DNA of 64,000 nucleotides from Acidimicrobiaceae bacterium (GTDB lineage Bacteria; Actinomycetota; Acidimicrobiia; Acidimicrobiales; Ilumatobacteraceae), in the NCBI GenBank assembly GCA_003569125.1, contig BGOG01000001.1, positions 1 through 64,000 of the forward strand. The letters run 5' to 3'. Positions 1-64,000 of the stretch are shown one piece after another. The stretch's first letter is position 1. The number at the start of each line of letters is the position of its first letter. The position numbers and the translations under genes are program-made. The notes below the pieces were generated by a model. It did not search any database. It had not been told where the DNA came from and was given only the letters and a program-made list of their open reading frames with translations.

Positions 1-569
1 TCCACTGGCTTTAACACCAATATCGTCGCCAACGGTTGCACGCATCAGCCTGACTGCTTCAACGGTTGCGCCGCCAGATTTATGAAACCCGGTTGAAGTC
101 TTGACAAAGTTTGCCCGTTTGCGACAGCCACTCGGCATGTCGTAATTATCTGTTCATCCGTCAACGCTGCCGATTCAATGATTACTTTAGACAAGTCTTT
201 GCTGTATCGCAGCACGTACTTGAGCAATCTCATCGCCAACTTCTAGCCAACTAGCCGAATATACAAAACCTAGTTCACGACCATGTCAATTTCGGTGGCG
301 CCCATTTTGTGTTGCATGTTTGGCTTCAAAAGCTTTCACTACTCCAGCATGTGCACCAGATGGAAACCCAACTACGCAAGCAATCGCAATATCGCCGGCT
401 GATAAACCAGTTAACAGTTCGGTTGACAGCGACAAAAGTGACGGCGAAAACAAACTGCGGCAACATTGAACTTACGGGCCTCGTCACAAAGTTTGATGAT
501 GTCCAGTGAAGTTGCTTCAGGTGCGAGTTGTGTGTGGTCAATGTATTTTGCGAGTTCTTCAGAAGTCAT
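1..569 (-). pseudogene. deoC: deoxyribose-phosphate aldolase, broken and cut by the window edge
   Basis: DeoC cleaves deoxyribose 5-phosphate to acetaldehyde and glyceraldehyde 3-phosphate in nucleoside salvage. Reading the minus strand from the ATG at 567-569 and switching frame several times recovers a DeoC protein: an N-terminal [10 protein letters not shown] segment, VVGFPSG, EIDMVVN, the strand carrying the Schiff-base region ([12 protein letters not shown]) and [19 protein letters not shown]. At least five one- or two-base length changes are needed, near 447, 305, 268, 210 and 117. Some are in short homopolymers. The C-terminus lies beyond base 1. The gene is next to thymidine kinase, which fits nucleoside salvage. 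The indel density is far above the rest of the window, so either the gene is decaying or this end of the assembly is poor. Family assignment is firm; pseudogene status is not. Confidence 0.8.
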
Positions 570-639
570 TGATAATCACGTTAATTCACCAATTCGCTTT
601 TTTAGTCCCCGTGACTTCAGAGTATTGTTTTGACCTGAG

Positions 640-1245
640 ATGGCAACGCTTCGGTTCAACTACGGCACGATGGGTTCGGGTAAAAGCACGCTGGCGTTAC
701 AAATCAACCACAATTTGACTAGTCGCGGCCTGGCAGGGCTTCTGCTGACGAAACTTGACCGAGATGGTGGTCAAGTTACAAGTCGCCTGGGTGTTTCGAC
801 GCCGGCAATTGAGATGGCGCCAGAAATAAATCTGTTTGACTTGGCCGTGTCGCGAATGCCGTTGCAATTTATCGTTTGCGACGAGGCACAATTCTGCACG
901 GTTGAGCAGTGTGATCAGCTCGCGCTGATCGTCGATGAACTTCATGTTGATGTTTATGCATTTGGTTTGATCACCGACTTCAAGGGTTTACTGTTCGATG
1001 GCACACGGCGGTTGCTTGAAATCGCCGATCAACGAATCGAGATGCAAGTTGAAGCCCGTTGCTGGTGCGGGGCTCGTGCCACAAACAACGCACGGTTGGT
1101 CAACGACAAGGTTGTTCTTGAAGGCGAAACCGTGATGGTCGGGGACACCGACAAAAATACGAGTGCGCCCCTATTTGGAGATGTCGTTCGTTACGAATTA
1201 CTTTGTCGAAATCACTACCGCAAAAAACAAGTTTCTGCCGACTAA
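640..1245 (+). CDS. tdk: thymidine kinase
   Basis: This 201-residue protein phosphorylates thymidine to dTMP in the cytoplasm. It has the type II thymidine kinase layout: a P-loop GTMGSGKST at residues 9-17, a DEAQF Walker B at 81-85, the lasso region, and a zinc-binding set (C141, C143, C189, H192) in the C-terminal part. Length is normal for bacterial Tdk. The ATG at 640 places the P-loop at the usual distance from the N-terminus; no strong ribosome binding site is visible. Its 3' end overlaps the convergent FKBP gene by four bases. Together with the broken deoC upstream on the other strand it suggests a deoxynucleoside salvage corner. Confidence 0.93.
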   Translation: MATLRFNYGTMGSGKSTLALQINHNLTSRGLAGLLLTKLDRDGGQVTSRLGVSTPAIEMAPEINLFDLAVSRMPLQFIVCDEAQFCTVEQCDQLALIVDELHVDVYAFGLITDFKGLLFDGTRRLLEIADQRIEMQVEARCWCGARATNNARLVNDKVVLEGETVMVGDTDKNTSAPLFGDVVRYELLCRNHYRKKQVSAD

Positions 1246-1616
1246 AAGACGTTGAGTAAATCGACGACGAACACAAGTGTTTCGCCACCCTTGATTACTC
1301 CGCCTGCTCCCTGACTGCCATAACCCATATCAGGTGGGATCGTAAGTTTGCGACGACCGCCAACTTTCATTCCGGCGACGCCTCTGTCCCAGCCTGAGAT
1401 AACTTGACCGGCGCCCAAACCGAATTCAAATGGCTCGTTGCGATCCCATGATGCATCAAATTGTTTTGCCGTACTCCAAGCCACACCGACATAGTGCACC
1501 GAGACTGTGGTTCCGTTTACGGCTTCGACGCCATCGCCGACCGTTATATCTTCTGTCACTAAATTGATCGGCGCAGGTGTTTTTGGGATCACTACTTCTG
1601 GTTTGGTTTTTGACAT
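1242..1616 (-). CDS. FKBP-type peptidyl-prolyl cis-trans isomerase
   Basis: A single-domain FKBP of 124 residues that catalyses cis-trans isomerisation of proline bonds during protein folding. The FKBP core is complete: GTTVSVHYVG, the FDASWDR segment, FGLGAGQVISGWDRGVAGMKVGG and the IPPDMGYG loop, ending with the hydrophobic strand ETLVFVVDLL. There is no signal peptide, so it is probably cytoplasmic, as in many short actinobacterial FKBPs. It lies 29 bases downstream of the cytidylyltransferase on the same strand and could be read through from the ulosonic-acid operon, but nothing ties its function to sugars. It converges with tdk. Confidence 0.92.
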   Translation of the reverse strand: MSKTKPEVVIPKTPAPINLVTEDITVGDGVEAVNGTTVSVHYVGVAWSTAKQFDASWDRNEPFEFGLGAGQVISGWDRGVAGMKVGGRRKLTIPPDMGYGSQGAGGVIKGGETLVFVVDLLNVF

Positions 1617-1645
1617 CCCTGCAGACTACTCACTCAAAACAAAAA

Positions 1646-2347
1646 TCATTCAATATATTTGCGAAACGATCGCAGTATCTCGATTGCTGTCGAATCTATG
1701 GTGATACCGAACTGCGCGATAAAACTATCCAGTCGCGACAGATCACCGGGTGTATCAATATCCAGCCGCACCTCAGGAAACGCAAGTTCGGTGGGCGCAT
1801 CAACCGCGTTGATTCGAAACTTTGTTTGATTATCCCAGAGATAACTGGTCACGTGTTCACGATGCGAAGGTTCTGTCGCCAACGCCGATATTTCACGCAG
1901 TAATTTAATCGTCAAGATTTCGGCACCAAACCCGTCGGCATATTTGTTGTTTAATCGCTGTTGGTGATTACATGAATAATCAAAATCTCCGACCTTAAAA
2001 TCACCGACTAATCGATCGATCTCTTCGGGCGCGATGAACGGATTATCGGCACATACTCGAACGACCAAACCAGACTGCGTTTGGGCGAGCGCCTCGATAA
2101 ATCTTGACAGCACATCTGTTTCGCTACCCCGCACAACCCGAACGCCGAATTTCTTAGCGTGCTCAACAAGTTCGTCATCCTGAGTGTTTGTTGAAGTCGC
2201 GAGAATAACTTGATCTACCGAAGTAGCACGCAACACACGATTTAAAACCCAATCAATGAGTGCCGAACCACCCAATGGAGCGAGCATCTTGCCCGGAAAT
2301 CGCTGTGATCCCATTCGCGCCTGCACCACGGCAACAACTTGGGTCAT
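1646..2347 (-). CDS. SpsF-type cytidylyltransferase, candidate CMP-sugar synthetase
   Basis: This 233-residue nucleotidyltransferase resembles SpsF and related cytidylyltransferases that activate acidic sugars with CMP. The N-terminal nucleotide-binding motif is VVAVVQARMGSQRFPGKML, followed by a conserved CADNPFI motif near residue 120 that would hold the metal-binding aspartate. It is the last gene of the operon that starts with the HpaI-type aldolase and overlaps the NeuB-type synthase by four bases (ATGA), so the two proteins are probably made together. That pairing suggests it activates the product of this operon. A second, KdsB-type, CMP-transferase at 32627-33373 could instead do this. 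Substrate is inferred, family is firm. Confidence 0.8.
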   Translation of the reverse strand: MTQVVAVVQARMGSQRFPGKMLAPLGGSALIDWVLNRVLRATSVDQVILATSTNTQDDELVEHAKKFGVRVVRGSETDVLSRFIEALAQTQSGLVVRVCADNPFIAPEEIDRLVGDFKVGDFDYSCNHQQRLNNKYADGFGAEILTIKLLREISALATEPSHREHVTSYLWDNQTKFRINAVDAPTELAFPEVRLDIDTPGDLSRLDSFIAQFGITIDSTAIEILRSFRKYIE

Positions 2348-3411
2348 GATTTGGCGAGGTCATCCCAAGTCAAAATGTGATCTTCTGGTAAATCGCGAAC
2401 TACTTTTTTGCCGACTACTTCATCCCAACTCATCGGGCTGACACCAGTGCCGGGGCGTTTTGCAACTAAGTCGCTGGCAGTGATCGTGTGTCCAGATTTC
2501 AGATCATTGGTCAAAACAATGCTTCGACGAGCATTGAGGCGAGACAAATCTTCCGTGGCGATCGGGCTTTTTTCTCGTGTCGGCCCGAGCAGTTCGTGCA
2601 CTTTTTTAACTTTGACTTGAAATCTTGCCAAATCAAATTCATCCATCGCGTGATAATGGTCGTTGCCGGGCAAAGTCTTGTCAAGCGTAAAATGTTTTTC
2701 AAGTACAACCGCACCGAGTAAATGTGCGGCAATCAAACTCGTCATTTCTTCTGTGGGCAAAGTGTGATCCGAATATCCGAGCAACAGTTCTGGGTAACGA
2801 TTATGCAGGCCAGTGAGCATCCCAAGATGGGCGTTCTGATCTCGGGTTGGATAATTAAGAATGCAATGAAGCAAGCAAATTTGTCGAGCACCTGCGGCGC
2901 GCAAAATCGCCAAGGCTGCATCTATTTCGGCAACGTTTGACGCCCCGGTCGACAAAATAATCGGCTTACCGGTTGCGGCAACTTTCTTGAGTAATGGCGG
3001 GTTCGTAATATCGGCTGATGCAATTTTGAAATACTTCACCAATGGCTCAAGCATCTCGACGGCGCCAAGATCAAAAGGCGTCGAAACAAATTCGATCTCG
3101 AATTTTTCGCAATGTTCCGCGAGTTGTCGATATTCGGCTTCACCGAACGAGTCGTACTTGGTAAAGAGTTCGTATTGACTTGTGGTTGGTTCTTTGCTGG
3201 TATCCCAGTATGAAGGCGAGAACTTTGACGCGATGAGACCCGCTTTATATGTCTGAAACTTTGCGGCATCTGCTCCACCACGTTTGGCGGCCTCAATCAG
3301 ACGCTTTGCCGTTTCAAGCGAGCCTTCGTGATTCACACCAATTTCGGCAATTATGTACGGCAGGTCGTGTTCGCCAACCAGACGATTGCCGAGTTGCATC
3401 GAGACCGTCAT
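2344..3411 (-). CDS. NeuB-family ulosonic acid synthase
   Basis: NeuB-family enzymes condense phosphoenolpyruvate with an aldose to make a 2-keto-3-deoxy acid. The 355-residue protein has the TIM-barrel domain with [11 protein letters not shown] near residue 20, [16 protein letters not shown], the metal and substrate motif YSDHT and EKHFTLD, and a C-terminal SAF (antifreeze-like) domain containing KRPGTGVSP. Both domains are complete. It overlaps the neighbouring glycosyltransferase (3408-3411) and cytidylyltransferase genes. It is one of two NeuB paralogues in the window; the other (19529-20611) belongs to the legionaminic cluster. Being in one operon with KdnA and KdnB, it may play the part KdsA plays in Kdo synthesis. 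That role is inference. Confidence 0.88.
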
Positions 3412-4085
3412 TGCACGGGCTTTTCGGCGTGCTTCTCGCCATGTTTTTTTAAGATTCGCTGACGATGGTGCTCCATCGCCTCAACATCGTTGGTCGAATT
3501 ATTGGCATGTCGGCGATATCTATATAACGGAAGTTCGAGACGGTGAATTTTATATTTCTCGGTGAACCTCAACCGAAGATCGGTTTCTTCGTGCAACAGA
3601 AACGTCTCGTCATACAGACCGATATCGATCAATTGCTCGGTACGAAACATGATTCCACAGGCGATCGGGTCGGTCAGACAATTGTTGCGAGAAAGCACCT
3701 CTTCTTGCTCGTCAACCAATAAATAGTCACAAGCGATTGCATCCATATATTTATTCTCGCGCAAGAACTCGTGCAACAGATGTAGAAACTCGTTGTTGAC
3801 ATAGTCATCGGCATCGACGCGAACGACATATGGCGTTCGCGCCCGCCGAATCGCTTTGTTAAGCGATGCGGGCAGCCCAATATTGCTTTCATTTGTGATT
3901 AAAACTATTTCTTCGGCGAATTCTTTTAAGACGTTCGCACTGTGATCGGTACTGCCGTCGTTGATGACGACGATCTCAAACCTGTCTCTGGCGAAACTTT
4001 GTGCGAGCAACGATCGCAAACATCGTGTCAAGTATCGCTCTTGGTTGTAAGCCGCAACGATCACCGAGATTATTGGTTGGCTCAT
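3408..4085 (-). CDS. family 2 glycosyltransferase
   Basis: A GT-A fold glycosyltransferase of 225 residues that would transfer a sugar from a nucleotide donor. The start shows [22 protein letters not shown], then the VINDGSTD motif near residue 40 and the metal-binding VRVDADD near residue 95. A third conserved stretch, ETDLRLR, lies near residue 168. There is no membrane segment. It sits inside the KdnA/KdnB operon, eight bases after kdnA and overlapping the NeuB-type gene, so it may attach the operon's sugar or an adjacent residue. The acceptor cannot be told from sequence. Confidence 0.85.
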
Positions 4086-4092
4086 GATCTGT

Positions 4093-5252
4093 TTAACTCA
4101 AAACTCTTGACAGCGCGGTGTGCAATCGTGTCGGAACCGTTTCGTCCATTTTTACTACTACTGGCAATGAAACCGCACGCTCAAGTCGCGACCGAGATGG
4201 CCCAAATGCTTTTGCCAGGTCACCGCCGTGACGAGCCACGAGTTCAGACATGTGTGTCCATGTCCCGGCGAAGTGCCAGGTGACCGCCTCGGGCAAAATT
4301 TTCGTCGATAAACCTTCGGTCAACAACGAGTCACGACATTTTCTAGCAGTCGCTTTATCAGCCACACTAAAAATCAGTGCATCAGCAGTTTCGTGAGACC
4401 CAGCCGGAACTTCACGCGGGATAATGCCAGGAAGACTTTGTATCGCCGCCCACATTGCGTCTCGATTTTTGCGCTGCATCGTCACGACGTGAGAAAGTTT
4501 CTTCAACTGGGCCAATCCAACCGCACCTTGCATCTCAGTCATCCGAAAGTTGAAGCCGCTGCTTGCGCGAGTGTCTTCCCAACGAGGCACACTCGGATTA
4601 TTTTCATGGCCGTGGTCGTGCCATGCCGCGGCGACTTTGTAATCGTCTTGGTTATGAAACACGATCATTCCGCCTTCACCAGTGGTCATCGTTTTCGCAA
4701 AGTCGAAACTATAGGTTCCCATTTGTCCCCATGTGCCCAACGGCCGGCCGTCAAGTGAGCCGCCACATCCCCAGGCTGCATCTTCAATCAACATGAGATT
4801 ATTTTTTCGACAAATATCATCGATCTCGAACAGTCGTGCTGGCGTGCCAAGCATGTGCACGGCTATCACGGCTTTGGTTTTCGGGTTGATCAATGACTTC
4901 AAAGATTCAGGATCCATATTTAATGTGCCGTCGATTTCGGCGCATACTGGTATCGCTCCCGCTTCGATTATCGCTTCAACGGTGGCGACAAAAGTAAAAC
5001 TCTGGGTGATTACTTCGTCACCCGGTTGCAGATCTAAAACTGCAAGCGCAACGCGCAGCGCTGCGGTGCCAGATGTAACCGCAAGTGCATAGGCATGCCG
5101 ACAGATTTCGCGAACTCTTGTTCGAAATCGCGAACCTTCCAACGGTCTTGGCGTAAATGATCGAATGAGTGACGAAACAACACTCCACCATGTTGAAAAA
5201 TGTCATCGACTTGCGCCTGTTCTTCAGCACCAATAAGTTCGTACCCAGGCAT
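4093..5252 (-). CDS. kdnA: KdnA-like ulosonate 8-aminotransferase, broken by one indel
   Basis: A DegT/DnrJ/EryC1/StrS aminotransferase closely resembling KdnA, which in Shewanella installs the amino group of 8-amino-3,8-dideoxy-octulosonate. Start MPGYEL at 5252 and the DHLRQDRWK segment match KdnA. The PLP-lysine lies in [14 protein letters not shown], and the DHGHENN and [15 protein letters not shown] segments are typical. The reading frame shifts at about 5091: the N-terminal 54 residues are in one frame and the rest in another. Restoring one base there gives 386 residues with no other defect, so an assembly indel is likelier than gene loss. kdnB follows the usual partnership immediately upstream (24-base gap). 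Family and partner make the assignment strong; the exact substrate here is inferred. Confidence 0.85.
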
Positions 5253-5275
5253 GTATTGATTTTACTCTGAGATCT

Positions 5276-6379
5276 TTACATCTTCTCGAACAGCGAGATG
5301 ATCCTTGCGTCTGTGAGCGTTGCTCGAAACTCGGCACCCAATGCGTTAGTCAGTGGCTTTTCGTGTTTGATCGTTGCGGCAATTAAGGCTTGGCGAAGAT
5401 CATCTGTGAGGTTTGCGCAAACACCTTTAGGAAGTTCAACCTTCTGCAACTCGATCATCTTTCTAAACTCACTGTGGGCCTCAGGATAAAACTCACCCAT
5501 CGCATTGAGCACGACGCAGTTTGCAACACAGTGATGCATCCCGAACACGACACTCAATGCTGCCGAAAACGGGTGCACGATTCCGACGTAACTCGTGGCG
5601 ATTGCACACCCACCTAAATAACTTGCGACCATCAAATCGCTTCGTCGTGCATCGGCCATCATGTCACTGCTCAAAAAAACGTTGCGGCAAAGATTCACGG
5701 TTTCTCGAGAATAGGCGTCACCGATCGCATTGCGATACGAACCAGCGAGTGCTTCGATGCAATGAATATACGCATCCATACCCGTATAGAAATATTGATT
5801 TCGTGGGACGGTTCTGGTCAAACCCGGGTCCAAAACAATGTGATCGAAAACCGTGTAGTCGCTGTTCATACCTAACTTGAGACCGGTTTCTAAATTTGTC
5901 ATCACGCAGGTTCGTGTGGCTTCGGCACCAGTGCCCGAGATAGTCGGCACTCCGATTTTGTGAACACCAGCAACGCGCACCAAATCCCAACCTTGGTAGT
6001 CGGCTGCCTTGCCACCATTTGTTAATAGGTTCGATACAGCTTTTGCGGTATCAAGTGTGATCCCACCACCTACACCAATGATTGTTGCTGGCTGTTTATG
6101 ACCTGACAATTGAAGTTCGGCAACTAGTTCATCTATCCCTTGAGTGCTCGGCTCTTTTGCGGTTTTTATGAAATGTTTTGCATCACCGCCGATGATCCCC
6201 AGCGAGTCAAGCAAGTCTCTACTATTCTCAAAAAACTCGTCGATCAGATAAACCGCATTGGGTGAATCTTTTGTGCGCCGTGCATCGACTAAATCTGCAA
6301 CCCCCGAAATTGAGCCCTCACCAATCGTGAATCTTCCAACATTGCGAACAATTTTTACACCAGTATCAAGAATCGTCAT
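5276..6379 (-). CDS. kdnB: KdnB-like 3-deoxy-octulosonate 8-oxidase, iron-containing alcohol dehydrogenase fold
   Basis: KdnB of Shewanella oxidises C8 of Kdo to an aldehyde that KdnA then aminates. This 367-residue protein has the group III alcohol dehydrogenase fold: the NAD(P)-binding GVGGGITLD near residue 100, the VPTISGTGAEATRT segment, the NSDYTVFD stretch, and metal ligands expected in TGMDAYIHCIE and GMHH. The DYQGWDLV and EFYPEA segments match KdnB rather than general alcohol dehydrogenases. The start codon overlaps the stop of the phosphatase gene by one base (TGATG). Finding it next to kdnA in an organism with no LPS genes is unusual. Confidence 0.88.
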   Translation of the reverse strand: MTILDTGVKIVRNVGRFTIGEGSISGVADLVDARRTKDSPNAVYLIDEFFENSRDLLDSLGIIGGDAKHFIKTAKEPSTQGIDELVAELQLSGHKQPATIIGVGGGITLDTAKAVSNLLTNGGKAADYQGWDLVRVAGVHKIGVPTISGTGAEATRTCVMTNLETGLKLGMNSDYTVFDHIVLDPGLTRTVPRNQYFYTGMDAYIHCIEALAGSYRNAIGDAYSRETVNLCRNVFLSSDMMADARRSDLMVASYLGGCAIATSYVGIVHPFSAALSVVFGMHHCVANCVVLNAMGEFYPEAHSEFRKMIELQKVELPKGVCANLTDDLRQALIAATIKHEKPLTNALGAEFRATLTDARIISLFEKM

Positions 6380-7200
6380 CAGAGCCCGCGCACCGCATCA
6401 AACATCGACACTGACGCACCAAATTTGCCGTTGCTTGCGACCACCGTGCAAGGCTCGCTGAAAACTCGCTCGGTCAAGTTGACTCCCTCGATTTCAAACG
6501 TGCCTCCAGCACCATTGACGATTGCCAATCCGGCGGCCACATCCCAAAACATAATGTTATGTTCGGCATAGACATCTGCTGCGCCGGTTGCGACAAGCCA
6601 CAACGACGCCGCTGCCGCGCCGATCATTCGAATCTTTCCGAATGAACGCATTGTTGTGGCAAATGCTTCAACCGCCTTCGGGTCATCAATTGGAAACCGA
6701 CTCGGGAACCCGGTGCACAGAGTCGCTTGGCCACGTTCTTCACGATCAGAGACATGCACGGCAACTTCTTCGACATACGCACCTATTTTTGGCCCGCCGA
6801 AAGTCAGTTGTTTGGTCACCAAATTAAATAGCACACCTAGAACGGGTTCGTTGCCCTGCCACAAAGCCACCGAAATCATCGATGGGCCAAGACCTCTACT
6901 GAAGTTGTAACTTCCGTCGAGCGGGTCGATCACCCAGAGCAAGTTCTTGAATTCAATCGCGTCGATGAACCCGGTTTCTTCGCTGAGAATCGGGAATCTG
7001 AAATTTGCCAAGCCTTTGATCAGTTGTTTTTCTAACATCTTGTCAGCCGCAAGTTTTATTTCACGTCCACCAACTTGAAGGTCAACAACTTTTTTGGCCT
7101 CTTGATTATTTGCACGAATGAACTTTTTACCAACATTGCGCACAAGCTCTGTGGTCGCAATCACGAGACCTTGAATATCGTTGTTTGTTAAGTCGTTCAT
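6379..7200 (-). CDS. inositol monophosphatase-family sugar phosphatase
   Basis: A 273-residue member of the inositol monophosphatase superfamily, which hydrolyses phosphate esters with Mg2+. The metal-binding motifs are visible: LSEETGF near residue 78, WVIDPLDGSYNFSRG near residues 89-103, and WDVAAGLAIVNGAGG near residue 220. It overlaps the Gfo/Idh gene by four bases and kdnB by one, so it is part of the same transcript. In Kdo synthesis a phosphatase (KdsC) removes the 8-phosphate before oxidation by KdnB; this enzyme could do the same job, although KdsC belongs to another superfamily. That role is inference; CysQ-like or inositol phosphatase activity is an alternative. Confidence 0.85.
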   Translation of the reverse strand: MNDLTNNDIQGLVIATTELVRNVGKKFIRANNQEAKKVVDLQVGGREIKLAADKMLEKQLIKGLANFRFPILSEETGFIDAIEFKNLLWVIDPLDGSYNFSRGLGPSMISVALWQGNEPVLGVLFNLVTKQLTFGGPKIGAYVEEVAVHVSDREERGQATLCTGFPSRFPIDDPKAVEAFATTMRSFGKIRMIGAAAASLWLVATGAADVYAEHNIMFWDVAAGLAIVNGAGGTFEIEGVNLTERVFSEPCTVVASNGKFGASVSMFDAVRGL

Positions 7201-8249
7201 CGGGGCACCTCAGGGTTTTCAATTTTAAATTTGTCTCGCCAAATTGGGTCAGCGTAATAAATTTTATAGACCAGCTTCATCGTTTCGAAGGCATCATGCG
7301 ACGTGCCGTTTTGAACGGGTTGATTGTGAAGAATGCTTCGTGTGAATGCCGCAATTTCAGCATCCCAAGACGGGTCGTCTTTGTATTCGAAGAGTTCTTC
7401 CTTCGGATCACCGTTATCTCGATCTGGGTCGGCGGTCACCAGTGTCATCGTTTCGTTACCGTAACTTTTCGAGCCAGTCAAGATGCCTCGCAAAATCACA
7501 CCACCGCGTTGCATATTTATGTCAAGACTGAATTGATGTCGCCATTGGGTCGCCGATGAATTGAGCATCGCAACAACACCGTCACTGGTTCGCATCAACG
7601 CGTAGGCATTGTCTTCGACGTTGTATCCCCAATGACCATTTGAAATAAAACTTTGCACATCTACGAATTCGCCGGCAATCAAGCGCATCAAATCAACCAT
7701 GTGGATGCCTTGATCCAGAAGCACGCCGCCGCCGGCAATTTCTCGTTTTGCTCGCCAGTCGGCTTGATTAAAAGTAATCAACTTTGACTTTCCGTATACG
7801 CCACGCATGTTGATGATGTTGCCAAAGCGACCTGAACGAATAATTTTCAGCGCATCTTGAACAGAGTCGTGATATCGGTGATTAAACCCATACATCAATC
7901 GACAATTCGGATTCTTCTTTTCGGTTTCGATCACGCGAGTGATATCGGCGATATCTCGTCCTGGTGGCTTCTCACAAAAAACATGCAGACCAAGATTTAA
8001 ACCGGCTTGGGTGACTTCTGCCGCAATGTCGTTCGTGACGCAAACAATCAAAACATCTAGTTCTTCTTCTAAAAGTTGTTGGTAGGTGCGAAAATGTCTG
8101 ACCCCGTTTGGTAATACTCCGTCGTTGTTGAATACTCGATCACAAACCGCAACGAGTTCAAGATCGGGATGCCGTTCAACACAATCACCACGACGCTTGC
8201 CGACCACACCGTAACCAGCGATGCCAACTCTCAAAACTTTTTCAGTCAT
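7197..8249 (-). CDS. Gfo/Idh/MocA-family NAD(P)-dependent oxidoreductase
   Basis: This 350-residue protein has the N-terminal Rossmann domain (VGIAGYGVVGKRRGD from residue 7), the EKPPG motif near residue 94 with the conserved lysine, and the C-terminal alpha/beta domain with GGGVLLDQGIHMVDLM near residue 174, where the aspartate and histidine are catalytic in the family. Members oxidise or reduce hydroxyls on sugars and nucleotide sugars. It is the second gene of the operon, 40 bases after the aldolase. It may shape the aldose that enters the synthase, but the substrate cannot be read from sequence. Confidence 0.86.
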   Translation of the reverse strand: MTEKVLRVGIAGYGVVGKRRGDCVERHPDLELVAVCDRVFNNDGVLPNGVRHFRTYQQLLEEELDVLIVCVTNDIAAEVTQAGLNLGLHVFCEKPPGRDIADITRVIETEKKNPNCRLMYGFNHRYHDSVQDALKIIRSGRFGNIINMRGVYGKSKLITFNQADWRAKREIAGGGVLLDQGIHMVDLMRLIAGEFVDVQSFISNGHWGYNVEDNAYALMRTSDGVVAMLNSSATQWRHQFSLDINMQRGGVILRGILTGSKSYGNETMTLVTADPDRDNGDPKEELFEYKDDPSWDAEIAAFTRSILHNQPVQNGTSHDAFETMKLVYKIYYADPIWRDKFKIENPEVPR

Positions 8250-8289
8250 GCGGCTTAGTTCAAATTGTCAATCACTGGACAAATAACAA

Positions 8290-9048
8290 TCACTTAGGCG
8301 CAATCGCACCGAGGTTTAAAAACACCGTGTCTACTCCGTAAGCAATGAACGTGTATCCCTCACGGATTCGCTGATCAAGCATTTTTGTATCCGGCTGAAC
8401 AACATGCATTCCGCAAGGCATTTTTGCTTTCTCGCACACTTTGAGAATCTTCGAGAGCGTGTCAAGATATTTTTTGTTTTCAAAGTCGCCGGTAATGCCA
8501 AGTGATGCCGACAAATCGTATGGACCGACCATGATCGCGTCTAAACCATTTACGGCGACTATTGATTCAAGATCGTTAACGGCGTCAATGTGCTCAATTT
8601 GGGCGATGACTAGTGCCTCTTGTGATTCTTCTAGATACGCATCAAAAAACTTTCCGAATACATTTGCTCGTTGAAACCCAACACCGCGTCGGCCTCGGGG
8701 TGGCCAGTGACATTCACTGATAATTGCCTGAAGTTGCGACGCCGAAGAAATCATCGGAATAACCACTCCAGCAGCGCCTTGGTCGAGCGCTTGACGACAG
8801 TTAATTGGTAACGGGCTTGCCACACGCGCCAATGGAAGCGTGCCCCCGAGTTCAAGCGCACGAAAAATATCTGGCAACTGATTCAGCGCAACTGGTCCGT
8901 GCTCCATGTCGATTGCGACCCATTGATATCCGGCGCGACCCATAATTTCCGCGATATTTGAGTCGGGAATTTGCATCCAACTTCCGACGACGGCCGAGCC
9001 GCCACTCAGTGCTTTGCGAATTGTTCGCACTCGTTCAAGCCTGTTCAT
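8290..9048 (-). CDS. HpcH/HpaI-family pyruvate aldolase
   Basis: A class II, metal-dependent aldolase of 252 residues. Members reversibly join pyruvate to aldehydes to form 2-keto-3-deoxy or 4-hydroxy-2-keto acids. The family signatures are present: WVAIDMEHGPV near residue 44, VVIPMISSASQ, the HWPPRGRRGVGFQRAN stretch and MVGPYDLSASLG near residue 174, which together place the metal-binding glutamate and aspartate and the pyruvate-binding arginine. It is the first gene of the minus-strand operon, directly after the tRNA. Its presence beside a NeuB-type synthase gives the operon two different carbon-carbon bond forming enzymes. Whether it makes a precursor or degrades a by-product is unknown. 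Confidence 0.86.
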   Translation of the reverse strand: MNRLERVRTIRKALSGGSAVVGSWMQIPDSNIAEIMGRAGYQWVAIDMEHGPVALNQLPDIFRALELGGTLPLARVASPLPINCRQALDQGAAGVVIPMISSASQLQAIISECHWPPRGRRGVGFQRANVFGKFFDAYLEESQEALVIAQIEHIDAVNDLESIVAVNGLDAIMVGPYDLSASLGITGDFENKKYLDTLSKILKVCEKAKMPCGMHVVQPDTKMLDQRIREGYTFIAYGVDTVFLNLGAIAPK

Positions 9049-9094
9049 GGATACCTCAATTTACGAAAGTGACTCATTGAAACTTACAGAGAAA

Positions 9095-9171
<77 letters not shown>

Positions 9172-9216
9172 TCGTACCACTCAGACTACCATCGGCGTGC
9201 CATAATCGCAGGAGCG

Positions 9217-9600
9217 ATGGCTCTTTTCAATCGAACTCCAAAAGCGACACAGGCTGACTTAGAAACCTTGAAAACAGAACTCGTCGCACTCCGTGAAGAA
9301 TTAACTAAACGAACGAATGCCTTGTCGCTCGTGACGGCGATGACAAATGGTTTGGATCAAAAAATTTTGATCATCGATCAAAGAGTCACGAAGATGACAA
9401 CTGAGCTTTCGAATCAGATCCATGAACTTGGGGCAGAAATTGTAGCTTTAACTAAATCTTCGCAAGACAATGCTTCTCGAGAATCACTAGAACAACTTCG
9501 TGTTAGTCAAATACGAATCGCCAACGAACAAGCACGGTATGAAATCGCATTCAGACAAGACCTTGCTGAACTGGTTGAGCAAATTCGTCGTACTCAGTAG
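9217..9600 (+). CDS. small coiled-coil protein, unknown function
   Basis: I do not recognise this 127-residue protein. After a basic N-terminus (MALFNRTPKATQADL) nearly the whole chain is predicted by eye to be alpha-helical with heptad-like hydrophobic spacing, rich in Glu, Gln, Leu and Ile, with no glycine-rich or membrane segment. It is probably a cytoplasmic coiled-coil oligomer. A ribosome binding site (caggag) precedes the ATG at 9217. It is transcribed away from the tRNA and converges with the large UPF0182 gene, with only 26 bases between them, where an AT-rich imperfect palindrome may aid termination. Confidence 0.7.
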   Translation: MALFNRTPKATQADLETLKTELVALREELTKRTNALSLVTAMTNGLDQKILIIDQRVTKMTTELSNQIHELGAEIVALTKSSQDNASRESLEQLRVSQIRIANEQARYEIAFRQDLAELVEQIRRTQ

Positions 9601-9626
9601 TTCTAAAACTAATTTTCAGAAAATTC

Positions 9627-12593
9627 TCAGCCACCAATTAAAGAAATTGCCTTGCTTATTAAACTTCGGGCTTCAGCAAGTTTCTGCTGATACAGCGTGA
9701 AGTCAGGTGGAGTGCTGCCAAGAGCCGCGTCGGCTTGCGCAAACAGTTCTTCGGCTTTTGCGAGCAGCGCACTCGGAGTGTCTAATGCTGTGTCGCCGCT
9801 CGTACTAGAAGGCACGGTTGTATCAGTCGTAGTGGTCCCATCGGTTGATGCGCCACCGGTTGCGGTGTCATCAGTTGGTATGGCTGAACCATCATCAATT
9901 CTGTCGCCGAGATTGTCTTTGAAGCCCGGAAATAGTCTGGCAATCGCTGTAGTCAGATCATCCGCGAGCACGACTTTATTGTTGTATGACGCGAGAAATT
10001 TTCTGACAAATATTTGTTTTGCCGATGGATCATCGGGCCGCACAAATAACGGACGAACGTAGACGAGACCCTTTCCGACACTGACAATTTGCAAGTCACC
10101 GAAAATTACCCGAGAGCCTCTTTGGTCGAGCAAGGTGATCTGTTGAGAAACAACTGGGTCGCTACCAATTTCTGCTGCAACCGTTGCTGGTCCTTCCGGC
10201 AACGGATCATTAATTTTGAAAACCGTCAGTTGCCCGTATGTCGCAGGCTCGCTCGAAACGACCATGAACGCGCGTAGTTCTTTTCGGGCGTTGTCAGAAG
10301 AAAACGGCACAAACGGACGCAACATTGAAAACACGCCTGTTTTTTGTGCACTTCCTGGCGCATGAAACATCGTGTAGTACGGCTCGAATCGCGCCACGCT
10401 GGCGTCACGAACATCGCCGGTATTAACTGAATTCAAGTCATTAACTAGTCCGCCCGACACTGCGCCTGTTAAACCTTCAGGCTCAATTGCAGGTGCTTGT
10501 GCAACGCTCCATGCAGCATTGCGATTGAAAAACATTGTTGCATCGCTGAACTGATAACGACCATAAGTGTTCGTTTGCACCCTGAATAAATCTTCCGGGT
10601 ATCTGAAGTGTTCAACGAGTTGCTTTGGAGCGAGTGAAACCGAAGTAAATAATTTTGGAAATATAGATTGCCATGTGGCAATCACGGGATCTTTTTGATC
10701 TACGACATAAAACTTCATTGATCCGTCATAGGCATCAACCACAACTTTCACGCTGTTGCGAACATAATTAAAGTCCGTGTTGAGTCCGCTTCCAAAAGTC
10801 AGTTGATCAATGTTTGCTCGTTGCGCATATGGATAACGATCTGTTGTCGTAAATGCATCCAACACCCACATGACTTTTCCGTCGACCACGACCGGGTATG
10901 GGTCGGCATCCATTTTTAAGAACGGTGCAATTTTTTCTGCTCGCTCACGAACGTTTCGAAAAAACATAATCTGAGATTGCGATGTGATCAAACCCGATCC
11001 AACGAGGTTGTACTCGCCAAAATGCACGGCGAATGCGGCGCGCCGAACAAAGGACGAAAGTTGCACACCACCGATTCCTGAGAATGCACCGGCTTTAGTA
11101 TCCGAACAAGACTGTTCTACTTCACGACTATTTACCAGTGCATACGAATCAAGACCTTCGCCGAAATACAACTCGGGTCTTTTCACATCAAGGTTTGTAT
11201 AAATTGGTCGACCATCAACGGTCACTCTGCTTGCCGGCGCGACAACCAGCCCGCAACCGTGTGTGTAGAGAAGGTGTCGCGAAACCCAAGTGCGGTTTGG
11301 GATTCCGTCGGTGTTCAACTCACGGGCGCCAACCAAAACTTGTTGAGTTCGGCCATCTAGCGCATAGCGGTCAACGTCTAGATCACGAATCGCATAATAA
11401 GAAGTCTGTCCTTCATCCAAAACGAATCGGTCGCGCATCTGCAACGGGTCAAGTTGTCGAACATCGCGTAACGGTTCAACATCTGCAGTGACATCTGCTG
11501 CATTTATCGAGCCAAAATTGACATCAACTTGTTTGACATCACTCAGACCCATTGCGTTTTTTGTCGCGATCAAGTTGCGTTCAATATAAGGAAGTTCTTT
11601 GGTACTGACATTGGGCTGCACCGAGAAGCGTTGCACGAGAGATGGGTAAATTGTGCCTGCCACGAGTGCGACGACGATCCAAAGCATTGTTGCCAGAACG
11701 GGCAAGCGCCATCCTTTTTGCAATACATTCCATAAAAATAATGCCGCCACCGCGAGAGACACCAGAATCATCAAACTTGTTGCCGGAAGTTGTGCTGTTA
11801 CATCTGTGTAGGTTGCGCCCTGAACCACGCCACGGGTCGATCGAGTCAATTCAAAACGACCGTACCAATACGATGCTGCGCGCGACATCGCGATCAGAGC
11901 GAACAATACCGACAAGTGGGCTTTTGCTTGTGGTGTAACTCGACGACCTTGCGCTTGCATTTGAATAGAACCATTTAGATAGTGGATCATCGTTGTTACG
12001 AGCGTGATCAGAACGAGAGCAGCCAACGACCAACCAACCAAAAATTCAAGGAAAGGTAGACGAAAAATATAGAAACTTAAATCGCGAGCAAACAGCGGAT
12101 CATTGATGCCGAATTGTTGGGCATGACGAAATAGTTGCCAATCTTGCCATTGCGCACTCGTTGGCAATCCAACTAGAAGTCCGAGCACCACAGAAATCAC
12201 GATGCGAACAAGCCATTGGCGTTTTGCGATTAACTGCCGATAACCCGCAAGTGCTCTCTGTTCTGCCGACACCGGCACATTTTCTGGCGCAAGGCGATCG
12301 GCGATCCACAGATTGATCAACATCGCCAACGTGAAGACCACTACGAAAATCGCGGCGAGAGAAATTTTCGTGGTGATTACACCCCAGAAAATATCTGTGC
12401 GGCCCAACACATCGTGCCACAGCAAGTCAACATAAAAACCAGAAATGCTTCGAGCTGAAATTCCACCGACGACAAAAATTGCAAAAACAATCGTCCAGAT
12501 TGCTCGACCCTTTTTAAACGCGTTGAATCCGAAGCCACCACCAGATGCACCACGAGGGCGAGGTGATCTAGGTAAGTCGGAGGGGTTCCGCAC
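9627..12593 (-). CDS. UPF0182-family large membrane protein
   Basis: A 988-residue protein of the UPF0182 family, common in actinobacteria and cyanobacteria and of unknown biochemical function. The first third holds about seven membrane helices (near residues 32-52, 75-97, 130-150, 185-210, 235-250, 280-300 and 310-330), followed by a large region expected outside the membrane with segments typical of the family such as YIERNLIATKNAMGL and YGRYQFSDATMFFNRN. The tail carries a low-complexity Thr/Ser/Asp linker and a short final helical segment. It starts only 10 bases after the stop of the DivIVA-type gene, so the two are probably co-transcribed. That linkage to a polar-growth factor is the only functional hint. 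Confidence 0.9.
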   Translation of the reverse strand: MRNPSDLPRSPRPRGASGGGFGFNAFKKGRAIWTIVFAIFVVGGISARSISGFYVDLLWHDVLGRTDIFWGVITTKISLAAIFVVVFTLAMLINLWIADRLAPENVPVSAEQRALAGYRQLIAKRQWLVRIVISVVLGLLVGLPTSAQWQDWQLFRHAQQFGINDPLFARDLSFYIFRLPFLEFLVGWSLAALVLITLVTTMIHYLNGSIQMQAQGRRVTPQAKAHLSVLFALIAMSRAASYWYGRFELTRSTRGVVQGATYTDVTAQLPATSLMILVSLAVAALFLWNVLQKGWRLPVLATMLWIVVALVAGTIYPSLVQRFSVQPNVSTKELPYIERNLIATKNAMGLSDVKQVDVNFGSINAADVTADVEPLRDVRQLDPLQMRDRFVLDEGQTSYYAIRDLDVDRYALDGRTQQVLVGARELNTDGIPNRTWVSRHLLYTHGCGLVVAPASRVTVDGRPIYTNLDVKRPELYFGEGLDSYALVNSREVEQSCSDTKAGAFSGIGGVQLSSFVRRAAFAVHFGEYNLVGSGLITSQSQIMFFRNVRERAEKIAPFLKMDADPYPVVVDGKVMWVLDAFTTTDRYPYAQRANIDQLTFGSGLNTDFNYVRNSVKVVVDAYDGSMKFYVVDQKDPVIATWQSIFPKLFTSVSLAPKQLVEHFRYPEDLFRVQTNTYGRYQFSDATMFFNRNAAWSVAQAPAIEPEGLTGAVSGGLVNDLNSVNTGDVRDASVARFEPYYTMFHAPGSAQKTGVFSMLRPFVPFSSDNARKELRAFMVVSSEPATYGQLTVFKINDPLPEGPATVAAEIGSDPVVSQQITLLDQRGSRVIFGDLQIVSVGKGLVYVRPLFVRPDDPSAKQIFVRKFLASYNNKVVLADDLTTAIARLFPGFKDNLGDRIDDGSAIPTDDTATGGASTDGTTTTDTTVPSSTSGDTALDTPSALLAKAEELFAQADAALGSTPPDFTLYQQKLAEARSLISKAISLIGG

Positions 12594-12603
12594 GAAGCAA
12601 AGA

Positions 12604-14692
12604 CTAGCGGGGGGTTGGAACTACAAGACAACGACATCCCGAGTGAACGACAGGATGTTCGTGCCCAGTAGGAAAATTTTCACCAAGTGAAATTGTGCCC
12701 GCGAGTGAATTATCTTCAGCGTCCGAACATGCAGGACCATCGGGATCAACCATCCAACAGACCTTTGTACCCGCATCAAGAACAAGATACGCACCTCGAC
12801 TGTAAGCCAGACGAGCGATATCACTCACGAGTTTGTCTATCTGCTGCATTTTCCATTCGCGATAAACGGTGCGAATCAAACTTGACATCTCGCTGCTGTC
12901 TCCCGCGCTTTTCTCGACGCATTTCTGAATTCGAGTTCGCAACGGAAGCACGATCGTATCAGCGAGTTTTTTCGACATAACTTGCATCACGGTTGTGTTG
13001 CTAATTTTTTTTCTGAGGTCGGCTTTAAGACTTTTAGTCAGCGATTGTGCACCAGCCATTGCGGCTTCAATCAAATCTTTGTTTGTGGCTTCAACAAACG
13101 ATTGAACTTGACTATCAAAACTTGGCATAACCGTCTCTAGTGCGACTTGAGCTTTTTTATTCTGCAAGTAGTTGAGAGCCGAGTTCTCTTCGTCAGCCAG
13201 AACACGCTTGAGTTTTTTAGAGAGTGCTTCGATTATCGGGGCGAGTGCGTCATCTCGCTTGGTAAAAATTTTCAGATCAGGTTTCGCCGAAACTGATGCC
13301 GGATCAAAAGTTGTACTAGCTGTACTAGCTGTACTCGACGACACATTCGACTTGGTCACTTTTTTGTGAACTGGCTCGATTTTTTTAATTGAACCAGCGA
13401 CTGAGCTCGCACCCGCCTGGCGTAATTTGGCGAATAGATCATCTACATTCGATTTTTTGGGCTCAACAACTGGATCTTTTGTCGGGGCTTGATCAGTTGC
13501 CGCTGGCGCTGCTGTTACTGCTGGCGCTGCTGTTACTGCTGCGCTGCTGTTACTGCTGGCGCTTCAAGCGTCTCTGAGACTTCTGTTGCTTCTGCTACCG
13601 GTGCATCAGTTGAAGGGTGCAATCGACGTGAAGTTCTGCCAAATAACTGAATGACATTCGCCCGATGACCTTCTTCTGGTTCCGACTTCACTTCTGTTTT
13701 AACTTCCGGTTTAACTTCTACTTTGATTTTTCTGGCTTCACTTCAGGTTTCACTTCTAGTTTGACTTCTGGCTTGGGTGTCACTGGCTGCGGCACGACTT
13801 CAATTTTGATTGGGGTTTCACTCGGCGCCGTCAGAAATGATTCTTCATCAGTTTGCGCGAACAACTCATCGTTCTCAATTTCTAGAACTTGCTCAACCCG
13901 ATGATTAGATTCATGGCCAGGTAACTTCGCAACATCTGGACGCACGTTTTCTAAAGTATCGTCTTCGTATTTTTCACGATCAAAAAGAACAACGTTCTGA
14001 AAAGATTGATCCACGACTCCCTCGGGCACGGCTCGTGCTAAATCTCCTGCCGCATCGTCGAATTCAGTCAAGTCACCCATCACATCATTGGCCGCCAAGC
14101 GTGCGCGTTCAAAAGCCGACATCAACCGATCGCGATCACGAACTAATTGTTCTATTTGTTGTTTCGCGAGTTCGCGACGCCGCGCAAGTTCGGTCAGCAT
14201 TTTTTCTTTGTACGCGCGAGCTTCATTTATCATTTCGCGACCTTGCTGTTTAGCAAGTTCTATTTCAGATTCGCTGTCATCTAGAGCATCGCTTCGCCTA
14301 CGCTCATTTTCGATTTCGGCTTCTTCGCGCAACCGTGCAACCTCAGAGGTTGCTTCTCGCACCAATCTCTCGGCCGTTTCAGCCCCACGCATTCGCATTT
14401 GTTGTGCTGCTTCGCGAGCAACAGATAAAACACGGGCCGTCTCTTCACCCAGCAGCGACGTGACCGTTGCTTCATCGAGCACACCAGGATCAGACAAACC
14501 GCGAGTTTGCATCGCGCGCATTTCACTTTCTAAAAATCTTTCTCGCTCTTGAAGTCTGGCCAACTCGGCCGAGACCATCCTCAAAAAGTCACGAACTTCA
14601 CCTTGGTCGTAGCCACGCCTCGCGATGTTGAATTGTGCTGACCCAACCGCACCAGGGGATGAAGGGTCAGGGCGCGAGAATGAAATCGCCAT
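12604..14692 (-). CDS. DivIVA-domain protein fused to a phage gp7/MuF-like Cys-His domain, split by two indels
   Basis: Three adjacent reading frames form one gene. Frame 1 (from 14692) carries an N-terminal DivIVA domain (RRGYDQGEVRDFLRMVSAELARLQ near residue 30) and a long coiled coil. A base is missing in the T run at 13727-13731, after which a Lys/Glu/Val-Pro linker, VIQLFGRTS and an Ala-Val-Thr repeat follow. A second base is missing at 13541, after which VDDLFAKLRQAG leads into a helical domain ending in paired Cys, HEH and HSGCRC motifs. Restoring two bases gives exactly 697 codons. DivIVA recruits wall synthesis to poles; the C-terminal Cys/His pattern resembles phage minor head (SPP1 gp7, Mu F) C-termini. 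It follows the PDZ protease by 21 bases. Single-gene status is well supported; the domain comparison is by eye. Confidence 0.75.
13312..13338. repeat. three tandem 9-bp units inside the DivIVA-fusion gene
   Basis: Three consecutive copies of a 9-base unit (tgtactagc, tgtactagc, tgtactcga) encode a Ser-Thr-Ala repeat in the linker before the C-terminal domain. The unit length keeps the frame open. It marks a flexible linker and a possible slippage site. Confidence 0.85.
13505..13557. repeat. three tandem 18-bp units, the last one base short
   Basis: Two perfect 18-base copies (13505-13522 and 13523-13540) are followed by a 17-base copy lacking one G at 13541. On the minus strand each encodes Ala-Val-Thr-Ala-Ala-Pro. 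The missing base causes the second frameshift of the DivIVA-fusion gene, and restoring it joins the two frames. Confidence 0.9.
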
Positions 14693-14713
14693 ATATATAA
14701 GGTTAAACCTTGA

Positions 14714-15901
14714 TTAGAGCTCTATCGCGTCATTAGAAATGTCGCTGCCCCCCATCTCTTTGAGGATTGCCAGCGCTTCGCCAAGATTTGCAACAGGAGC
14801 GATGCGCAGTTTTGATCCTGCAACTCGTCTTGCAGCATCAATTTCTTCTGCTGATTGCGAACTCGGCACGAAAAATACTTTGGCACCAGAGGCCTTGACT
14901 GCGACTGTTTTCTGACGCAACGCACCAATCGCACCAACTGTTTCATCACCATCAATCGTGCCCGTCGCGGCTACTTTTACTCCGCCTGTCAAGTTGCCGG
15001 GAGTCAATTCATCGAGTAACGCCAATGTGAATGCGAGACCGGCGGATGGTCCACCAATCAGATCTGTATCGATATCGACCTCGAATGGCAACCGAACAAT
15101 TCGCGTGTCTGCTGGCCACACGCCAATAATTGTGCGATTTGGATCATCTGGACTGGCGATCAGCTCAACTTCTTTGGTGATTGACTCAAGAGATTTTTGT
15201 GGCGTAATTTTTAGTTTAACAACATCACCTGGTTTATAATTTTTCATCAGTGGAAGTAAGTCAGCCAAAGTTGGAATCTCAATTCCATCAAAAGAAGTAA
15301 TAGCGTCGCCGACTGCGAGTTGTAAACACGCGCTCAATGGACGGGGCTTGGCCTCACATACGAATCGATCAATAATTAATTCTCCGTAACTAATTGACGC
15401 CTCATATCCCAGACGACGCAACGCGACATATTCAGCAATTTGTTTTGCCGTAATCATCGACTTGAACCCGACGGCTCTTTGTTGATCTGGAGTCGCAGTG
15501 CCGAATTTCTGGAGTCGATTCAATACATCTACATCCGGATCTAGCGTGCCGAGCAACGCATCAAAAGCCGAAAGTTTTGATCCATACGCGGTGACGAATA
15601 AAACCGGTGTGGTCGGTTTATATTGATCGGCAAGTTGCAGGGCATCCTTATCAAACGAAAATCTTGAGCTAACTTGCTCTGCTGAACCTGGTGCAACTTC
15701 CCAATAGTCGACACGAACCAACGAAGAAATAATTATCGCGCCAGTTATCAACCAAACAACCGTGAAGATTGGTATCGCCCACCACATGTTTCTCTGACGC
15801 GGTGCAATAACTATTTGAGGCACGTCGTGATGCGCGTCTTGCTGCTGTTGGTCCATCTCTGGCGATACGCTAGAAGAAGTCGTGGTTGTGTCGATATTCA
15901 T
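14714..15901 (-). CDS. PDZ-domain Lon-type (S16) membrane protease
   Basis: A 395-residue membrane-anchored protease of the type widespread in actinobacteria and Bacillus (YlbL-like). A Thr/Ser/Gln-rich cytoplasmic head is followed by one membrane helix near residues 40-62, an extracellular region, a PDZ domain near residues 190-260 (LAVGDAITSFDGIEIPT), and a C-terminal Lon proteolytic domain. The catalytic serine is in GGPSAGLAF and the lysine in GALRQKTVAVKASGA. I chose the ATG at 15901 (MNIDTT); it overlaps the start codon of the divergent small membrane protein. An ATG at 15855 (MDQQQQ) is an alternative that removes this clash. It leads the block with the DivIVA fusion and UPF0182. Confidence 0.9.
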   Translation of the reverse strand: MNIDTTTTSSSVSPEMDQQQQDAHHDVPQIVIAPRQRNMWWAIPIFTVVWLITGAIIISSLVRVDYWEVAPGSAEQVSSRFSFDKDALQLADQYKPTTPVLFVTAYGSKLSAFDALLGTLDPDVDVLNRLQKFGTATPDQQRAVGFKSMITAKQIAEYVALRRLGYEASISYGELIIDRFVCEAKPRPLSACLQLAVGDAITSFDGIEIPTLADLLPLMKNYKPGDVVKLKITPQKSLESITKEVELIASPDDPNRTIIGVWPADTRIVRLPFEVDIDTDLIGGPSAGLAFTLALLDELTPGNLTGGVKVAATGTIDGDETVGAIGALRQKTVAVKASGAKVFFVPSSQSAEEIDAARRVAGSKLRIAPVANLGEALAILKEMGGSDISNDAIEL

Positions 15902-16193
15902 GTCACTCACCGTCTTTGATGTTACGGTCAGGTCTACTGCAATCATCGTGCTGAGCCTGATTATCCTGTGGTTGGTAACAAAAAATCGAGCTACCGAAGT
16001 GACTAGATCGCGTGTCGTCAAAGTGCAGAGTCAAGACTCCAATTTATCCGCGCCGTCAAAAAATACTTGGAATACCAGATCAGTTGGTGCGCTTGGCATC
16101 ACTAGCATCTTCTCTGGAGTCGTTTTAGCAGTTTTCATTTCGGTGATATTGGCAGTTTTGATCTCCAAACTGACCGGATCAATAGGTCAATAG
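15900..16193 (+). CDS. small membrane protein, unknown function
   Basis: I do not recognise this 97-residue protein. It has two hydrophobic segments (about residues 12-27 and 68-92) separated by a basic, Ser-rich loop, so it is probably a two-helix membrane protein. The ATG at 15900 overlaps the start codon of the divergent PDZ protease; an upstream GTG/ATG at 15882 is also possible. It stops three bases before legB, so it is probably the first gene of the legionaminic transcript and may have a part in membrane positioning of the pathway, but nothing in its sequence shows this. Confidence 0.5.
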   Translation: MSLTVFDVTVRSTAIIVLSLIILWLVTKNRATEVTRSRVVKVQSQDSNLSAPSKNTWNTRSVGALGITSIFSGVVLAVFISVILAVLISKLTGSIGQ

Positions 16194-16196
16194 CAA

Positions 16197-17189
16197 ATGA
16201 AAATTCTCGTAACTGGCGCGGATGGTTTTATCGGCTCGCATTTGGTCGAAGCACTCATTAAACGCGGACATCAAGTTCGCGCATTCGTGCTTTATAACTC
16301 GTTTAATTCTTGGGGTTGGCTCGACGATGCAACTCAGTCAGTTCGCGACAGCCTCGATGTTTTCGCCGGAGATATTCGTGACCCACACGGTGTTGATGCC
16401 GCAGTGTCTGGCCAAGATGTAATTTTGAACCTCGCGGCGTTGATCGCGATCCCCTATTCGTATCATTCGCCCGACACTTATATCGACACCAACATCAAGG
16501 GCACGCTGAATATCTTGCAGGCTGCACGTCGGCACAATGTGAAACGAATCGTGCAAACTTCGACAAGTGAGGTTTACGGCACCGCGCAATATATTCCAAT
16601 TGATGAGAAGCACCCTTTACATCCACAGTCACCTTATGCGGCATCCAAAGTCGGCGCCGATCAACTTGCTTTAAGTTTTCATGCTTCGTTTGATTTGCCG
16701 GTCGGAATTCTTCGACCGTTCAATACTTACGGGCCAAGACAATCTGCGCGGGCGGTTATTCCAACAATTATCAGTCAACTCGCGACGAACCGAGAAGTAA
16801 AACTCGGCGCACTTTCGCCGACGCGCGACTTCACGTTTGTCGAAGACACGGCATCTGGCTTCATCGCTGCTGCCGAGAGCGATGCGATTGTTGGCGAAAC
16901 AATTAATTTAGGTAGCGGTTTCGAAATCTCCATCGAAGATACAGCCAAGACAATCGCCGAAATTATGGGCGTCGATCTGAAACTCTCAAACGACAAACAG
17001 CGTGATCGACCAAAAAATTCTGAGGTCGAGAGACTGCATGCTTCAATTGAAAAAGCCGAAAAACTTCTCAAATGGAAGCCATCATTGAATGGTGCCGAAG
17101 GTTTCAAAATCGGCTTGAAGCGTACGATTGATTGGTTTTCAGACTCGAATAATTTGTCGCGCTACAAGGCAGATCGGTACAACATTTAA
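16197..17189 (+). CDS. legB: LegB-like NDP-sugar 4,6-dehydratase
   Basis: An extended short-chain dehydrogenase/reductase of 330 residues. It has the GADGFIGSHL nucleotide motif at residues 7-16, the TSTSEVYG catalytic serine/threonine region and the YAASK catalytic pair near residue 148. The GILRPFNTYGPRQSARAVIPTI stretch is typical of LegB, the 4,6-dehydratase acting on a GDP- or UDP-linked N-acetylglucosamine, the first committed step to legionaminic acid. legC follows five bases later. In Campylobacter the substrate is the GDP-linked sugar made by PtmE, and ptmE is present here at 21253-22302. Confidence 0.9.
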   Translation: MKILVTGADGFIGSHLVEALIKRGHQVRAFVLYNSFNSWGWLDDATQSVRDSLDVFAGDIRDPHGVDAAVSGQDVILNLAALIAIPYSYHSPDTYIDTNIKGTLNILQAARRHNVKRIVQTSTSEVYGTAQYIPIDEKHPLHPQSPYAASKVGADQLALSFHASFDLPVGILRPFNTYGPRQSARAVIPTIISQLATNREVKLGALSPTRDFTFVEDTASGFIAAAESDAIVGETINLGSGFEISIEDTAKTIAEIMGVDLKLSNDKQRDRPKNSEVERLHASIEKAEKLLKWKPSLNGAEGFKIGLKRTIDWFSDSNNLSRYKADRYNI

Positions 17190-17193
17190 TTAG

Positions 17194-18372
17194 ATGACGA
17201 CTTACGATCTACCGACACGCGAATTTCTTGAAGTACTAACTTCTGTGTTGGGTCCAGCCGAAAAATCAACGATTGCCCTGCACGAACCAAACATTGGCGA
17301 CCATGAGCACAAAATGGTTGCCGAGTGCTTGTCATCTGGTTGGGTTTCGTCAGTTGGTGAGTTCATCACCCGTTTCGAAAATCAACTTTCAAAAATCACT
17401 GGTGCTAAACATGTAATCGCGGTTGTCAACGGCACTTGCGCGCTTCATCTTGCGTTGCACTCGGTGGGCATCAATCCTGGTGACGAAGTTATTATCCCAT
17501 CACTAAGTTTTGTCGCTACCGCCAACGCAGTCGCGCATTGTGGCGCCATCCCACATTTTGCTGACAGTGACTTGACGACTCTCGGTTTGGATCCAACTGC
17601 TTTGCGAAAGCACCTCGGGTCAGTAGCAACCAGGCGAGGTGACGATCTGATTAACACAAAAACGGGTCGGCGAATCGGTGCGATTGTGCCGATGCATACT
17701 TTTGGCCACCCAATGCAGATTGACGAACTTATTTTGGTTGCCAAAGAGTTCGGCTTACCGATTGTTGAAGATGCAGCCGAGTCACTCGGAAGTTGTGTTG
17801 GTAAAAAACACACTGGAACATTTGGTCGTTGCGGAATCTTGAGTTTTAACGGCAATAAGACGATCACAACTGGCGGTGGCGGAGCGATTCTGACCGATGA
17901 CGAATCGCTCGCCAAAAAAATTCGTCATCTTGCTACGACCGCAAAACTCGCACACGATTGGGAGTTCCTGCATGATCAAACTGCTTTCAACTATCGCATG
18001 CCAAATCTAAATGCCGCCCTTGGATGCGCTCAACTAGATCGACTTGACGAATTTTTGAGGCACAAACGAAATCTCGCCAATAAATACGACAAGGCTTTAC
18101 AAAATTCGGGGTCTTTTGAATTTGTCGGCGAACCAAAAGGAACTACCTCCAATTATTGGCTGAACACTTTTCGGCTGACGAATCCAAACTTGGCAATGCG
18201 TAACGAGTTGCTCACCGCTTCACGAGCGAAAGGTTATTTATGTCGTCCCGCATGGAACCTGCTGCACCAACTTCCGATGTATGAAAACTCACCCCGCGCA
18301 GAATTACCGGTCGCACAAATACTCCTGAGTTCTCTGATCAATGTGCCAAGTAGCGCAAACTTAGGATCATGA
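17194..18372 (+). CDS. legC: LegC-like sugar aminotransferase
   Basis: A PLP-dependent DegT-family aminotransferase of 392 residues which would aminate the 4-keto group of the LegB product. Characteristic LegC features are the N-terminal IALHEPNIGDHE segment, VNGTCALHLAL near residue 80, the PMHTFGHP segment, EDAAESLGS, and the aldimine lysine in FNGNKTITTGGGGAI near residue 220. Length and ending are normal. The stop overlaps the start of legG (ATGA), indicating translational coupling. Confidence 0.92.
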   Translation: MTTYDLPTREFLEVLTSVLGPAEKSTIALHEPNIGDHEHKMVAECLSSGWVSSVGEFITRFENQLSKITGAKHVIAVVNGTCALHLALHSVGINPGDEVIIPSLSFVATANAVAHCGAIPHFADSDLTTLGLDPTALRKHLGSVATRRGDDLINTKTGRRIGAIVPMHTFGHPMQIDELILVAKEFGLPIVEDAAESLGSCVGKKHTGTFGRCGILSFNGNKTITTGGGGAILTDDESLAKKIRHLATTAKLAHDWEFLHDQTAFNYRMPNLNAALGCAQLDRLDEFLRHKRNLANKYDKALQNSGSFEFVGEPKGTTSNYWLNTFRLTNPNLAMRNELLTASRAKGYLCRPAWNLLHQLPMYENSPRAELPVAQILLSSLINVPSSANLGS

Positions 18373-19529
18373 GTTCAAATCGAAAAATCTGCGTAGTTAC
18401 CGGAACCCGAGCCGAGTACGGACTGCTCGCGCCGCTGATGGCTTTGCTCAAGCAAGATCCGGAAATAGATTTTCAACTTGTCGTCACCGGATCACATTTA
18501 TCTGCACAGCACGGTTCAACGATCAAACTTATTGAGCAAGACGGGTTTGTCGCCGATGCGTTGGTTGATATTGGACTTTCTGATGATTCGGTTCTTGAAA
18601 TCGCCCACGCCCTGGGTCGGGCAACATCGCAACTTGCCGATGCTTTCGCAAAACTCAAACCAGACCTCCTAGTCGTATTAGGCGACAGATACGAAATTCT
18701 TGGTGCAGCCCAGGCGGCACTGATTTTGGGTATTCCGATCGCACATATTCATGGAGGCGAAGTAACCACGGGCGCCTTTGACGACAGCATCCGACACGCA
18801 ATCACAAAAATGTCGAATCTTCACTTTTGTGCGGCAGAAGATTATCAACGCAGGTTGATCCAACTTGGTGAATCGCCGAACACGGTTTTTAATGTTGGAG
18901 CACTCGGAGTTGACGTCTTGCTGAATCTCGAGCAGATATCACGAGACGACTTGGCATCCGTAATCGGTATTGAAATTCAAAAAGAATTATTGCTGGTAAC
19001 TGTTCACCCAACTACTCGAAGCGAAATGTCGATGACTGCAGAAATCAGCGAGTTACTCACGGCGCTTGAGCAATTCGCTAAGGCAACAATTGTGTTTACA
19101 GGTGTTAATGCCGACCCTGGACACAAATATATGAATGATCAGATAACCAAATTTGTATTACGCGAACCGAAGCGACGAGTTTTGCATAATTCACTCGGCC
19201 AAAAAAATTATCTCAACTTAATGAAAATTGCCGACGTGGTTATCGGAAACTCTTCGAGTGGAATCATCGAGGCTCCTGCGCTTCATGTGCCGACCGTAAA
19301 TATCGGCACACGACAAGATGGTCGACTTCGCGCAGATTCAATTATTGATTGCAAGTTCGGTCACGACGAAATTCGTACCGCGATCGAGAAAGCGCTTTCA
19401 CCCTCATGGAAGTCGCGATGTCTTGCGACCACGAGCAAATACGGCTCTGGCGACACGGCAAAAAGCATCGCCGATACGCTGAAAAACACGAAACTGACGA
19501 CTCAAAAAATATTCTGCGACATTCTTTGA
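18369..19529 (+). CDS. legG: LegG/NeuC-like hydrolysing NDP-sugar 2-epimerase
   Basis: A GT-B fold UDP-N-acetylglucosamine 2-epimerase family member of 386 residues that releases the free 2-epimerised sugar from its nucleotide. The N-terminus reads CVVTGTRAEYGLLAPLM, and the motifs VLGDRYEIL, HIHGGEVTTGAFDDSIRHAITKMS and the C-terminal IGNSSSGIIEAP are those of the hydrolysing NeuC/LegG group. In the legionaminic pathway it gives 2,4-diacetamido-2,4,6-trideoxymannose for the synthase LegI. Its last base overlaps the first base of legI (TGATG). Confidence 0.92.
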   Translation: MSSNRKICVVTGTRAEYGLLAPLMALLKQDPEIDFQLVVTGSHLSAQHGSTIKLIEQDGFVADALVDIGLSDDSVLEIAHALGRATSQLADAFAKLKPDLLVVLGDRYEILGAAQAALILGIPIAHIHGGEVTTGAFDDSIRHAITKMSNLHFCAAEDYQRRLIQLGESPNTVFNVGALGVDVLLNLEQISRDDLASVIGIEIQKELLLVTVHPTTRSEMSMTAEISELLTALEQFAKATIVFTGVNADPGHKYMNDQITKFVLREPKRRVLHNSLGQKNYLNLMKIADVVIGNSSSGIIEAPALHVPTVNIGTRQDGRLRADSIIDCKFGHDEIRTAIEKALSPSWKSRCLATTSKYGSGDTAKSIADTLKNTKLTTQKIFCDIL

Positions 19530-20611
19530 TGACAAATTCACCGAACACATTTATCATCGCCGAAGCAGGCGTAAACCACAACGGTTCAATTGATCTTGCC
19601 CGAAGTTTGATCGACGCAGCGGTCGTCGCAAAAGCAGACGCAGTTAAATTTCAGTCGTTCGTGGCCAGTTCAATAGTTACAACCAGCGCCAGAAAAGCCG
19701 AATATCAAATTGCCCAAACAGGTGGCCAAGAATCGCAACTAGAAATGTTGCAGCGCCTCGAGTTATCGCACGCTCAGCAACGCGAACTTTTTGATTATTG
19801 CAAAAAAAGTGGTATCGAATTTCTCTCGACACCGTTCGATAGTGAGAGTCTGAAATTTTTGGTCTCAGATCTGAAACTTTCGACGATCAAAGTTGGGTCG
19901 GGAGAACTGACGAATGCGCCATTTCTGTTAGAGGTTGCAAGGTGTACCGACAAATTAATTCTTTCGACCGGCATGAGCACGATTGACGAAATAGAGTTGG
20001 CGCTCGGGGTCGTTGCTTTTGGCATGAGTGCAAACAAAACTTCAGAACCGTCGACTGACGCCTGCAAAAAAGCGCTCGTGAACGATGCCGGAAGACAGGC
20101 ATTGCGTCAACGCGTCACACTTTTGCATTGCACCACCGATTATCCGACTTCACCCGCCGACATAAATCTTCGAGCGATGCTGACTTTGAGCGAAAAATTC
20201 AACTGTCAAGTCGGGTTATCCGACCACTCGATCGGCACACACATCGCCGTAGGCGCCGTAGCGATGGGCGCAACCATCATTGAAAAACACCTCACGACCA
20301 GTCGCGATTTAGCCGGCCCGGATCATAAGGCGTCTCTTGAACCCGACGAGTTCAAGAAACTCGTCGCAAATATTCGAGACATCGAGATTGCATTCGGTAG
20401 TGCAGAAAAAACTCCGACCGCGAACGAGACAAAAAATCAACAAGTCGCACGTCGAAGCATCGTCGCCAGCAAAGCAATCAAATCGGGCGAAGTTTTCACC
20501 ACCGAGAATATTGTCGTAAAACGACCAGGCACAGGGCAGTCACCTTTCAAATATTGGGATCTTCTCGGAACAAAATCAACCCGCGATATCGCCGCAAACG
20601 AATTGATCTAA
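19529..20611 (+). CDS. legI: LegI-like legionaminic acid synthase (NeuB family)
   Basis: This 360-residue synthase condenses phosphoenolpyruvate with the LegG product to make the nine-carbon acid. It has IIAEAGVNHNGS near residue 10, AVKFQSF, FLSTPFDSES, VGLSDHS and EKHLTTSRDLAGPDHKASLEP, and a C-terminal SAF domain with KRPGTGQSP. The latter active-site stretch fits the legionaminate/pseudaminate branch better than the operon-1 synthase. I chose the ATG at 19529, which overlaps the legG stop; a longer in-frame start exists but would overlap legG by 180 bases. Confidence 0.92.
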   Translation: MTNSPNTFIIAEAGVNHNGSIDLARSLIDAAVVAKADAVKFQSFVASSIVTTSARKAEYQIAQTGGQESQLEMLQRLELSHAQQRELFDYCKKSGIEFLSTPFDSESLKFLVSDLKLSTIKVGSGELTNAPFLLEVARCTDKLILSTGMSTIDEIELALGVVAFGMSANKTSEPSTDACKKALVNDAGRQALRQRVTLLHCTTDYPTSPADINLRAMLTLSEKFNCQVGLSDHSIGTHIAVGAVAMGATIIEKHLTTSRDLAGPDHKASLEPDEFKKLVANIRDIEIAFGSAEKTPTANETKNQQVARRSIVASKAIKSGEVFTTENIVVKRPGTGQSPFKYWDLLGTKSTRDIAANELI

Positions 20612-20614
20612 AAA

Positions 20615-21247
20615 ATGTCGTCACAAAGATTTTTGATCGCATGTGGTGGTCACGGTCGAGTCGTCCTTGATGCGCTACTTGCATCGGGCAAAAAAATTGA
20701 TGGAATAGTCGATGCACAGCTTGAACTTGGCAGTCTTATTTTTGGCGTGCCAGTTGTTGGCAGCGACGACTTCGTTAAAACGCTAGACCCGGAAAAAACC
20801 GAATTGGTCAACGGTCTTGGATCGACAAAAAATACGCACGCACGACAAGAAATTTATAATCGATTGACGAAGCTTGGTTTTAAATTCGTTGGTGTTCGAC
20901 ATCCATCGGCGACAATCGGGGCAGAATGCGAAGTTGCCGAGAATACACAAATTATGGCTGGTGCAGTTCTTCAAAACAGAGTGCGAACCGGAGAAAACTG
21001 CGTCATCAACACACGAGCGTCAATTGACCATGATGTAACTATCGCCGACCATGTTGTTGTTTCTCCGGGAACAATTATTTCTGGCGGAGTAAAAATTGGT
21101 TGCGGGTCTTTTATCGGTGCGGGGGCAGTAATCATTCAAGGCTTAGAGATTGGAGATAACTGCGTTATTGGTGCTGGTTCAGTTGTTCGACACAGTGTCA
21201 ACGATTCAACGACCGTAGTTGGGAACCCTGCAACGCAATTAGAATAG
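20615..21247 (+). CDS. NeuD/PglD-type sugar N- or O-acetyltransferase (LegH candidate)
   Basis: A left-handed beta-helix acyltransferase of 210 residues. The N-terminal Rossmann-like part (IACGGHGRVVLDALL from residue 8) binds the sugar, and hexapeptide repeats fill residues 95-200. The catalytic histidine lies in RASIDHDVTI, as in PglD and NeuD. In this cluster it would acetylate the 4-amino group of the LegC product, the LegH step, which otherwise has no candidate here. Acetylation of the finished acid is an alternative. The gene starts four bases after legI. Confidence 0.88.
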   Translation: MSSQRFLIACGGHGRVVLDALLASGKKIDGIVDAQLELGSLIFGVPVVGSDDFVKTLDPEKTELVNGLGSTKNTHARQEIYNRLTKLGFKFVGVRHPSATIGAECEVAENTQIMAGAVLQNRVRTGENCVINTRASIDHDVTIADHVVVSPGTIISGGVKIGCGSFIGAGAVIIQGLEIGDNCVIGAGSVVRHSVNDSTTVVGNPATQLE

Positions 21248-21252
21248 TCGTA

Positions 21253-22302
21253 ATGTCTAGTTGGCGAGATGCGCTCGTATCGAGTTCGATGACACTCCGT
21301 CAAACTATCGAAGCGATTACAGCCGGAAATTTACAGATTGCGCTCGTAGTTGACGACAATAACAAACTTCTCGGCACGATCACCGATGGCGATATTCGCA
21401 AGGCGATTTTGGCGGGCAAAGACCTCGAGATCACTGCTGCCGAAGCGATGCGAACAAATCCGGCAACGAGCGCCGCATCTTCGCCACGGGCAGCAATTCT
21501 CAAGGTGATGCGCGAAAGAAGAATCCATCAGATGCCACTTGTCGATGAATCTGGCAAGGTCGTCGATGTCCTGACCGTCGACGACATCATTGGCGCAAAG
21601 CAAAAATCAAATGCAGTCGTAATTATGGCTGGCGGATTAGGCAGCCGTCTGTATCCACTTACTCAAGACACACCCAAACCAATGCTGAACGTTGGCGGAA
21701 AACCAATTCTTGAAACAATCATCCAATCATTTATCGACCAGGGATATATAAATTTTTTCGTATCACTGAATTACAAGGCCGAGATAATTTCCGAATACTT
21801 CGGCGATGGTTCTCGCTTAGGAGCATCGATTACATATTTGCATGAAAAGACGCGACTTGGAACAGCTGGCGGACTCTCACTTCTGCCAAGAGAAGTAACA
21901 TTTCCGGTGATCGTGATGAACGGTGACCTGCTGACACGAATTTCCGTCGACTCACTACTTGATTTTCATGAGCGCGAAAATGCGATTGCAACGATGGTCG
22001 TGCGCGAAGACAATTATCAAATCCCCTTTGGCGTCGTAGAAGTTGACGGCACACAGATCGTAGGTGTCACAGAAAAACCGACTCAACGACATTTGGTCAA
22101 TGCCGGAATCTACGTGATCAGCGCAAAAGGTCTCGAAAATATCCCCACCGATACTTTCTACGACATGCCAACGCACTTCACGAAACTTGCTTCGCACGGT
22201 CATCGAACTGCGGCGTTTCCGCTTCACGAATATTGGGTTGATATTGGACGGCTTGATGAACTTGAACGAGCGCAACGCGAATGGCCTAGGGAAGTTCAGT
22301 GA
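21253..22302 (+). CDS. ptmE: PtmE-like CBS-domain hexosamine-1-phosphate nucleotidyltransferase
   Basis: A 349-residue fusion. Two CBS domains occupy about residues 1-120 (TLRQTIEAITAGNLQIALVV and the RIHQMPLVDESGKVVDVLT segment), and a nucleotidyltransferase domain begins near residue 124 with VIMAGGLGSRLYPLTQDTPKPML. This is the architecture of PtmE, which makes the GDP-linked glucosamine substrate for the legionaminic pathway in Campylobacter. The CBS pair may sense adenine nucleotides. Its stop overlaps ptmF by four bases. Confidence 0.88.
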   Translation: MSSWRDALVSSSMTLRQTIEAITAGNLQIALVVDDNNKLLGTITDGDIRKAILAGKDLEITAAEAMRTNPATSAASSPRAAILKVMRERRIHQMPLVDESGKVVDVLTVDDIIGAKQKSNAVVIMAGGLGSRLYPLTQDTPKPMLNVGGKPILETIIQSFIDQGYINFFVSLNYKAEIISEYFGDGSRLGASITYLHEKTRLGTAGGLSLLPREVTFPVIVMNGDLLTRISVDSLLDFHERENAIATMVVREDNYQIPFGVVEVDGTQIVGVTEKPTQRHLVNAGIYVISAKGLENIPTDTFYDMPTHFTKLASHGHRTAAFPLHEYWVDIGRLDELERAQREWPREVQ

Positions 22303-23219
22303 AGATCGCCATAATTGGCGCCGGATCTATCGGTTCGAGACATGCACGAATTCTTCAAGACTTAAAACACGAAGTGGTTATAGTTTCAAGCCACGTAAAT
22401 AACCAGCTCAACACGGTCAAATACAAATCAATTTCAGATGCACTCAAAAGCGAGCAGTTCGAGTATGTGGTGGTCGCCAGCAAAACTTCACAACACGTCA
22501 ACGATCTCGACGAACTTCGCAAAGCGAAATTTATGGGCAAAGTATTAATTGAAAAGCCGCTTTTTGCTGCGACTGAAAAACTCGCCAAAAATAAATTTGA
22601 GTTCGCTGGCGTTGGTTATAACCTTCGCTTTCACCCTGCTATTTCGTGGTTGCGCGAAACGATGCCACAACTCGGCCAAATTTCATCTGCAAATTTTTAT
22701 ATTGGACAATATTTGCCCTCTTGGCGTAAAAACAATAAATACCAAAACTCAAGTTCAGCAACGATCGCTAGCGGTGGTGGAGTTTTACGCGACCTCAGCC
22801 ATGAACTAGATCTAGTCCAATATTTTTTCGGAGACTGGAGTCATCTAACTTCAACTGGTGGAAAGTTCAGCAACCTTGAAATTGAAACAGACGACACATT
22901 TTCTATTTTGATGCAATCAAAAAATTGTCAAGCAATATCAATTCAATTGAATTATCTTGACCGAATCAAACAGCGAAACATCACAATCAACGGTGACAAA
23001 GGCACAATACGGATTGATTTGCTCTCTGGATTGGCGCAATTCAACGACACAACCCAGGTCTTCAATGCTGATTTAGATCAGACATACGTAGCAGAGCATA
23101 GGGCGATGATCGCTCGAGACCCAAAAACTATCTGCTCAATCGCCGAAGCGTTGACTGTCGTAAAAACTATCGAAGCAATCGAAATCGCAGCATCAAAACG
23201 AAGATGGATCAAACGATGA
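22299..23219 (+). CDS. ptmF: PtmF-like Gfo/Idh/MocA oxidoreductase
   Basis: An NAD(P)-dependent oxidoreductase of 306 residues starting with a GTG inside the ptmE end. The Rossmann motif IGAGSIGSRHARIL lies at residues 5-18, EKPLF near residue 88 holds the conserved lysine, and GGGVLRDLSHELDLV near residue 160 the catalytic Asp/His. PtmF sits in legionaminic clusters and is implicated there in supplying the amino-sugar precursor with PtmA. It overlaps legF by four bases. Assignment rests on family and position. Confidence 0.82.
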   Translation: MKIAIIGAGSIGSRHARILQDLKHEVVIVSSHVNNQLNTVKYKSISDALKSEQFEYVVVASKTSQHVNDLDELRKAKFMGKVLIEKPLFAATEKLAKNKFEFAGVGYNLRFHPAISWLRETMPQLGQISSANFYIGQYLPSWRKNNKYQNSSSATIASGGGVLRDLSHELDLVQYFFGDWSHLTSTGGKFSNLEIETDDTFSILMQSKNCQAISIQLNYLDRIKQRNITINGDKGTIRIDLLSGLAQFNDTTQVFNADLDQTYVAEHRAMIARDPKTICSIAEALTVVKTIEAIEIAASKRRWIKR

Positions 23220-23914
23220 AAATTCTCTGCACAATTTGTGCGCGTGCCGGGTCTAAAGGTGTCGCAAATAAAAACTTGCGACTGATCAAAGGCTTACCGC
23301 TGATCGCTTATTCGATTCATCAGGCAGTTGAATCTAAATTATTTTCACAAATCGCCGTCAGCAGTGACAGTCCGGAAATTCGTGCCACATCACTGGCTCA
23401 CGGGGCGACGTTCGTTGTCGATCGTCCTATAGAAATGGCATCAGACACGGCGCCAAAACTTCCGGCGATAAGACATTGTGTTGAGGCGACTGAAAAAGAA
23501 TTCGGTCGATTTGACATCATCATTGATTTAGATGCAACTGCTCCACTTCGGATTGCTGCAGATATTGTCGGTGCGTTAGATCTACTAAGTAGCACCAATG
23601 CCGACAATGTCATCACCGGCACACCGGCACACCGGTCTCCTTATTTCAATCTTGTCGAAGAGGACGAAAACGGAGTTGTTCAACTTTCAAAGCCTCTGAA
23701 GATTGAAGTGGCGCGTCGACAAGATTCTCCAAAATGCTTTGACATGAATGCATCTATTTATATTTGGCGGCGTGATGCGCTTTTAAATAATCCGAGTTTG
23801 TTCACTTCTAGTACTCGTCTTTTCGAGATGCCCCGCGAGCGCTCTCTGGACATAGATTCTCAGGCAGATTTTGAGATGGTTGAATGGATGATGTCGAAAG
23901 GTTCAACAAAGTGA
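23216..23914 (+). CDS. legF: LegF-like CMP-legionaminic acid synthetase
   Basis: An acylneuraminate cytidylyltransferase of 232 residues that joins CMP to the nine-carbon acid. The nucleotide motif ICARAGSKGVANKNLR is at residues 6-21, followed by VSSDSPEI, DLDATAPLR near residue 104 with the metal aspartate, and DMNASIYIWRR. I chose the ATG at 23216, which overlaps the ptmF stop; an ATG at 23204 adds four residues. It is one of three CMP-sugar synthetases in the window. Confidence 0.92.
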   Translation: MKILCTICARAGSKGVANKNLRLIKGLPLIAYSIHQAVESKLFSQIAVSSDSPEIRATSLAHGATFVVDRPIEMASDTAPKLPAIRHCVEATEKEFGRFDIIIDLDATAPLRIAADIVGALDLLSSTNADNVITGTPAHRSPYFNLVEEDENGVVQLSKPLKIEVARRQDSPKCFDMNASIYIWRRDALLNNPSLFTSSTRLFEMPRERSLDIDSQADFEMVEWMMSKGSTK

Positions 23915-24734
23915 CGAACACTCAAACTTCAGATCTTTTTAGCCTCAACGGCAAAGTTGTTTTGGTCACTGGTGGTGCCGGTCTGCTGGGTCAAGTTTTC
24001 TGCCAGGCTTTTGCTGACAGTGGAGCGCAAGTTGCAGTCGTTGACATCGATAAAACTGGGCTCAATCAACAGCCGATGCTGTCTCCAAAAAGTCTGGTCA
24101 AAAAGTTTCTGGTTTCGGTTGCGATATAACTTCGCCTGAATCTGTTGCACAAATGGTTGCGGCGGTAGTCGGTGATCTTGGTCGGATTGATGTTCTGGTG
24201 AATAATGCCGCGTCAAAGGGTTCGAGTCTTGACGAATTCTTCAAACCATTTGAGGAGTATTCACTGACGACTTGGCGTGAAGTGATGTCGGTAAACATTG
24301 ACGGTTTGTTTCTGGTCGCCCAAGCCGTCGGAAAACAAATGAAACTCCAGGGTGGTGGCTCAATAATTCAGACATCGTCTATTTATGGCGTGGTTGCGCC
24401 CGACCAACGCATCTACGAAGGCTCTGAATACAACGGAAGGGCGATTAACAGCCCCGCTGTTTACTCGGCTTCAAAGGCCGCTGTGGTCGGTCTGACAAGT
24501 TATCTGTCGACATATTGGGCAAATAGCGGCATTCGGGTCAACTCACTTACGCCTGGCGGAATATCTTCGGGGCAAAACAAAACTTTCGACGACAAATATT
24601 CGAACAGGGTTCCGCTTGGACGAATGGGTAACGCATCAGAACTTACCGGTGCATTAATTTATTTGGCATCAGATGCGTCGAGTTACGTCACCGGTCAGAA
24701 TCTTATAGTTGACGGCGGACTATCTACATGGTGA
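23911..24734 (+). CDS. ptmA: PtmA-like short-chain dehydrogenase, broken by one indel
   Basis: A classical SDR. The GTG at 23911 overlaps the legF stop. The first frame has VLVTGGAGLLGQVF and DIDK, then runs into a stop. Reading from about 24067 with one base added gives a continuous second half with CDIT, VLVNNAA, the YSASK active site and a SYVTGQNLIVDGGLSTW ending. With the base restored the protein is 274 residues, normal for PtmA. Because both halves are well conserved, I read the break as a sequencing indel. It belongs to the legionaminic cluster and may help make the amino-sugar precursor. Confidence 0.85.
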
Positions 24735-24769
24735 AACTACACGTTGAAACTAGTGGTGAAACTAGTGGT
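24733..24769. repeat. short tandem repeat at a gene junction
   Basis: Units beginning gaaacta repeat at 24733 (13 bases), 24746 and 24758 (12 bases each, identical), directly after the ptmA stop and before the first amidotransferase gene. It is non-coding and has no recognised role. Confidence 0.8.
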
Positions 24770-24789
24770 GAAGCAAGGTTCATTAAAGA

Positions 24790-25902
24790 ATGAGCGAACT
24801 TTTTTGGTGCACAAGTTGTTTGAATATGTCGACGCGTCCAAGAATCACATTTGATGAGAGTGGTTGGTGTAACGCTTGCCAGTGGGCAGAAGAAAAGAAA
24901 AATTTGGACTGGTCGATTAGACAAAATGAACTGAAACAAATTTTAGATTCACACCGATCTTCTGATGGATCTTTCGATTGTGTCGTTCCGGTGAGTGGCG
25001 GCAAAGACGGGTCATATGTCGCGCATCAATTGAAAAATGTATACGGCATGCATCCCTTGACCGTCACGATCACACCAGCGCTCGCGCTTGATCTCGGTAA
25101 TCAAAATCTGAAAAATTTTATCGCAAGCGGATACAACCACATTCAAATCAGCCCTGCAGGTGATGTGATGGATGCGCTGAACAAGTTTGGTTTCATCCAC
25201 AAAGGATTTCCATATTTTGGTTGGCTGATGGCGATCAAAACTGGCCCGCTCAAGATCGCGGCCCAATTGAACATCTCACTAATTTTTTATGCCGAAGAAG
25301 GTGAAACTGAATACGGCGGTTCGACCGCTCTCAAGGACCAACCGTTTTACGATATTAAATATATTCGCGATATTTATTTCGAGGGTGGGCAAGATCTCGT
25401 ATTTAAAGAAGCCAATCTCGAAAACGAAGCATTGCCATTTTTTCGCTTTCCGTCAAAAGACGAGATCGGTGATGGTGAACTAAAGATCACCCACTGGTCA
25501 TACTTTGAAAACTGGGATCCATACAGAAATTATCTCGTCGCAAAAGAGCACTGTGGATTGATCGAATCAACGGATACGAATTCAGGAACATTCACGAACT
25601 TCGCACAAAACGATCAAGCACTGTATTCACTTCATGCTTACATGATGTACTTGAAGTTTGGTTTCGGTCGTGCAACTCAAGATGCCGGAATCGAAATTCG
25701 TCGCGGTGCAATGACTCGAGAGCAGGCGATAAACCTGGTCAAACTTTACGACGGGCTTTATCCGCAGGATAATATCGACGCATATCTCAACTACTACAAA
25801 ATGAATCTTGCCGAGTTTGAAGCGGTAATCGATAAATGGACAAACACTGATCTATTCAAAAAACAAGATGGCCGGTGGAAGCCAACCTTTACAATTAAAT
25901 AG
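24790..25902 (+). CDS. ptmG: N-acetyl sugar amidotransferase 1 (PtmG/PseA/WbpG family)
   Basis: An ATP-dependent amidotransferase of 370 residues that converts an acetamido group on a sugar to acetamidino using ammonia. A four-cysteine zinc site opens the protein (CTSCLNM ... CNAC, residues 7-32), followed by the PP-loop PVSGGKDGSYVA near residue 77, FYAEEGETEYGG, and the C-terminal FGFGRATQDAGIEIRRG. The fourth PP-loop residue after Lys-Asp is Gly rather than the usual Ser. PtmG in Campylobacter makes the acetamidino form of legionaminic acid. The HisH gene starts at its stop codon. Confidence 0.9.
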   Translation: MSELFWCTSCLNMSTRPRITFDESGWCNACQWAEEKKNLDWSIRQNELKQILDSHRSSDGSFDCVVPVSGGKDGSYVAHQLKNVYGMHPLTVTITPALALDLGNQNLKNFIASGYNHIQISPAGDVMDALNKFGFIHKGFPYFGWLMAIKTGPLKIAAQLNISLIFYAEEGETEYGGSTALKDQPFYDIKYIRDIYFEGGQDLVFKEANLENEALPFFRFPSKDEIGDGELKITHWSYFENWDPYRNYLVAKEHCGLIESTDTNSGTFTNFAQNDQALYSLHAYMMYLKFGFGRATQDAGIEIRRGAMTREQAINLVKLYDGLYPQDNIDAYLNYYKMNLAEFEAVIDKWTNTDLFKKQDGRWKPTFTIK

Positions 25903-26528
25903 TGGGTAAAAAACAGGTTGTAGTCATTGATTACGGCATGGGCAATCTTTGGTCTGTTGCCAGTGCAATTCGTTTTCTCGGTGCTGAAGCCCTGATCACA
26001 ACAAATACCAAAGAAATTTCGGCGGCTAAATATTTGATTTTGCCGGGAGTCGGATCATTTCGGCGAGCAATGGAAATAATCAAACAGAACTCGATCGATC
26101 AAGCCATTCTGCAATCGCTTTCTCAATCGGAAACGAAACTTCTCGGAATTTGCCTGGGTATGCAACTGCTCGGTTCTGAGAGTTCAGAAGATGGCGACAC
26201 TCAAGGACTGGGACTGGTCCAAAACACGGTGCGAAAATTCACCAATACTGCAGATACGCGATTAAAAATCCCACATGTTGGATTCAGCGAAGTTAAACAC
26301 GACTCAAATACGAAACTTTTTGGTGGTATCCCTAGCGGGTCGTGCTTTTATTTTGTCCATTCGTATTTCATGGGGCTGACTCCAGACATAAAATCTGTTG
26401 CGACTTGCAATCATGGCACCGAGTTTGTTGCGGCATTTGAACAAGGACAGGTATCGGGTACGCAGTTTCATCCCGAAAAAAGTCAGTCGATTGGGCTCAA
26501 ACTTCTCAAGAATTTTCTCGAAAGATAG
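25902..26528 (+). CDS. hisH: HisH-type glutaminase subunit for the sugar amidotransferase
   Basis: A class I glutamine amidotransferase of 208 residues. The nucleophile motif GICLGMQLLG is near residue 82, the oxyanion strand PGVGSF near residue 48, and the catalytic His/Glu pair is in FHPEKS near residue 187. It begins with GTG inside the stop of the first amidotransferase gene. No histidine biosynthesis gene is nearby, so it probably releases ammonia for acetamidino synthesis with the adjacent HisF, as HisH2/HisF2 do with WbpG. Only one HisH is present for two amidotransferases. Confidence 0.9.
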   Translation: MGKKQVVVIDYGMGNLWSVASAIRFLGAEALITTNTKEISAAKYLILPGVGSFRRAMEIIKQNSIDQAILQSLSQSETKLLGICLGMQLLGSESSEDGDTQGLGLVQNTVRKFTNTADTRLKIPHVGFSEVKHDSNTKLFGGIPSGSCFYFVHSYFMGLTPDIKSVATCNHGTEFVAAFEQGQVSGTQFHPEKSQSIGLKLLKNFLER

Positions 26529-26531
26529 TTC

Positions 26532-27308
26532 GTGGCCAAGAAAAGACTCATCTTCACGCTTCTTTACGACAGCGGCTCGTTTATGCTCTCGCGTAATTTC
26601 AGGCTTCAAAAAGTTGGCGATATTGACTGGCTCGAAAAAAACTACGGGTTTTCGAATGTTGGTTTTTCGATCGACGAGCTGATCGTTCTGGATGTGAGCC
26701 GCAATCCGAGAAACCGCGACGAGTTCTCTGAAGTATTAAAAACTCTTACCAATGATTGCTTTGCGCCGATCGCCGCAGGTGGTGGAATCAACTCGGTTGC
26801 GGATGCAACCAAATTGCTTCGCTCGGGAGCAGACAAAATAGTCGTGAATAGTGCCCTGCACAGCAACAAGCAACTCGTTTCAGAACTGGCACAAGAATTC
26901 GGCCGTCAATGCATCGTCGCCTCCGTTGACTGCAAGCAAGTCAAAGGCAACTTCTTTATTGCAACGAACAACGGATCGAATATGACTGATCTGACTCTCA
27001 CAGATTTCTTGAAGCAATGTTCTGATCTCGCAATCGGAGAGATTTGTATCAACTCAATTGACCGTGACGGCACGGGAAACGGGTTTCAGATCGAACTACT
27101 CGATTGTCTTCCAAAATTATTTGAGATACCGGTGATCATCAGTGGTGGCGTTGGTAACTACTCGCATTTAGCCGAAGGCTTGAATGACTCTCGCGTGGAT
27201 GCAGTGGCGACGGCGAATCTGCTCAACTTCATGGGTGATGGACTTGGCTCGGCCCGCTCACAACTCGTGAACTTGGGTATCGACCTACCGATTTTTGATT
27301 TACATTAG
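26532..27308 (+). CDS. hisF: HisF-type ammonia-channel subunit 1
   Basis: A TIM-barrel HisF homologue of 258 residues starting with GTG. Barrel strands and phosphate-binding loops are clear: IAAGGGINSVADA, RSGADKIVVNS, VDCKQV with the aspartate equivalent to HisF Asp130, SIDRDGTGNG, and ISGGVGNYSHL. It differs from true HisF at the N-terminus (TLLYDSG in place of the usual cyclase segment). It follows hisH by three bases and should form the ammonia channel between HisH and the first amidotransferase. It is unlikely to make histidine. Confidence 0.87.
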   Translation: MAKKRLIFTLLYDSGSFMLSRNFRLQKVGDIDWLEKNYGFSNVGFSIDELIVLDVSRNPRNRDEFSEVLKTLTNDCFAPIAAGGGINSVADATKLLRSGADKIVVNSALHSNKQLVSELAQEFGRQCIVASVDCKQVKGNFFIATNNGSNMTDLTLTDFLKQCSDLAIGEICINSIDRDGTGNGFQIELLDCLPKLFEIPVIISGGVGNYSHLAEGLNDSRVDAVATANLLNFMGDGLGSARSQLVNLGIDLPIFDLH

Positions 27309-27348
27309 AAACTTATTCAAACATTAAAAACGAAACTACAATAACGAG

Positions 27349-28656
27349 GTGAGTTTGTTTCCAAAATCAAGATCTGTCGATACTCGCGATTTCGAGCCGT
27401 CAAAAACCCCGCTTACGGCAAAATACGGTTTGCCCGACAGAGTTAGTTTTTGTCAGCGATGCGTGACGTCAAACCAAAAACCGATCTCGGCGATCGAATT
27501 TCAACACACCTCTGGCTCGGTGAAGCAAGCGATTCATATTGATGATCAAAATATTTGTGATGCCTGTCGTGTCGCTGAAAAGAAATCTCTAATTGACTGG
27601 GATGCGAGAGACGCCGAACTGCGCGAACTGTGCGACAGACATCGCAGCAGCGACGGATCATACGATTGTCTTGTGCCGGGATCGGGTGGCAAAGATAGTT
27701 TCGTCGCAGCCCACATGCTGAAATATAAATACGGAATGCACCCGCTGACGGTGACATGGGCGCCGCATGTTTACACCGAATGGGGCTGGCGAAACTTTCA
27801 GCGTTGGATTCACGCAGGTTTTGATAATTACCTGTGCACGCCAAATGGTCGCGTACATCGACTTTTGACACGGCTGGCAGTCGAGAATCTTTTTCATCCA
27901 TTTCAAGCTTTTATTCTTGGGCAAAAATCTCTGGCGCCGAAGATGGCTGTATTGCATCAAATACCTTTGGTTTTTTACGGAGAGAACGAAGCAGAATACG
28001 GAAACCCAATCGGTGATGCCGACTCTGCCAAGAGATCATGGAAATATTTTTCCGCCCCGGAAAAGTCTTCGATCCATCTGGGTGGTACTTCGATCAAAGA
28101 TCTCACGACTGATTTTGGTCTAGAAGATGTTGACCTGGATCCTTACCTACCAGCCAATCCGGCAGGACTCGAAAAACTTGGCATCGAAGTTCACTATCTC
28201 GGCTATTACGTCAAGTGGCATCCGCAAAGTTGCTACTACTACTCAGTCGAACACGGCGGATTCGAAGCATCGCCCGAGCGCACGCCGGGCACGTACAGCA
28301 AGTACAACTCGATTGATGATCGCATCGATGACTTTCACTACTACACGACTTTTATTAAATACGGAATCGGTCGCGCAACCTATGATGCTGCTCAAGAGAT
28401 TCGCTCGGGAGACATAAATCGTGAAGAAGGCGTGGCACTCGTGCAACGATTTGACGGCGAATATCCGACCCGATTCTCGGACGAAATATTTGCGTACTTA
28501 AGTATCCCAGAGAAAGAATTTCCACAAGCCTCAAAAATGTTCGAGCAGCCAATTATGGATCGCACCTATTTCAATAACCTCGCCGACTCGTTTCGCTCAC
28601 CACATTTATGGTCGTACAATAAAGGGCAGTGGTCTCTTCGTTACCAAGTCAAGTAA
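27349..28656 (+). CDS. N-acetyl sugar amidotransferase 2 (PtmG/PseA/WbpG family)
   Basis: A second, longer (435-residue) member of the family. Its N-terminus has an extra 35 residues, then the four-cysteine site (CQRCVTSN ... CDAC), the PP-loop PGSGGKDSFVAAHML near residue 110 with the canonical Ser, FYGENEAEYGN, and FIKYGIGRATYDAAQEIRSG. A 40-base gap separates it from HisF 1. The GTG at 27349 has a ribosome-binding sequence (acgagg) immediately next to it, and TTG at 27355 is a possible alternative. It differs from copy 1 in many positions, so it likely acts on another acetamido group or another sugar. Confidence 0.88.
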   Translation: MSLFPKSRSVDTRDFEPSKTPLTAKYGLPDRVSFCQRCVTSNQKPISAIEFQHTSGSVKQAIHIDDQNICDACRVAEKKSLIDWDARDAELRELCDRHRSSDGSYDCLVPGSGGKDSFVAAHMLKYKYGMHPLTVTWAPHVYTEWGWRNFQRWIHAGFDNYLCTPNGRVHRLLTRLAVENLFHPFQAFILGQKSLAPKMAVLHQIPLVFYGENEAEYGNPIGDADSAKRSWKYFSAPEKSSIHLGGTSIKDLTTDFGLEDVDLDPYLPANPAGLEKLGIEVHYLGYYVKWHPQSCYYYSVEHGGFEASPERTPGTYSKYNSIDDRIDDFHYYTTFIKYGIGRATYDAAQEIRSGDINREEGVALVQRFDGEYPTRFSDEIFAYLSIPEKEFPQASKMFEQPIMDRTYFNNLADSFRSPHLWSYNKGQWSLRYQVK

Positions 28657-29456
28657 ATTCGCTTACTCCGCGACAAATTCTTCGGATCATCGCCCGACTT
28701 GACATCAAGGGCGCGAACTTAATAAAAGGAATCCACCTTGAAGGCTTGCGGGTTGTCGGCGACCCACAGGCGCACGCTGAAAAGTATTACAACGACGGCG
28801 CCGACGAAATTATCTACATGGACACCGTTGCCAGTCTGTATGGAAGAAATAATTTATTGGATGTCGTGACCCGCGCGACCGAACATGTTTTTGTACCAAT
28901 GACCGTTGGCGGCGGAATCAGATCGGTTGAAGATGCTCGAGCACTACTTCGCGCCGGAGCCGACAAAGTGGCGATCAATACGGCTGCAGTGAAAGATCCA
29001 AGTTTGATCACAAAAATTTCCGATGTCTGGGGATCTTCAACCATTGTCTTGTCGATTGAAGCAAAGCAAACTGCACCAGGCAAATGGGAGGCTTACACAG
29101 ATAACGGGCGTGAGCGAACCGGTCTAGATGTTGTGCAGTGGGCAGAGCAAGGTGCCCAGTTGGGCGCCGGAGAAATTTTTCTGACTTCTGTCGATCAAGA
29201 AGGTACAAAAAACGGTTTCGATTGCCAACTAGTTGGTGCAGTAACAAAATCAGTTGACATACCAGTGGTGGCAAGCGGTGGATTCGGCAAATTAGAGCAC
29301 CTGAAAGAGTTGATGCAAGTCAGCAAACCAACTGGTGTCGCGATCGCCGATTCATTGCACTATAAAAAGTTCAATTTCAATGAGATAAGGGCATTTTGCA
29401 TCTCGAATAATATTGCCACAAGGCAACGGTCGGCAGATGAAAAGATTAATCAATGA
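28629..29456 (+). CDS. hisF: HisF-type ammonia-channel subunit 2
   Basis: A HisF homologue of 275 residues whose GTG start lies 28 bases inside the second amidotransferase gene. It keeps the N-terminal RLDIKG with the Asp11 equivalent, EGLRVVGDPQ, VGGGIRSVEDA, RAGADKVAINT, TSVDQEGTKNGFD and VASGGFGKLEHL. The position of catalytic Asp130 is Glu here (LSIEAKQT), whereas HisF 1 has Asp. This argues against imidazole-glycerol-phosphate cyclase activity. It probably serves amidotransferase 2 and would need to borrow the single HisH. Confidence 0.87.
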   Translation: MVSSLPSQVNSLTPRQILRIIARLDIKGANLIKGIHLEGLRVVGDPQAHAEKYYNDGADEIIYMDTVASLYGRNNLLDVVTRATEHVFVPMTVGGGIRSVEDARALLRAGADKVAINTAAVKDPSLITKISDVWGSSTIVLSIEAKQTAPGKWEAYTDNGRERTGLDVVQWAEQGAQLGAGEIFLTSVDQEGTKNGFDCQLVGAVTKSVDIPVVASGGFGKLEHLKELMQVSKPTGVAIADSLHYKKFNFNEIRAFCISNNIATRQRSADEKINQ

Positions 29457-30493
29457 ATCTTGAACTGAAGCATTACAACTCGTTCACGAATGACGTCATA
29501 ATCGTCGACGGTTTTTGGGGTGGTGGCAAATCAGTTGTCACCTCAATAGTTGGTTCTCTAACCGGTGTCGAGAAAAAGAAAGTTGACGGCATTTACGAAT
29601 ATATATGTATCACACATTCTGTCGGCAAGATGAGCGACGACGCCGCCGAAACATTGCTTAAAATTTATGCGGATCACACTCAATACAACAATCTCATTGG
29701 GCGTGAAGTAAATCTTCGCTGGTCTGACGACACCGGACTTCGAAACAATCCGGGCAGCCTTGCCTACTTTGGTCGCCTGTTTCACAGAGGTGGCGACTCG
29801 GTGATTGATGTAATTAATTCAAAAAATCTCGCTCTGCTGATTGCCTCGCACGGGTTGTTCTCGGTTTCAAACCTGCTTTTTGAGGCTTACGGCTCTCGAA
29901 TGAAGTTAATTGAAGTGGTTCGACATCCAGTTCATCTATTTCATAATGTTCGTGGTTACATCGCGAATTTTGAACGAGCACGAGAATTTACGCTTTCATT
30001 CGACCATAAGGGGGAAAAAATTCCTTGGTTCGCAGCGTCATGGGCGGATGAGTTTGCAGAGTCGTCGATTGCCGACCGTGCTCTTTTGTCAATCTCGAGA
30101 ATCCAGAAATCCGTGATTGATCTAATAGATTCACTTGCCAAAACTGACAAGCCGTTGCTTGTGCTCGCCTTTGAACAAGCAGTGATCAACCCGACCGAGA
30201 CGATCGACAAGCTTGAGAAGTTTCTTGACAGAACCAGCACTAAACGAACGAAGCGTGTGCTCAAACAACAGTCCCTGCCGCGAGCACAAATTTCGGCCGG
30301 CAAATCAACTTCGTCATTTTCTTTCGTCTCAACTTCTTCGTCGACTGAAAAAGAAATCTATTCACAAATTACTGAAGCTATTCAGAGTCTTGCCGGCGAA
30401 AAAGCAATTAAAGAATTTCGAGAAACGATCAAGAACTACAACTCTCGATGGGCAAGCCCTCTGAATGAGCTTGAATCACTTTGGTCTAAATGA
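29453..30493 (+). CDS. P-loop protein resembling sulfotransferases, unknown substrate
   Basis: A 346-residue protein with an N-terminal nucleotide-binding loop (VDGFWGGGKSVVTS near residue 18) and a segment LIEVVRHPVHLFHNVRGYI near residue 152 that resembles the 3'-phosphate-binding motif of PAPS-dependent sulfotransferases. The remainder is helical and the tail is Ser-rich. A Gly-rich GGGGKS-like loop is closer to kinases than to most sulfotransferases, so another phosphoryl or sulfuryl transfer is possible. It overlaps HisF 2 and the next gene by four bases each, so it belongs to the glycan operon. Function is not established. Confidence 0.6.
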   Translation: MNLELKHYNSFTNDVIIVDGFWGGGKSVVTSIVGSLTGVEKKKVDGIYEYICITHSVGKMSDDAAETLLKIYADHTQYNNLIGREVNLRWSDDTGLRNNPGSLAYFGRLFHRGGDSVIDVINSKNLALLIASHGLFSVSNLLFEAYGSRMKLIEVVRHPVHLFHNVRGYIANFERAREFTLSFDHKGEKIPWFAASWADEFAESSIADRALLSISRIQKSVIDLIDSLAKTDKPLLVLAFEQAVINPTETIDKLEKFLDRTSTKRTKRVLKQQSLPRAQISAGKSTSSFSFVSTSSSTEKEIYSQITEAIQSLAGEKAIKEFRETIKNYNSRWASPLNELESLWSK

Positions 30494-31644
30494 GACGCCT
30501 CTGGCGACTACTCAAGTCGCTGACAAGACTTCGCTGGAGAATACTTCCGCCACGCCACAAACCAGTTCTACTTTATTTCGTTACAGGGGCAGATGTAATC
30601 GCTCCATATTTTACATCGGATGAATTTCAAGTATTGGACCTTCGAGAATCTGAAGTCAATCTCTGGGTGGCGTTGCGATGTTTGTTAGATCGAGACCTGA
30701 GTGCACAAAACTATGCGCTTATCTACATAAAAATCGTCAAACCAAAACTAGTCATTACTTTCATTGACAACTTTCCGGCTTTTTTTCAGGTCAAGAACCA
30801 CTTCCCTGAGATCACGACCGTCCTGATCCAAAATGGTGTTCGTGTTGATCCGCGTGATCTGTTTGAAACTGCATCTGAAGCCTCGGGCTCGAACAAAAAC
30901 TGCGTCGACAAGATGTTCGTTTTTGGTTCGGCAATCGGTGCGATATATGCCAAATACACTGACGGCGAAATTGTTCCGATTGGAAGTTTTAAAAATAATT
31001 TGGTGCCATACACAAAATCCAAGACACGAACGGTCGCATATATCTCGACCTACCGGTCTGGGCTCGCCAGAACGACCGTCATTCCAGATTCGCTTCCCGG
31101 ATTTCCAATTCAATACGGTGAGATAGTAGATCGCCGCGAGCAGACGATAATTTTTCTCGCCAATTTTTGTAAAAAAAATGATCTCGGCCTGGTGATCATC
31201 GGCAAAGATGAAAACTTTGAGGGTGAGAAGAATTATTACAGAGGGTTGCTAAAAGATTTTTCCTGGAAGATTGCGCAGCGACAGACTACGACAATTAATT
31301 ACGCGGTGGTGGACGAATCAGAAATTGTTGTTTTCACGAGCAGCACACTCGGATACGAGTCACTGGCCCGTGGCAAAAAAACTGCGGCGTTTCTCATCGA
31401 TGCCGAAATTATTGATTCGCCCTCTATCAAGTTCGGCTGGCCGGTGTCGTTGCCTGATGAGGGAAAGTTTTGGACAAATCGACTTGACGAAAAACGATTT
31501 ACAGAAATCTTGGATTATCTCGTCAACGCATCCAGTGACGACTGGGAGAAGGTTCGTTCCGAAACGATGCGTGAAATTATTAATTATGATCCGGGCAACT
31601 CACAATTTGTCGCAATGGTTCAAGCAATGCGCGCCAGTTGGTAG
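30490..31644 (+). CDS. putative surface-carbohydrate transferase, unrecognised family
   Basis: I cannot name this 384-residue protein with certainty. After a basic, helical N-terminus (MRRLWRLLKSLTRLRWR) it alternates hydrophobic strands and helices in a two-domain layout like GT-B transferases. A C-terminal motif VVFTSSTLGYESLARGKKTAAF near residue 275 resembles the donor-site region of CMP-sugar or polysaccharide glycerophosphate transferases. It lacks membrane helices. Start overlaps the previous stop (ATGA). A role in adding an acidic sugar is a guess from position next to CMP-sugar synthesis genes. Confidence 0.55.
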   Translation: MRRLWRLLKSLTRLRWRILPPRHKPVLLYFVTGADVIAPYFTSDEFQVLDLRESEVNLWVALRCLLDRDLSAQNYALIYIKIVKPKLVITFIDNFPAFFQVKNHFPEITTVLIQNGVRVDPRDLFETASEASGSNKNCVDKMFVFGSAIGAIYAKYTDGEIVPIGSFKNNLVPYTKSKTRTVAYISTYRSGLARTTVIPDSLPGFPIQYGEIVDRREQTIIFLANFCKKNDLGLVIIGKDENFEGEKNYYRGLLKDFSWKIAQRQTTTINYAVVDESEIVVFTSSTLGYESLARGKKTAAFLIDAEIIDSPSIKFGWPVSLPDEGKFWTNRLDEKRFTEILDYLVNASSDDWEKVRSETMREIINYDPGNSQFVAMVQAMRASW

Positions 31645-31700
31645 CACTAACAATTATTTTGTAGATTCCCGACTAGCGTTATCCGCAACAAACAGGGAGC

Positions 31701-32630
31701 GTGACTTTGCAAGTATTGATATCCACATCAAGTTTCAACTTGGCAAACTTCGCACAACTAGAAAATCTGAAAACAGCCGGTGTCGAAGTCAAGCTCAACC
31801 CGTTTGAGGCGCGACTAACCGAAGATCAAGTCATCGAGTTGCTCGGCACCAACACCATTGGCCTGATCGCGGGGCTTGAACCGCTGACAAAAAATGTTTT
31901 GCAATCCGCAAAATCGCTCAAGGTTATTGCCCGGGTCGGAACAGGCTTAGACAGCGTTGATCTTGCCGCCGCAAAACAACTCGGAATCTCGGTTTTGAAT
32001 ACACCTGACGCACCTACCAAAGCAGTTGCTGAATTGACGGTTGCCCACATTTTGGGTTTGTTAAGACATCTCTCCAAAGCAGATCGCCAAATTCGCAGTG
32101 GTGTCTGGAAAGGTCTAATGGGCTCGCTGCTTGAGACCAAAACAGTTGGTCTTGTTGGCTTTGGCAGAATCGGTAAACGCGTTGCAACTCTGCTTTCTGC
32201 GTTCGGTGCCTCGGTAATTATCAGTGATGCACAAGTCAAAGCCAGTGATTTTCAGAATCTTGAGTTGGATGAACTTTGTGCCAAGGCAGATATTCTCAGT
32301 CTGCATTTACCATACAACGAGTCAACTCATCACATAATTAATGAAAAGCGAATAAATCTAATGAAGAAGGGCTCGTACATCGTAAATATTTCTCGCGGAG
32401 GATTAATCGATGAGACGATGTTGCTCGGCGCATTGAAGTCTGGACATATTGCTGGTGCTGCGCTGGACTGTTTCGAACAAGAGCCATATGAAGGCGAATT
32501 GCGAAATCTCGAGAATGTTCAGATCACCGCACATATGGGTTCATACGCCCGTGAAACTCGCGACTTGATGGAGCAAGAGGCGAGTAATTTATTGGTCAAC
32601 GCACTACGAGAAATGAACCTGATCAAATGA
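31701..32630 (+). CDS. D-2-hydroxyacid dehydrogenase (phosphoglycerate dehydrogenase-like)
   Basis: A 309-residue NAD-dependent dehydrogenase of the SerA-like family. The dinucleotide motif VGLVGFGRIGKRVA is near residue 150, the substrate-binding arginine is in NISRGGLID, the glutamate in CFEQEP and the catalytic histidine in TAHMGS. The C-terminal ACT domain of true serine-pathway enzymes is absent. GTG at 31701 follows a good ribosome binding site (caggga). It overlaps the KdsB-type gene by four bases, so its product probably feeds the same sugar acid, for example by oxidising or reducing an alpha-hydroxy or keto group. Substrate unknown. Confidence 0.85.
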   Translation: MTLQVLISTSSFNLANFAQLENLKTAGVEVKLNPFEARLTEDQVIELLGTNTIGLIAGLEPLTKNVLQSAKSLKVIARVGTGLDSVDLAAAKQLGISVLNTPDAPTKAVAELTVAHILGLLRHLSKADRQIRSGVWKGLMGSLLETKTVGLVGFGRIGKRVATLLSAFGASVIISDAQVKASDFQNLELDELCAKADILSLHLPYNESTHHIINEKRINLMKKGSYIVNISRGGLIDETMLLGALKSGHIAGAALDCFEQEPYEGELRNLENVQITAHMGSYARETRDLMEQEASNLLVNALREMNLIK

Positions 32631-33373
32631 AGACAATCGCAATAATTCCGGCTCGACTCGCCAGCACTAGATTTCCGAACAAGCCCCTTGCGCAAATACT
32701 TGGCAAGTCGATGATTCAACACATTGTCGAGCGCGTGAAACTTTGTAAAGAAATTGACGAAGTGGTCGTCGCCACATGCGATCAAGAGATCGTTGAACAT
32801 GTGCAATCGCTCGGCCACAAAGCAATAATCACGAGCAACCTGCATGAACGGGCTTCTGACAGGTGCGCTGAAGCAATTTCAAAAATCGAGAACGCCGACT
32901 CGACATCTTTTGACGTCGTGGTGATGGTGCAGGGTGACGAACCAATGACCGACCCGCGAATGATTTCTGATGTATTGCAGCCATTCACGGATGATCCGAA
33001 GTTAGAAGTCGTCAACCTGTACGCCGACATTCAACCAGGAGAATTTAATAGTCCGAACTGCGTCAAAGTTGTGATGGACCTTGTCGGGAATGCCTTATAT
33101 ATGTCACGTGCTCCCATCCCGGTATCCACAGATGGCGTTGAGCGCCCATCGGGTAAGCAACTCGGACTGATCGCTTTCCGGCGCAGTGCTCTGCAAAAAT
33201 TCACCGAGCTAGAACCAACACCGTTAGAAATCTATGAGTCGGTTGACATGCTCAGGTTTCTCGAACATGGGATCAAAATTCGAATGAAACGAACCGCGTA
33301 TCGCACACACGCCGTGGATATTCCCGCGGACATTAACGAGGTTGAGCGTTTGATGAACTCGAAAACTAATTAA
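32627..33373 (+). CDS. kdsB: KdsB-like CMP-ulosonate (Kdo-type) synthetase
   Basis: A 248-residue cytidylyltransferase of the KdsB family, which activates Kdo or 8-amino-Kdo with CMP. The N-terminus has IIPARLASTRFPNKPLAQILGKSMIQH, followed by HERASDRCAEA near residue 72, MVQGDEPM near residue 104, and RAPIPV. Length is typical. In Shewanella, KdsB is encoded with KdnA and KdnB and prefers the 8-amino sugar. Here it is separated from kdnAB by 23 kb and lies in the second cluster, coupled to a hydroxyacid dehydrogenase. True Kdo synthesis for LPS is unlikely in this organism. Confidence 0.85.
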   Translation: MKTIAIIPARLASTRFPNKPLAQILGKSMIQHIVERVKLCKEIDEVVVATCDQEIVEHVQSLGHKAIITSNLHERASDRCAEAISKIENADSTSFDVVVMVQGDEPMTDPRMISDVLQPFTDDPKLEVVNLYADIQPGEFNSPNCVKVVMDLVGNALYMSRAPIPVSTDGVERPSGKQLGLIAFRRSALQKFTELEPTPLEIYESVDMLRFLEHGIKIRMKRTAYRTHAVDIPADINEVERLMNSKTN

Positions 33374-33380
33374 TTTATAA

Positions 33381-35270
33381 ATGTATAAAATTTTTGAGAA
33401 TAATTCATCAATACTGAAAATTTGGGATACTGACCAATCTTTGACTAATGGCGACGAGTCATTGCTGCTTTGGCAAAACTTCGCCGGAACCGAACATCCG
33501 CCGGACGCAGTTTCTATCAGTGATGTTTTAGAACAAAACGCCGACGCGATCAGATCAAAGATTCTCTCCTTTATTTACAATGTCGGGGAGAACATCGCCA
33601 ATTCTTCGAAAACGAAACTCGATTTTGAGCCGGGCTTTGATTATTTTTGGATGACACAGTTTCAATCTCGACCATACACACAGTCTGCGCAGTTGAATAC
33701 CTTGGCGAAAGTTTTCGCACTGATAGAAATTATCAACGAGCACAAATTCGAACAGATCCAAATCTGCACAGCAGACCCAAATTTGAGCAAGATTATTTTT
33801 TCGATCGCCAGATCAAATTATTTGGGGTTCAAAGAAATTTCATTCAACGGAACTTTCACTGCGACCAGCGTCAAATCACAATTTAAGTATGCAATACCAA
33901 AACCGATACTCGCGATGATCGCCTTATGGCAACAATCTCGAGTCGCAAAAAAACTTCAAACTGACGGGGCATCACCTGCTCTCTCAGGCTCGATTTCGTT
34001 TTTTGATTACTGGTACCGCTTCGGATCAACAGCCAACGAAAAACGAGAATTTGAATCACAATATTGGACAAATTTGGTAGAAGAACTGCAGAACATAGAG
34101 GTGAATTGGCTGCACAATCTCGTCGATCAGCACACCAAATCTGAATTAAGGGGCGTTAGTTCTTTAAAAAATGACTTCAATCTTGCAAATGCCAAAAATC
34201 GGCACTCAATAATCGACTCAATCAATGAGCCGACAGTTATTTTAAAATCAGCAAAAAGTTATTTGAGACTTTTGATTCAAACGCGTCGTCTCTGGAAGTA
34301 CGAGCCTGCATTTGTGCTCGAAGAAACATCGACGAATTTTTGGCCGATTTTCAAAAATGAATGGCTCAATTCACTGCGTGGATACGAGGCAATGATCAAT
34401 TGCGTTAGATTTCATCGACTCGAATCTATTTTGCAGCGATTACCAAAACAGCAAATCGGCTTTTATCTGATCGAGAACCAGCCGTGGGAAATGGCGCTTA
34501 TCCATCTTTGGCGTAAACACGGTCACGGTCAACTTGTTGGTGTTGCCCACTCAACAGTCAGGTTTTGGGATCTGCGACTGATGTCTGACCCGCACAGGTT
34601 TTTAGACGATGCCAAAAACACGATGCCAAGACCCAATTTGGTTGCAGTTAATGGGCCCCTTGCGCGTGCATCGCTAGTTGCTGCCGGATACCCAGAAAAT
34701 GAACTGGTGGATGTTGAAGCATTGATGTATCAACACTTGGCAAATGCACCAACTATTGATCGACACAAACTTGGCAAATCAACGAAGCCAACAACGATTT
34801 TGGTTGCGACAGATTTTCTCGACAGTGCAACTCGAACGCAGATGAAACTGCTCAACGAATTTCTTGAATTCACAGAATCAAAAAATATTCGGGTGTTACT
34901 GAAACCGCACTGGAGTCAAACATTTAAAGATCTTCATTCGAGTATCGAAGTCGTCTCAGGCAAACAAGACCTTGCGACTTACTTTGATCAATGTGATGTT
35001 TTATACTGCAGTGCGATCACTTCGGCAGTAATCGATGGTGTGTGTGCCGGCGTACCGGTTATTCAATGTTTGGATCCACTGTCATTCAACCTCAGCCCAC
35101 TTCGCGGTCGTGCCGAAATACAAGTTGTTCGAACGACCGACGAACTCAAGGATGCGCTGAATAGTTTGGGCGATTCACCACCATTTATTGAGCCGAGCAC
35201 ACTATTTAATCTTGACTCTCAGATCCCCAGATGGAGAGCGCTTATCGCGACACACGCAACCACGAAATAA
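33381..35270 (+). CDS. large putative surface-glycan transferase (LIC12162-like)
   Basis: A 629-residue soluble protein resembling the LIC12162-type putative transferases that occur in surface carbohydrate clusters. The C-terminal half has a GT-B-like pattern: GQLVGVAHSTVRFWDLRLM near residue 390, VAVNGPLARASLVAAGYPENEL, ILVATDF, VLLKPHWSQTF near residue 512, and the acceptor/donor motif LYCSAITSAVIDGVCAGVPVIQCLD near residue 545. There is no membrane helix. The gene is AT-richer by eye than the housekeeping genes. Because it directly follows the CMP-sugar synthetase, a CMP-ulosonate transferase role is plausible but unproven. Confidence 0.6.
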   Translation: MYKIFENNSSILKIWDTDQSLTNGDESLLLWQNFAGTEHPPDAVSISDVLEQNADAIRSKILSFIYNVGENIANSSKTKLDFEPGFDYFWMTQFQSRPYTQSAQLNTLAKVFALIEIINEHKFEQIQICTADPNLSKIIFSIARSNYLGFKEISFNGTFTATSVKSQFKYAIPKPILAMIALWQQSRVAKKLQTDGASPALSGSISFFDYWYRFGSTANEKREFESQYWTNLVEELQNIEVNWLHNLVDQHTKSELRGVSSLKNDFNLANAKNRHSIIDSINEPTVILKSAKSYLRLLIQTRRLWKYEPAFVLEETSTNFWPIFKNEWLNSLRGYEAMINCVRFHRLESILQRLPKQQIGFYLIENQPWEMALIHLWRKHGHGQLVGVAHSTVRFWDLRLMSDPHRFLDDAKNTMPRPNLVAVNGPLARASLVAAGYPENELVDVEALMYQHLANAPTIDRHKLGKSTKPTTILVATDFLDSATRTQMKLLNEFLEFTESKNIRVLLKPHWSQTFKDLHSSIEVVSGKQDLATYFDQCDVLYCSAITSAVIDGVCAGVPVIQCLDPLSFNLSPLRGRAEIQVVRTTDELKDALNSLGDSPPFIEPSTLFNLDSQIPRWRALIATHATTK

Positions 35271-35279
35271 ATAACCGAG

Positions 35280-35309
35280 AATTAAGTGCAATTAACTAGA
35301 ATTAAATAG
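35280..35309. repeat. three tandem 10-bp units before a gene start
   Basis: Three 10-base units (aattaagtgc, aattaactag, aattaaatag) lie between the large transferase gene and the next GTG at 35309. The last unit runs into that start codon. They leave little room for a ribosome binding site. Confidence 0.8.
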
Positions 35310-36004
35310 TGTCATTCGAAGAAAACTTCTCTGAGACTGATTCAAGGCTGAAGCTTTTCGCTGTTGAACAACAAGTTTTTCAGTTCACTGCAGAACTCTT
35401 GACTCTAATTATCAAAACGACGATCGACTCACAACAAAACTGCAATGTGATTGTTGCTGCCGGTAGATCAATCACAAAATCTCTCGAATGCCTGTTGCCT
35501 CGGTCAATCAAATGGCAAAACGTGAACTGGTTTCTTGCTGACGAGCGATGCGTAGCAATCGACGACCCACAACGGAATGATCTGCAAATCCGTCGAGTAT
35601 TGCAACAGACTCTTGGTGACGAATATGGAACGGTGCATAGCCCACGAACCGACATAGATCTTGAAGAAGCAGTCAAAGAATATGCAACTAGAATTAACCA
35701 AATCACTATGTTTGACTTTTGTGTTTTAGGTATGGGCGATGATGGCCACATCGCAAGCCTTTTGCCAGATCATTGGGCCCTTGATTCAAGCGACAAATGT
35801 TGTCTAGTCAACGACTCGCCGAACCCGCCAAGCCAAAGAATTACCCTTTCAATGTCCGCCTTGCGTAATTCAAAGAATCGAATTGTTGTCACTGCTGGCG
35901 CCAATAAAAAACAAGCCGTGCGCAATTTCAGAAATAATTCACGGACACCAGTGAGAATTTTCGAACCTACAACGATCGTCTTAGATCACGCGGCATCACA
36001 ATGA
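35309..36004 (+). CDS. pgl: 6-phosphogluconolactonase-family protein
   Basis: A 231-residue member of the Pgl/DevB family, which hydrolyses 6-phosphogluconolactone; the fold is shared with glucosamine-6-phosphate deaminase. Seen: VAAGRSITK near residue 52 in place of the usual SGGxTP, the FLADERCV strand with RNDLQIRR, and GMGDDGHIASLLPDH near residue 146 with Ile instead of the common Thr. The end has ITLSMSAL and TAGANKKQA. It starts with GTG and overlaps the cytidylyltransferase gene by four bases. A pentose-phosphate enzyme inside a sugar-nucleotide operon is odd; a specialised sugar-lactone or amino-sugar role is possible. Confidence 0.75.
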   Translation: MSFEENFSETDSRLKLFAVEQQVFQFTAELLTLIIKTTIDSQQNCNVIVAAGRSITKSLECLLPRSIKWQNVNWFLADERCVAIDDPQRNDLQIRRVLQQTLGDEYGTVHSPRTDIDLEEAVKEYATRINQITMFDFCVLGMGDDGHIASLLPDHWALDSSDKCCLVNDSPNPPSQRITLSMSALRNSKNRIVVTAGANKKQAVRNFRNNSRTPVRIFEPTTIVLDHAASQ

Positions 36005-36780
36005 AAACCGTTCTACTTTGCGGAGGTTTCGGCACCAGAATCAGAGATGTCGCCGATGATATTCCAAAACCGTTGATCAAAGTAGGTGAGATGCCGATTT
36101 TGTGGCATCTAATGGGGTACTACGCAAATTTTGGATTCACTGAATTTATCTTGTGTCTGGGCTACAAGTCTGAGACGGTCGTTGATTTTTTTCGTAAACA
36201 AAACGGAGAGTTGTCGCAACTGCCGTCAAAACCCGAGTTGCCAAATATCCACGAATTCAAAGGTTTGATCAATGGCCATGACTGTGTAGTCACACTTGCT
36301 GACACTGGGCTCGAGGCAATGACTGGTGCTCGCCTGCGAAAAGTTCACAAACTAATCGGCGATTCAACTTTCATGCTCAGCTACGGTGACGGTTTGAGTG
36401 ATGTCGATCTTGGCAAACTCGTAAAGCATCATCAGCAGCACAAAAAGTTTTTGACGGTCACTGGTGTGCGACCACCAAGTCGTTTTGGCGAGTTGCAAGT
36501 AGATGACACAAATAATGTAATTGGTTTCAACGAAAAACCTCAGGCATCTGGCGGAAGAATCTCCGGTGGTTTTTTTGTGTGTGAACCAAAAGTTTTCGAT
36601 TATCTTGAACCACGCGAAGATCTTGTGTTCGAGAAAGAACCGATTCAAAAAATCGTGCATGAGTCACGAATGACGATGTATCCTCACGACGAGTTTTGGC
36701 AGTGCATGGATACCTATCGCGACTGGGAACTGCTAAATCAAATGTTCAAATCTGGGAAGGCGCCATGGGTTCGCTCTTAG
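36001..36780 (+). CDS. rfbF: glucose-1-phosphate cytidylyltransferase
   Basis: A 259-residue enzyme that makes CDP-glucose from CTP and glucose 1-phosphate. The N-terminal motif VLLCGGFGTRIRDVADDIPKPLIKVGEMPILWHLM is diagnostic for RfbF, and MLSYGDGLSDVD near residue 124, PPSRFGEL, FNEKPQ and the FWQCMDTYRD ending complete the family pattern. It overlaps the next gene, rfbG, by 16 bases. It begins the CDP-deoxyhexose block. Confidence 0.95.
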   Translation: MKTVLLCGGFGTRIRDVADDIPKPLIKVGEMPILWHLMGYYANFGFTEFILCLGYKSETVVDFFRKQNGELSQLPSKPELPNIHEFKGLINGHDCVVTLADTGLEAMTGARLRKVHKLIGDSTFMLSYGDGLSDVDLGKLVKHHQQHKKFLTVTGVRPPSRFGELQVDDTNNVIGFNEKPQASGGRISGGFFVCEPKVFDYLEPREDLVFEKEPIQKIVHESRMTMYPHDEFWQCMDTYRDWELLNQMFKSGKAPWVRS

Positions 36781-37841
36781 AAGCCGTTGCAAGTTTCAAA
36801 GGAAAGCGAATCGTGGTTACCGGCGATACCGGTTTCAAGGGATCTTGGCTCTCACTGTGGCTGCACCTCGCGGGCGCTGAAGTTTTTGGTTACGCATTGC
36901 CGGCCGAATCTGAGCAGAGTCACTTTGAGCAACTGGGTCTGACGAAACTTATAAACCACCAAGATGGCGATATCAGAGATTCTGAAAGTCTCAACAGTTT
37001 CATGAAATCATCAAAGCCAGAAATTATTTTTCATCTTGCAGCCCAAGCCTTGGTTCGTCGCTCATACGCAGACCCAAAAACTACCTACGACACAAATATC
37101 GGTGGCGCGGTCAACCTGATGGAAGCGGTAAAAATCACCGATTCGATTCATTCGCTGATTTTTGTTACATCCGACAAGTGTTATAAAAACAGAGAAATTC
37201 GAGATGGATACCGTGAAACCGATGAACTAGGTGGACGAGACCCATACAGTGCTTCAAAGGCAGCCGCCGAACTTGTTTTCTCTTCATTTTTTGATTCGTT
37301 TTTGGCATCACGAGAAAATTTTGGCGCAGCCACGGTTCGTGCAGGAAACGTAATCGGTGGGGGCGATTGGGCGCAAGATCGAATCATTCCAGATTGCATT
37401 CGTTCGCTTTCGACAAACCAGCCGATCGTGTTGCGATATCCGAATGCCACTCGACCATGGCAACACGTTCTTGAACCACTCTCTGGCTATGTTCAACTCG
37501 CCCACTACCTCGGCAAATCTCCGAAAGCATTCAACGGCGCCTGGAACTTTGGTCCAGATGAGTCAGATGCGCACAGCGTTAATGATGTCGCCAAACAAGC
37601 CATAAAAGTTTGGGGTTCTGGCGAAATAAAAATCGAGACACCTGCGACGCAGATGCATGAAGCCGGTCTTTTGCATCTGAATTGCGACAAAGCAAAACAA
37701 CAAATGAGTTGGAAACCCCGCTGGGATTTCTTACAAACAATGACAAACACGGTGTCTTGGTATCGCGAAGTCAATAATGGCAAATCAGTCAGAGAAATAA
37801 CCGAATCTCAAATCAACCTATATATGGAGAAACCAAAATGA
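36765..37841 (+). CDS. rfbG: CDP-glucose 4,6-dehydratase
   Basis: An extended SDR of 358 residues that converts CDP-glucose to CDP-4-keto-6-deoxyglucose. The NAD motif VVTGDTGFKGSWLSLWL is near residue 16, the VTSDKCYKN segment holds the catalytic Thr/Asp, and the YSASK pair is near residue 158. The RAGNVIGGGDWAQDRIIPDCIRS stretch is typical of RfbG. I chose the ATG at 36765, preceded by a gggaagg ribosome binding site inside the rfbF end; a start at 36696 would add 23 residues with no family match. It overlaps the next gene by four bases. Confidence 0.95.
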   Translation: MGSLLEAVASFKGKRIVVTGDTGFKGSWLSLWLHLAGAEVFGYALPAESEQSHFEQLGLTKLINHQDGDIRDSESLNSFMKSSKPEIIFHLAAQALVRRSYADPKTTYDTNIGGAVNLMEAVKITDSIHSLIFVTSDKCYKNREIRDGYRETDELGGRDPYSASKAAAELVFSSFFDSFLASRENFGAATVRAGNVIGGGDWAQDRIIPDCIRSLSTNQPIVLRYPNATRPWQHVLEPLSGYVQLAHYLGKSPKAFNGAWNFGPDESDAHSVNDVAKQAIKVWGSGEIKIETPATQMHEAGLLHLNCDKAKQQMSWKPRWDFLQTMTNTVSWYREVNNGKSVREITESQINLYMEKPK

Positions 37842-38287
37842 TCGATGGCGTAATTATTACACCTCTGTTGCAGATCGCAGATGAGCGAGGCAAGGTGATG
37901 CATATGTTGAAAAGCACCGACAAGGCTTTTCAATCTTTTGGCGAAATTTATTTCTCATGTGTATTTCCTGATGCGGTAAAAGCCTGGCACTTTCACGACA
38001 AAATGATTCTCAACTACGCGGTCCCACATGGACGAATTAAATTTGTTCTCTACGACGATCGACCCGAGAGCCCGACAAAAGGTGAAGTGCAAGAGTTATT
38101 TCTCGGTGAAGAGAACTATTGGCTGGTAACTGTTCCGCCAAAAGTGTGGAACGGCTTCAAAGGAATCGGCACGGAAATGGCAATAGTTGCGAATTGCGCC
38201 GGCATTCCACATGATCCGTCAGAAATACATCGACGCGAACCAACTGATCCACACTTCCCGTATAACTGGCAACTTGTTCATCGATGA
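37838..38287 (+). CDS. RmlC-like 3,5-epimerase (cupin)
   Basis: A 149-residue cupin of the dTDP-4-dehydrorhamnose 3,5-epimerase superfamily. The HFHDKMILNYAVPHGRIKFVLYD segment near residue 50 carries the likely active-site histidine, and VPPKVWNGFKGIG near residue 105 is characteristic. Positioned directly after CDP-glucose dehydratase and overlapping it by four bases, it probably epimerises C3 and/or C5 of CDP-4-keto-6-deoxyglucose. The substrate is inferred from order. Confidence 0.88.
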   Translation: MIDGVIITPLLQIADERGKVMHMLKSTDKAFQSFGEIYFSCVFPDAVKAWHFHDKMILNYAVPHGRIKFVLYDDRPESPTKGEVQELFLGEENYWLVTVPPKVWNGFKGIGTEMAIVANCAGIPHDPSEIHRREPTDPHFPYNWQLVHR

Positions 38288-39242
38288 CCAAGAATGTCCT
38301 ACTAACTGGCGGGTTCGGAACACTGGGTGGGCGGATATCGGCCGTTCTTTCAAAGACCTCCGAAATTAATTTACGATTGGCGACAAGACAAAATCGTCAA
38401 CCACCAAGTTGGGCGCCCAAAGCCGAGGTCTGTGTAATTGATTTTGAAATCAAAACTCGATCAAACAAATGCTTCGAGAAATTACACACGTGGTGCACCT
38501 TGCAGCACTAAACGATTACGAGTGCCGTGCAGAACCCGAAAAAGCACAATTAGTGAACGTCGAATACACCCGACGAATTGTCGAGCAAGCCTGCCAAAAT
38601 AGTGGGCTTAGATTTATTTATTTCTCGACGATTCAGGTCTATGGAAATAATTTGACCGCCGTTATTGACGAACAATCACCCACCATGCCTCAAGATGCTT
38701 ATTCAAAAACGCATCTTGATGCAGAAAAAATAGTTGAACAAGCACACAACGCACGACAGCTTGAAGGAGTCAGACTCAGATCTGCCAACGGCTTTGGCGC
38801 GCCAATGGCACACGACGCGAAAATCTGGCAGATTATCGCCAACGATCTTTGTCGACAGGCGGTTGAAACCAAAAAATTGACGCTCAAATCACACGGATTG
38901 CAGTTTCGCAATTTTGTTCCATTTACCGATGTTTGCGCGACGGTAGACCATTCGCTACAGATGCCCACGCAACAAATTGCCGATGGGCTATTCAATTTGG
39001 GTGGCAGAAAGTCGCTTCAGATTATTCAAATGGCAGAGATCATCGCAGCGCGATGCGCTGTAGTTTTGGGTTTTAGACCGAATATAGAAAAACCCGATGA
39101 GACCCCCGATTCTGTGCCACCTTCGTTTGAATATAGTTCAGACAAACTTCTCTCAACCGGCCTGGTTTTGAATAGTGACATCGAAAAAGAAATAGATTCG
39201 TTGCTGCAAAGTTGCAAAACCTGGTTTAAGTTCAAAAATTAA
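38284..39242 (+). CDS. NAD-dependent epimerase/reductase, broken by one indel
   Basis: An extended SDR that would reduce the 4-keto group to finish the CDP-6-deoxyhexose. The first frame has VLLTGGFGTLGGRI; it fails near 38452-38457, where one base is missing, and the second frame continues with THVVHLAALND, IYFSTIQVYGN, DAYSKTHLDAE and LRSANGFG. With the base restored it is 319 residues. The active-site motif is Tyr-Ser-Lys-Thr-His, so the usual lysine four residues after tyrosine is His; this may be a family variant. The start overlaps the cupin gene by four bases. Confidence 0.82.
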
Positions 39243-39243
39243 C

Positions 39244-40203
39244 ATGGCCACGAAACCTTATGTCTCGGTGGTTATCCCGACTTACAATCATGCAAAGTTG
39301 TTGAAAAAAGCTCTTGACTCGGTTTTGGCGCAGACTTTTCAAGACTGGGAAGCCATCGTCATCAATAATTTTTCAACCGATAACACGATTGAAGTCGTAG
39401 ATTCTTTTGCCGACCGACGAATCAAGATTTTTAATTTCAGTAATAGCGGCGTAATCGCGGCTTCGCGCAATCATGGTCTGAGAGAAGCAACCGGAGACTT
39501 CGTTGCTTTTTTGGATTCAGACGACATTTGGTACTCAGACAAGCTTCAAAAATGTGTTGAGCACGCCTCTGCGGGTAATCAATTCGTTTGCCATGGCGAA
39601 CTTTGGATCAACAGTGATTTGACTCAACGACAGGTGATGTACGGACCGGCTTCGAACGCAACCTACAAGCGTCTTTTATATCGGGGTAACTGCATCTCGA
39701 CTTCAACAACTTTTATCGCCAGATCGTTACTAAGTTCAGTTGACGGCTTCGACGAAAATCCAGAATTCATTACAACCGAGGATTATGACCTTTGGTTGCG
39801 CCTCGCAGCCAAGAATCCACGAACCGTTTTTATCCCCGAGATACTGGGTGAGTTTCATCGACTTGCAGAAAGTGCGAGTAGCAGTGTCTTGAGAAATTTC
39901 AACGCAGAACTAGCAGTTTTAAAAACACACTTTGCCACACAACCTCGCACAATTTTAAACAGGCTTCGCATGCGCCATCGGTATGCAATTGCTCACTACG
40001 GTGCCGCCAGGCAAATGACGACTCAACCAGTTCAGGCGATTCGATTATTTGCCCAAGCATTTAGGCTCTCTCCATTATTTTTGAAAAACTATCTCGGCGC
40101 AATGATTGCGCTGTGCCGAATGATCACCGCCAAAAAACCCACCGACCTAAAAAAATCTATCAAGCACGATGATTCAAAACCTGAAGGGCTTAAAGCCAAG
40201 TGA
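39244..40203 (+). CDS. family 2 glycosyltransferase
   Basis: A 319-residue GT-A enzyme. VSVVIPTYNHAKLLKKALDSVLAQ starts at residue 7, VAFLDSDDIWYSDKL near residue 94 is the metal/donor motif, and ITTEDYDLWLRLA near residue 175 is the third conserved region. The C-terminal 80 residues are basic and helical and might lie on the membrane. It begins one base after the epimerase stop, so it may use that CDP-deoxyhexose as donor. Acceptor unknown. Confidence 0.9.
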   Translation: MATKPYVSVVIPTYNHAKLLKKALDSVLAQTFQDWEAIVINNFSTDNTIEVVDSFADRRIKIFNFSNSGVIAASRNHGLREATGDFVAFLDSDDIWYSDKLQKCVEHASAGNQFVCHGELWINSDLTQRQVMYGPASNATYKRLLYRGNCISTSTTFIARSLLSSVDGFDENPEFITTEDYDLWLRLAAKNPRTVFIPEILGEFHRLAESASSSVLRNFNAELAVLKTHFATQPRTILNRLRMRHRYAIAHYGAARQMTTQPVQAIRLFAQAFRLSPLFLKNYLGAMIALCRMITAKKPTDLKKSIKHDDSKPEGLKAK

Positions 40204-40988
40204 ATCTTTTGAAATATCGAGTCGCTCAATTTGTCAGTGCCGCTAATTTGGTTTCTAGGCGCGACAAGCAAAATTCGCGACGGGTCTTGATGTATCACTC
40301 GGTCGTAAAAAATACTGATTTGGCGATGCAGAAATCCGATATTTATGCAATTTCTGAGACCTACTTCAATAGTCATGTAAATGTTTTGGCTCGACAAAAC
40401 AACTCGGCCCCCGACAAAGTCGTCTCACTCGAAGACTCGTACTCGGCTGGTGTTTCGATCACTTTTGATGACGGCTATAAAGACACCTTGACAATTGCTG
40501 CACCACTTCTGTGCAAAAACAATCTTTCTTTTCACGTGTTCGTTACACCGGCAAATGTGATCTCTGGTGACGGTAAATATTTATCTGAAGCCGAATTGAC
40601 AACCCTTAGCAAACTACCTGGCGTCACGATCGGCGCCCATGGGTTCTCGCATCGACACCTGAACAGTCTGCACGAAACCGAAATCATCGAAGAATTGACG
40701 TCAAGCAAACAGTGGCTCGAGAACTTGACTCAAAAAGCAGTAACAACAATGAGCTATCCGCACGGCGCATTCAATTCTCAAGTCAAGGAAATTGCCTCTT
40801 CTGTCGGATACCTCTACGCCGCAACAAGCAGTTGGGGTCGCTACCAAGTCGGCACGGAACCTCTCGAGATTCCAAGAATTGATGTCTGGAATCTAGACAA
40901 TCAAAAAGCCCTCAAACAAAAATTGAACGGGCAATGGGACTGGATCGGAAAGTCATTGTCACCACTTCAAGAAACAAGCAAACAATGA
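40200..40988 (+). CDS. polysaccharide deacetylase family protein
   Basis: A carbohydrate esterase 4 (NodB-type) protein of 262 residues that removes acetyl groups from N-acetylated sugars. VSITFDDGYKDTLTIA near residue 86 gives the base and metal aspartates, GAHGFSHRHLNSL near residue 143 the two metal histidines, and MSYPHGAFN near residue 182 the next motif. No secretion signal is evident, so it may act on a lipid-linked intermediate in the cytoplasm. GTG start overlaps the preceding stop. Confidence 0.9.
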   Translation: MNLLKYRVAQFVSAANLVSRRDKQNSRRVLMYHSVVKNTDLAMQKSDIYAISETYFNSHVNVLARQNNSAPDKVVSLEDSYSAGVSITFDDGYKDTLTIAAPLLCKNNLSFHVFVTPANVISGDGKYLSEAELTTLSKLPGVTIGAHGFSHRHLNSLHETEIIEELTSSKQWLENLTQKAVTTMSYPHGAFNSQVKEIASSVGYLYAATSSWGRYQVGTEPLEIPRIDVWNLDNQKALKQKLNGQWDWIGKSLSPLQETSKQ

Positions 40989-42070
40989 CTATCTTCATTT
41001 TTCAAGCCGTGCTCTTGGGTGCCGTGATGATTCTGTTTGCCAGACGCTCTAACCGTTACGACCTTTATCTCTCGTTGTTTGCGGTCGTTTGGACTTTCGC
41101 GGTAATCGTAATTCGAATTATTTATGGCGTCGATCACGCGGCTTTCTATTCAAGCGACCAAGGCACTCAGATCGTTCTGCTGAACCAGTTCATTGATGAA
41201 GGAGTTTCTTTATCTCTGGACAGAATAATTGGCGGTCGTTACATCATCGTTGCACCAGTTTGGCTTCTGAACACGATCGGATTCGACGCATTGTTGGCTT
41301 TCAAATTCTTCCAGGCGCTCTCCCTTCTCTTCACTTACAGGGTCTGTTCTGACTTCATCCGCAGTCAAGAAGTACGACTCAAGTTATGGCACGTGGTTTT
41401 ATTTTCTGGTCCACTTTTTATTTTTTTATCGACGCTTGGTCTTCGAGACTTGCAAATAGTTTTGTGTGTTTCATATTTTTACTTGGGACGAGTGCCGTTG
41501 CTGCGGTTCGTCGCTCTGGGAGTCTCGGCTTTGCTTCGCCCTCACTTGACAGTCGCCCTAATTTTTGCATGGCTGGTCGGTCAGTGGCTGAAACGGCATC
41601 CATTAAAACAAACACCTGTTGCGCTTATCGCAATTACTGTTGCAGTTTTTGTCGCAGGTGGTTTTGGTTTCGCACTAGGCGGTTTCTTCAAATATAAAAA
41701 TAACTATGTTTCACCAAAACTTTTTACACAAGCGGCATGGTGGAGATTTTTCGCCAATCTTCTCGGATTGCAGTTTCTGACTTTCGGAAGAGACGTCGTA
41801 AAACTGACCGTGCCACAGTTGCTGGCCCTGAGATTATTTTTCGTCGACACTTTCATGATTCCGATTTTATTTATCGTCACATTGTTGAACAATAAACTCG
41901 CTTATTCTGCGCTCAGAATCGAAGTGTTCGTCGCGTTTGTATTTTTTCTTGGTTTGGTTTCGCAAACAAACTTCAATTCGTCACGCCAGAACCTGCCGTT
42001 TCTTTCAATAATGGGTGTTCTCGCGCTCTTGGGTATCTTGCAATCAAGAAAACTAGATGCTGAGAATTAG
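40985..42070 (+). CDS. polytopic membrane protein, candidate glycan polymerase
   Basis: A 361-residue protein with roughly nine or ten membrane helices (for example residues 1-17, 30-48, 95-112, 132-152, 160-180, 207-232, 270-285, 297-315 and 325-355). The GLRDLQIVL segment after a long hydrophobic stretch, and the Arg-Pro-His (LLRPHLTV) motif, resemble the pattern of EpsG/Wzy-type polymerases. No other polymerase candidate is in the cluster. The ATG overlaps the deacetylase stop. A flippase cannot be excluded, though the helix count is low for Wzx. Confidence 0.55.
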   Translation: MTIFIFQAVLLGAVMILFARRSNRYDLYLSLFAVVWTFAVIVIRIIYGVDHAAFYSSDQGTQIVLLNQFIDEGVSLSLDRIIGGRYIIVAPVWLLNTIGFDALLAFKFFQALSLLFTYRVCSDFIRSQEVRLKLWHVVLFSGPLFIFLSTLGLRDLQIVLCVSYFYLGRVPLLRFVALGVSALLRPHLTVALIFAWLVGQWLKRHPLKQTPVALIAITVAVFVAGGFGFALGGFFKYKNNYVSPKLFTQAAWWRFFANLLGLQFLTFGRDVVKLTVPQLLALRLFFVDTFMIPILFIVTLLNNKLAYSALRIEVFVAFVFFLGLVSQTNFNSSRQNLPFLSIMGVLALLGILQSRKLDAEN

Positions 42071-42093
42071 CAGAGAGTTTGTCGACCAAATAA

Positions 42094-42122
42094 TCGTCAA
42101 AGATAAGCGCAGCGTTTATGAT
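42094..42122 (+). promoter_or_regulatory. possible sigma-70-type promoter
   Basis: TCGTCA at 42094-42099 and TATGAT at 42117-42122 are spaced by 17 bases, within the 66-base gap before the epimerase gene starting at 42137. Transcription would begin a few bases before the ATG, giving a nearly leaderless mRNA. Weak -35 box; by eye only. Confidence 0.35.
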
Positions 42123-42136
42123 TCATTTGTAACAAT

Positions 42137-43048
42137 ATGAAAATCCTCGTAACTGGCGCAACCGGCTTCATTGGCACACAGATGGTGCCGAAACTCAAGC
42201 AATCGCATGATGTGCAGATTCTTGATGCGCGACAAGTCAGTGACGCAAACTCAAAGTGGCACCAAGCGGTCGATGAATGCGATGTACTTGTTCATTTGGC
42301 TGCACGAGCACATGTGACCAGTGATGGTTCGAACTCTCAACACGACCTATACCGCACCACGAACTCGCTGTTGACCACACAACTTTCAAATCGATTATCG
42401 CTGGGCAACAACAAACATTTTATTTTCATGAGCACGGCGAAAGTACTGGGTGGTTCGACCAAGAAAGATGAACCGTTCAGAAACACCGATCCGCTCAAAG
42501 CGACAGATCCTTACTCAAGTTCAAAAGGAGAAGCGGAGCAAGAATTACAGAACCTCTGCGGTCGAACCAGTCTCAAATACACAATTATCAGACCACCACT
42601 CGTCTACGGTCCGGGTGTAAAAGCGAACTTTCTGTCGATGATGAAATGGGTCAATGACCAACGAATTCTGCCGCTGGCGAATACTCAAAACCTGCGAAGT
42701 TTCGTGGGCATCAGAAATCTCGTCAGTCTGATCGAAACTTGCGTTACAAACAGCAGTGCACAGAATCAAATACTGCATGTTTCGGACAACCACGACTTAT
42801 CGACTACCGAGTTACTTAAGATTTTGGCCGAAGTAATGGGTAAAAAATCTCGTCTTGTTTCGTTTCCGCGTCTGGTTTTGCGCATGGCTAGCCAAGCAAT
42901 CGGCAAACCCAGAATCTATGAACAACTTTGTGGTTCATTTCAGGTGGATATTTCACGAACATGTGAGTTGCTGAAATGGTCGCCGCCCTTCACGGTCAAA
43001 CAAGAACTCGAGCAAACAGTCACATGGTTTAACTCGAAGTCGAAATGA
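42137..43048 (+). CDS. NAD-dependent sugar epimerase/reductase (WbpV-like)
   Basis: An extended SDR of 303 residues with VTGATGFIGTQMV at residues 5-17, LVHLAARAHV near residue 53, MSTAKVLG, and the YSSSK catalytic pair near residue 128. The PPLVYGPGVKANFLSMMKWV stretch and its pairing with the following WecA-type gene resemble WbpV/WbpL pairs, where the SDR makes UDP-D-FucNAc or UDP-QuiNAc for the initiating transferase. It overlaps that gene by four bases. Confidence 0.85.
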   Translation: MKILVTGATGFIGTQMVPKLKQSHDVQILDARQVSDANSKWHQAVDECDVLVHLAARAHVTSDGSNSQHDLYRTTNSLLTTQLSNRLSLGNNKHFIFMSTAKVLGGSTKKDEPFRNTDPLKATDPYSSSKGEAEQELQNLCGRTSLKYTIIRPPLVYGPGVKANFLSMMKWVNDQRILPLANTQNLRSFVGIRNLVSLIETCVTNSSAQNQILHVSDNHDLSTTELLKILAEVMGKKSRLVSFPRLVLRMASQAIGKPRIYEQLCGSFQVDISRTCELLKWSPPFTVKQELEQTVTWFNSKSK

Positions 43049-44058
43049 TATTTCTAATTGTCATTGCGACAATCACCATAAGTTTTGGACTGACACACCT
43101 GGTGCGCAAAATCGCGATCACTCGCAACAAATTCGATATTCCAAACGAGCGTAGTTCACACAAAAATCCGACACCGCGCGGAGGGGGAGTCGCCGTAGTT
43201 GCCGCATTCGTGTTTGGCTTGCTGGCACTTCTGATTCGACGCGATATCGATGCAGAATCTTTTTACGCAATAGTTTTACCCGGGGCACTCGTGGCAATCA
43301 TCGGATATCTGGACGACCTAGGTCGTGTCACCGCCGCGCGCTTACGACTGATCGGTCATTTCGTCGCCGCTCTGATCGCAATTTATATTTTGGGTGGTTT
43401 GCCACCGATGCCGTTGTTTTCGGCAACTCTTGATATCGGACTCGTTGGCAACATAATTGCCGTTTTGTTTCTTGTCTGGATGTTAAATCTGTTTAATTTC
43501 ATGGACGGGATCGATTCAATCACCGGAATCGAGGCTTTGACTAGTTGTCTGATTTTGACGATTTTTTTGATCAACAAATCCGATACCGAGTTGTGGCGGG
43601 TTCCCGCACTGTTGTGCGCGGCCGTCATCGGTTTTTTATATTTCAATTGGCCACCAGCCAAAATATTTCTGGGAGATATCGGTAGCGGTTTTATCGGCTT
43701 TACAATCGGCACAATTTCATTGGTCATTGCCAAGTCACAACCACTAATCACTTGGGCGGTGATTATTTTGCTTGGTGTATTCATAGTTGATGCAACTGTG
43801 ACTTTGATTCGCCGCGTTTATGACAAACAACAAATCTCGGCGGCGCACAGATCGCATGCATTTCAACACCTGGCAAACAACGCTGACCGACACCTAAAAG
43901 TTTCGTTATCGATCGCCGCAGTAAATATTTTTTGGCTGGCACCAATCGCTTGGCTGGTTGTTGACCAGCAATTACAACCAATCGTCGGCGTCAGTATCGC
44001 CTACGTGCCACTTGTAGTTTTGGCTATTTATTTCAAAGCCGGCAAAACAGCTAGTTAG
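43045..44058 (+). CDS. WecA/WbpL-type undecaprenyl-phosphate sugar-1-phosphate transferase
   Basis: A 337-residue polytopic membrane enzyme of the MraY/WecA family that starts glycan assembly by moving an N-acetylaminosugar-1-phosphate onto undecaprenyl phosphate. About ten membrane helices, the IPNERSSHKNPTPRGGG loop near residue 32, IGYLDDLG, LNLFNFMDGIDSITG near residue 148 with the magnesium aspartates, and FLGDIGSGFIG near residue 208 are present. It is the last gene of the glycan cluster and is coupled to the SDR. Confidence 0.92.
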   Translation: MIFLIVIATITISFGLTHLVRKIAITRNKFDIPNERSSHKNPTPRGGGVAVVAAFVFGLLALLIRRDIDAESFYAIVLPGALVAIIGYLDDLGRVTAARLRLIGHFVAALIAIYILGGLPPMPLFSATLDIGLVGNIIAVLFLVWMLNLFNFMDGIDSITGIEALTSCLILTIFLINKSDTELWRVPALLCAAVIGFLYFNWPPAKIFLGDIGSGFIGFTIGTISLVIAKSQPLITWAVIILLGVFIVDATVTLIRRVYDKQQISAAHRSHAFQHLANNADRHLKVSLSIAAVNIFWLAPIAWLVVDQQLQPIVGVSIAYVPLVVLAIYFKAGKTAS

Positions 44059-44093
44059 TTTTTGCGAGTTAGTTTTTACGAGTCAGTTTTACG
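44053..44093. repeat. tandem 14-bp repeat at a convergent junction
   Basis: Units of 14, 14 and 13 bases starting agttagttttt (third copy agtcagtttt) span 44053-44093. They cover the stop of the WecA-type gene and the last codons and stop of the opposite oxidoreductase gene. Confidence 0.85.
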
Positions 44094-44518
44094 AGTGGTA
44101 TTCGACGATCGGTCTTCACTTGGTAGTTCGCGAAATCTGGCCAAATTGCGACCATTACATCCCATATTTTTTGACGATGTGCAAGATTTTTGTCGTCTTC
44201 ACCATATGTCGTAGCGGTGCAAGTGAAAATTTCGGCACCGACCTGCACGGTTACTTCGGGCGCTAAAACTAGATTCTCGTACCAAAGTGGATTAGTCGGA
44301 CTGCCACCTTTTGACGCCACGATTACATAATCTTGCTCGTCTCGACCGTAAATCAACGCCGTCCTGCGACCAAAGCCAGATTTTCTACCTGTCGTGGTCA
44401 ACAACAGAGTTGGTACTCCCCGCCAAATGTGACCTTCGGTTCCGTTACTTTCAACATAAGTTTTGATGTGCTCGGCGACAAAACCAGTAGGGCTGTCGAT
44501 AATTTCAGATCTTGACAT
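44069..44518 (-). CDS. deazaflavin (F420)-dependent nitroreductase-family protein
   Basis: A 149-residue split-barrel protein of the Ddn/PNPOx-like family characteristic of actinobacteria that use coenzyme F420. The signatures LLLTTTGRKSGFGRRTALIYGRD near residue 45 and VIVASKGGSPTNPLWYENL near residue 70 are diagnostic. I chose the ATG at 44518 (MSRSEI), because the upstream extension lacks family similarity and would overlap the divergent rmuC start. Substrate unknown. Confidence 0.9.
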   Translation of the reverse strand: MSRSEIIDSPTGFVAEHIKTYVESNGTEGHIWRGVPTLLLTTTGRKSGFGRRTALIYGRDEQDYVIVASKGGSPTNPLWYENLVLAPEVTVQVGAEIFTCTATTYGEDDKNLAHRQKIWDVMVAIWPDFANYQVKTDRRIPLVKLTRKN

Positions 44519-44555
44519 ACGGCCAATACTAACTACACCCCCGTGCCACACTGTG

Positions 44556-45740
44556 ATGATGGAACTAATTATCGGATCACTAGTAATTGTCGTTTTGGTA
44601 CTCGCTGTGATGGTGATGCGCCAAGCCAATAAATCGACTTTGCCACCTACGAACCCACAAAATTTTGATCAGGCTGCATTAGTAGATGCAGTACGCACGG
44701 CCGTAGACGCCCAAGTTGGTAAAGCTACGCAACAAGCACTTGAAAATGTCAACTCTCAGATTGACCGCACATACCAAGCACGCACGCAAACTTTGACAAC
44801 CGAAACAAAAAGTCTTCTAGACCCGGTTGCGACACAAATGAACGAACTGCGCAATGCAGTGACTGCACTGCAATCGAACTACACGAACACAGTCGGTGTA
44901 ACCCAAACGATCAGCAAGCAAATTGATTCGCTAAACCAAACGACTTCGGCGCTGCAATCAGCACTTAAATCGTCGAGCGCGCGCGGTGCATGGGGTGAAC
45001 AACAGTTGCGCAATGTAATCGAACTCGCGGGCATGTTGCCGTATTGCGATTTTCTTGAGCAGACGACCGTCACTAGCAACGACAAGACCCAACGACCAGA
45101 TGCCGTAATTAAATTGCCAAACGACGGATGTGTCGTAATCGACTCAAAGACTCCACTTGATGCGTATCTCAGGGCGCAAGAAACCTCAGATCCGGCACTT
45201 CATCAACAACTGCTCAATGAACACGCAAAAGCACTGGCGGGCCACGCCAAAGTATTGGCCGACAAAAAATATTTTCAGCAATTTGATCGCACACCCGAAT
45301 ACACGATCATGTTCATCCCGGGTGAATCATTTTTGGCTGACGCACTTCGCGCTGACGGCAGCCTGCTCGAAGTTGCGATGCGCAGTCGGGTCTTGATCGC
45401 TTCACCCGTCAATTTGCTGGCACTTTTATTGGCCGTGGCAAAAGGCTGGCAGGCATTTCAGATCGCCGAAAATGCCGAGAAAATAGCGGCAATCGGTCGC
45501 GAACTATATGAGCGTGTCGACACCGTACTTGAAAGTGTCGAAAAAACTGGTCGAGGTCTTGAAACTGCCATCAACGCCTATAACAAAATGGTCGGCTCAA
45601 TCGAAGGTCGAATGTTGTCTACGCTGCGTAAATTCAAAGATGTCGGTGTGACATCTTCCGAACTCACTGAAATTTCAAATATCGAGTCGGCGCCTCGTCG
45701 GTTGGCCGCGCCTGAACACACCAAAGAACTTGGCAGTTGA
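44556..45740 (+). CDS. rmuC: RmuC-family DNA recombination protein
   Basis: A 394-residue protein with one N-terminal membrane helix (residues 2-20), a coiled-coil region to about residue 140, and the RmuC domain with SSSARGAWGEQQLRNVIELAGML, RPDAVIKLPNDGCVVIDSKTPLDAY and MFIPGESFLADAL. RmuC proteins limit recombination at inverted repeats and look nuclease-like. ATG at 44556 or 44559 begins after the 37-base divergent gap. Confidence 0.92.
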   Translation: MMELIIGSLVIVVLVLAVMVMRQANKSTLPPTNPQNFDQAALVDAVRTAVDAQVGKATQQALENVNSQIDRTYQARTQTLTTETKSLLDPVATQMNELRNAVTALQSNYTNTVGVTQTISKQIDSLNQTTSALQSALKSSSARGAWGEQQLRNVIELAGMLPYCDFLEQTTVTSNDKTQRPDAVIKLPNDGCVVIDSKTPLDAYLRAQETSDPALHQQLLNEHAKALAGHAKVLADKKYFQQFDRTPEYTIMFIPGESFLADALRADGSLLEVAMRSRVLIASPVNLLALLLAVAKGWQAFQIAENAEKIAAIGRELYERVDTVLESVEKTGRGLETAINAYNKMVGSIEGRMLSTLRKFKDVGVTSSELTEISNIESAPRRLAAPEHTKELGS

Positions 45741-45777
45741 TTGGTTTGTCAATCGATTAATCGCTAACATTACTTCA

Positions 45778-45927
45778 ATGATTTCGGCAGTTGTGTGGCA
45801 CTGGTGGTTGGGGGCGGGTCTGTTGATCGCCGGCATCGGCGCAGTTTTGAGCCTCGTTGCGGGTTACGTCAAGCAAGTTACTGCGTTGAAGTATCCGAAT
45901 CGTCGACAACGACAAGCACAAAAATAA
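45778..45927 (+). CDS. very small single-helix membrane protein
   Basis: A 49-residue chain with one hydrophobic helix (about residues 9-30) and a basic tail (KYPNRRQRQAQK). Its reading frame is open from a TTG at 45730 inside the end of rmuC, which would add 16 residues. It lies between rmuC and tilS. I do not recognise it, and evidence that it is expressed is limited to position and composition. Confidence 0.45.
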   Translation: MISAVVWHWWLGAGLLIAGIGAVLSLVAGYVKQVTALKYPNRRQRQAQK

Positions 45928-45940
45928 TTTAACTGGGCCG

Positions 45941-46831
45941 ATGAACGCCCTTCTTACTGAACTAGAAAATCAACCTCTAGTTATTGAGTTGCTCGCAAAA
46001 TGCGACTTTCCATTGGCAGGCAAAAAAGTTTCGTGTGCCGTTTCGGGTGGCCCCGACAGCATGGCCTTACTGATTCTTGCTGTCGCGTCAGGATGTGAGG
46101 TCACGGCATTGCATGTCGACCATTCACTAAGGATCGGTTCAGAAAAAGAATCCCAAATTGTTGAAAATCTTGCCAAAAGTCTTGGGGCTAATTTTATTTC
46201 GAAAACAATTCGCGTTGAGCCGGGTGCCAATCTTGAGGCCCGCGCACGAAACACCAGATATGCGGTCATGCCCGCAGATGTGATGACGGGTCATACTGCC
46301 GATGACCAAGCCGAAACGGTTCTGATTAATTTGTTGCGCGGCGCCGGGTTGGCTGGACTATCCGGAATGCAACGCAATCAACGACACCCGATCTTGGCGC
46401 TCCGCAGAAGTCAAACGCATCAGTTGTGTCACGAACTCAAAATTGAAGTTGTCGAAGATCCATCAAATATGGATAAAAAATTTCTGCGTAATCGAATTCG
46501 TCACGAATTAATCCCGCTGATGGATGCGATTTCGCAGCGGGATGTCGCGGCGATTCTTGACCGACAAGCCGACTTATTTCGCGAAGATTCAATGTTGCTT
46601 GATGATCTGGCCAAGACGATTGATGTGACTGACGCAAAACTTCTTGCCGCGGCGCCGATTGCGCTCGCACGTCGCGCAATTCGGCATTGGTTGACCGAGA
46701 TTTATCCGCCAGATGCGGCGACTGTCGAACGCGTTTTAGAAGTCGCTCGAGGCACAACTTTGGCTTGCGAGATCGGCTCGAATCGCGAGGTTCGTCGAAG
46801 TCAGCAGCGTCTACAAGTCATCACAAAATAA
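45941..46831 (+). CDS. tilS: tRNA(Ile)-lysidine synthetase
   Basis: A PP-loop ATPase of 296 residues that modifies cytidine 34 of tRNA-Ile(CAU) to lysidine, letting it read AUA. The SGGPDSMALL loop is near residue 34, LHVDHSLR near residue 62, and GHTADDQAETVLINLLRGAGLAGLSGM near residue 112 is diagnostic. EDPSNMDKKFLRNRIRHELIP confirms the N-terminal domain. The short C-terminal region is normal for actinobacteria. No hpt gene follows, unlike many actinobacteria. Confidence 0.95.
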   Translation: MNALLTELENQPLVIELLAKCDFPLAGKKVSCAVSGGPDSMALLILAVASGCEVTALHVDHSLRIGSEKESQIVENLAKSLGANFISKTIRVEPGANLEARARNTRYAVMPADVMTGHTADDQAETVLINLLRGAGLAGLSGMQRNQRHPILALRRSQTHQLCHELKIEVVEDPSNMDKKFLRNRIRHELIPLMDAISQRDVAAILDRQADLFREDSMLLDDLAKTIDVTDAKLLAAAPIALARRAIRHWLTEIYPPDAATVERVLEVARGTTLACEIGSNREVRRSQQRLQVITK

Positions 46832-46926
46832 TAAAAACAAAAACACCAGACCAAATTGCTGTGGTAAAGTTACCGCTTGATGTTGGTCGTTTCTAAAGTA
46901 AGTGGCACATCCGAAACAAAGGTTTA

Positions 46927-47439
46927 ATGATGCCACCAAAACTTCGCGGTAAATGGGCCCTAGGGATCACGCCTCGTAATCTGACCTGGATTATCAAAGA
47001 CAAACTTGCTGTTTGCGAGCGCCCCGGTGGTTTTGGCACGAACCACCGAAGGGTTCGTCGTCAAGAAGAGATCATTTGGCTGCGCGAAAATGATTTTGGG
47101 TTTGTGATTTCAATCAGTGTCGCGCCGCACAATTTGCACAGTTACGAAGAGTTGCAAATGCCTTATAAACACCGACCAATGCCTAACCCCGAAGACTTGG
47201 ACCAATGGCTCAAGGCGTTTTACACCGAACTTTCGGTGCTGATGCAACGGGGGCTCAAAATCATTATTCACGCCGAAGAAGTGAGTGAGCGACTACATGG
47301 GCTGATGGGTGGATACATCAGATGGTCCGGCTTGGTAGATGATTCGGCTCAAACTATTATTCTCACCGAAAGAATTGCTGGTCGACAGTTAGACCCAGAT
47401 TCTCGCGAACTGATTCTTAGGGTGCACGAACTTCGTTGA
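46927..47439 (+). CDS. catalytically dead dual-specificity-phosphatase-like protein
   Basis: A 170-residue protein whose second half follows the cysteine phosphatase pattern, but the active-site loop His-Cys-x5-Arg reads His-Ala-Glu-Glu-Val-Ser-Glu-Arg (around residue 118). Cys is Ala and the loop glycine is Val, while Arg is kept. Downstream helices (GLMGGYIRWSGLVDD) match the usual phosphatase YL..G segment. The N-terminus (ERPGGFGTNHRRVRRQEEIIWL) is strongly basic. It would not hydrolyse phosphotyrosine and may bind a phosphate or a nucleotide. It lies between tilS and the polyprenyl synthase gene. Confidence 0.65.
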   Translation: MMPPKLRGKWALGITPRNLTWIIKDKLAVCERPGGFGTNHRRVRRQEEIIWLRENDFGFVISISVAPHNLHSYEELQMPYKHRPMPNPEDLDQWLKAFYTELSVLMQRGLKIIIHAEEVSERLHGLMGGYIRWSGLVDDSAQTIILTERIAGRQLDPDSRELILRVHELR

Positions 47440-47443
47440 AACG

Positions 47444-47465
47444 AAAGTTCGTTCGAACGATCTTT
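47444..47465. terminator. possible bidirectional terminator hairpin
   Basis: A 22-base near-palindrome with nine base-pair positions (one T-T mismatch) and a TCGA loop lies at the convergent junction between the dead phosphatase gene and the polyprenyl synthase gene. Each arm ends with AAAG or CTTT. No long T run follows, so termination strength is doubtful. Confidence 0.4.
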
Positions 47466-48453
47466 AGCGAATAACCGACTCTAGAAGCACTCGTGGTGCC
47501 AGGCGCAACGCGGTTGTCGCGCTCGAGGGTGGCAATTTGTTGCACTCAGTTTCTGCAATCGACACATACTCAAGGGCCGTTTCAATCGCACTTGCAATAC
47601 CCGAATTAGAACGAACAATCTGAAGCGCCTTGTCGCGTTCGTCGCCCGTGAACGGATCGCCGAGTAGATCTCTCAACTCGATTGCATCCGTTGAATCTGA
47701 CGAGAGTGTCAATAAAACAGGCAACGTGTAGACGCCTTCTTCCATGTCATGACCGGCCCGTTTGCCGAGTTCGTCGTCTGTGGCAATTACATCCAAGATG
47801 TCATCAACGATTTGAAACACCATGCCGATTGCGGTGCCATAAATTGTCAGGGCCTCGACAATTTTTCGATCGTGCCCCGCGACGATCGCGCCGATTCGCG
47901 CGGAAGTCGCGAATAACGATGCGGTTTTTCCTTCGATGCTGACAAGATAAGACGGGATCGATCGCGAGACATCATAAGTATGACGAAGTTCTTCGATCTG
48001 CCCTTCGCACAGTCTGCCAATTGTTTGGGCAAGCAAAGTTACAACTTCGGTTCCGAGCGCAGCCGAAACCTCAGAGGCTTTGGCCAACATAAAATCTCCC
48101 GCCAGAATCGCTTGCAAGTTTCCCCATCTGGCATTCACGGTGTCGACACCGCGCCGCGTCAGAGATTCATCCATAACATCGTCGTGATATAAAGAACCCA
48201 AATGAACAAGTTCGCAAGCGATCGATCCTTGAATTACTTCGTCACTTACTGGTGATTCGTTTCCGACTTGAGCAGCCGCGATTGACAAAACCGGTCGCAA
48301 TCTTTTGCCACCGGCAATAATTAAATGTGAAGCCAGTTCATTTAAGTGTGAATCTTTTGTCTGAACGGCATTGCGCAACGCAAGATCAACACGATCACGA
48401 TCCAATGCCATAAACGGCAACGAAAGCAAAGGCGACACGGTGGCCATATCCAC
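47464..48453 (-). CDS. all-trans polyprenyl diphosphate synthase
   Basis: A 329-residue trans-isoprenyl synthase that elongates allylic diphosphates with IPP, probably for the menaquinone side chain. The two Asp-rich motifs are LYHDDVMDES near residue 90 and QIVDDILDV near residue 213; LIIAGGKRLRPVLSIAA near residue 45 binds IPP. The residues before the first Asp motif are not bulky in a way that fixes chain length. GTG at 48453 or ATG at 48447 are alternative starts. It is divergent from clpC. Confidence 0.92.
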   Translation of the reverse strand: MDMATVSPLLSLPFMALDRDRVDLALRNAVQTKDSHLNELASHLIIAGGKRLRPVLSIAAAQVGNESPVSDEVIQGSIACELVHLGSLYHDDVMDESLTRRGVDTVNARWGNLQAILAGDFMLAKASEVSAALGTEVVTLLAQTIGRLCEGQIEELRHTYDVSRSIPSYLVSIEGKTASLFATSARIGAIVAGHDRKIVEALTIYGTAIGMVFQIVDDILDVIATDDELGKRAGHDMEEGVYTLPVLLTLSSDSTDAIELRDLLGDPFTGDERDKALQIVRSNSGIASAIETALEYVSIAETECNKLPPSSATTALRLAPRVLLESVIR

Positions 48454-48597
48454 AGGCTAGGAGAAACGCCTTGTGAAACTGCGAACTAAGCGTCACGCGT
48501 CACAGCGATAAGTATTTGTCCGATACGAGCGTCGTAATCCCCCGCACTATCACCGATACACTTTAAGAAAGGTCAATGACTCATAAGGCGGTCAAAG

Positions 48598-51132
48598 TTG
48601 TTCGAACGGTTTACTGATAGGGCCCGCAGGGTCGTGGTTCTCGCCCAAGAAGAAGCCCGCCTGCTCAATCATTCATACATCGGTACCGAGCACATCTTGC
48701 TCGGATTGATTCACGAGGGTGAAGGTGTAGCGGCCAAAGGTCTTGAAGCGCTCGGCATTTCACTCGAGGCAGTTCGTGCACAGGTCGAAGAGATAATTGG
48801 TCAGGGTGGCTCATCGCCGTCTGGTCACATTCCTTTTACACCGAGAGCCAAAAAAGTTCTTGAACTTTCGTTGCGCGAAGCGCTTCAGCTCGGTCACAAC
48901 TACATCGGTACCGAACACATTTTGCTTGGATTGATTCGCGAAGGCGAAGGCGTCGCAGCACAGGTTCTTGTCAAACTCGGCGCAGACCTGGGTCGCGTTC
49001 GCCAGCAAGTTATACAACTACTCAGTGGTTACCAGGGCCCTGGTGGCAAACCCGAAGGTGAAGCACCTGGCGCCAAAGACGCACCTCAAGAAAAAGGTGG
49101 CAGCCAGATTCTTGATCAATTCGGTCGCAACTTGACGCAACTTGCCCGCGACAAAAAACTTGATCCGGTTATTGGACGCCAAAAAGAGATGGAACGCGTG
49201 ATGCAGATTCTTTCTCGACGCACCAAGAACAACCCCGTATTGATTGGTGAGCCAGGTGTCGGTAAAACCGCGATTGTCGAGGGTCTTGCACAAAAGATCG
49301 TCGCCAACGAGGTTCCTGAGACGCTCACAAACAAGCAGTTGTACACACTCGACCTTGGCGCACTCGTTGCTGGCAGCCGTTATCGCGGAGATTTTGAAGA
49401 GCGCCTCAAAAAAGTTCTCAAAGAAATCAAAACTCGTGGCGACATTATTTTGTTCATCGACGAAATTCACACGCTTGTAGGTGCAGGTGCCGCTGAGGGC
49501 GCGATTGATGCCGCGTCGATTCTCAAGCCGATGCTTGCCCGCGGAGAGCTTCAAACGATTGGCGCCACAACGCTCGACGAATTCCGCAAGCATTTCGAAA
49601 AAGATGCCGCTCTCGAACGCCGCTTTCAACCGGTCAAAGTTGATGAGCCATCGGTCGCCCACACGATTGAAATCTTGAAGGGCATTCGCGACAAATACGA
49701 GACTCACCACCGTGTGACGATCACCGATCAGGCGCTTGTTTCGGCCGCGAATCTTGCAGACCGTTATATCTCTGATCGCTTCCTGCCCGACAAGGCGATC
49801 GATCTAATCGATGAAGCCGGAAGTCGTCTGCGCATCAAGCGGATGACAACCCCGCCTGACCTCAAAGAAATCGAAAATAAGATCAACGATGTTCAAGAGG
49901 CAAAGAAGAAGGCTGTCGAAGAACAACGGTTCGAAGAAGCGGGTCGTTTGCGCGACCAAGAGCGAACATTGCTTGAAGAGCGATCGCAAAAAGAAGTTGA
50001 TGTCAAGGCTCAAGGTATTGATCTTTTCGACGAAGTAAGCGAAGAGTCGATCGCCGAAGTTTTGAGCATGTGGACAGGCATTCCGGTTTTCAAACTCACC
50101 GAAGAAGAGACCGCCAAATTGCTCAACATGGAAGCCGAACTTCACAAACGAATCATCGGCCAAGAGAATGCGATCAAAGCCGTAAGTCAAAGTATTCGTC
50201 GTACTCGCGCCGGTCTCAAAGACCCGAAACGTCCGAGTGGTTCGTTTATCTTTCTGGGACCAACCGGCGTTGGTAAAACTGAACTCGCGAAAACACTCGC
50301 CGAATTTTTATTTGGTGATGAAAACGCGCTGATTGCTCTCGACATGAGTGAATACATGGAGAAGCACACGGTTAGTCGCCTTGTTGGCTCGCCTCCTGGA
50401 TACGTTGGCTATGAAGAGGGCGGACAACTTACCGAAGCAGTTCGTCGCAAGCCATTCTCGGTTGTGCTGTTCGATGAAATCGAAAAAGCTCACCCTGATG
50501 TTTTCAATACCTTGTTGCAAATTCTTGAAGAAGGTCGTTTGACAGATGCGCAAGGTCGCAGCACCGACTTCAGAAATACGGTTTTAATCATGACTTCAAA
50601 CCTCGGCACCCAAGATTTGCGCAAAGCCAATGTTGGCTTCGGCAAAAACGATGAAGCACTTTCGTACGCTCGAATGAAAGAAAAAGTCAACGAGGCGCTC
50701 AAGGTTCAATTCAAGCCTGAGTTTCTCAACCGCATCGACGAAGTAATCGTGTTCCATGAACTCGCAATGGCTGAAGTAGTACAAATGGTTGACTTGATGA
50801 GCAAGCGTTTGACAAGTCAACTTGAGGGCCTTGGGCTCGGGTTCGAACTCACCGAAGTTGCAAAAACTCTTCTTGCCAAGCGTGGTTATGATCCCCAACT
50901 CGGCGCGCGACCACTTCGTCGAGCGTTGCAACGATTCATCGAAGACCCACTTTCAGAGAAATTACTGCTCAAAGAGTTTCATGCCGGCGAAATAATCGTC
51001 GTTGGTGTTGAAGACGATCCTGATAATAAAGATGAGCAACGATTTACGTTTAAAGCGGTTGAAGGCTTTGTGCCACCGAGTGCAGTAGTTCTCGCTGGTG
51101 CCGGTGACTCAACACCAACTACAACCGAGTGA
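48598..51132 (+). CDS. clpC: ATP-dependent Clp protease ATPase subunit ClpC
   Basis: An 844-residue AAA+ unfoldase feeding ClpP. The two Clp_N repeats occupy residues 1-145 (each with an [11 protein letters not shown] stretch), the first ATPase has [13 protein letters not shown], a UVR-like coiled-coil middle region follows ([15 protein letters not shown]), and the second ATPase has [13 protein letters not shown] with a ClpP-binding loop expected near GFGKNDE. It begins with a TTG codon: the family N-terminus [13 protein letters not shown] fits exactly, and aaggcgg lies upstream. In many actinobacteria ClpC is essential. The 144-base gap to the divergent gene holds its promoter; I saw no HAIR or CtsR box. 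Confidence 0.97.
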
Positions 51133-51937
51133 GCCGTAGCGTGCATCGCGCGCGTCGTCGACTCGCATACTTGCGAGTGATGTTAGGTTTTCTCGCAATT
51201 TTTGCGCTGACAGGGTGTCGGTTGATTCTGTAGTCACCTTGGATGTCGGGCAAACCGGGTCTGGCATATTAACCGTGAGCATGACCGCCGATAAACAAGT
51301 CGTCGATCAAACACCAAACTTGATTTCTGCCTTTCGATTTGAAGACGCAATTGCCGCCGGTTGGATAGTTTCAGGGCCCAACGTCACTGCTGATGGCGGT
51401 ATCCAAATTTCGATCAGTCATGGTTTCAGCGATCTTGACCAGGCGTCTCAATTATTCGCTCAACTCGGAGGTATAAATGGACCCTTTAAGCAGATCTCAA
51501 TAACTCGCAAGGGAAGCAACAACAATTCGATCTATACGTTAAACGGCACTCTGCAAGTTGATGGCGGACTTGCCGCATTCTCCGATGCCGAACTAACTAA
51601 AGTTCTTGGCACTGAACCATTCGCCCAAAATCTTGAGCTTGCGAATACTGATCTTTCTAGTGCGATGAAAATAGACTTTGTCGCGAAACTCCCCGGCAAG
51701 ACACAACAAACGACGGGCCTAGTCGCAGAAAACATGGTTACTTGGCAAGTGCCGCTGGATGGCAGTGCGTTATTGGTGACAACTACATCAAAAAACACGG
51801 CGATAAAAGCCATCGCCGCCCAATTCACATCGCTGTTTTTTAAGTTTCTTCTCATCGTTTGGCTGGTCGGCATGGCGATAACAATCGTGACGATTGCTTA
51901 CAAGCGCAGAAGTGAACTCCGCACACCCACCGAATAA
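51129..51937 (+). CDS. LppM-type lipoprotein, broken by one indel
   Basis: A lipoprotein with a signal peptide ending in LALTGC-like lipobox (AIFALTGC near residue 30), an LppM/DUF3153-type extracellular domain, and a C-terminal membrane helix (FFKFLLIVWLVGMAITIVTIAY). In the deposited sequence the signal peptide runs into a stop; at 51219-51221 one G appears missing from a GGG run, and adding it joins lipobox to the domain to give 269 residues. The GTG at 51129 overlaps the clpC stop (GTGA). LppM proteins are actinobacterial envelope lipoproteins with poorly known roles. Confidence 0.78.
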
Positions 51938-51950
51938 TGTTGATCACGAA

Positions 51951-53321
51951 ATGGTAAAACTTCGCACCGTATATAGATGCACCGACTGCGGGGCAGCAGT
52001 ACCAAAATGGGCGGGGCGTTGTGGCTCGTGTAGTTCATGGAACAGCCTCGTTGAAGATGTCGAAGGCGACGAAGAAATCATTTCAATCGCAACTGGCATG
52101 GCGTTGGTGCCGGCTGGCGTTGCAAAACCGATCGATTCTTTGGACGCGACGATCTCAGAGCCACAAACAACGGGTGTCGAAGAACTCGATCGAGTTCTTG
52201 GTGGCGGGCTCGTGCCCGGCTCTGTAACTTTGCTCGGTGGCGAACCAGGCATCGGCAAGTCAACTTTGTTGTTGCAACTACTTGCTGCGTGGTCTGGTCG
52301 AACACTTTATGTAACTGCCGAAGAAAGTGCACAACAAGTGCACATGCGAGCCGAGCGACTTGACGCAGTCAAGCCAGATTTGTGGCTCGTCGCAGAAATG
52401 TCACTGAACAACATCATTGATTCAATCAATAAAGTTGAGCCACAACTTGTCATAATTGACAGCATTCAAGCGATCGCCGATCCACTTTTGAACTCTGCGC
52501 CTGGTTCGGTCTCACAAGTGCGAGGTTGTGCTCACCGACTTGTTCAAGAAGCCAAGGCTCGTGATCTTCCGATTATTTTGGTCGGTCATGTCACGAAAGA
52601 CGGTGGGCTCGCGGGGCCAAGGGTGCTCGAGCATGTTGTCGACACTGTTTTATCTTTTGAAGGCGAACGACATCACGCTTTGCGTTTATTGCGCGCAGTC
52701 AAACATCGTTTTGGTTCGACAAACGAACTCGGCTTGTTCGAAATGACAGAGATGGGTCTGCGCAGTGTGCCAGACGCCAGCAAATTATTTTTGGCAGACC
52801 GCCGAGCAGGCGTGCCCGGGTCAATCGTTGTGCCGGCGCTCGAAGGGCATCGTCCCCTGTTGGTTGAGGTGCAAGCGTTGACCAACCTTTCGCCATCACA
52901 TGTTTCGCCACGACGATCGGCGCAGGGTGTTGACTCGGGTCGTTTGGCAATGTTGCTGGCGGTTCTCGAGCGTCGCGCCAATGTCAACCTTTCACAGCAC
53001 GAAGTATTTGCGTCAGTTGTGGGTGGCGTCAAACTTGGCGAGCCTGGTGCCGATCTAGGTTTGTGTCTGGCACTCGTGTCGGCTGCGACCAATATGCCGC
53101 TGGCTGAAAACTTAGTTGCGTGTGGCGAAGTTGGTTTGGCGGGCGAATTGCGCCAAGCCAGCAATACCGCACGCCGTTTAGCCGAGGCCGCACGATTAGG
53201 TTTCACTCGGGCGATTATTCCGGCGAGCAGCGCTGTCGATATAAATATTTCTGGTATCAAACTCGAACCAGCACACACGGTCGCCGAGGCCCTGGCACTC
53301 GCAGGTTTAACAACCAACTAG
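51951..53321 (+). CDS. radA: DNA repair protein RadA
   Basis: A 456-residue RecA-like protein with an N-terminal zinc finger (CTDCGAAVPKWAGRCGSC, residues 9-26), Walker A GGEPGIGKST near residue 100, Walker B VIIDSIQAI, the RadA-specific motif reading KHRFG (usually KNRFG) near residue 247, and a C-terminal Lon-like domain. RadA processes recombination intermediates and drives branch migration. ATG at 51951 places the zinc finger at the usual distance. It follows the LppM-type gene by 13 bases. Confidence 0.96.
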   Translation: MVKLRTVYRCTDCGAAVPKWAGRCGSCSSWNSLVEDVEGDEEIISIATGMALVPAGVAKPIDSLDATISEPQTTGVEELDRVLGGGLVPGSVTLLGGEPGIGKSTLLLQLLAAWSGRTLYVTAEESAQQVHMRAERLDAVKPDLWLVAEMSLNNIIDSINKVEPQLVIIDSIQAIADPLLNSAPGSVSQVRGCAHRLVQEAKARDLPIILVGHVTKDGGLAGPRVLEHVVDTVLSFEGERHHALRLLRAVKHRFGSTNELGLFEMTEMGLRSVPDASKLFLADRRAGVPGSIVVPALEGHRPLLVEVQALTNLSPSHVSPRRSAQGVDSGRLAMLLAVLERRANVNLSQHEVFASVVGGVKLGEPGADLGLCLALVSAATNMPLAENLVACGEVGLAGELRQASNTARRLAEAARLGFTRAIIPASSAVDINISGIKLEPAHTVAEALALAGLTTN

Positions 53322-53331
53322 CGTTTAGTCG

Positions 53332-54069
53332 ATGCGCAGCGTGCTAATCGTGCCGACCTACAACGAAGCCGCGAACATTGAACGGTTTTTGACTCAGGTT
53401 CGCACAGACGCACCGAATGTCGAGATCTTGGTGGTTGATGACAACAGTCCAGATCAGACGGCGAAAATTGCCGAAACTATTGCTGCAAAACTTGGTTCGA
53501 TAAAAGTAATCAATCGCACTGGCCAGCGAGGTTACGCCGCGGCCAGTCGTGATGCGATGCATATAGCCATCGAAAGCGGTTATGAGGTCATCGCCACGAT
53601 GGATGCCGATTTCTCTCACGATCCAAAAGTTCTCACGAAACTAATTTCATTGGTCAATTCAGATACGGCGCTTGTTATTGGCTCAAGGTATGTGCCAGGT
53701 GGCGGTGTTACAAATTGGCCTTTGTTCAGGCGAGTGTTATCAAAATGGGGAAATTTATACACGGCATTTTGTCTTCGCCTTAAAATAAAAGATTGCACTT
53801 CAGGGTTTCGCGCTTATTCGGCTACCAGCCTCAAAAATATTGACCTTGCAAACCTGACAGCAGATGGATATGCGTTTCTTTCTGAAATGGCATTTGTGAT
53901 TTCTCGCAAAAAACTTGGGGTGATCGTTGAATCACCAATTGTGTATGTTGACCGAGCATTTGGTGATTCAAAAATGAACACTCGGATTATGCGCGAGTCA
54001 ATGGTGCTAGTCACTCGCTGGGGCTTGGCACTGCGCACCGGCATCGGCCGAAAACATTTACCGCGCTAA
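53332..54069 (+). CDS. polyprenol-phosphate mannose synthase-like glycosyltransferase
   Basis: A 245-residue GT2 enzyme of the DPM1/Ppm1 catalytic type, which would load mannose (or another hexose) onto polyprenol phosphate as donor for wall glycans and protein glycosylation. LIVPTYNEAANIERFL begins at residue 4, VVDDNSPD near residue 36, ATMDADFSHDP near residue 88, and SRYVPGGGV, plus the conserved SGFRAYS near 160, all match. There is no membrane domain; a separate anchor is expected. It ends 12 bases into the convergent regulator gene. Confidence 0.88.
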   Translation: MRSVLIVPTYNEAANIERFLTQVRTDAPNVEILVVDDNSPDQTAKIAETIAAKLGSIKVINRTGQRGYAAASRDAMHIAIESGYEVIATMDADFSHDPKVLTKLISLVNSDTALVIGSRYVPGGGVTNWPLFRRVLSKWGNLYTAFCLRLKIKDCTSGFRAYSATSLKNIDLANLTADGYAFLSEMAFVISRKKLGVIVESPIVYVDRAFGDSKMNTRIMRESMVLVTRWGLALRTGIGRKHLPR

Positions 54070-55944
54070 TAAAACTGGAGTGCCACTATTTATCTGGCTG
54101 TATAGATTCACAAGTTTTTGAGATGGTTGACTATTTGCCCATGCATCTGCCTTAACTGCGCGCTCATATGAATGCCATTCACCGCGCACACCAGCGAGAT
54201 CTCCACGCAGTGCATGCGCTCGCATTCGCAATGCAATCAATTCTTCGTGAGCACCAAGAACTTTTAATCCTTTTGCCGTGGCCCAAAATACACCCTCAAT
54301 TTCGCCCCGTTGAAGATCTAATTCACCGGCCATCGCCGAGGCAGTAATTATGTTGAGCACCAGTTGTGATGTGATTCCTTCGGCATCGGGCCATAAATAA
54401 CCAGTACCTGAAAACGGCAAATCACGAACAAGTTCAAGACCGCGATGTAGTTGATCAATCGCTTGACTTGGCGAGAGTTCTTGGGCCAAAGCAATACATG
54501 ATTCAAGAATTTCACCATCGCTGATTATCGAGACATGAAACGGCAATTGATCGTTAAAAGTTCTTGGTAACCACTCTTCGCCATTTGAAATCAAATGTGT
54601 CTGATTCAGCGCTCGTCGAGCATCTGAAACGACATTCGTGAAAGTCGCATCGGCAACGTTTACTTCCCATAGTGCGGTACGCGCCGCACTTCGCGTCGGC
54701 CTGGCTCGATGACTGGTCAGCCAAGCCAATAACTCCTTGGTTTTAGATTTTTCAAAATTGATGATCGTGCCGTCAGCCAGTTGAACATCAACTGGTCCAA
54801 GAGTTCGCACCATGACATTCCAACTTTGATCTCCGCGGTGCGTTGCCTGCAGATGTGCGGTGGATGTTTCTATTTTCGGCACTAGGGCACGATCAACATC
54901 GATTAATAGTTCGGTAATTGCAGTTGCTTGATTGACCAATAATCCGTATGGCGAAATCACAAAATTATTCGGCAACAATCGCCATGAATCGTTTGTCGCC
55001 AGCAAAACTGCGGTCGCTGAACTCACAGTCGCAACGAATGGTGCGCTCGCGATAATTGCGATTTGTTTAACCAGCAAATCATCGAGTTCAACGTCACTGA
55101 TTTTTGAATCACTGAATAGAACGCAATGCTTCGGGCTATTTTCGATGATCTGAATTGCTTCTAAGACCGTCGAAACAACTTCAACTTGTGCAAAAACCGG
55201 GTCGGTGCAGTCGCTCGCATCTTGATGTTTTCGTAACAATATTGGCTTCACTTGTGAACCAGCAGTGAATAGTGCCGCGGCAATCAGTGCACGGAGTACG
55301 GCAGATGATTGAATCGAATCATCGGTACAAATATTGACTACAGATTGTGCCCCAATATCCACGAGAACAATCTTTGAATCGCTGATACCCAATGGCACAA
55401 AAATTGGACTCGCTGAATTGGCTTGCAGACGAATCGACTGCGGATTAGGCGAATTGTTATCGAGAGTTGCACGTAGCGCCACCTCGGTTCGCACGGCTGT
55501 TGCCGATGGATGACTAAGTCTTGAATTGATTTGAAGTTGTCGAAGTTGGCCTCCGCGACGTTGGCCGATCTCAAAAATAAGACCTGCAACTACGACGGCA
55601 CAAGACAATGTCGAAATCAAATCTCTGGTCGGTTGAGATTTTGGCGACACTGGCTGTGCATCTAAGTCAGCGACCAACTCAACTGTTGTTGCCCGAGCAA
55701 CTTGACCCCGCGAAATGACAAAAAGGCTCGCGATCCCGACAATGGTTACAAACAGCCAACTTCTCGGCACGAACGAGTCTCGGTGCAAAAACCGAAAAAC
55801 AAGATATCTGATCAAATCGAACAATCCCCGACTCACTATCCACGCTAAAACCGCAGACAGAATAAAAACGAGGATCGTTATTGCTAGTTGTTGTTGCGAC
55901 AAATTCAACAAGTTGCGAAAACTTACGGATTTGAAAATACTCAC
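54058..55944 (-). CDS. membrane-anchored SARP-like (BTAD) regulator
   Basis: A 628-residue protein with N-terminal membrane segments (about residues 18-42, 62-80 and 108-125), a long central region, and C-terminal winged-helix (RTLGPVDVQLADGTIINFEKSKTKELLAWLTSH, near residue 385) followed by a bacterial transcriptional activator domain to the end. This architecture suits a membrane-tethered transcription factor, but it may also be a scaffold. It overlaps the TadG-type gene by four bases and is last in the Tad operon, so it probably regulates or senses pilus assembly. No peptide-release site is visible. Confidence 0.75.
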   Translation of the reverse strand: MSIFKSVSFRNLLNLSQQQLAITILVFILSAVLAWIVSRGLFDLIRYLVFRFLHRDSFVPRSWLFVTIVGIASLFVISRGQVARATTVELVADLDAQPVSPKSQPTRDLISTLSCAVVVAGLIFEIGQRRGGQLRQLQINSRLSHPSATAVRTEVALRATLDNNSPNPQSIRLQANSASPIFVPLGISDSKIVLVDIGAQSVVNICTDDSIQSSAVLRALIAAALFTAGSQVKPILLRKHQDASDCTDPVFAQVEVVSTVLEAIQIIENSPKHCVLFSDSKISDVELDDLLVKQIAIIASAPFVATVSSATAVLLATNDSWRLLPNNFVISPYGLLVNQATAITELLIDVDRALVPKIETSTAHLQATHRGDQSWNVMVRTLGPVDVQLADGTIINFEKSKTKELLAWLTSHRARPTRSAARTALWEVNVADATFTNVVSDARRALNQTHLISNGEEWLPRTFNDQLPFHVSIISDGEILESCIALAQELSPSQAIDQLHRGLELVRDLPFSGTGYLWPDAEGITSQLVLNIITASAMAGELDLQRGEIEGVFWATAKGLKVLGAHEELIALRMRAHALRGDLAGVRGEWHSYERAVKADAWANSQPSQKLVNLYSQINSGTPVLLAR

Positions 55945-56351
55945 CGGTCGCGCGGTTCTACTCGTCGGGTAACACTTATTGAATGATCTCTGGCCCCGAA
56001 CAACTTCAATAATGACATCTCTATAGTTTGCGAAACCGTCACAGATACAGAATTGGTGCTTGTTGAAATATCGCCCGTCAAATTATTGTCGTTGAGATAT
56101 CGCAACGCCGAACGATGTGCCGCTTGTTGGTCAATTTTTGGGGACCCGGTCCGTAGAGATGTAAGTTCTTGTGCCGCTAGACGGGCGGCGTTTTCGGCAT
56201 GGTCTGCCAAAGTCAATCGAGCCGCAACCAGTCGCCCGCCGTCAACTCCGAGCCCGGCACAGACAATAAAAGTCATCAAAAGGCCAACTACAAATGCGGT
56301 GACAACACCATCTTGAAATTTTTGAGAATCAGAAGAGTAATCGGGTTTCAT
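55941..56351 (-). CDS. TadG/TadE-like pilus assembly protein
   Basis: A 136-residue Flp pilus assembly protein. One N-terminal membrane helix (DGVVTAFVVGLLMTFIVCAGLG, residues 14-36) leads into VDGGRLVAARLTLADHAENAARLAAQEL, typical of Tad pseudopilins. The rest is a beta-rich extracellular tail. It overlaps the previous tadE-like gene by four bases. Precise assignment to TadE or TadG is not certain from this short protein. Confidence 0.8.
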   Translation of the reverse strand: MKPDYSSDSQKFQDGVVTAFVVGLLMTFIVCAGLGVDGGRLVAARLTLADHAENAARLAAQELTSLRTGSPKIDQQAAHRSALRYLNDNNLTGDISTSTNSVSVTVSQTIEMSLLKLFGARDHSISVTRRVEPRDR

Positions 56352-56749
56352 GTATCAACTCGCCATCGATCAAATACTTCAACAGACGACGCACTCACAA
56401 CTCGGGGGCGGGTGCCCAGTAGCGACAAATCCTGGCTTTTTATCTCACAACTAACCTTTACAAGTACGGCAGAATCTTCACCTTGGCTAATAATTGTTGT
56501 TTCAATATTTGTTTTTGTACAAGATGTGCCACTTATTTTCAGCGCCCGGTCGGCTATTTGACTCGCAGTTCTTTGAACTTGCGAGCGACTACCTTTTGAT
56601 GCGGCGCGAGCGGCTTGATCCGCGGCATTTCTGACTTGAATCAGCGCCTCAGATGCGCGCCCTGCATACACGCCAAACAACACCAAAATCATCAGCAAAG
56701 GTGTTAGCAACACCATTTCTACTGTGACTGAACCCCGTTGCGAAATCAT
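56348..56749 (-). CDS. TadE-like pseudopilin
   Basis: A 133-residue TadE-type pseudopilin. The N-terminus QRGSVTVEMVLLTPLLMILVLF contains a prepilin-peptidase-like site: Gly5-Gly6 region followed by glutamate at the canonical +5 position, then a membrane helix. The downstream AADQAARAAS segment is a pseudopilin feature, and the C-terminal portion has paired cysteines. It overlaps both neighbours by four bases. Confidence 0.85.
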   Translation of the reverse strand: MISQRGSVTVEMVLLTPLLMILVLFGVYAGRASEALIQVRNAADQAARAASKGSRSQVQRTASQIADRALKISGTSCTKTNIETTIISQGEDSAVLVKVSCEIKSQDLSLLGTRPRVVSASSVEVFDRWRVDT

Positions 56750-57138
56750 CGTTCGTCTTCTGGCACAAAATCTTCTAATGGTTCTTCGCTTCCGCGTTCA
56801 ACCGAAGATGGAAAAAATATCGCCACATTTGGCACCGCAACCCGCACTCGCATCGCGACGAAACCATCAGTGACCGTGAGAGAAGGCGTACCAATTAGTT
56901 GGGCGCCAAGTTCGGCCGCGGTACGCGTCGCCGAATCAATTGCCGAAACGACGTCTCCGTCGGCAGATGCCGCAATCGACGCACCCTTAGCAGCCGAGAG
57001 AGTCGCAATGTGCGCCGAATGCATGAACAGCATTGCTTGAACCGCTATCAGCAACAAAGTCAGCACGATTGGCACGGCAATGACGACCTGCACAACGGTC
57101 TCACCGGGGTCAATCGTGCTGCTTGTTGTGTTGTTCAC
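56746..57138 (-). CDS. TadE-like pseudopilin
   Basis: A 130-residue pseudopilin with PGETVVQVVIAVPIVLTLLLIAVQAMLF as the processing site and membrane helix (residues 11-38), then HSAHIATLSAAKGASIAAS, typical of TadE proteins. The C-terminus is acidic (residues 115-130). It is the first of three overlapping TadE/G genes and lies 31 bases after the small pilin-like gene. Confidence 0.83.
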   Translation of the reverse strand: MNNTTSSTIDPGETVVQVVIAVPIVLTLLLIAVQAMLFMHSAHIATLSAAKGASIAASADGDVVSAIDSATRTAAELGAQLIGTPSLTVTDGFVAMRVRVAVPNVAIFFPSSVERGSEEPLEDFVPEDER

Positions 57139-57169
57139 AATAATTTCGGAACTTGAATCAGTTTGTTAT

Positions 57170-57364
57170 CTAGCCAAGATCGAGCGAGTTTGCCTTGTTG
57201 GTTACACGACTTGTGATCGTTGCCCCAACTGCAATCGCAAGTGCAATCAGCGCTGCAGCCATGACGACCGTTGTTGCACTGACTTCACCTCGTTCGCTGT
57301 CACTTTGCGCTGAGGCCGTGAATCGGACCCAGTAGTACTGCCAAATATTTCTCATTGATGACAT
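57170..57364 (-). CDS. small Flp/DUF4244-like pilin candidate
   Basis: A 64-residue protein with a hydrophilic leader of about 26 residues and one membrane helix (VSATTVVMAAALIALAIAVGAT, residues 28-49), the size and design of the small Flp-type pilins of actinobacterial Tad loci. The leader ends Arg-Gly-Glu, but the residue at +5 after Gly is Thr instead of Glu, so the site is not canonical. A very strong ribosome binding site precedes it, as expected for an abundant subunit. Confidence 0.72.
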   Translation of the reverse strand: MSSMRNIWQYYWVRFTASAQSDSERGEVSATTVVMAAALIALAIAVGATITSRVTNKANSLDLG

Positions 57365-57373
57365 ATTTCCTCC
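57365..57373 (-). promoter_or_regulatory. strong Shine-Dalgarno next to the pilin start
   Basis: The minus strand reads GGAGGAAAT immediately before ATG of the pilin candidate. It is the strongest ribosome binding site in the Tad operon and indicates high translation of that small gene. Confidence 0.8.
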
Positions 57374-57466
57374 ATAGTTTTTAGCGGTTTGTTTTATTTA
57401 GTTTGTTTATTAGTTTTATATTTGCTTTCCTGACTAACTGTGTGTCAAATTGCATAAATTGGCTCG

Positions 57467-58285
57467 TTAAAAACTTCCGAGAACTAAATGAACTGCTGGA
57501 TAACCGATCAGCGCGATAAATGCGATAAATAACAACACCATTGGTATTCCCATCCGCTCGGTTGCCGCTTGCGCCTGCGCTTCAATTTCACCCATATGTC
57601 GATTGCGCAGTGAATCTGCTCGAGCCGAAAGAGAAAGTCGAATACGCGCGCCGTGCTCGCCGGCGAGTTGCACGCTCCCTGCAACTTCAGCGAGTTCTGG
57701 AATGTTGTATGCATCGCCAAGATTGCCCAGTTCGACCCACGGCGACCTTCGTGCGCTTCGCGCCCTTGTCAACGCATCACGAATCTCCGCAAACGACCAA
57801 CCATCTCCTGCATCAGCAGCGGCAATCAATGCTGTTTCGGTTCCGGCTCCACCCGCGAGAAGAACGTTGGTCAGATCTAAATAACTTGAAAACGCGTGAA
57901 GAAAATCTTGACGACGACGAGTTGCCTGCACCCTCACACGACTATCTGGCAGAAAGAAACCCATGACACCAGTGCTGATTAAAATTACGACGCCAATTAA
58001 TTTTGAGATACTGACGCCAGTTAGATAGAAAAAAATATTGAGTGCGAAACCTGCCAGAACACCGACAAAAAGTGAAGTAAGTTTTTTGATCACCATTTCT
58101 GAGGCTTGATGACCGACCACTGCTAAATCTGCGCGATGTCTGTCTTGAGAACGACGCACCAACCACACCATTCCCTGTTCGAATTGTTCGTGAACAAGTT
58201 TCGCTCTGCTTGACAGCACTCCTGGGCGGATGACGACGAAAACCCCAAGACCGCAGACGATGCCACAAATAGTGATGGCAATCAT
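57467..58285 (-). CDS. tadC: TadC-type pilus assembly membrane protein
   Basis: A 272-residue type II secretion F-domain protein that forms half of the Tad inner-membrane platform with TadB. Membrane helices lie near residues 3-20, 75-95 and 97-112 and at the C-terminus (MVLLFIAFIALIGYPAVHLVLG), with the cytoplasmic F-domain between (FLHAFSSYLDLTNVLLAGGAGTETALI; SVQLAGEHGARIRLSLSARAD). It overlaps tadB by four bases. A 102-base AT-rich gap separates it from the pilin gene. Confidence 0.9.
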   Translation of the reverse strand: MIAITICGIVCGLGVFVVIRPGVLSSRAKLVHEQFEQGMVWLVRRSQDRHRADLAVVGHQASEMVIKKLTSLFVGVLAGFALNIFFYLTGVSISKLIGVVILISTGVMGFFLPDSRVRVQATRRRQDFLHAFSSYLDLTNVLLAGGAGTETALIAAADAGDGWSFAEIRDALTRARSARRSPWVELGNLGDAYNIPELAEVAGSVQLAGEHGARIRLSLSARADSLRNRHMGEIEAQAQAATERMGIPMVLLFIAFIALIGYPAVHLVLGSF

Positions 58286-59130
58286 GTGCCCGCTATTTCT
58301 CGGCGGCGGATGAATCTTTGCGGGGTAACGATTCGCGAAAACTGATCAAGCATGATCAATGCGACCCCAAAAACAATGAAGATGCAACTGAGCATCACTT
58401 GCCCTTCGAGTGATGAATAAACACTCAGATAATCACGATTGAAAATCACCAGCAACGCAACGAAGCCAGTGACGACAAACGAGATGATCCGTACTGAACT
58501 ACGTGTTCTTGCTCGCCCCACCCAAATGCGAGTTCTCATCCGGCCTTCTTCACGAGCACATTGCGCAAGATGGCCTAAAAGCTGTGCAATGTCGCGAGCT
58601 TGGTATTTCGTGGCCGTGATTAACGCGGCAGAAACGAAATCGGCGATCGGGTGGTCAACTTCGTCAGCAAACCGACGCAAGCCGTCACTTAGTTTGCCGT
58701 ACTGAATTTGGGCACTCAGTCGACGAACCGCGACAGAAATGGCAGCGGGTGCATGATTTGATGTTGCAACAATTGCTTGCTCCAACCCGTGAGCACCAGC
58801 CAAAGTGTCACGAAGTTGTTCTGTCCAAGTTGCGATCGCGTCGGCCAAACCGCGTTCATCGCGACGCAGCCGTTGCTTAGATTTGACGGCTGGCACAGCG
58901 ATGAATACCAAACTCAAAACGACAGCGACCAAAAGCCAGCGGGTAACCAAAAAAATCACCAGACCAACTGTTGGCGCGACAACAATATTTATCGCCCGGC
59001 TTAAGTTTGCTTGACGATCGGCGACTTTTGTTTTCGCTTTGACCTGGCTCTCACGCACTGCAAGAAACATCACGAACGCGCCAAGGCCACTGGCTGCGCC
59101 ACAAAGAATGAATACGAAAAACCTGATCAT
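58282..59130 (-). CDS. tadB: TadB-type pilus assembly membrane protein
   Basis: A 282-residue F-domain platform protein. Helices lie near residues 2-24, 52-80, 208-228 and 242-262, and the F-domain region holds LADAIATWTEQLRDTLAGAHGLEQAIV and DLADEVDHPIADFVSAALI-like segments (residues 90-165). TadB binds the ATPase TadA. The gene overlaps both tadA and tadC by four bases, the usual Tad order. Confidence 0.9.
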   Translation of the reverse strand: MIRFFVFILCGAASGLGAFVMFLAVRESQVKAKTKVADRQANLSRAINIVVAPTVGLVIFLVTRWLLVAVVLSLVFIAVPAVKSKQRLRRDERGLADAIATWTEQLRDTLAGAHGLEQAIVATSNHAPAAISVAVRRLSAQIQYGKLSDGLRRFADEVDHPIADFVSAALITATKYQARDIAQLLGHLAQCAREEGRMRTRIWVGRARTRSSVRIISFVVTGFVALLVIFNRDYLSVYSSLEGQVMLSCIFIVFGVALIMLDQFSRIVTPQRFIRRREIAGT

Positions 59131-60446
59131 GGTTCGCCACGATCGTCGTCGTATCCGAATGCCGAAAGTAACTCGCGTGTTGCTTCGCGTAATGGGAAAG
59201 TTGGCAAGAGTTCGCCCCGCGAATTCAATGTGAAAATTTCATTTGAAATGATATTTGCGCCATCGCAGTCAACTACTTCACGAACTGAAGCCACTCGGCG
59301 ATCACTGCCGGCGTTGCTGATATAGACAACAAAATGAAGGGCGCTTGAAAGCAATAAATTTACCGTGTCAATCGGCAAGCCGGTTGAAGCCATCGACACA
59401 TACGCAGCAAGTTTTGGAAACACCGAACGGGTTGAATCTGCGTGCATCGTGCACATTGAACCGTTGTTTCCCTGACTCATGGCCATCAGCATCGGAAACG
59501 CTTCAGCTCCACGAACCTCACCGACGATTACGCGGTCAGGGTCCATTCGCAGTGCCATTCGCGTCAAGTCGGCGAGCGTTATTTCTCCTTGACCTTCAAC
59601 ATTCGCGGGTCGCGATTGCAATGAGTCGTGGTCGGGATGAAGGTGTTCGAAGTGATCTAGACCGAGTTCGTAGGCATCTTCAATTGTTACCAGCCGTTCG
59701 AAGACTGGAATCTCATTAATTAGCGCACGCAATAAAGTTGTTTTGCCCGAACCAGTGCCGCCAGCGATGACTATATTTCGCCTTGCACGCACAGCAGCGC
59801 CGAGAAAATCTTGCAGTTCGGGGGTGAGCATGCCACGAAGTTGTAATTCTTTGAGACTTGAGATTTCAAAACGGTGGCGGCGAATGACAAGACTTGGGCG
59901 TAGCGAAACATCCATAGTTGCAAACAAACGCGAACCGTCCGGAAGTTGCATATTGAGTTCTGGGGTACCCGCATCAAACCGTCGCTCTTGGCGTGAGAGC
60001 CTCGTTGCTGCACGACGCACAAGTTCTATTAATTCGTCGTCAGTTTCAACAATCGGCTCGCGCATCTCACGCACACCGTTACGAAGTTTTACCCAAACTG
60101 GTGAGTTTCCTCGTACGTGAATATCACTTATTTCGTCGTCTTCAAGCAGTGGTTGCAGCCGACCTAGACCGAGGACTTGCGCAATTGCAGCAGAAGTTAT
60201 CTCGAGTTCATCGAACACGGTCAACACTGATCGACCTTCTGAACGTCGTGCCGCGGATAATCGCAGCAACTCTGCGTGCACGGCAGTGCGCGCAAAATTA
60301 TGTTCTTCGTCATTCGTCGGATCAGCCAAATTGCGGGCTCGTCGGTCTAAGCGTTCGTCGGCAAGGACGTCGCCAAGCCTTGACGCCAAGGCATTGACTA
60401 ACTGTCTGTCTATTGATGACTTCTGTGGATGCTCAAGAACCGTCAT
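59127..60446 (-). CDS. tadA: TadA/CpaF-type pilus assembly ATPase
   Basis: A 439-residue hexameric secretion ATPase that powers Flp pilus assembly. After a variable N-terminus come the VRRHRF arginine motifs, Walker A VIAGGTGSGKTTLLRAL near residue 232, the Asp box VTIEDAYEL, Walker B DRVIVGEVRGAEAF near residue 308, and a His box in CTMHADS. Both ATP-binding and catalytic glutamates are intact. It overlaps the CpaB-like gene by four bases. Confidence 0.95.
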   Translation of the reverse strand: MTVLEHPQKSSIDRQLVNALASRLGDVLADERLDRRARNLADPTNDEEHNFARTAVHAELLRLSAARRSEGRSVLTVFDELEITSAAIAQVLGLGRLQPLLEDDEISDIHVRGNSPVWVKLRNGVREMREPIVETDDELIELVRRAATRLSRQERRFDAGTPELNMQLPDGSRLFATMDVSLRPSLVIRRHRFEISSLKELQLRGMLTPELQDFLGAAVRARRNIVIAGGTGSGKTTLLRALINEIPVFERLVTIEDAYELGLDHFEHLHPDHDSLQSRPANVEGQGEITLADLTRMALRMDPDRVIVGEVRGAEAFPMLMAMSQGNNGSMCTMHADSTRSVFPKLAAYVSMASTGLPIDTVNLLLSSALHFVVYISNAGSDRRVASVREVVDCDGANIISNEIFTLNSRGELLPTFPLREATRELLSAFGYDDDRGEP

Positions 60447-61150
60447 GGCTGACCACCGCCGACAAGTTGAGTGGCAGTGCCAGCGATGCGTACTAGATAT
60501 ATTTCGCCGGCGCGAGCAATCGCCATTGACAGATCTAACGAACTACGAAATGTCACCAAAGCAACATCACTATTGTCACTTGTCTGTGTTAACGAATAAA
60601 TAATTACCTCATCGGCGAACATTGATGGTTCGGTTGATTCGCTGATTGCCAAGTCGGGCACTGTCACGACGCGAACACTGTCGCCAACTGCGAGGTCTAC
60701 GGGAAACTTACCGATATCAATCGCCGCACTTGTCAAAGCCTCACCTGCGAGCAGACCAACGGTCGGGCTGAGCATCGCAGTTGTTATCGGCGACGACGCA
60801 TTTAAGTTAATCAACATCGTTTGACCGATGAGCGACTTTGCATTCTCACCTGTGACGAATGATGCAGCGAATGAAGATGGGACTTCTAGTGCAATTAGAT
60901 CTTGTGCGGTGATTTGAACTCCACGTTCAAGGTTGTGGGCACTTCCAACAACCACGACCATTGAATCACCAGAACGGGAGAGCAAGATCGCACCCAAAGC
61001 GCCACCGCACATCAGCACCACACCAATCGCGAGTTCAGGGATTCGCCAGCGACGTCGCGCAGAAACTTTCTGATCCGACGAGTCGGCACGATCTTGAATG
61101 GCGCGGGCGCGCGTTCTTGTTAGGTTCTCGACAACAGCACCATCTGCCAT
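60443..61150 (-). CDS. RcpC/CpaB-like SAF-domain pilus protein
   Basis: A 235-residue protein with one membrane helix near residues 42-62 and an extracellular SAF domain (VVVVVGSAHNLERGVQITAQDLIALEVP near residue 70) of the CpaB/RcpC type that assists Flp pilus export. I chose the ATG at 61150, which has aaggcg upstream; an ATG at 61174 lacks a ribosome binding site. It is the first gene of the Tad operon. Secretin genes are absent, fitting a Gram-positive. Confidence 0.82.
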   Translation of the reverse strand: MADGAVVENLTRTRARAIQDRADSSDQKVSARRRWRIPELAIGVVLMCGGALGAILLSRSGDSMVVVVGSAHNLERGVQITAQDLIALEVPSSFAASFVTGENAKSLIGQTMLINLNASSPITTAMLSPTVGLLAGEALTSAAIDIGKFPVDLAVGDSVRVVTVPDLAISESTEPSMFADEVIIYSLTQTSDNSDVALVTFRSSLDLSMAIARAGEIYLVRIAGTATQLVGGGQP

Positions 61151-61198
61151 GAACACGCCTTTCGAAGTTTTCATTGAAATCCGAAACTCTAGAAAATA

Positions 61199-61229
61199 TG
61201 TGTAACCCTGATCAGTGAAACGGAGTCAA
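61199..61229 (-). promoter_or_regulatory. possible promoter of the Tad operon
   Basis: On the minus strand TTGACT (61229-61224) and TACACA (61204-61199) are spaced by 19 bases, about 50 bases before the CpaB-like ATG. The -35 box is good and the -10 box weak with a long spacer. The rest of 61151-61397 is AT-rich with no gene; I found no hairpin terminator or riboswitch there. Confidence 0.3.
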
Positions 61230-61397
61230 AAACATCGTGCATAATCGTGCTTGAAAAAATAGTTATTATAATTAATTCTCAAGTTACAAATAAGAAGTTG
61301 TAATTACATCGATGAAGTGCGAGACACCAAAGGTATTACCAGAGGCGTTATTTGTGATGCTATGTTCGGAGAACTACACACCGACAAGGACTAAATA

Positions 61398-62315
61398 GTG
61401 GCTGAGATCTACGAGCGAGTTGAGTTCGAGTCAGAAGGCGTAACTTTGCGTGGGCGGTTATATCGACCCGTGGGCGTTGTCGGCGATGTGCCGGTCGTGA
61501 TCATGGCGCACGGTTTCTCGGTATTGGCGGCGTGGCTTGATGACTGGGCAACTGACTTCGCCCAGTCGGGTTTTGCGGTGTTGCTGTTTGACCATCGCAA
61601 TTTCGGCGACAGTGATGGTGAACCCCGATATGGGTTCGATAATTTGCTGCAGATACGCGGCTATCGCGATGCAATAAGTTTTCTCGAAACGCAACACGGC
61701 ATCGATCAACAAAAAATCGCCGTGTGGGGCGAAAGTGCAACATCGCTCGTGGCGCAATTTATTGGTGTATTTGATGATCGTGTGCGAGCGGTGATCGCTT
61801 TTACACCTGTTTGCGGAAACACAAAAACCGTATTTGACACGACACCAGAAAAGTTCGACTGGCTGCGAGAGAACTGGTCGAGCCTTGATCTATCGACAAC
61901 GCCCGTGCGAGAACTGGCCGTGCGAATGTGCAGACTGCACGAAGGCGAGGGGCCAGTGATTGTCGACGGTAACGCTGCAGTTAGTTATACGACACGAATG
62001 CGAAAAAAATATATCGGCGACTGGTCGAATCAAGTGTTTGTTTTGCAACGCAAACTTGAAGCACAATTCAACGAACAACGATTACCGGCGAAATATCTGA
62101 AAGTGCCGACACTGTTCGTGATCGCCACCGATGACGAAGTGCCCGTATGCGAATTGGTGACGAATCGCCGATGCTTCGAATCAATCGAAGCACCAAAGCA
62201 GTTGCTCGAAATCACTGGTGGGCATTTTGGATTGGCATATCAAGGCACAGAGCCATATCGCCAAACACTGAGTGCTACCATCACATTTTTGCGTGGTGCG
62301 TTCAGTGAGAAATAA
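61398..62315 (+). CDS. alpha/beta hydrolase
   Basis: A 305-residue alpha/beta hydrolase fold protein of unknown substrate. VVIMAHGFSVLAAW near residue 35 forms the oxyanion region, the nucleophile elbow is VWGESATSLV near residue 114 (Gly-Glu-Ser-Ala-Thr, with Thr in the usual last-Gly position), ATDDEVP near residue 240 gives the acid, and GGHFGLAY near residue 274 the histidine. GTG start follows aaggac with an 8-base spacing. It is convergent with and overlaps the MFS gene by 14 bases. Confidence 0.85.
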   Translation: MAEIYERVEFESEGVTLRGRLYRPVGVVGDVPVVIMAHGFSVLAAWLDDWATDFAQSGFAVLLFDHRNFGDSDGEPRYGFDNLLQIRGYRDAISFLETQHGIDQQKIAVWGESATSLVAQFIGVFDDRVRAVIAFTPVCGNTKTVFDTTPEKFDWLRENWSSLDLSTTPVRELAVRMCRLHEGEGPVIVDGNAAVSYTTRMRKKYIGDWSNQVFVLQRKLEAQFNEQRLPAKYLKVPTLFVIATDDEVPVCELVTNRRCFESIEAPKQLLEITGGHFGLAYQGTEPYRQTLSATITFLRGAFSEK

Positions 62316-63505
62316 CCACACGAAGCACCACTCGGTTGAACACTGCCAAAACACAGTTTGTGATCGCGGCAACAACTAAAACTTGACCGACACCGATAGA
62401 TGAAGTGACGGCGCCCCAGACGAAGGTGCCGAGCGCGATACCGAACCAAACCATCAACATCGCCAACGATGACCCCCGACCGCGCAACGCATTGGGTAGT
62501 TGAACCATAAATGTAGAGAACAAAGTGTTGAGCATCGCCATCGTGCACGCACCACAAATAAAAAGAGATGCGATTGCCACGAGCATGGTCGAAGTAGCCG
62601 ACAAAACTGCAGTACTCAGAGACCAAAATGCCGCTGCAAACGAGTGTGATCGTTTCAATGCCGAACTTGGCTCGAATGCGCGGCAAGATCCAGACTGCAC
62701 CGACAGAGCCCACTCCGAGAGCACCCGAAAGCAGACCGAAACCGTTTGAAGCGACTTGCAGACTTTGCTTGGCAACAATTGGAAGAACCGAAGTCAGCAC
62801 CGATGTAACGCCGAGCATGATCGCCAAACGCAAGGCCAGATTGCGCAACAACTTCGTGCCGGCGACATGTTTGATCCCATATTTAATGACTTGATTGATT
62901 GCTTGCCGAGAGTCACTTACTTTTGCCGTTGTCGATCTGTTTCGCATCACGAGCACGATGCCGATAAACGAAACTGCGTTGAGCGCGAATACTGCCCCAG
63001 GATTTATTATCGCGATGATTAACCCGGCGACTGCTGGCCCGACAGATTGAGCGATGTTGCGCGAAACAGCATCCAGACCGATAGCCGGTGGTAAGTGTGG
63101 TTCGTCGACAAGTTCTGGGGTCAGTGCCATGAACGCCGGTGCAGAAAGTGTGAGCGCAACCGATTCTAAAAAAGTACCGAAAATCAAAAGTGCAACAGTG
63201 AGATTTTCTGACCATTGCAAAACAGCGAGTACTGCGGCAACACCAAGTGCGAACAATGAAGTGACTGAAATCAATCGCCGACGGTCAATCATGTCGGCGA
63301 ATGCTCCTGCATAAAGTGCAAGCAGAAAACCCGGCACTGCCCACGCGGTTTGCACGAGACCAACGAGTGTTGGCGAATCTGTGAGAGTTGTCATTGTCCA
63401 TGCGGCAGCCGCGATATGCATGAAGGTGCCAATATTTGAAACCAATCCGGCGATCCAAATGGCGCGAAAGGCGCGAATTTTCAATGGTGACCAAGGACCA
63501 TGCAC
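62302..63505 (-). CDS. MFS transporter, broken by one indel
   Basis: A major facilitator superfamily protein. Residues from the start show six helices (FRAIWIAGLVSNIGTFMHIAAAAW onward) and ADMIDRRRLI between helices 2 and 3, the MFS intracellular loop. At about 62615-62625 the frame changes; the second part gives further helices and ends VVLRVVISH. Removing one base makes 400 residues, normal for the enterobactin-exporter (EntS-like) type of MFS proteins. Both parts are well preserved, so this is probably a sequencing indel. Substrate unknown. Confidence 0.8.
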
Positions 63506-63598
63506 ACGACAAGATTACAAAACTAAGTAGATCACAAGCATTCGTGGCGATTGCATCAACACATGCGAGGTAGAATTTTCGACAGGAGCAACCAGCCG

Positions 63599-64000
63599 AT
63601 GACGATTTTGACTCAACCCAGTATTTTGCCGTCAGCCAATGATGTCTGCTGGTGCGGTAGTGGACGCAAATATAAGCGTTGTCACAAGCCACTCGAAGGT
63701 CGTGTGCAGCCTGGCAAAGTGAGTCCACGACGGAGCGTGCCAGCCAGCATTGCTCGCCCGCCATATGCCGACACGGGCGAAGTTGTGAGATGGAACGAGC
63801 CGGCTATTAAATCTCCAGAAATAATTACACGAATGCGTCACGCTGGCGCCGTTGCCGCAGAGGTTTTGCGTCTGGCCGGCGAGGCCGTGAAACCGGGCAT
63901 GACGACTGACGAAATTGATATTTATGTGCACGATCTATGCATTGAGCGAAACTCTTATCCGAGCCCACTCAATTACATGGGATATCCGAAGAGTGTCTGT
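63599..64000 (+). CDS. map: methionine aminopeptidase with N-terminal SEC-C zinc motif, cut by window end
   Basis: The first 134 residues of a type I methionine aminopeptidase that removes initiator methionine. An N-terminal SEC-C-type zinc motif (CWCGSGRKYKRCHKP, residues 17-31) precedes a basic, Pro-rich linker and then the catalytic domain start (IITRMRHAGAVAAEVL, GMTTDEID, YPSPLNYMGYPKSVC). The metal-binding residues lie beyond the window. The ATG at 63599 follows caggag at some distance. Confidence 0.9.
   Translation, partial: MTILTQPSILPSANDVCWCGSGRKYKRCHKPLEGRVQPGKVSPRRSVPASIARPPYADTGEVVRWNEPAIKSPEIITRMRHAGAVAAEVLRLAGEAVKPGMTTDEIDIYVHDLCIERNSYPSPLNYMGYPKSVC

Follow-up and report, generated by a model that had tools for sequence, protein, structure and literature searches.

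DivIVA proteins mark the pole and the division site of the cell. To our knowledge, MuF proteins have been described as phage or prophage proteins whose function is unknown or related to the head, and the widespread UPF0182 family has no known function; we take Rv3193c to be the UPF0182 protein of Mycobacterium tuberculosis. Rv3193c shows a synthetic-sick genetic interaction with the divisome gene rv0954 and is listed together with pbpA, rodA, perM and lamA (PMC8093794). The MuF protein gp7 of phage SPP1 binds the phage portal (PMC5576092), and the Bacillus subtilis protease YlbL degrades the division inhibitor YneA (PMC6051672). Here, we report an actinobacterial gene that unites these elements: a DivIVA scaffold carrying a domesticated phage domain, encoded between a YlbL-type protease and a UPF0182 membrane protein. 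Searches of the literature for DivIVA in combination with MuF, with Acidimicrobiia or with head morphogenesis retrieved no paper on a DivIVA–MuF protein, the last search giving only passing mentions. Throughout a bacterial class and in some related lineages, a chromosomal gene joins DivIVA to MuF and lies, nearly always, directly next to one and the same gene for a membrane protein; this suggests that a building block of viral origin was adopted into the machinery of cell growth or division.

Organization of the locus

We analysed a window of 64,000 nucleotides from an Acidimicrobiaceae bacterium (contig BGOG01000001.1, positions 1 to 64,000). The product of the scaffold gene (14692-12604, minus strand) begins with a DivIVA domain, which is followed by a coiled coil, a linker rich in repeats and, at the C terminus, a domain of about 225 residues (Table 1). 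The DivIVA domain of the window protein scores 35.5-36.1 bits against PF05103 (cut-off 28), relatives reach 37-63 bits with the same profile, and the DivI1A motif is matched at 28.1 bits (TIGR03544, cut-off 22). In relatives, the PF05103 and PF04233 matches lie within one open frame (L072 and L055), which bears out an earlier proposal, made from this one sequence, that a DivIVA domain is joined to the C-terminal domain. The linker carries the motif VDDLFAKLR, found by a strict pattern in 46 of 85 full-length rows and also kept in L160, a protein without the MuF part.

Table 1 Features of the scaffold gene and its neighbours in the window
Feature	Position	Strand	Remarks
DivIVA domain, coiled coil and start of linker	13718..14692	-	frame 1, up to first break
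PF05103 DivIVA match	14306-14641	-	within first frame piece
Linker middle	13541..13724	-	frame 2; TAA at ~13540; 13724-13560 aligns with residues 346-408 of a relative
12-base tandem array (K-P-E-V repeats)	13690..13771	-	TRF; contains first break
18-base tandem array (Ala/Val/Thr repeats)	13502..13563	-	TRF; contains second break
Linker motif VDDLFAKLR, possible docking peptide	13420..13446	-	kept in many relatives
MuF/gp7-like C-terminal domain	12604..13359	-	frame 3; profile match 12610-13290; frame open from 13563
MuF signature W202...C211...D216 N217...G221...P230 T231 G232...H239..C242-R-C244, presumed metal site	12628..12756	-	
PDZ-Lon protease, upstream neighbour	14714..16021	-	TM + PDZ + Lon_C, no ATPase (YlbL type)
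UPF0182 multi-pass membrane protein, downstream neighbour	9627..12593	-	10 bases past scaffold stop

In the window, the gene is divided into three frame pieces, the third of which runs for 319 codons without a stop and ends at 12604. An alignment with six relatives showed that the frame changes just twice, near 13725 and near 13541, and that either shift (0 to 2 to 1) corresponds to a single missing base, as had been supposed from the sequence alone; TRF placed both changes inside low-complexity tandem repeats of the linker. The remaining genes in the roughly 12-kb stretch shared with relatives are all unbroken. Dozens of relatives carry an intact single frame of about 500-900 codons, and in those whose C-terminal domain is 87-90% identical, the continuous frame spans 697-710 codons. 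Programmed frameshifting was rejected because the relatives have a single open frame. Compared with the nearest relative, the window copy has a dN/dS of about 0.03 over the first 230 codons (0.018/0.635) and about 0.07 over the last 251 codons (0.058/0.847), and the scaffold gene is thus under strong purifying selection. On these ratios, we read the break in the window either as having arisen very recently or as an error of the assembly. That the gene is truly broken, with the DivIVA part as its only product and the downstream open frame as a remnant, we regard as unlikely: the two frame changes do stand in the assembled sequence and a DivIVA-only gene exists in the same slot elsewhere (L160), but a C-terminal part that is 90% identical to a relative, with the low ratio and the long stop-free frame given above, and the position of both breaks in tandem repeats speak against a remnant. 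A second frame-broken copy, L163:1115-1459 (genome G327, outside the class Acidimicrobiia), has its MuF tail and DivIVA part in different frames.

Both flanking genes that had been noted as co-encoded, for a PDZ protease and a UPF0182 protein, were confirmed, and UPF0182 is the constant neighbour in relatives. The protease has its Ser/Lys dyad at PSAG 325 / K371, and the nearest NCBIfam entry is SepM, below its cut-off (100.7 versus 200). UPF0182 has six transmembrane-like stretches and the protease has one, whereas the scaffold lacks any, which fits a scaffold inside the cell and a protease outside it. Beside the module, on the plus strand (16197-19529), lie genes for an NAD-dependent epimerase/dehydratase, a DegT-type aminotransferase and a UDP-GlcNAc 2-epimerase; they resemble genes of sugar synthesis for surface glycans, possibly of nonulosonic acid.

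The C-terminal domain resembles phage MuF proteins

The preliminary description had likened the C-terminal domain to gp7/MuF proteins, and we examined this likeness by profile comparison. The window protein alone matched phrog_2662 (portal protein; E 6e-5, with the alignment spanning positions 39-248 of its 251 C-terminal residues). In the Pfam search, it did not match PF04233 (Phage_Mu_F), so that there the MuF relation is visible only through relatives. Among 26 diverse relatives (alignment A1), 24 matched PHROG 2662 (portal-MuF; best E 7.5e-15), up to 17 matched further head-morphogenesis and minor-head PHROGs, and 12 matched PF04233 at E ≤ 1 (best 3.5e-5). The curated PF04233 cut-off of 29.6 bits was not reached by the members for which bit scores are available (18.4 and 20.9 bits). 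An hhalign comparison with 13 MuF proteins from phage contigs gave a probability of 99.5% (E 3.6e-22) over 126 columns, which take in the helices preceding the Cys/His knuckle. Since the phage proteins had been chosen for having this signature in common and are not independent of it, the PHROG and Pfam results constitute the independent evidence.

The alignment A1 has eight invariant positions (K51, R52, W202, P230, G232, C242, R243 and C244). Of 94 distinct copies, one cut locus being excluded, 89 have the terminal C-x-C and 83 have H..C-x-C. The signature first read as CW..C..DNSLAG..HEH..HSGCRC is real and occurs order-wide as W-x-C-x-D-x-DN-LAG...FPTGH-x-PPAH-GCRC. As judged by sequence comparison, the C-terminal domain is genuinely related to the MuF/gp7 family of phages, from which it has diverged.

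AlphaFold2, supplied with cellular and phage rows, produced a model (pLDDT 76.7, pTM 0.75) that gave 89 matches with E under 0.001 in BFVD, with TM up to 0.75, the best being portal-MuF and head-morphogenesis proteins. A control with cellular rows only failed (pLDDT 44.7, pTM 0.21), and the match is thus compatible with a MuF fold and no independent proof of it. Sequence searches of the PDB found no solved MuF relative, and a Foldseek search of the model against the PDB returned nothing under 0.001. The missed Pfam cut-off and the failed control are what could be cited for convergence, in which a helical bundle would have acquired a small Cys/His knuckle with no ancestry shared with MuF. We find this scarcely credible: the hhalign match extends into the helices before the knuckle, PHROG 2662 aligns over most of the window domain and reaches very low E values in relatives, and several independent head-morphogenesis PHROGs match.

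The architecture varies in a few copies. Five (L071, L162, L140, L141 and L142, from four genomes, G030, G418, G189 and G226) lack the Cys/His tail, ending cleanly just before it with the helical part retained, and represent repeated loss of a putative metal site. In genome G046 (L160/L167), a DivIVA gene between PDZ-Lon and UPF0182 ends soon after LFARIRA and has no MuF domain. Together, the five tail-less copies and the MuF-less L160 indicate that the tail is not essential everywhere. In L123 and L124 (genomes G149 and G227), a MuF protein precedes UPF0182, the DivIVA core motif is lost and only a coiled coil remains at the N terminus.

Distribution and descent

The gene proved far older and more widespread than the single-sequence view could show. 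Among 396 actinobacterial genomes sampled over the phylum, the C-terminal domain occurs in 71, of which 55 are in the class of the window, Acidimicrobiia, and 16 outside it. Lineages outside the class that have it include part of the families in the class to which G149 belongs (8 of 24 genomes there). Within Acidimicrobiia, 232 of 296 genomes have the scaffold gene. UPF0182 directly adjoins it in every locus with enough flank read; most loci of the class have PDZ-Lon upstream, although in G049 and G038 it is separated by some kilobases, and in loci outside the class it is not adjacent. The loci of relatives are flanked by PDZ-Lon and UPF0182, with no portal or terminase neighbours seen. A prophage insertion was rejected as an explanation because the gene neighbourhood is constant throughout the class.

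UPF0182 is present in 284 of the 296 genomes. The scaffold is kept in 231 of these (absent in 53) and in only 1 of the 12 genomes without UPF0182 (absent in 11; Fisher 2e-7, uncorrected for kinship). As the scaffold is rare without UPF0182 and UPF0182 is common without the scaffold, the dependence is one-sided, of the scaffold on UPF0182. In genomes G442 and G426, the scaffold is missing and the genes for the protease and UPF0182 are immediate neighbours. Elsewhere than in the window's own family, one to four additional DivIVA proteins occur. In that family, 12 members are at least 90% complete, and 9 of these have a single PF05103 match, which is either the scaffold gene or a piece at a contig end that is consistent with this gene.

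In an unrooted tree of 50 cellular and 13 phage MuF domains, the cellular domains form one side of a branch with support 99; on this phylogenetic evidence, the cellular copies share common descent. Four public MAG records of a freshwater actinobacterial group (L032, L035, L045 and L046) are titled Ferrithrix thermotolerans or Bifidobacterium breve; these titles clash with the close mutual kinship of the four, and the records are probably mislabelled.

This pattern also bears on whether the protein could be an anti-phage decoy, a pole-bound MuF copy that binds the portal proteins of incoming phages and spoils head assembly. Some known defences do act by disturbing the assembly of virions (PMC10884400) and the C-terminal domain is phage-like, but the gene is a single copy conserved across the class in a vertical pattern, with dN/dS under 0.1, and a PADLOC check gave no hit. 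Class-wide conservation, moreover, contrasts with the usually patchy distribution of defence genes, and we consider a decoy very improbable.

Proposed role of the scaffold

On our reading, the protein would be a cytoplasmic, DivIVA-type scaffold whose C terminus is a captured and long-domesticated MuF head domain of the SPP1 gp7 kind. We infer that the DivIVA domain and coiled coil target the negatively curved inner membrane at poles and septum and polymerize there, and that the linker, presumably disordered, provides spacing and, through its LFA(R/K)LR peptide, recruitment. By analogy with gp7 and the portal, the MuF domain may dock a protein of the membrane, for which the co-encoded UPF0182 protein is the likeliest candidate. 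The PDZ-Lon protease would work at this site from the outer face. In this way, the module might link an envelope function to a landmark of the pole or of division, and the scaffold would be the only DivIVA in most members of the window's family.

That the domesticated phage-head domain serves for docking in a scaffold which sits at the pole or septum and organizes UPF0182 has not been shown experimentally, and we advance it as a serious but tentative proposal, about which doubt slightly prevails. We are more hesitant over the evolutionary scenario, which remains possible: a phage MuF domain would have been captured once, early in Actinomycetota, and incorporated into a DivIVA scaffold that forms, together with UPF0182, a core device of the pole or septum; in the streamlined family of the window, this scaffold would have become the sole DivIVA of the cell. 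A role in division or in growth of the envelope is suggested by the constant UPF0182 neighbour, by the YlbL-type protease and by what has been published on these two, an inference for which no contact has been shown; the linkage to UPF0182 can also reflect shared expression instead of contact. The idea of an envelope device, raised in the preliminary description, is accordingly supported in its direction by neighbours and literature, and remains inference without any experiment on location or partner.

The scaffold could instead tether the chromosome, its MuF domain keeping DNA or nucleoprotein binding and anchoring the origin or terminus at the pole. The Lys/Arg-rich first helix of the C-terminal domain, with the invariant K51 and R52, would suit such a role, as would the location of gp7 at the portal, the site of DNA entry. 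There is also a precedent in actinobacteria, where DivIVA anchors the chromosome through ParB, as in corynebacteria. The fixed neighbours, however, are membrane and envelope genes, and loss of the scaffold goes with loss of UPF0182, which leaves a tether decidedly unlikely. Under the preferred reading of a scaffold that organizes UPF0182, a vertically kept cellular MuF domain on a division-site scaffold would give this domain a testable cellular role, the widespread UPF0182 family would gain a likely partner and place, and a structural component of phages would have been made part of the architecture of the cell throughout a class of bacteria.

Comparison with known systems

Like DivIVA and Wag31 (PF05103, NF050102), the scaffold is actinobacterial and has an N-terminal membrane-landmark domain followed by a coiled coil. 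It differs in its additional linker and MuF domain and in its place at PDZ-Lon/UPF0182, and it falls far short of the Wag31 equivalog NF050102 (38 bits versus a cut-off of 260 for the window protein). The upstream protease resembles YlbL of B. subtilis in combining a transmembrane segment, a PDZ domain and a Lon-type Ser/Lys protease without an ATPase. With the MuF superfamily (SPP1 gp7, Mu gpF and portal-MuF fusions), the C-terminal domain shares the W...C..(C)...G...PP.H..CRC signature and the helices that precede it; in contrast to these, it is chromosomal, vertically kept, fused to DivIVA and without a portal or terminase nearby, scores below the Pfam cut-off and forms its own clade in the tree. 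In MuF polymorphic toxins (PMC5576092), as here, MuF is a module of a larger protein, whereas in the scaffold MuF is the last domain, with no toxin domain after it and no immunity gene.
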